From a bacterium (lineage in GTDB: Bacteria; JAMCPX01): a stretch of 11,215 nucleotides of DNA. Both the position numbers and the translations under genes were made by a program. Location of the stretch: positions 1 through 11,215 of the forward strand of contig JAJYJX010000077.1 in assembly GCA_021789095.1 (NCBI GenBank), given 5' to 3'. Numbering within the stretch: the first letter of the stretch is position 1; each line of letters begins with the position of its first letter. Under the pieces are notes generated by a model. That model ran no database searches. It saw nothing but the letters and a program-made list of their open reading frames with translations, and was not told where the DNA came from. Shown here in pieces: positions 1-11,215 of the stretch.

Positions 1-380
1 TTATCCACTACATTTATATAGGCACCCTGTTTTAGCAGTAATTTAACGGTATCAATATGTCCGCTGTAAGAGGCAAGCATCAATGCAGTCTGTCCATCGC
101 TGTTTTTCTCATTCACATTCATTCCTGCCTGAAGGAACAGCCGGACTGCTTTCGTGTTACCGTCTTTCGCACTGTTAAGGAATTGCTCTGTTGTATACGG
201 TATATTCAACCCTGATAATTCTTTACGCGCTGCATCCGGACTTTTCGTACAGCCTGTGATGAGTATCTGCATCCCGAGTAGCGCAAGTATAACCGCAAAA
301 TGATATATAAATATTGAATGCCTGCCTTTCCCGTTACACCTGCCCTTGCCTTTCAACTCTCTGTGTTTTTTAAATATCAT
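1..380 (-). CDS. Ankyrin-repeat lipoprotein, 3' end outside window
   Basis: The minus-strand frame is open from an ATG at 380 to the window edge (126 codons seen). The N-terminus has a long basic stretch, then a hydrophobic segment ending in LITGC, a good lipobox with the lipid-anchored Cys near residue 44, so this is probably an envelope lipoprotein. After it come ankyrin-type units: an 'AKDGNTKAVRLFLQAGMNVN' stretch and then 'DGQTALMLASYSGHIDTVKL'. The latter carries the ankyrin TALMLA and GH..TVKLLL signature. A strong ribosome site (GGGAGGG, about 382-388) precedes the ATG, which supports this start despite the unusually long basic region before the membrane segment. Ankyrin repeats bind proteins; the partner cannot be told. 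It is divergent from the MFS gene. Confidence 0.85.
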   Translation of the reverse strand, partial: MIFKKHRELKGKGRCNGKGRHSIFIYHFAVILALLGMQILITGCTKSPDAARKELSGLNIPYTTEQFLNSAKDGNTKAVRLFLQAGMNVNEKNSDGQTALMLASYSGHIDTVKLLLKQGAYINVVD

Positions 381-481
381 TTTCCCTCCCCCCTGTCTTT
401 GTATCTTATTTGTATCCATAATTTCTTTTGAATGTCAACAGCATATGCATACTTGTACTTCCATGGTCCTGCCTCTTCATT

Positions 482-526
482 CAAGATAACAACATCTTGA
501 CTAAATACAAGCACCTACACTATGGT
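482..526 (+). promoter_or_regulatory. Candidate sigma70 promoter with overlapping inverted repeat, upstream of the first MFS gene
   Basis: TTGACT (497-502) and TATGGT (521-526) are separated by 18 bp and lie just upstream of the ribosome site of the gene starting at 553. The inverted repeat CAAGAT-aacaac-ATCTTG (482-499) overlaps the -35 box, where a repressor or activator could act. The -10 match is only 4 of 6, so this is a suggestion. Confidence 0.35.
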
Positions 527-552
527 TGTGCTTAAACAGTAAGGAGGTCGGT

Positions 553-1776
553 ATGGAACAGGAACAAGTCAAATACGGTTCTTACAGGTGGATAGTGCTT
601 GCTCTCTTCATGTTTCAGGTTGTACTTACACAATTTTTGTGGCTCAACTTCGCTCCAATACAGCCCACCATCGAGAATATACTGCATATATCGGATTTCA
701 AATTTGTCCTGCTGCTGTCCGTTTTCAATATCTTCAACCTGGCGCTTTCCCTGCCTGTCGGTGCTGTTCTTGATTCCAGGGGTGTTAAATTTACCGTAGG
801 GCTCGGGTCGATCATTATGGCAATTGCCGTATTACTGCGCCTGAAATCAGATAGTTACTCTTGGATCCTGACCGGACAGATCGGGATTGCAATTGCCCAG
901 CCCTTTATCGTAAACAGCGGCGCAAAGCTTGCCTCAACATGGTTCAATAAAAATGAAGAGGCGCTTGCAAACGGATTTGCATCAATGGCAATGTTCATCG
1001 GCATGATAGCCGCGCTTGTCATTACCCCGATAATCATTCACATCGGCTTATTCCCCATCATGGTAATATACGGCGGCGTTACCGTTCTCGGGTCTCTGCT
1101 GTTCCTTCTCTTTGCCAGGGACAACCCGTCATTGCTTTTAACATTGAAGACCGAGGAACAGGGATACCACCCCGTACAGGCATACAAGGAACTCCTGAAG
1201 ATGAAAGACATGGTTACCATTGCCGGGATCATGTTTATAGGTGTCGGTTTCTTTAACGGTATCACGAACTGGCTTGATAAACTTTTGGGGCCCCAGGGGT
1301 TCTCGGAAGAGCAAAGCGGGGTGATAGTCGGCTTGCTGATAGCCGGAGGCATAGTCGGTGCCATTGTTATGCCGATCCTGTCGGATCTTGTTAAGCGGAG
1401 AAAGCCGTTCCTTATTATGGGAACAGTATCAGCCGGGGTCTTCATGTATCCTCTCATACAAACGAGGAGTTACACCACTGCAATCGTACTGGCAGTAATC
1501 CTCGGATTCATGGTCATATCCTTATTGCCCATTATGTTTCAGATGGCTATAGAGGTTGTCGGTGAAAAATTAACCGGCAGTGCGACAGGCATGATGTGGG
1601 TCTTTGGTGCAACAGGTGCCATTATAACGATTTACGGGATGGAGATTATCGGGAATGCGACATCCGATTTCCGGAACGGCATATGGCTGCTGATGGGTAT
1701 GTTTGTCATTGCCTTTCTGTTGTCTTTAACTTTACGGGAAACCTACGGCGGGACGAACAAGGTGCCCAGCAAATAA
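553..1776 (+). CDS. MFS transporter, resembling the FLVCR/SLC49-type group (copy 1)
   Basis: A 407-aa inner-membrane carrier with about 12 hydrophobic segments. The start at 553 is chosen over an in-frame ATG at 526 because AAGGAGG (541-547) sits 5 bases before it, and because the paralogue at 2793 starts in the same way (MEQ-Q--Y-SYRW). MFS landmarks: the loop 2-3 motif G-x3-D-x2-G at residues 70-77 and an equivalent SDLVKRRKP loop in the second half (about 277-285). The stretch QPFIVNSGAKLASTWF (116-131), followed by ANGFASM, recalls eukaryotic FLVCR/SLC49 carriers, where a similar QPF-N-P-KLAA-WF block is found. FLVCR proteins carry choline or ethanolamine, but the substrate here cannot be read from sequence. 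It is followed 14 bases later by a lipid-kinase gene, so the two are probably co-transcribed. Confidence 0.9.
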   Translation: MEQEQVKYGSYRWIVLALFMFQVVLTQFLWLNFAPIQPTIENILHISDFKFVLLLSVFNIFNLALSLPVGAVLDSRGVKFTVGLGSIIMAIAVLLRLKSDSYSWILTGQIGIAIAQPFIVNSGAKLASTWFNKNEEALANGFASMAMFIGMIAALVITPIIIHIGLFPIMVIYGGVTVLGSLLFLLFARDNPSLLLTLKTEEQGYHPVQAYKELLKMKDMVTIAGIMFIGVGFFNGITNWLDKLLGPQGFSEEQSGVIVGLLIAGGIVGAIVMPILSDLVKRRKPFLIMGTVSAGVFMYPLIQTRSYTTAIVLAVILGFMVISLLPIMFQMAIEVVGEKLTGSATGMMWVFGATGAIITIYGMEIIGNATSDFRNGIWLLMGMFVIAFLLSLTLRETYGGTNKVPSK

Positions 1777-1790
1777 CAGGCATACCGGAT

Positions 1791-2723
1791 ATGAAAGAGC
1801 GTTTCAAGACTTTTGTCATCGTTAACCCGAACTCCGCTAATAAAAGGACCGGGAAAATCTGGCCTGATATTAAAGGATCCCTGACCGAAGCGATAAACGA
1901 TTTTGAGATTGCCTTTACGACCGGCCCTTACACGGCCCCGGACATAACAAGGCAGGCCATAAAATCCGGGGTTGACCGCATTATATCGGTCGGGGGAGAC
2001 GGGACATTGAACGAGATTGTAAACGGCTTTTTCGAGAACGACAAGCCATTGAATCCTGAAGCAGTGCTCGGCGTCGTATCCATGGGCACTGGCTCGGACT
2101 TTATCAAGACGCTGGGCCTGCCGAAACCGTATCAGGACGCAGTACAGGTGATAAAACAGGCAAAGACCAGGACACTGGACGCAGGGAAAATAAGGTTCAT
2201 GTCACATGCAGGCGAGGAAACAACAAGGTATTTTATCAATATAGCAGATGCCGGCATCGGAGGAGAAACCGTCGACCGGGTAAACAGGACCACAAAGGTA
2301 TTCGGTGGATTTGTCTCATTCTTATGGGGCACCATCCTTACACTGATTACGTATAAAAATAAGAACATCACCATTACACTGGACAACAACGCCCCGTACA
2401 ACGCCGAGATCAACATGCTCGCCATTGCGAACTGTCAGTTCTTCGGCGGAGGCATGCACATAGCGCCAAAGGCCGACCCCTGTGACGGGACATTCGATAT
2501 CGTTACCATCGGCAAGGCAGGTTTTATAGATTTTTTGAGGAACTCATCGAAGATCTACAAGGGCACGCATATAAACGATCCCATGATCGGTTACACCCAT
2601 GCAAGGCATGCGGAGCTCACTTCAAAAGACAGGGTGCTGCTGGACGTAGACGGGGAGCAGCCCGGCATGCTGCCTGCAACATTTGACCTGCTGCCCGGGA
2701 GTATAAAGGTAATCGTACCGTAA
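1791..2723 (+). CDS. Diacylglycerol kinase-family lipid kinase (DgkB/YegS/BmrU-like)
   Basis: A 310-aa soluble protein. Domain order is that of the DAGK catalytic family: an N-terminal strand ending in NPNSA (12-16), the nucleotide-binding GGDGT motif (68-72) followed by LNEIVNG, MGTGSDF (98-104), and a C-terminal beta-rich half with DPCDGTFDI and LDVDGE. These enzymes phosphorylate a lipid hydroxyl, usually diacylglycerol, with ATP at the inner membrane face. All key motifs are present and the length is normal (about 290-310 aa). The ATG at 1791 is chosen because it falls just before the conserved domain. The open frame extends further upstream, but that part overlaps the MFS gene in another frame and reads as non-protein-like. 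No clear Shine-Dalgarno precedes it, so translation may be coupled to the MFS gene ending 14 bases upstream. The true lipid substrate is unknown. Confidence 0.93.
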   Translation: MKERFKTFVIVNPNSANKRTGKIWPDIKGSLTEAINDFEIAFTTGPYTAPDITRQAIKSGVDRIISVGGDGTLNEIVNGFFENDKPLNPEAVLGVVSMGTGSDFIKTLGLPKPYQDAVQVIKQAKTRTLDAGKIRFMSHAGEETTRYFINIADAGIGGETVDRVNRTTKVFGGFVSFLWGTILTLITYKNKNITITLDNNAPYNAEINMLAIANCQFFGGGMHIAPKADPCDGTFDIVTIGKAGFIDFLRNSSKIYKGTHINDPMIGYTHARHAELTSKDRVLLDVDGEQPGMLPATFDLLPGSIKVIVP

Positions 2724-2745
2724 AAACTTGCTCCCATAGTTACGC

Positions 2746-2768
2746 TTAACCCCAAAATTGCATTGGGG
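2746..2768 (+). repeat. Copy of dispersed repeat core, able to form a hairpin, between the lipid kinase and second MFS gene
   Basis: These 23 bases match the 23 bases at 8788-8810 at 20 positions. CCCCAA (2750-2755) pairs with TTGGGG (2763-2768) around a 7-base loop. It sits 23 bases after the lipid-kinase stop and just before the ribosome site CAGGAGG (2781-2787) of the next gene, so it could attenuate transcription or affect mRNA stability. There is no T-run, so it is not a standard terminator. Confidence 0.5.
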
Positions 2769-2792
2769 GGGGTAAATAATCAGGAGGCCGGT

Positions 2793-4019
2793 ATGGAACA
2801 GACACAAGGCAGGTACAGTTCGTACAGGTGGGTCGTACTCGGAACGTACATGATCGTCATTGCGCTCACGCAGTTCCTGTGGCTCAATTTTGCGCCGATC
2901 GAAAAGATCGTGCGGCAGCAGCTCGGCATAGGCGAGTTTCAGGTGAGCTTGCTTACATCGATTTTTCCCCTCTTAAGCATTCTCCTCTCGGCACCCGCGG
3001 GCTCTTTACTGGATGCAAAGGGATTCAAGTTTACCGTGGGGCTTGGTGTTATCATCATGGCTGTATCCGCGCTATTGAGATTGAACTACACCAGCTACGC
3101 ATGGCTGTTTGCTGGGCAGTTCGGCATATCCGTGGCACAGCCTTTTATCATGAATAGCGTACCCAAGCTTGCTGCGATATGGTTTGAAAAAAAGGAAGAA
3201 GCCATTGCAAACGGATTAAGCTCCATGGCGATGTTCGTCGGCATGATCACTGCGGTAGTCCTCACTCCAATCCTTGTAAAGGACGCCGGAATCATGGGCA
3301 TTCTGTATATGTACGGAGGCGTCACCGTATCCGGGTGCATCCTGTTTTTACTGCTTGCAAAAGATAACCCCGCGATCGTCTCGACCCTGAAAAAAGAGGA
3401 AAAACAATACAGCTCATGGTCGGCATACAAAGAAATATTTAAAATGAAGGACATGCTTATCCTCATCGGCATTATGTTCATAGGACTCGGGTTCTTCAAC
3501 GGCCTGATGACATGGATAGAAGAACTGCTCACGCCGAACGGCTTTACCTCGGTCCAGACAGGCATCATAGGCGGTGTTATCATAAGCGGCGGCATCATAG
3601 GTGCTATCGTAATCCCCCTGTTGTCGGATCTCCTGAAAAGGAGAAAACCGTTCCTTGTCATGGCAACGGTTGTCGGTGGAATAATGATGTTCCCGTTTCT
3701 AAATACCCGCAACCTGCATCTCGTACTGGCTGTGGGCGCTCTTATCGGGTTTTTCGTAATAGCGCTGCTGCCGATCATATTCCAGATGACCATTGAGATT
3801 GTCGGAGAAAGGCTTACCGGCACGGCGACCGGACTGCTGATGGTCATGGGTTCCACGGGCGCTGTTCTTGTCATATACCTTATGGAAGGCATGAAAACCC
3901 TCACGGGCAGCTTCCACAATTCATTATGGTTGTTCTTTCTGTTCTTTATCGCTGCATTTTTCCTTTCCGTAAGCATAAAGGAGACCCATCCCGAACAGAC
4001 AAAGAAACGGACGGGGTAA
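2793..4019 (+). CDS. MFS transporter, resembling the FLVCR/SLC49-type group (copy 2)
   Basis: A 408-aa, 12-TM inner-membrane carrier, clearly a paralogue of the MFS protein encoded at 553-1776. The two align almost end to end without large gaps and share long blocks such as the TQFLWLNFAPI stretch, KFTVGLG, the AQPFI-NS-KLA block, SMAMF-GMI, KMKDM and SDL-KRRKPFL. The start at 2793 is chosen over an upstream in-frame ATG at 2763 because of CAGGAGG at 2781-2787 and because the first residues then match the paralogue. Canonical loop motifs are intact (GSLLDAKG and PLLSDLLKRRKP), so it should be active. The lipid kinase lies between the two copies, suggesting a tandem duplication of the carrier around it, or functional pairing. 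The gene converges on tadA. Confidence 0.9.
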   Translation: MEQTQGRYSSYRWVVLGTYMIVIALTQFLWLNFAPIEKIVRQQLGIGEFQVSLLTSIFPLLSILLSAPAGSLLDAKGFKFTVGLGVIIMAVSALLRLNYTSYAWLFAGQFGISVAQPFIMNSVPKLAAIWFEKKEEAIANGLSSMAMFVGMITAVVLTPILVKDAGIMGILYMYGGVTVSGCILFLLLAKDNPAIVSTLKKEEKQYSSWSAYKEIFKMKDMLILIGIMFIGLGFFNGLMTWIEELLTPNGFTSVQTGIIGGVIISGGIIGAIVIPLLSDLLKRRKPFLVMATVVGGIMMFPFLNTRNLHLVLAVGALIGFFVIALLPIIFQMTIEIVGERLTGTATGLLMVMGSTGAVLVIYLMEGMKTLTGSFHNSLWLFFLFFIAAFFLSVSIKETHPEQTKKRTG

Positions 4020-4091
4020 CAGAGTATATGCAGGAGATAAGCGAGCTGACGTAAACCCCGTTACACCAGTTTTCAAACAAAACAGTAATGA

Positions 4092-4111
4092 CATAGCAAA
4101 CGTAGGCTATG
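4092..4111. terminator. Weak hairpin between the converging MFS and tadA genes
   Basis: CATAGC (4092-4097) and GCTATG (4106-4111) form a 6-bp stem with an 8-base loop in the 100-bp gap between two convergent genes. There is no proper T-run on either strand. Location is the main argument for a terminator role. Confidence 0.25.
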
Positions 4112-4119
4112 GGAAAATA

Positions 4120-4599
4120 TCACCTTTCATAATAGGGGTAACGGGGTAAACCGCCCCTTTTCTTCTTAAAGAACTCTTGTAACAGCCGCGCTGTTTCCTG
4201 TTCCCTGATGCCGGGGATGACCTTTACCCTGTGGTTCAATCCTCTGCGTTCAAAGACATTAAATAGTGTAATGCCGCCTGCCTTTTTATCATAAGCGCCG
4301 AATATAAGCTGCTTTATCCTTGCATGTACCATAGCACCGGCACACATAAAACACGGCTCTATTGTAACATACAGGCTCGCGCCGGTAAACCTGTAGTTTT
4401 TTAGTTTTTGTCCTGCCAGTCTTAAAGCAAGAATCTCTGCATGGGCGGACGGATCATGCAGTGTGATAACACTGTTGTGTGCGCGCGCTACAACAGCTCC
4501 ATCGATCACGAGAACGGCTCCGACAGGGACCTCTCCCCGCCCTGCTGCTGCCTGTGCCTCTTCTATGGCCATGTCCATGTAATAAGTGTGGGTGTGCAT
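4120..4599 (-). CDS. tadA: tRNA-specific adenosine deaminase TadA
   Basis: A 159-aa cytosolic zinc enzyme that converts adenosine-34 to inosine in the anticodon of tRNA-Arg(ACG). The cytidine/deoxycytidylate deaminase fold is intact: HAE at residues 53-55 supplies the zinc-binding His and the catalytic Glu, and PCFMC at 82-86 supplies the two zinc-binding Cys. The TadA-like NS stretch (AHNSVITLHDPSAHAE) and the C-terminal FF-KKR tail also fit. The start is uncertain. The frame is open up to an ATG at 4662, directly after the stop of the amidase gene. However, the extra 21 residues are encoded by a dispersed repeat (4601-4652) and resemble no TadA N-terminus, so the ATG at 4599 is preferred. 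Neither start has a clear ribosome site. It is the last gene of the apparent slp-amidase-tadA operon. Confidence 0.93.
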   Translation of the reverse strand: MHTHTYYMDMAIEEAQAAAGRGEVPVGAVLVIDGAVVARAHNSVITLHDPSAHAEILALRLAGQKLKNYRFTGASLYVTIEPCFMCAGAMVHARIKQLIFGAYDKKAGGITLFNVFERRGLNHRVKVIPGIREQETARLLQEFFKKKRGGLPRYPYYER

Positions 4600-4600
4600 A

Positions 4601-4652
4601 ATCGCAGGGTTGCGCTCATAAGCACACTTCCCTGTTGCATTTTTCGGTTTAA
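4601..4652 (+). repeat. Dispersed repeat copy at the 5' end of tadA
   Basis: These 52 bases align without gaps to 8961-9012 with 42 matches (about 81%). The shared core is TTGCATTTTTCGG. On the minus strand the repeat fills the space between the amidase stop (4664) and the preferred tadA start (4599). It may have inserted between the two genes or been captured as a leader. Confidence 0.6.
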
Positions 4653-4663
4653 CGAAAAACATT

Positions 4664-6514
4664 CTACTGCGACGCAGTCTTTAATCTTGAACCATACTGG
4701 AGAATGCCTTTTATAATTCCGTTTATAATGTCCTGATCGTATCTTTTTTCCGTCAGCAGTTTTTCCTCCCTGGGATTTGTAATGAACGATGTTTCTATAA
4801 GTATGCTCGGCATGTCCGCATGCATCAGCACAAAGAACGGCGCACTCCTTACCCCGAGATTCGTTGTTTTATAATGATCCCGGATCAGGCCATTCACCAT
4901 GTCGCTCTGTATATCCTGGGCAAAAACGGCTGATTCATTCAGTTTGGCTGTCTTCATAAGGTCATCCAGTATGAGCTGCAGGTCGCTGAGCTTGCTGGTT
5001 GATGTCGCGTTCTCTCTTGCTGCAACTATCATGGATGCCCGGTCACGCGTAGGACTAAGATAGTACGTTGTAATACCTTTTGTGCGCCTGCTCCTGCTCG
5101 CGTTTGCGTGTATCGATATGAAAAGGTCCGCGTTACTCATGTTTGCGATCGCAGTCCTTTCTTCAAGGGGAATATATACATCCTTGTCCCTTGTCATAAT
5201 GACCTTAAACCCCATGTCCTTCAATCTGTCTGCAAGCATCGTCCCTATAGCAAGGGTGACGTTCTTCTCCATGGTGCCTTTGCGTCCGATCGCACCCGGG
5301 TCATGTCCTCCATGACCGGGATCTATGACGATTTTTCTTATGGATATCCCCTGTATTTGTTTTACCGGTATGATTTCAGAATTATCCGTATCCTGATTTA
5401 TCTTTTCATAGTCTTCTATGATTTTCGATATGGTGAGCACGTCATCTCTTGCTCCTGTCGTTGTCTGTTCTCCCGCAGTTTCCGTGAAAGCTCCGGCTTC
5501 CGTGATTTCAGTAGCAGTTACATTGCCTGCTGCCGCGATCCCTGTCAGGGGTTCTGCCTTCACATTGTTGGCTGTGTCTGTCTTTTTGCCTTTTACATCT
5601 ATAATGATCCTGAACGGGTCCTCCAGATTAAATATGGAATAATCATCTATATTCCCGACATCCAGAACAACCCTTGTTGTTTTACTGTTGAACTGACCTG
5701 TTCTTACCTCCTCCACAAGACCGTCCTTTACAATTACAGGCGTGGTGTCACAGGTAAGCATTGTACCGTCCAGATCGACATAAACCCGTTTCCCTGTTTC
5801 CCCGTCTTCTTTTTGTTCAAGCAGATGACCTGAGTAAACAATATCGTTTGATACGTTTATCACGACGCGTGTGTAATCTCCTGCCGACCATACTTTTATA
5901 TTTTTTAAAACAGCGGCCGTATTTTTTTTATGACCTTGCGCCTTTGCAGGCAGGCTGCCCCCGAGTTTCTTCACCCATACCCGTGCCATTTGTGCCGAAC
6001 TCCTCTCCGGGTAGTCTTCGATGATCCGTTGGTAAAACTTCAGAGCGGTGCCTGTATCGCCTTTTTTTGTCCTGTATATCTCGGCGATCTTGAACAGCGC
6101 GTCATCTGAAAGCGTGTTCTTTTTGTAATGCTCCTGCAGTGTCTTGAATGCACTTACGGCATCATCGAGGTCTTTTTCCAAAAACGAGCGCGTGTAAAGA
6201 TTATTGTAAAGGTTGCCGATGTTATACAGAGACTTCGGTGCATAACTGCTGTCAGGGTATTTTTTATATACCTGACCAAATTCATCGATAACATTAAACC
6301 ATACGTCCCTGTACTGCTGCTTTTGCTTGCTTGCATTAAGTATATAGTAGTTTTTCACAGCTGTATTGTACAGGCGCTCTGCCTTATTATTTTTTATTGA
6401 GCTGTGAGCTGACATACCCATGCCGAGAGATAGAAGTACGACAGGAATGAGGAACGAAAACCTTCCCGTTTCCCTGCGGTTACAGACGGTGCTCTGTTTT
6501 ACCGGTCTGCCCAC
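4664..6514 (-). CDS. N-acetylmuramoyl-L-alanine amidase with TPR-like, AMIN and Amidase_3 domains (AmiC-like)
   Basis: A 616-aa exported murein hydrolase that cuts the amide bond between MurNAc and the stem peptide. N-terminal signal segment: FSFLIPVVLLSLGMG, ending near SAHS. Then helical TPR-like repeats rich in YxxG and alanine (tool-like units around KYPDSSYAPKSLYNIG and LSDDALFKIAEIY), an AMIN domain (roughly 190-315, with RVVINVS and a repeated RIIIDVKG), a low-complexity linker, and Amidase_3 from about 394. Zinc and catalytic residues are visible: DPGHGG with His401, Glu416 in TMEKN, His469 in SIHAN and Glu574 in LIETSF. AMIN domains target amidases to the envelope. The start is the GTG at 6514, since earlier starts would overlap the upstream slp gene and later ones would lose the signal peptide; the gap to the slp stop is 13 bases. 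The fused TPR region suggests it binds divisome or envelope partners. Confidence 0.9.
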   Translation of the reverse strand: MGRPVKQSTVCNRRETGRFSFLIPVVLLSLGMGMSAHSSIKNNKAERLYNTAVKNYYILNASKQKQQYRDVWFNVIDEFGQVYKKYPDSSYAPKSLYNIGNLYNNLYTRSFLEKDLDDAVSAFKTLQEHYKKNTLSDDALFKIAEIYRTKKGDTGTALKFYQRIIEDYPERSSAQMARVWVKKLGGSLPAKAQGHKKNTAAVLKNIKVWSAGDYTRVVINVSNDIVYSGHLLEQKEDGETGKRVYVDLDGTMLTCDTTPVIVKDGLVEEVRTGQFNSKTTRVVLDVGNIDDYSIFNLEDPFRIIIDVKGKKTDTANNVKAEPLTGIAAAGNVTATEITEAGAFTETAGEQTTTGARDDVLTISKIIEDYEKINQDTDNSEIIPVKQIQGISIRKIVIDPGHGGHDPGAIGRKGTMEKNVTLAIGTMLADRLKDMGFKVIMTRDKDVYIPLEERTAIANMSNADLFISIHANASRSRRTKGITTYYLSPTRDRASMIVAARENATSTSKLSDLQLILDDLMKTAKLNESAVFAQDIQSDMVNGLIRDHYKTTNLGVRSAPFFVLMHADMPSILIETSFITNPREEKLLTEKRYDQDIINGIIKGILQYGSRLKTASQ

Positions 6515-6527
6515 CTGCCAACAAACC

Positions 6528-7070
6528 TCAATACCACGGAGGACCGTAAGGATAGTACCACCACGGCGGGAATGGACCATAATCAAAGCCCAAACCAACG
6601 CTGTATACCGGTACTGGATTGCGCGGTACGGGCCACAGTTTTATGTAGGTCGATTCTATAACAGGAAAGCTGTAAGTCATGCTACCAACCGTCCCCTTTT
6701 TACTTTCATCCACTGTCCCGACAACGGTAACAAGTCTTCCCGGGCCGAATATCTGGGTTTCAAGGTATCCCTTGTAAAGCACGATAAACCTGCCTTCCGA
6801 TCTGTCTCCCTTTTCTGGCTCATAGTCACTATCAAGGGGTAGCTGCATGACTTCAAGTTGGGTATAACCGCTGCTTTCATTCGTTGATCCGACAATCGCA
6901 CCTCCGGCTAAGACTGTTTTGCCTTTATGGGCAGATGGATCACTCATCAGCATGCTGAATGTTATGGATTTGTCCACATTGGAAAGTACGTCCTTGGGGA
7001 TCCCGGGCGCACACCCTGATGCTGCAAACAGTGCAACTGCAAGCAATGTGTAACATATTGTCTTAACCAT
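6528..7070 (-). CDS. slp: Slp-family outer-membrane lipoprotein
   Basis: A 180-aa lipoprotein. The signal peptide is MVKTICYTLLAVALFAASGC, with the lipid-modified Cys at residue 20. The mature part has Slp features: a PxxV/F start, a GKTVLAGGAIV strand, a TQLEVMQLPLD stretch, GRFIVLYKGYLE and GRLVTVVGTVDE, typical of the OB-fold-like Slp/YeaY domain. The C-terminus is very rich in Trp, Tyr and Pro (PPWWYYPYGPPWY), also seen in several Slp relatives. Slp proteins sit on the periplasmic side of the outer membrane and are linked to starvation or stress, but their exact role is poorly known. The start has AAGGAG about 6 bases upstream (7075-7080). It is first in the slp-amidase-tadA operon, consistent with envelope maintenance. 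Confidence 0.88.
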   Translation of the reverse strand: MVKTICYTLLAVALFAASGCAPGIPKDVLSNVDKSITFSMLMSDPSAHKGKTVLAGGAIVGSTNESSGYTQLEVMQLPLDSDYEPEKGDRSEGRFIVLYKGYLETQIFGPGRLVTVVGTVDESKKGTVGSMTYSFPVIESTYIKLWPVPRNPVPVYSVGLGFDYGPFPPWWYYPYGPPWY

Positions 7071-7156
7071 ACTGTCTCCTTAACTGTTGTGTGATAATAT
7101 ACCATATTTGATAAATTTTAAATAGATAAATGCATTGGAGCAAACAGCATGACACA

Positions 7157-7206
7157 GCGGATTGCCCAATCCGCCTTCTGCGGCATACCGGGGGTATTCC
7201 GGTTTT
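7157..7206. terminator. Paired hairpins in the gap before slp
   Basis: GCGGATT (7157-7163) pairs with AATCCGC (7168-7174) around GCCC. A second stem, ACCGG (7187-7191) with CCGGT (7199-7203), is followed by TTTT on the plus strand. On the minus strand they lie just after the end of the nucleotidyltransferase cassette and could stop its transcription before slp, though the T-run faces the other way. The rest of the gap 7083-7221 is AT-rich and probably holds the slp promoter; no clear -35/-10 pair is seen. Confidence 0.3.
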
Positions 7207-7221
7207 CAATACAAACGTATT

Positions 7222-7490
7222 TTAGACACAGCAGGAAAGCCCTGATATGTCCTTTACAAACGAGAGGGCGCACGTTTTGATTGCCTCTGAAAGTGTTGGG
7301 AATACGGGCGTTGAGTCGATCACATCATAGATAGCGTTCTTGTTCTTTATAAGCTGCATTGCCTGTGCGATAAGCTCGCCCGCATTCGGTGATAGGTGGT
7401 CCTCAGCATGGAGCTCAGGTCTGTTTTCTCCTTCTCGCTCAACTTGGAGAAGATCTTGCTGGAATTGATGTACCAGAGTACGGTCTTCAT
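7222..7490 (-). pseudogene. Frameshifted third ORF of the nucleotidyltransferase cassette
   Basis: The ATG at 7490 overlaps the TGA of the preceding small gene (ATGA). The first frame reads MKTVLWYINSSKIFSKLSEK and on to 47 aa, with G or C at the third position in about 25 of the first 30 codons, as in real genes here. Around 7395-7405 that frame deteriorates, and the -1 frame becomes protein-like (LSPNAGELIAQAMQLIKNKN and onward) up to a TAA at 7222. Together they would give about 89 aa. No classic slippery heptamer is visible, so a mutation is more likely than programmed shifting. I do not recognise the protein. It may instead be a short intact 47-aa ORF (7347-7490). Confidence 0.4.
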
Positions 7491-7660
7491 GTATTCCTGA
7501 ACCTGTCGTGCAGTTTTTTGATCTTTTTGGGATAAGACATCCTGAAAAGGTTCCCCATATACAACCATCTCAGACGCAGCTCCGGCGGTTTTTCCCGGTA
7601 ATCGTTTATGACTGCTTTGCTGAGATAATAGTCAAATCCAGTTTCTTTATTTTTTTTCAT
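7487..7660 (-). CDS. Small helical protein overlapping the nucleotidyltransferase gene
   Basis: A 57-aa ORF, too short for many gene finders, beginning at the ATG at 7658-7660 inside the last codons of the nucleotidyltransferase gene (14-base overlap). The core reads KPPELRLRWLYMGNLFRMSY, followed by a basic tail KKIKKLHDRFRNT. It resembles small charged, Trp-containing helical proteins (LRLRWL pattern) that I recall next to such nucleotidyltransferases; this is from memory, not a search. Overlap and shared strand argue for translational coupling and a joint role. A partner protein such as an antitoxin-like subunit is possible but unproven. No separate ribosome site is evident apart from the coupling itself. 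Confidence 0.6.
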   Translation of the reverse strand: MKKNKETGFDYYLSKAVINDYREKPPELRLRWLYMGNLFRMSYPKKIKKLHDRFRNT

Positions 7661-8141
7661 TTTTTAATGCCTTAAGATATTTTATGTCCGCTTTATCCTG
7701 CTGTCTGCCTGCTTTTTGTTTCATCTTTATCAGATCGGGAACTGATATTGTAGGAATTATTACATTGCCTGTATTAATATAGTTAACATGCTTTTCAGCG
7801 TTCGTATAATCCACGGGTGCGTCAATAATAATATCAATTTCAGAGATTGCCCATGCCGGATTAAAAAGGCTGAATGCCTTCATGTTCTTCTGCTTTATCC
7901 ATTCTTCTCTTTTAGTTTTTTGAGTAAAATCCATAATGTCCACAGGCACTTTTGGTTTAAATCCCCATCCTTTAAAGAGAGCGAGAAATTTCTTTAGATT
8001 ACTATCTTCGAAATCAACCAGGAGATCTACATCGTACGTCATCCTCGGAATCCCGTGAAGATTAACCGCTATCCCTCCAACTACGATATATTTAATTTCT
8101 TCATCATTCAGTTTCTTAAAGAGAGAAATATAATCAAGCAT
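7647..8141 (-). CDS. Nucleotidyltransferase-fold protein (AbiEii/DUF6036-like)
   Basis: A 164-aa protein of the polymerase-beta nucleotidyltransferase superfamily. The signature is complete: VVGGIAVNLHG with GG at 22-23, the metal-binding pair D37-x-D39 in YDVDLLV, and a third acidic residue D102 in SEIDIIID. The C-terminal part, with SVPDLIKMKQKAGRQQDKAD, is the usual tail of this group (a KxxAGRxxDxxD motif). Such proteins transfer NMP to a protein or RNA, or act as the toxin half of type IV-like pairs; the substrate here is unknown. The start at 8141 is chosen over 8156 because AAAGGA (8145-8150) lies properly before it. It is followed by an overlapping 57-aa gene, an arrangement typical of mobile accessory cassettes. 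Confidence 0.88.
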   Translation of the reverse strand: MLDYISLFKKLNDEEIKYIVVGGIAVNLHGIPRMTYDVDLLVDFEDSNLKKFLALFKGWGFKPKVPVDIMDFTQKTKREEWIKQKNMKAFSLFNPAWAISEIDIIIDAPVDYTNAEKHVNYINTGNVIIPTISVPDLIKMKQKAGRQQDKADIKYLKALKNEKK

Positions 8142-8192
8142 AAGTCCTTTTATCATAGCCGCAAATTAATTACCATAAATCCTCTGTATAAT

Positions 8193-8232
8193 GATAAACA
8201 ATATTCTCCATTTATGAAGAATATTGTTTATC
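8193..8232. promoter_or_regulatory. Upstream activator palindrome for the His/Met-rich gene
   Basis: A perfect 15-bp inverted repeat: GATAAACAATATTCT (8193-8207) and its complement at 8218-8232, around a 10-base centre. The centre is 72.5 bp before the TGG of the sigma54 promoter, about -98 from the expected start site, which is right for an enhancer-binding activator. The stretch 8200-8230 matches 10378-10408 at 28 of 31 positions. As RNA it could also fold, but the fixed spacing argues for protein binding to DNA. Confidence 0.75.
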
Positions 8233-8284
8233 TCTGTTTCACATACATCGGTATAACCTATTGTTTTGGCAATAAATACTATAA

Positions 8285-8299
8285 TGGCACTGTTACTGC
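8285..8299 (+). promoter_or_regulatory. Sigma54 (RpoN) promoter for the His/Met-rich gene
   Basis: TGGCAC-TGTTA-CTGC has the -24 GG and -12 GC with the invariant 10-base gap of the sigma54 consensus TGGCAC-N5-TTGC; one mismatch (C for T). The identical TGGCACTGTTA occurs at 10463. Transcription should start near 8310, leaving a short leader of about 25 bases. Confidence 0.75.
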
Positions 8300-8335
8300 T
8301 TTGTATAAACATTAAATGAAAAAGGAGGAAGTAAA

Positions 8336-8680
8336 ATGAAAAGAGTATTAACAGGCATTGGCGCAATAGTATTTACTATTGCTTTAACAGGTATGGTCAT
8401 GGCTGCAGAACAGACAACAACTCAGCCACAGGATAAAACCCAAGTCCAGAACGGTAATCAAGGATCAGGCACAAACATGGGCAAGCATAATGGTGACAAA
8501 AAAGACACGGGCGGGCAACAGGGTGGTAATTCCGGTTCAAATAAGGGAAAGCACCATGACGGTAATACGGATAATGGCGGACAGCACAATATGGATATGA
8601 ACCATATGAACATGAATCACATGGATATGGGCGGACACAATTCCGGTGGTTCCCACGGCGGCGGGGCCATGGGTATGTAG
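8336..8680 (+). CDS. Secreted His/Met/Gly/Asn-rich protein, probable metal binder
   Basis: A 114-aa protein with a signal peptide (MKRVLTGIGAIVFTIALTGM, cleavage near VMAA/EQ). The mature part is low-complexity: first Gln/Thr/Gly/Asn-rich, then, from about residue 80, a run of His and Met (HNMDMNHMNMNHMDMGGHNS) and a Gly-rich end GGGAMGM. Alternating Met and His side chains in an exported protein typically bind Cu(I), Ag(I) or Cu(II); no folded domain is recognisable, so this is an inference from composition. The ribosome site AAAGGAGG (8321-8328) is ideal. It is under a sigma54 promoter twinned with that of the efflux gene at 10523, supporting a metal-response role in the periplasm. It might act as a chaperone or sponge, as ZraP or CusF do, although it shares no visible homology with either. 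Confidence 0.85.
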   Translation: MKRVLTGIGAIVFTIALTGMVMAAEQTTTQPQDKTQVQNGNQGSGTNMGKHNGDKKDTGGQQGGNSGSNKGKHHDGNTDNGGQHNMDMNHMNMNHMDMGGHNSGGSHGGGAMGM

Positions 8681-8694
8681 AAATTTGTTTTTGA

Positions 8695-8783
8695 GGGAAC
8701 GTATCTCCATCGCACGCCCAGGTTAGCAAATCCTTAAATGGTTGATGGAGGTAAATGGCGGGTTCAATACCCGCCTGTTCCCG
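8695..8783 (+). ncRNA. tRNA-like structured RNA candidate
   Basis: These 89 bases fold into a nested three-helix shape. The outer stem GGGAACG (8695-8701) pairs with TGTTCCC (8776-8782), one wobble. Directly abutting its 3' strand is a T-arm-like hairpin (8757-8775) with GCGGG-TTCAATA-CCCGC, matching tRNA T-loop consensus. TA follows the 5' strand, as at tRNA positions 8-9. Then TCTCCATC (8704-8711) pairs with GATGGAGG (8744-8751), replacing the D and anticodon arms and enclosing a 32-base loop. No normal anticodon arm and no encoded CCA could be found, so it is not an ordinary tRNA. It could be a tRNA relic, a tmRNA-like acceptor/T-arm mimic or a cis-acting leader. Confidence 0.45.
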
Positions 8784-8787
8784 TCTG

Positions 8788-9012
8788 TTAACCCGAAAAA
8801 TGCATTGGGAAATAAGGAAGTTTGAGTAATGAGCGAAAAGCCTGCGTCAAATATAGGTATTCTTCGAATATCAGCAAAAAATATAACAAATGTGACTGCA
8901 TATAAACTTACAGAGGACGATGACATCCTTTACGCCCAAAAGCTTATAAAACTTAGGCGGATCGCAGGATTGAGCGAATGAGCGAACTTCCTTATTGCAT
9001 TTTTCGGGTTAA
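8788..9012. repeat. Inverted-repeat (MITE-like) element
   Basis: The left arm 8788-8822 and right arm 8985-9012 are exact inverted copies except for 7 extra bases (ttgggaa) in the left arm: 17 matching bases, the insertion, then 11 matching bases. The tip TTAACCCGAAAAATGCA is the core of repeats at 2746 and, reversed, at 4652. The 225-bp size, terminal inverted repeats and other copies nearby fit a non-autonomous mobile element or large palindromic intergenic repeat. No target-site duplication was recognised. It lies between the tRNA-like fold and the ribosome site of the HAMP gene. Confidence 0.6.
8829..8981 (+). CDS. 50-aa hypothetical protein inside the inverted-repeat element
   Basis: An ORF filling the space between the repeat arms, starting MSEKPASNIGILRISAKNIT and ending KLIKLRRIAGLSE. 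AAGGAA (8814-8819) is a possible ribosome site 9 bases before the ATG, and it falls inside the left arm. The protein has no signal peptide or recognised domain; the second half is charged and probably helical. GAGCGAATGAGCG-type words occur at both ends of the ORF, so its start and stop may just reflect repeat structure. It could be cargo of the element or a chance frame. Confidence 0.35.
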   Translation: MSEKPASNIGILRISAKNITNVTAYKLTEDDDILYAQKLIKLRRIAGLSE

Positions 9013-9040
9013 TGGGTAATTATTTGAAAGGAGGTTTTTG

Positions 9041-9700
9041 ATGTTAGACGAACGTATAAAAAAGAGATTAACCAAAAAGGCAAGGGTCGGCCGGAGATTG
9101 AATCTTGTCATTGCAATCGTGATTATAGTAACAATGGCAATATTTGAATACCTCAATTTGATTGCTATGCATAAATTTGCAGGCGATTTTTCAGGTTTTG
9201 TAGAGTTTCATCTGATTCATACAGTTATAACAATCGTTATCCTGATTATCGCCACATACTTTATCCTGTCAAAATATGTGGTCAAACCGATTTATCAATT
9301 ATTGGTTGCAATTGAGGAGGTAAAGTCGGGTAAACTTGTTACTGCTCTTGAAATCAGAACCAATGATGAATTTGAATTGCTTGCAGAGGAATTCAATGAA
9401 ATGGGATTTCGGTTGCGCAACCAAATGCAGCACGAGATACGGGCCGGTAAATATAGCGCAGCAATTGCAGTCGCCAAAGGAATTGCCAATAGCCTATCTG
9501 AACCATGTTCCACATTACATATTAATATAAAACAGCTTAAAAATATTGCCAAAGGGAATCTACAGATTGAAACCCTTCCCGATCTAATGTCCAAAGGCAT
9601 AATTGAAATCGAACAAAAATTAAAAGAAATAACCAGCATTGATGTCCCGGAGGAATTAAAAGAAGAATTGAAAGAATGGTCGGATATTGATCGCGCATAA
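9041..9700 (+). CDS. HAMP-domain membrane protein with degenerate histidine-kinase DHp helix and no ATPase domain
   Basis: A 219-aa inner-membrane protein: basic N-terminus, TM1 about 20-40, a short periplasmic loop, TM2 about 58-77, HAMP about 78-130 (P83 after the membrane, and NDEFELLAEEFNEM), then a helix reading GKYSAAIAVAKGIANSLSEP. This aligns with the sensor-kinase box GxxAAGxAHExxNPL, but the phosphate-accepting His is Asn150. A short coiled tail follows, then the stop; there is no HATPase_c domain. It cannot autophosphorylate by the usual route, so it may regulate a partner kinase by forming mixed dimers, or be a remnant. The start at 9041 follows AAAGGAGG (9027-9034) with 6 bases spacing. 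Its place between the metal-response genes suggests a role in their signalling. Confidence 0.8.
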   Translation: MLDERIKKRLTKKARVGRRLNLVIAIVIIVTMAIFEYLNLIAMHKFAGDFSGFVEFHLIHTVITIVILIIATYFILSKYVVKPIYQLLVAIEEVKSGKLVTALEIRTNDEFELLAEEFNEMGFRLRNQMQHEIRAGKYSAAIAVAKGIANSLSEPCSTLHINIKQLKNIAKGNLQIETLPDLMSKGIIEIEQKLKEITSIDVPEELKEELKEWSDIDRA

Positions 9701-9727
9701 GCAACTAAAAATTTAATAAACTCAATT

Positions 9728-9756
9728 TTGGAGGTTAGAGATTTATTTGATAATAT
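9728..9756 (+). promoter_or_regulatory. Weak sigma70-like promoter before the secreted protein gene
   Basis: TTGGAG (9728-9733) and TAATAT (9751-9756) with a 17-bp spacer, each 4 of 6 to consensus. The palindrome ATAGGCCTAT lies just downstream, and CCAC-aacattc-GTGG further on may be an operator or mRNA hairpin. The gap 9701-9878 holds nothing else recognised. Confidence 0.25.
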
Positions 9757-9878
9757 AAGTAGCTATAGGCCTATTGCACAACCACAATAAACATCCACAA
9801 CATTCGTGGACTTGTGACAAAAAGTGTTTAGCTTGTTCAGTAGAAAAGCTTTGCGGGAGTAAGGCATAAGGAGGAATT

Positions 9879-10289
9879 ATGAAGAAAACAATTCTATTGA
9901 TTTTCTTATTTGTTTTGGCGGTTGTCAATAATGGGTATGCTCAAAAGATAGATACACTGTTCCAATATAGTGAACCGATAGCTGCGAACAGCAAAAAGTC
10001 TTTCACGGTCAACATTGAAGGAAAAGGATACACAAAGGTCAAGATCGTATGTAATGTGGATCAACAGGATGTCGTGATGTATTACAAGACCGATAGTATG
10101 AACTCATATGATTCAACAACGACAACTGGGTTATCGCCTTACTATAACTATCTTTATCATAAGAGACTGTTTTTATTGTCCACCTCTCTGCCGGTTAAAT
10201 CTGCGGGCAGTGTCCATTTCTTTATTGAAAATAGAGGCGATAAAGATACATCGGTCCGATTAACGGTTTATGGATTAACACAAGAGTAG
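9879..10289 (+). CDS. Secreted protein of unknown function
   Basis: A 136-aa protein with a clear signal peptide, MKKTILLIFLFVLAVVNNGY, cleaved near YAQ. The mature part is about 115 residues, rich in Ser, Thr, Tyr and alternating hydrophobic residues (KSFTVNIEGKGYTKVKIVC, SVHFFIENRGDKDTSVRLTV), suggesting an all-beta sandwich fold. One Cys is present in the mature chain (in KIVCNVD), with no His/Met cluster and no recognised motif. The start is fixed by AAGGAGG (9868-9874) 4 bases before the ATG. It sits between the HAMP protein and the sigma54-controlled efflux gene, but whether it belongs to the same response is not shown. I do not recognise the family. Confidence 0.75.
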   Translation: MKKTILLIFLFVLAVVNNGYAQKIDTLFQYSEPIAANSKKSFTVNIEGKGYTKVKIVCNVDQQDVVMYYKTDSMNSYDSTTTTGLSPYYNYLYHKRLFLLSTSLPVKSAGSVHFFIENRGDKDTSVRLTVYGLTQE

Positions 10290-10377
10290 AAGTCCCCGAT
10301 AGAAAGTCATTTTCTAAAAATACTTTAATAACCGGAAGCTGAGAGGGTTCTCCTTAAAAATAACAAAGTGACTACAG

Positions 10378-10408
10378 AATATTCTCTGTTTATGGAGAAT
10401 ATTGTTTA
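10378..10408. promoter_or_regulatory. Upstream activator palindrome for the efflux gene
   Basis: AATATTCTC (10378-10386) and GAGAATATT (10395-10403) form a 9-bp inverted repeat whose centre is 72.5 bp before the sigma54 TGG, exactly as at 8193-8232. A further block, ATAACCT (10431-10437), matches 8253-8259 at the same offset and overlaps a dyad CCTGT-N7-ACAGG (10435-10451). The stretch 10290-10377 shows only a weak AT-rich stem (TAGAAA/TTTCTA) after the previous gene. Confidence 0.75.
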
Positions 10409-10462
10409 ATCAATTTCTTCATCCACTGCAATAACCTGTTAATTTTACAGGAAATGTTAAAG

Positions 10463-10477
10463 TGGCACTGTTATTGC
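10463..10477 (+). promoter_or_regulatory. Sigma54 (RpoN) promoter for the efflux gene
   Basis: TGGCAC-TGTTA-TTGC is a full match to the sigma54 consensus TGGCAC-N5-TTGC, with correct GG-to-GC spacing. It lies 46 bases before the ATG of the outer-membrane efflux gene; transcription should begin near 10489. Confidence 0.85.
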
Positions 10478-10522
10478 TTTTCTAATGTAATTTGATAAAA
10501 ATAAGGTGAGAATATAAAAGTT

Positions 10523-11215
10523 ATGAAAAAATTGTTATGGATTGTATACGCTGTTTTGATCCTTGTGCCGTCTGTTGCCATGGCTCAGGAGGGGACTACT
10601 CAGGACAGGTTTACGCTGAACCAATACGTTGACGAAGTACTGGAAGCCAACCCATCTATCAAAAGCATGCAGGCAAAGGTTGCCGATTTTGAAGCACGGT
10701 ATCATTATACCGGTGTTATCCCCGACCCTTCCCTGATGTTTAAGATTAACAATATGGATACAAGTTATTCTGTTGGCGCGGATCCCATGAGCTTTTTTGC
10801 CATCGAACTCGATCAAACGATACCGTTCCCGGAAAAGCTGCACCTCGCTTCCGAGATATCATACAAAGAGCTTCAGATAAACAGGCAATTACTCAAACTG
10901 ACGGAACTTGAAATCCAGTCGCAGGCAGTCTCTGCGTTCAGCGATTATTATTACAACACAGAATCTCTCTTACTGCTCGAGCAATATGTAAAGGTTATCG
11001 ACACGGTTATCGGTACCGCACGCCAGAGGTACGAAACAGGTATTGCATCCCAGCAGGATTTACTCCGGGCAATCCTTGAACGTTCAAGGCTCGAGGAGCG
11101 GATAGAGCTTGCAGGCTTTGAGCTGAAGCGATCCATCGCACGTATGAACGGTCTGCTCGGCAAAGCACCTGATATGCAGATCCCTGCACCGGCAGGACTG
11201 AAACCTGCTGTCATA
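10523..11215 (+). CDS. Outer-membrane efflux protein (CusC/CzcC/TolC family), 3' end outside window
   Basis: An open frame of 231 codons running off the end. Signal peptide MKKLLWIVYAVLILVPSVAM, cleaved near AMA/QE. The mature N-terminus has the OEP pattern: FTLNQYVDEVLEANPSIK, then a long helix, the strand region VIPDPSLMFKINN, ELDQTIPFPEKL (typical of CzcC/CusC-like members: 'QxxPFPGKL'), and helical hairpin residues RYETGIASQQDLLRA, the classic R-x-x-G-x-x-x-x-x-D-L motif. Such proteins form the outer-membrane channel of RND metal pumps, so membrane-fusion and pump genes are expected just downstream. The start has only a weak ribosome site (GGTGAG, about 10505-10510). A sigma54 promoter precedes it. 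Confidence 0.92.
   Translation, partial: MKKLLWIVYAVLILVPSVAMAQEGTTQDRFTLNQYVDEVLEANPSIKSMQAKVADFEARYHYTGVIPDPSLMFKINNMDTSYSVGADPMSFFAIELDQTIPFPEKLHLASEISYKELQINRQLLKLTELEIQSQAVSAFSDYYYNTESLLLLEQYVKVIDTVIGTARQRYETGIASQQDLLRAILERSRLEERIELAGFELKRSIARMNGLLGKAPDMQIPAPAGLKPAVI

Follow-up and report, generated by a model that had tools for sequence, protein, structure and literature searches.

The window, a stretch of 11,215 nucleotides, corresponds to an entire contig of a draft genome (2.15 Mb, 92% complete). Its right-hand part holds two putative control regions, a secreted His/Met-rich protein and the beginning of an efflux operon; as the contig ends here, only the first 231 codons of the operon's leading gene are present. 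The features are as follows:

8193–8232, no strand: palindrome 1, proposed activator-binding site, centre 8212.5 (about -98), kept in relatives
8254–8266, no strand: middle box 1, IHF-type, reverse orientation (TAACCTATTGTTT, 8/9)
8285–8302, plus strand: putative sigma54 -24/-12 element 1 (TGGCACTGTTACTGCTTT, 9/11), predicted start 8311
8336–8680, plus strand: secreted His/Met-rich protein of 114 aa, likely a periplasmic metal binder, with an ortholog in the related genome G006
9041–9700, plus strand: membrane HAMP protein; its kinase dimerisation region is degenerate (Asn in place of His), and it has no ATPase domain
9879–10289, plus strand: secreted 136-aa protein of unknown function, retained beside the regulon in G006 and G007
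10373–10408, no strand: palindrome 2, proposed activator-binding site
10432–10444, no strand: middle box 2, IHF-type (TAACCTGTTAATT, 8/9)
10463–10480, plus strand: putative sigma54 -24/-12 element 2 (TGGCACTGTTATTGCTTT, 10/11), predicted start 10489
10523–11215, plus strand: CusC-type outer membrane efflux gene, incomplete because it runs into the contig end; in G005 and G007, cusB and cusA come next

Neither the His/Met-rich protein (8336–8680) nor the secreted 136-aa protein (9879–10289) has a protein family match, and Rfam and tRNA scans were empty. The structure prediction of the HAMP protein (pLDDT 53) was left unused. Between the His/Met-rich and HAMP genes, a 225-bp segment (8788–9012) bounded by perfect 17-nt inverted repeats (TTAACCCGAAAAATGCA) resembles a small inserted element. 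Further to the left, a nucleotidyltransferase of the DUF6036/AbiEii type (7647–8156, minus strand) is divergent from the first sigma54 promoter, and positions 526–4019 hold a diacylglycerol-kinase-like ORF flanked by two MFS transporters that resemble each other.

Shifted by 2178 throughout, the two control regions align without gaps over palindrome, middle box and sigma54 element; all three blocks named in a preliminary description of this DNA are present in both promoters, including good -24/-12 sites. The reported palindrome identity was reproduced: the copies at 8200–8230 and 10378–10408 agree in 28 of 31 positions, and 200 shuffles of the window give an expectation of zero such matches. 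The dyad of the first copy reaches from 8193 to 8232, with 19-nt arms that are 95% complementary. ATAACCT boxes occur exactly at 8253 and 10431, and TGGCACTGTTAYTGCTTT exactly at 8285 and 10463, a TGGCAC-N5-TTGC-type -24/-12 element with GG and GC 12 nt apart. With the -12 at 8299 and the start predicted at 8311, the upstream dyad is centred at about -98, in agreement with the position proposed earlier and within the range of about -80 to -150 for a candidate activator site. Between the two promoters, the blocks are identical in 23/26, 11/14 and 17/18 positions, the spacers in 13/27 and 10/18, and the stretch downstream, which has not been copied, in 19/47. The intervening sequence had been called mostly different, which pointed to selection on the blocks and not to a recent copy; the selection holds up, but roughly half of each spacer is identical. 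A common cassette origin is therefore probable: the promoters probably descend from one old cassette, with selection holding the blocks.

RpoN is present in the genome, as are good -24/-12 sites at both places, in line with the assignment as sigma54 promoters; the genome search thereby also disposes of an absence of RpoN, one of the objections foreseen at the outset. Another was that the palindrome might be common away from sigma54 sites, but with up to three mismatches it occurs at only two places in the genome, both in the window. A scan of a viral collection for the palindrome was empty.

The search set holds nine genomes of the phylum, five of which contain the module, with ten sites altogether: two in G000, three in G005, three in G006 (two of them somewhat degenerate), one in G007 and a single weak site in G001. 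Control patterns returned no module. Clear cusC orthologs are confined to G000, G005, G006 and G007, with a module upstream of all four (a further, distant cusC match in G005, at 21% identity, was left out of the count), and the genomes without cusC have no strong module sites. The cusC site of G006 reads ACTATTCTTCATTCCTGAAGAATAAT, then ATAACCT, then TGGCACGATAATTGCC (sigma54 element 11/11); it was missed by the pattern search and located after the cusC ortholog had been found by its protein, and, reached via the gene first, it therefore confirms the module independently. The conservation counts as such are not independent, because the promoters may be related by descent. At seven of eleven sites (the ten of the phylum and one of Candidatus Desulfobia pelagia, described below) the palindrome stands 59 nt before TGG, the background frequency of sigma54 sites being 3e-4 per position; the exceptions are 57–58 nt at two G006 sites, 35 at copA of G005 and 72 in Desulfobia. 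Behind the modules lie cusC-cusB-cusA, a copper P-type ATPase with YHS domain, the His/Met-rich protein, a secreted protein bearing CxxCH with a beta-barrel protein after it, and a PCYCGC-motif protein; in G006, one module stands in front of a short ORF and the HAMP protein. Among the copper-family targets, CusA/CzcA scores above the family cut-off in G007 and the copper P-type ATPase in G005. The proposed operator, AATATTCT-YYA-N4-TRR-AGAATATT, usually 59 nt before TGGCA, is precise and testable.

The ordinary layout of sigma54 promoters comprises an activator site, a bend site and the -24/-12 element, in that order. The middle box agrees with the reversed IHF consensus, always at +28, in 8/9 positions at five of the six strong sites with 59-nt spacing and in 7/9 at the remaining one; because the promoters are related, these counts are not independent. 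Among shuffled spacers, 8% contain a match of 8/9 somewhere along their length. The ATAACCT block would fit an IHF-type site.

When 84,980 species genomes were scanned for both half-sites together with a sigma54 site, four loci emerged: two in this phylum, a chance hairpin, and one in Candidatus Desulfobia pelagia, whose cusCBA genes are preceded by a perfect palindrome. The alphaproteobacterial match (L032) was rejected as a lone hairpin with no metal genes adjoining; matches at two mismatches in 394 other Desulfobacterota genomes were set aside as background, with similar counts in the controls and no metal genes.

Because the palindrome has only two copies in the genome and recurs at a fixed distance before metal-export genes in other species, it is best read as a dedicated activator site, and this comparison favours the original proposal of an operator for an enhancer-binding activator. 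A transcription terminator or repeat element, copied along with part of the promoter, is a very improbable explanation: the palindrome can fold as RNA (-17.3 kcal/mol, z -6.1), but terminator calling finds nothing there, it lies upstream of the predicted start, the sequence beyond the promoter was not duplicated, two copies are few for a repeat, and a terminator would be needless at copy 1, which sits between divergent gene starts (8156 and 8336). Non-sigma54 regulators, too, make use of long AT-rich palindromes, and no activator gene is linked to this one, so that a metal-sensing repressor or a MerR/OmpR-type protein could use it while the overlap with sigma54 sites is coincidental. The distance of 57–59 nt to the -24/-12 element in 9/11 sites makes such a coincidence improbable, and a centre near -98 suits an activator but is a poor place for a repressor of a promoter at +1.

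Which activator would bind the palindrome is less clear. An NtrC-type regulator and kinase had been expected beside the efflux operon, but none adjoins the operons in the stretches read around the sites; the activator would then be encoded elsewhere, and the genome holds nine full NtrC-type activators. When the activators of all nine phylum genomes were clustered, six groups proved common to G000, G005, G006 and G007 (one G006 member is cut by a contig end). No group tracks the modules exactly across the nine genomes, and co-occurrence alone therefore could not name the regulator; nor does any activator gene of the phylum have a module-like site above background beside it. The best candidate, put forward tentatively and at slightly under an even chance, is the unlinked two-component pair G000:C75 (kinase 157–1194, activator 1182–2483). 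Compared with the 23 full activators of Desulfobia, the C75 group gives reciprocal best hits (from G001, G002 and G003), and the ortholog has the same kinase-activator layout and a similar recognition helix (IPRHKLIYR versus VPRHVLIYR). Since PilR and two other groups likewise have reciprocal hits in Desulfobia, these alone do not decide for C75. In its first membrane segments, the C75 kinase has retained His, Met and Cys (HYMYGMSH...HRRLCY), which would be compatible with metal sensing. At a distance of about 3 kb, the Desulfobia ortholog of the pair is accompanied by GAAGAATATTCTTTACTCATTTGGAGAATATTC, the same motif with a 12-nt centre; it has the flanks of the Desulfobia cusC site and stands 89 nt ahead of TGGCACACCCTTTGCT (10/11), which is followed by a small operon. 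An arbitrary 218 kb of Desulfobia sequence contains no perfect motif pair, whichever gap between 4 and 18 is allowed. The proximity is suggestive only, because the locus was chosen via that activator and a small part of the genome was read.

Some observations adjoin this candidate. In Desulfobia, L168:9502–10666 carries the motif and a sigma54 promoter before a small paired-cysteine secreted protein and an FtsX-like membrane protein, and may belong to the regulon as well. The first loop of the C75-type kinase (L059-type; L102 and L092 versus L045, L106, L112 and L114) reads MSH in G000, G002, G005 and G007, LSH in G006, and MSG in G001 and G003, both of which lack cusC. At 4664–7070, the minus strand of the window carries genes for an Slp lipoprotein and an AMIN-amidase, and these two genes lie divergently beside the C75-type pair in G002 and G005, a weak hint of synteny.

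The same regulon may instead obey another NtrC-type activator, for example the G000:C189 pair or a group common to the four genomes with strong modules, a serious contender that we nevertheless place below an even chance. The C189 group occurs in 9/9 genomes, and its kinase is a near match to the HAMP protein of the regulon (141 columns, E 1.6e-5), to which the C75 kinase does not align. The likeness, over residues 29–172 of the HAMP protein, is confined, however, to the generic membrane-HAMP-dimerisation part, where other kinases match about equally, and the C189 activator has no reciprocal ortholog among the 23 full Desulfobia activators. That the HAMP protein could modulate a kinase is speculation.

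CusR is an OmpR-type regulator acting on sigma70 promoters, in contrast to the sigma54-type control considered here. CusRS-cusCFBA of E. coli has a CusCBA-type pump under two-component control (PMC10100754), and the pump here is of the same type, with two-component control proposed. In Myxococcus xanthus, the CorSR/curA operon places copper genes under a sigma54 two-component system, and the likeness extends to a His-rich secreted protein, a CopA with YHS domain and an activator of the receiver-AAA-Fis type with a HAMP kinase (PMC3707914). In contrast to the present case, where the candidate pair is unlinked and the operons at the sites read contain neither kinase nor activator, corSR lies inside the operon it controls; its targets include a multicopper oxidase instead of CusCBA, and the main text names no palindrome or binding site (PMC3707914), whereas the operator described here is defined by comparison. 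ZraSR-zraP of enterobacteria shares sigma54 control, a two-component activator (here proposed) and a secreted metal-binder as target, but responds to zinc and envelope stress, with zraP divergent from zraSR (PMC4987338). A metal-sensing system of the ZraSR-zraP kind had been thought plausible; sigma54 control and metal-type gene content agree with this, whereas the window has no adjoining pair and the His/Met-rich product matches no protein family, ZraP included. The regulon is assigned to neither CorSR nor ZraSR, because the gene linkage of CorSR is lacking and it has an operator and a target set of its own. Copper control by sigma54 is thus already known from CorSR (PMC3707914), and the claim of an undescribed metal-response regulon stands for the operator and the regulon, with a copper/silver-type metal judged from gene content, but not for the kind of system. 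In the literature searched (titles, abstracts and passages, with few subscription papers), neither sigma54 control of CusCBA-type pumps nor the literal operator motif strings were found, and the text of D. vulgaris sigma54 papers, figures aside, mentions no metal-efflux operator.

Taken together, both regions can with good confidence be regarded as sigma54 promoters of one export regulon, of copper/silver type because of its gene content, with an NtrC-type activator on the palindrome. The module is very probably a real copper-response switch, to judge from its conservation, and could operate in the following manner: In response to copper or silver, the activator would bind the palindrome, some 98 bp ahead of the start. 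Bending of the DNA at the middle box by an IHF/HU-type protein may bring the activator to the RNA polymerase-sigma54 complex at -24/-12, and ATP hydrolysis by the activator would then open the promoter. The regulon would supply a CusCBA-type efflux pump and a secreted, His/Met-rich protein that binds metal, in relatives additionally a copper P-type ATPase and other secreted proteins. In its most extended form, the proposal is a copper/silver-export regulon with an undescribed operator and an unlinked sigma54 activator of the C75 two-component type, common to Desulfobacterota and a phylum that has barely been sampled; the regulon would include a HAMP protein that derives from a kinase, lacks the catalytic parts and may exert feedback on signalling; as a whole, this combination is rather unlikely. 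The comparison nonetheless puts forward an operator for sigma54-driven metal export in a phylum of which only nine genomes were searched, and names one candidate for its regulator.
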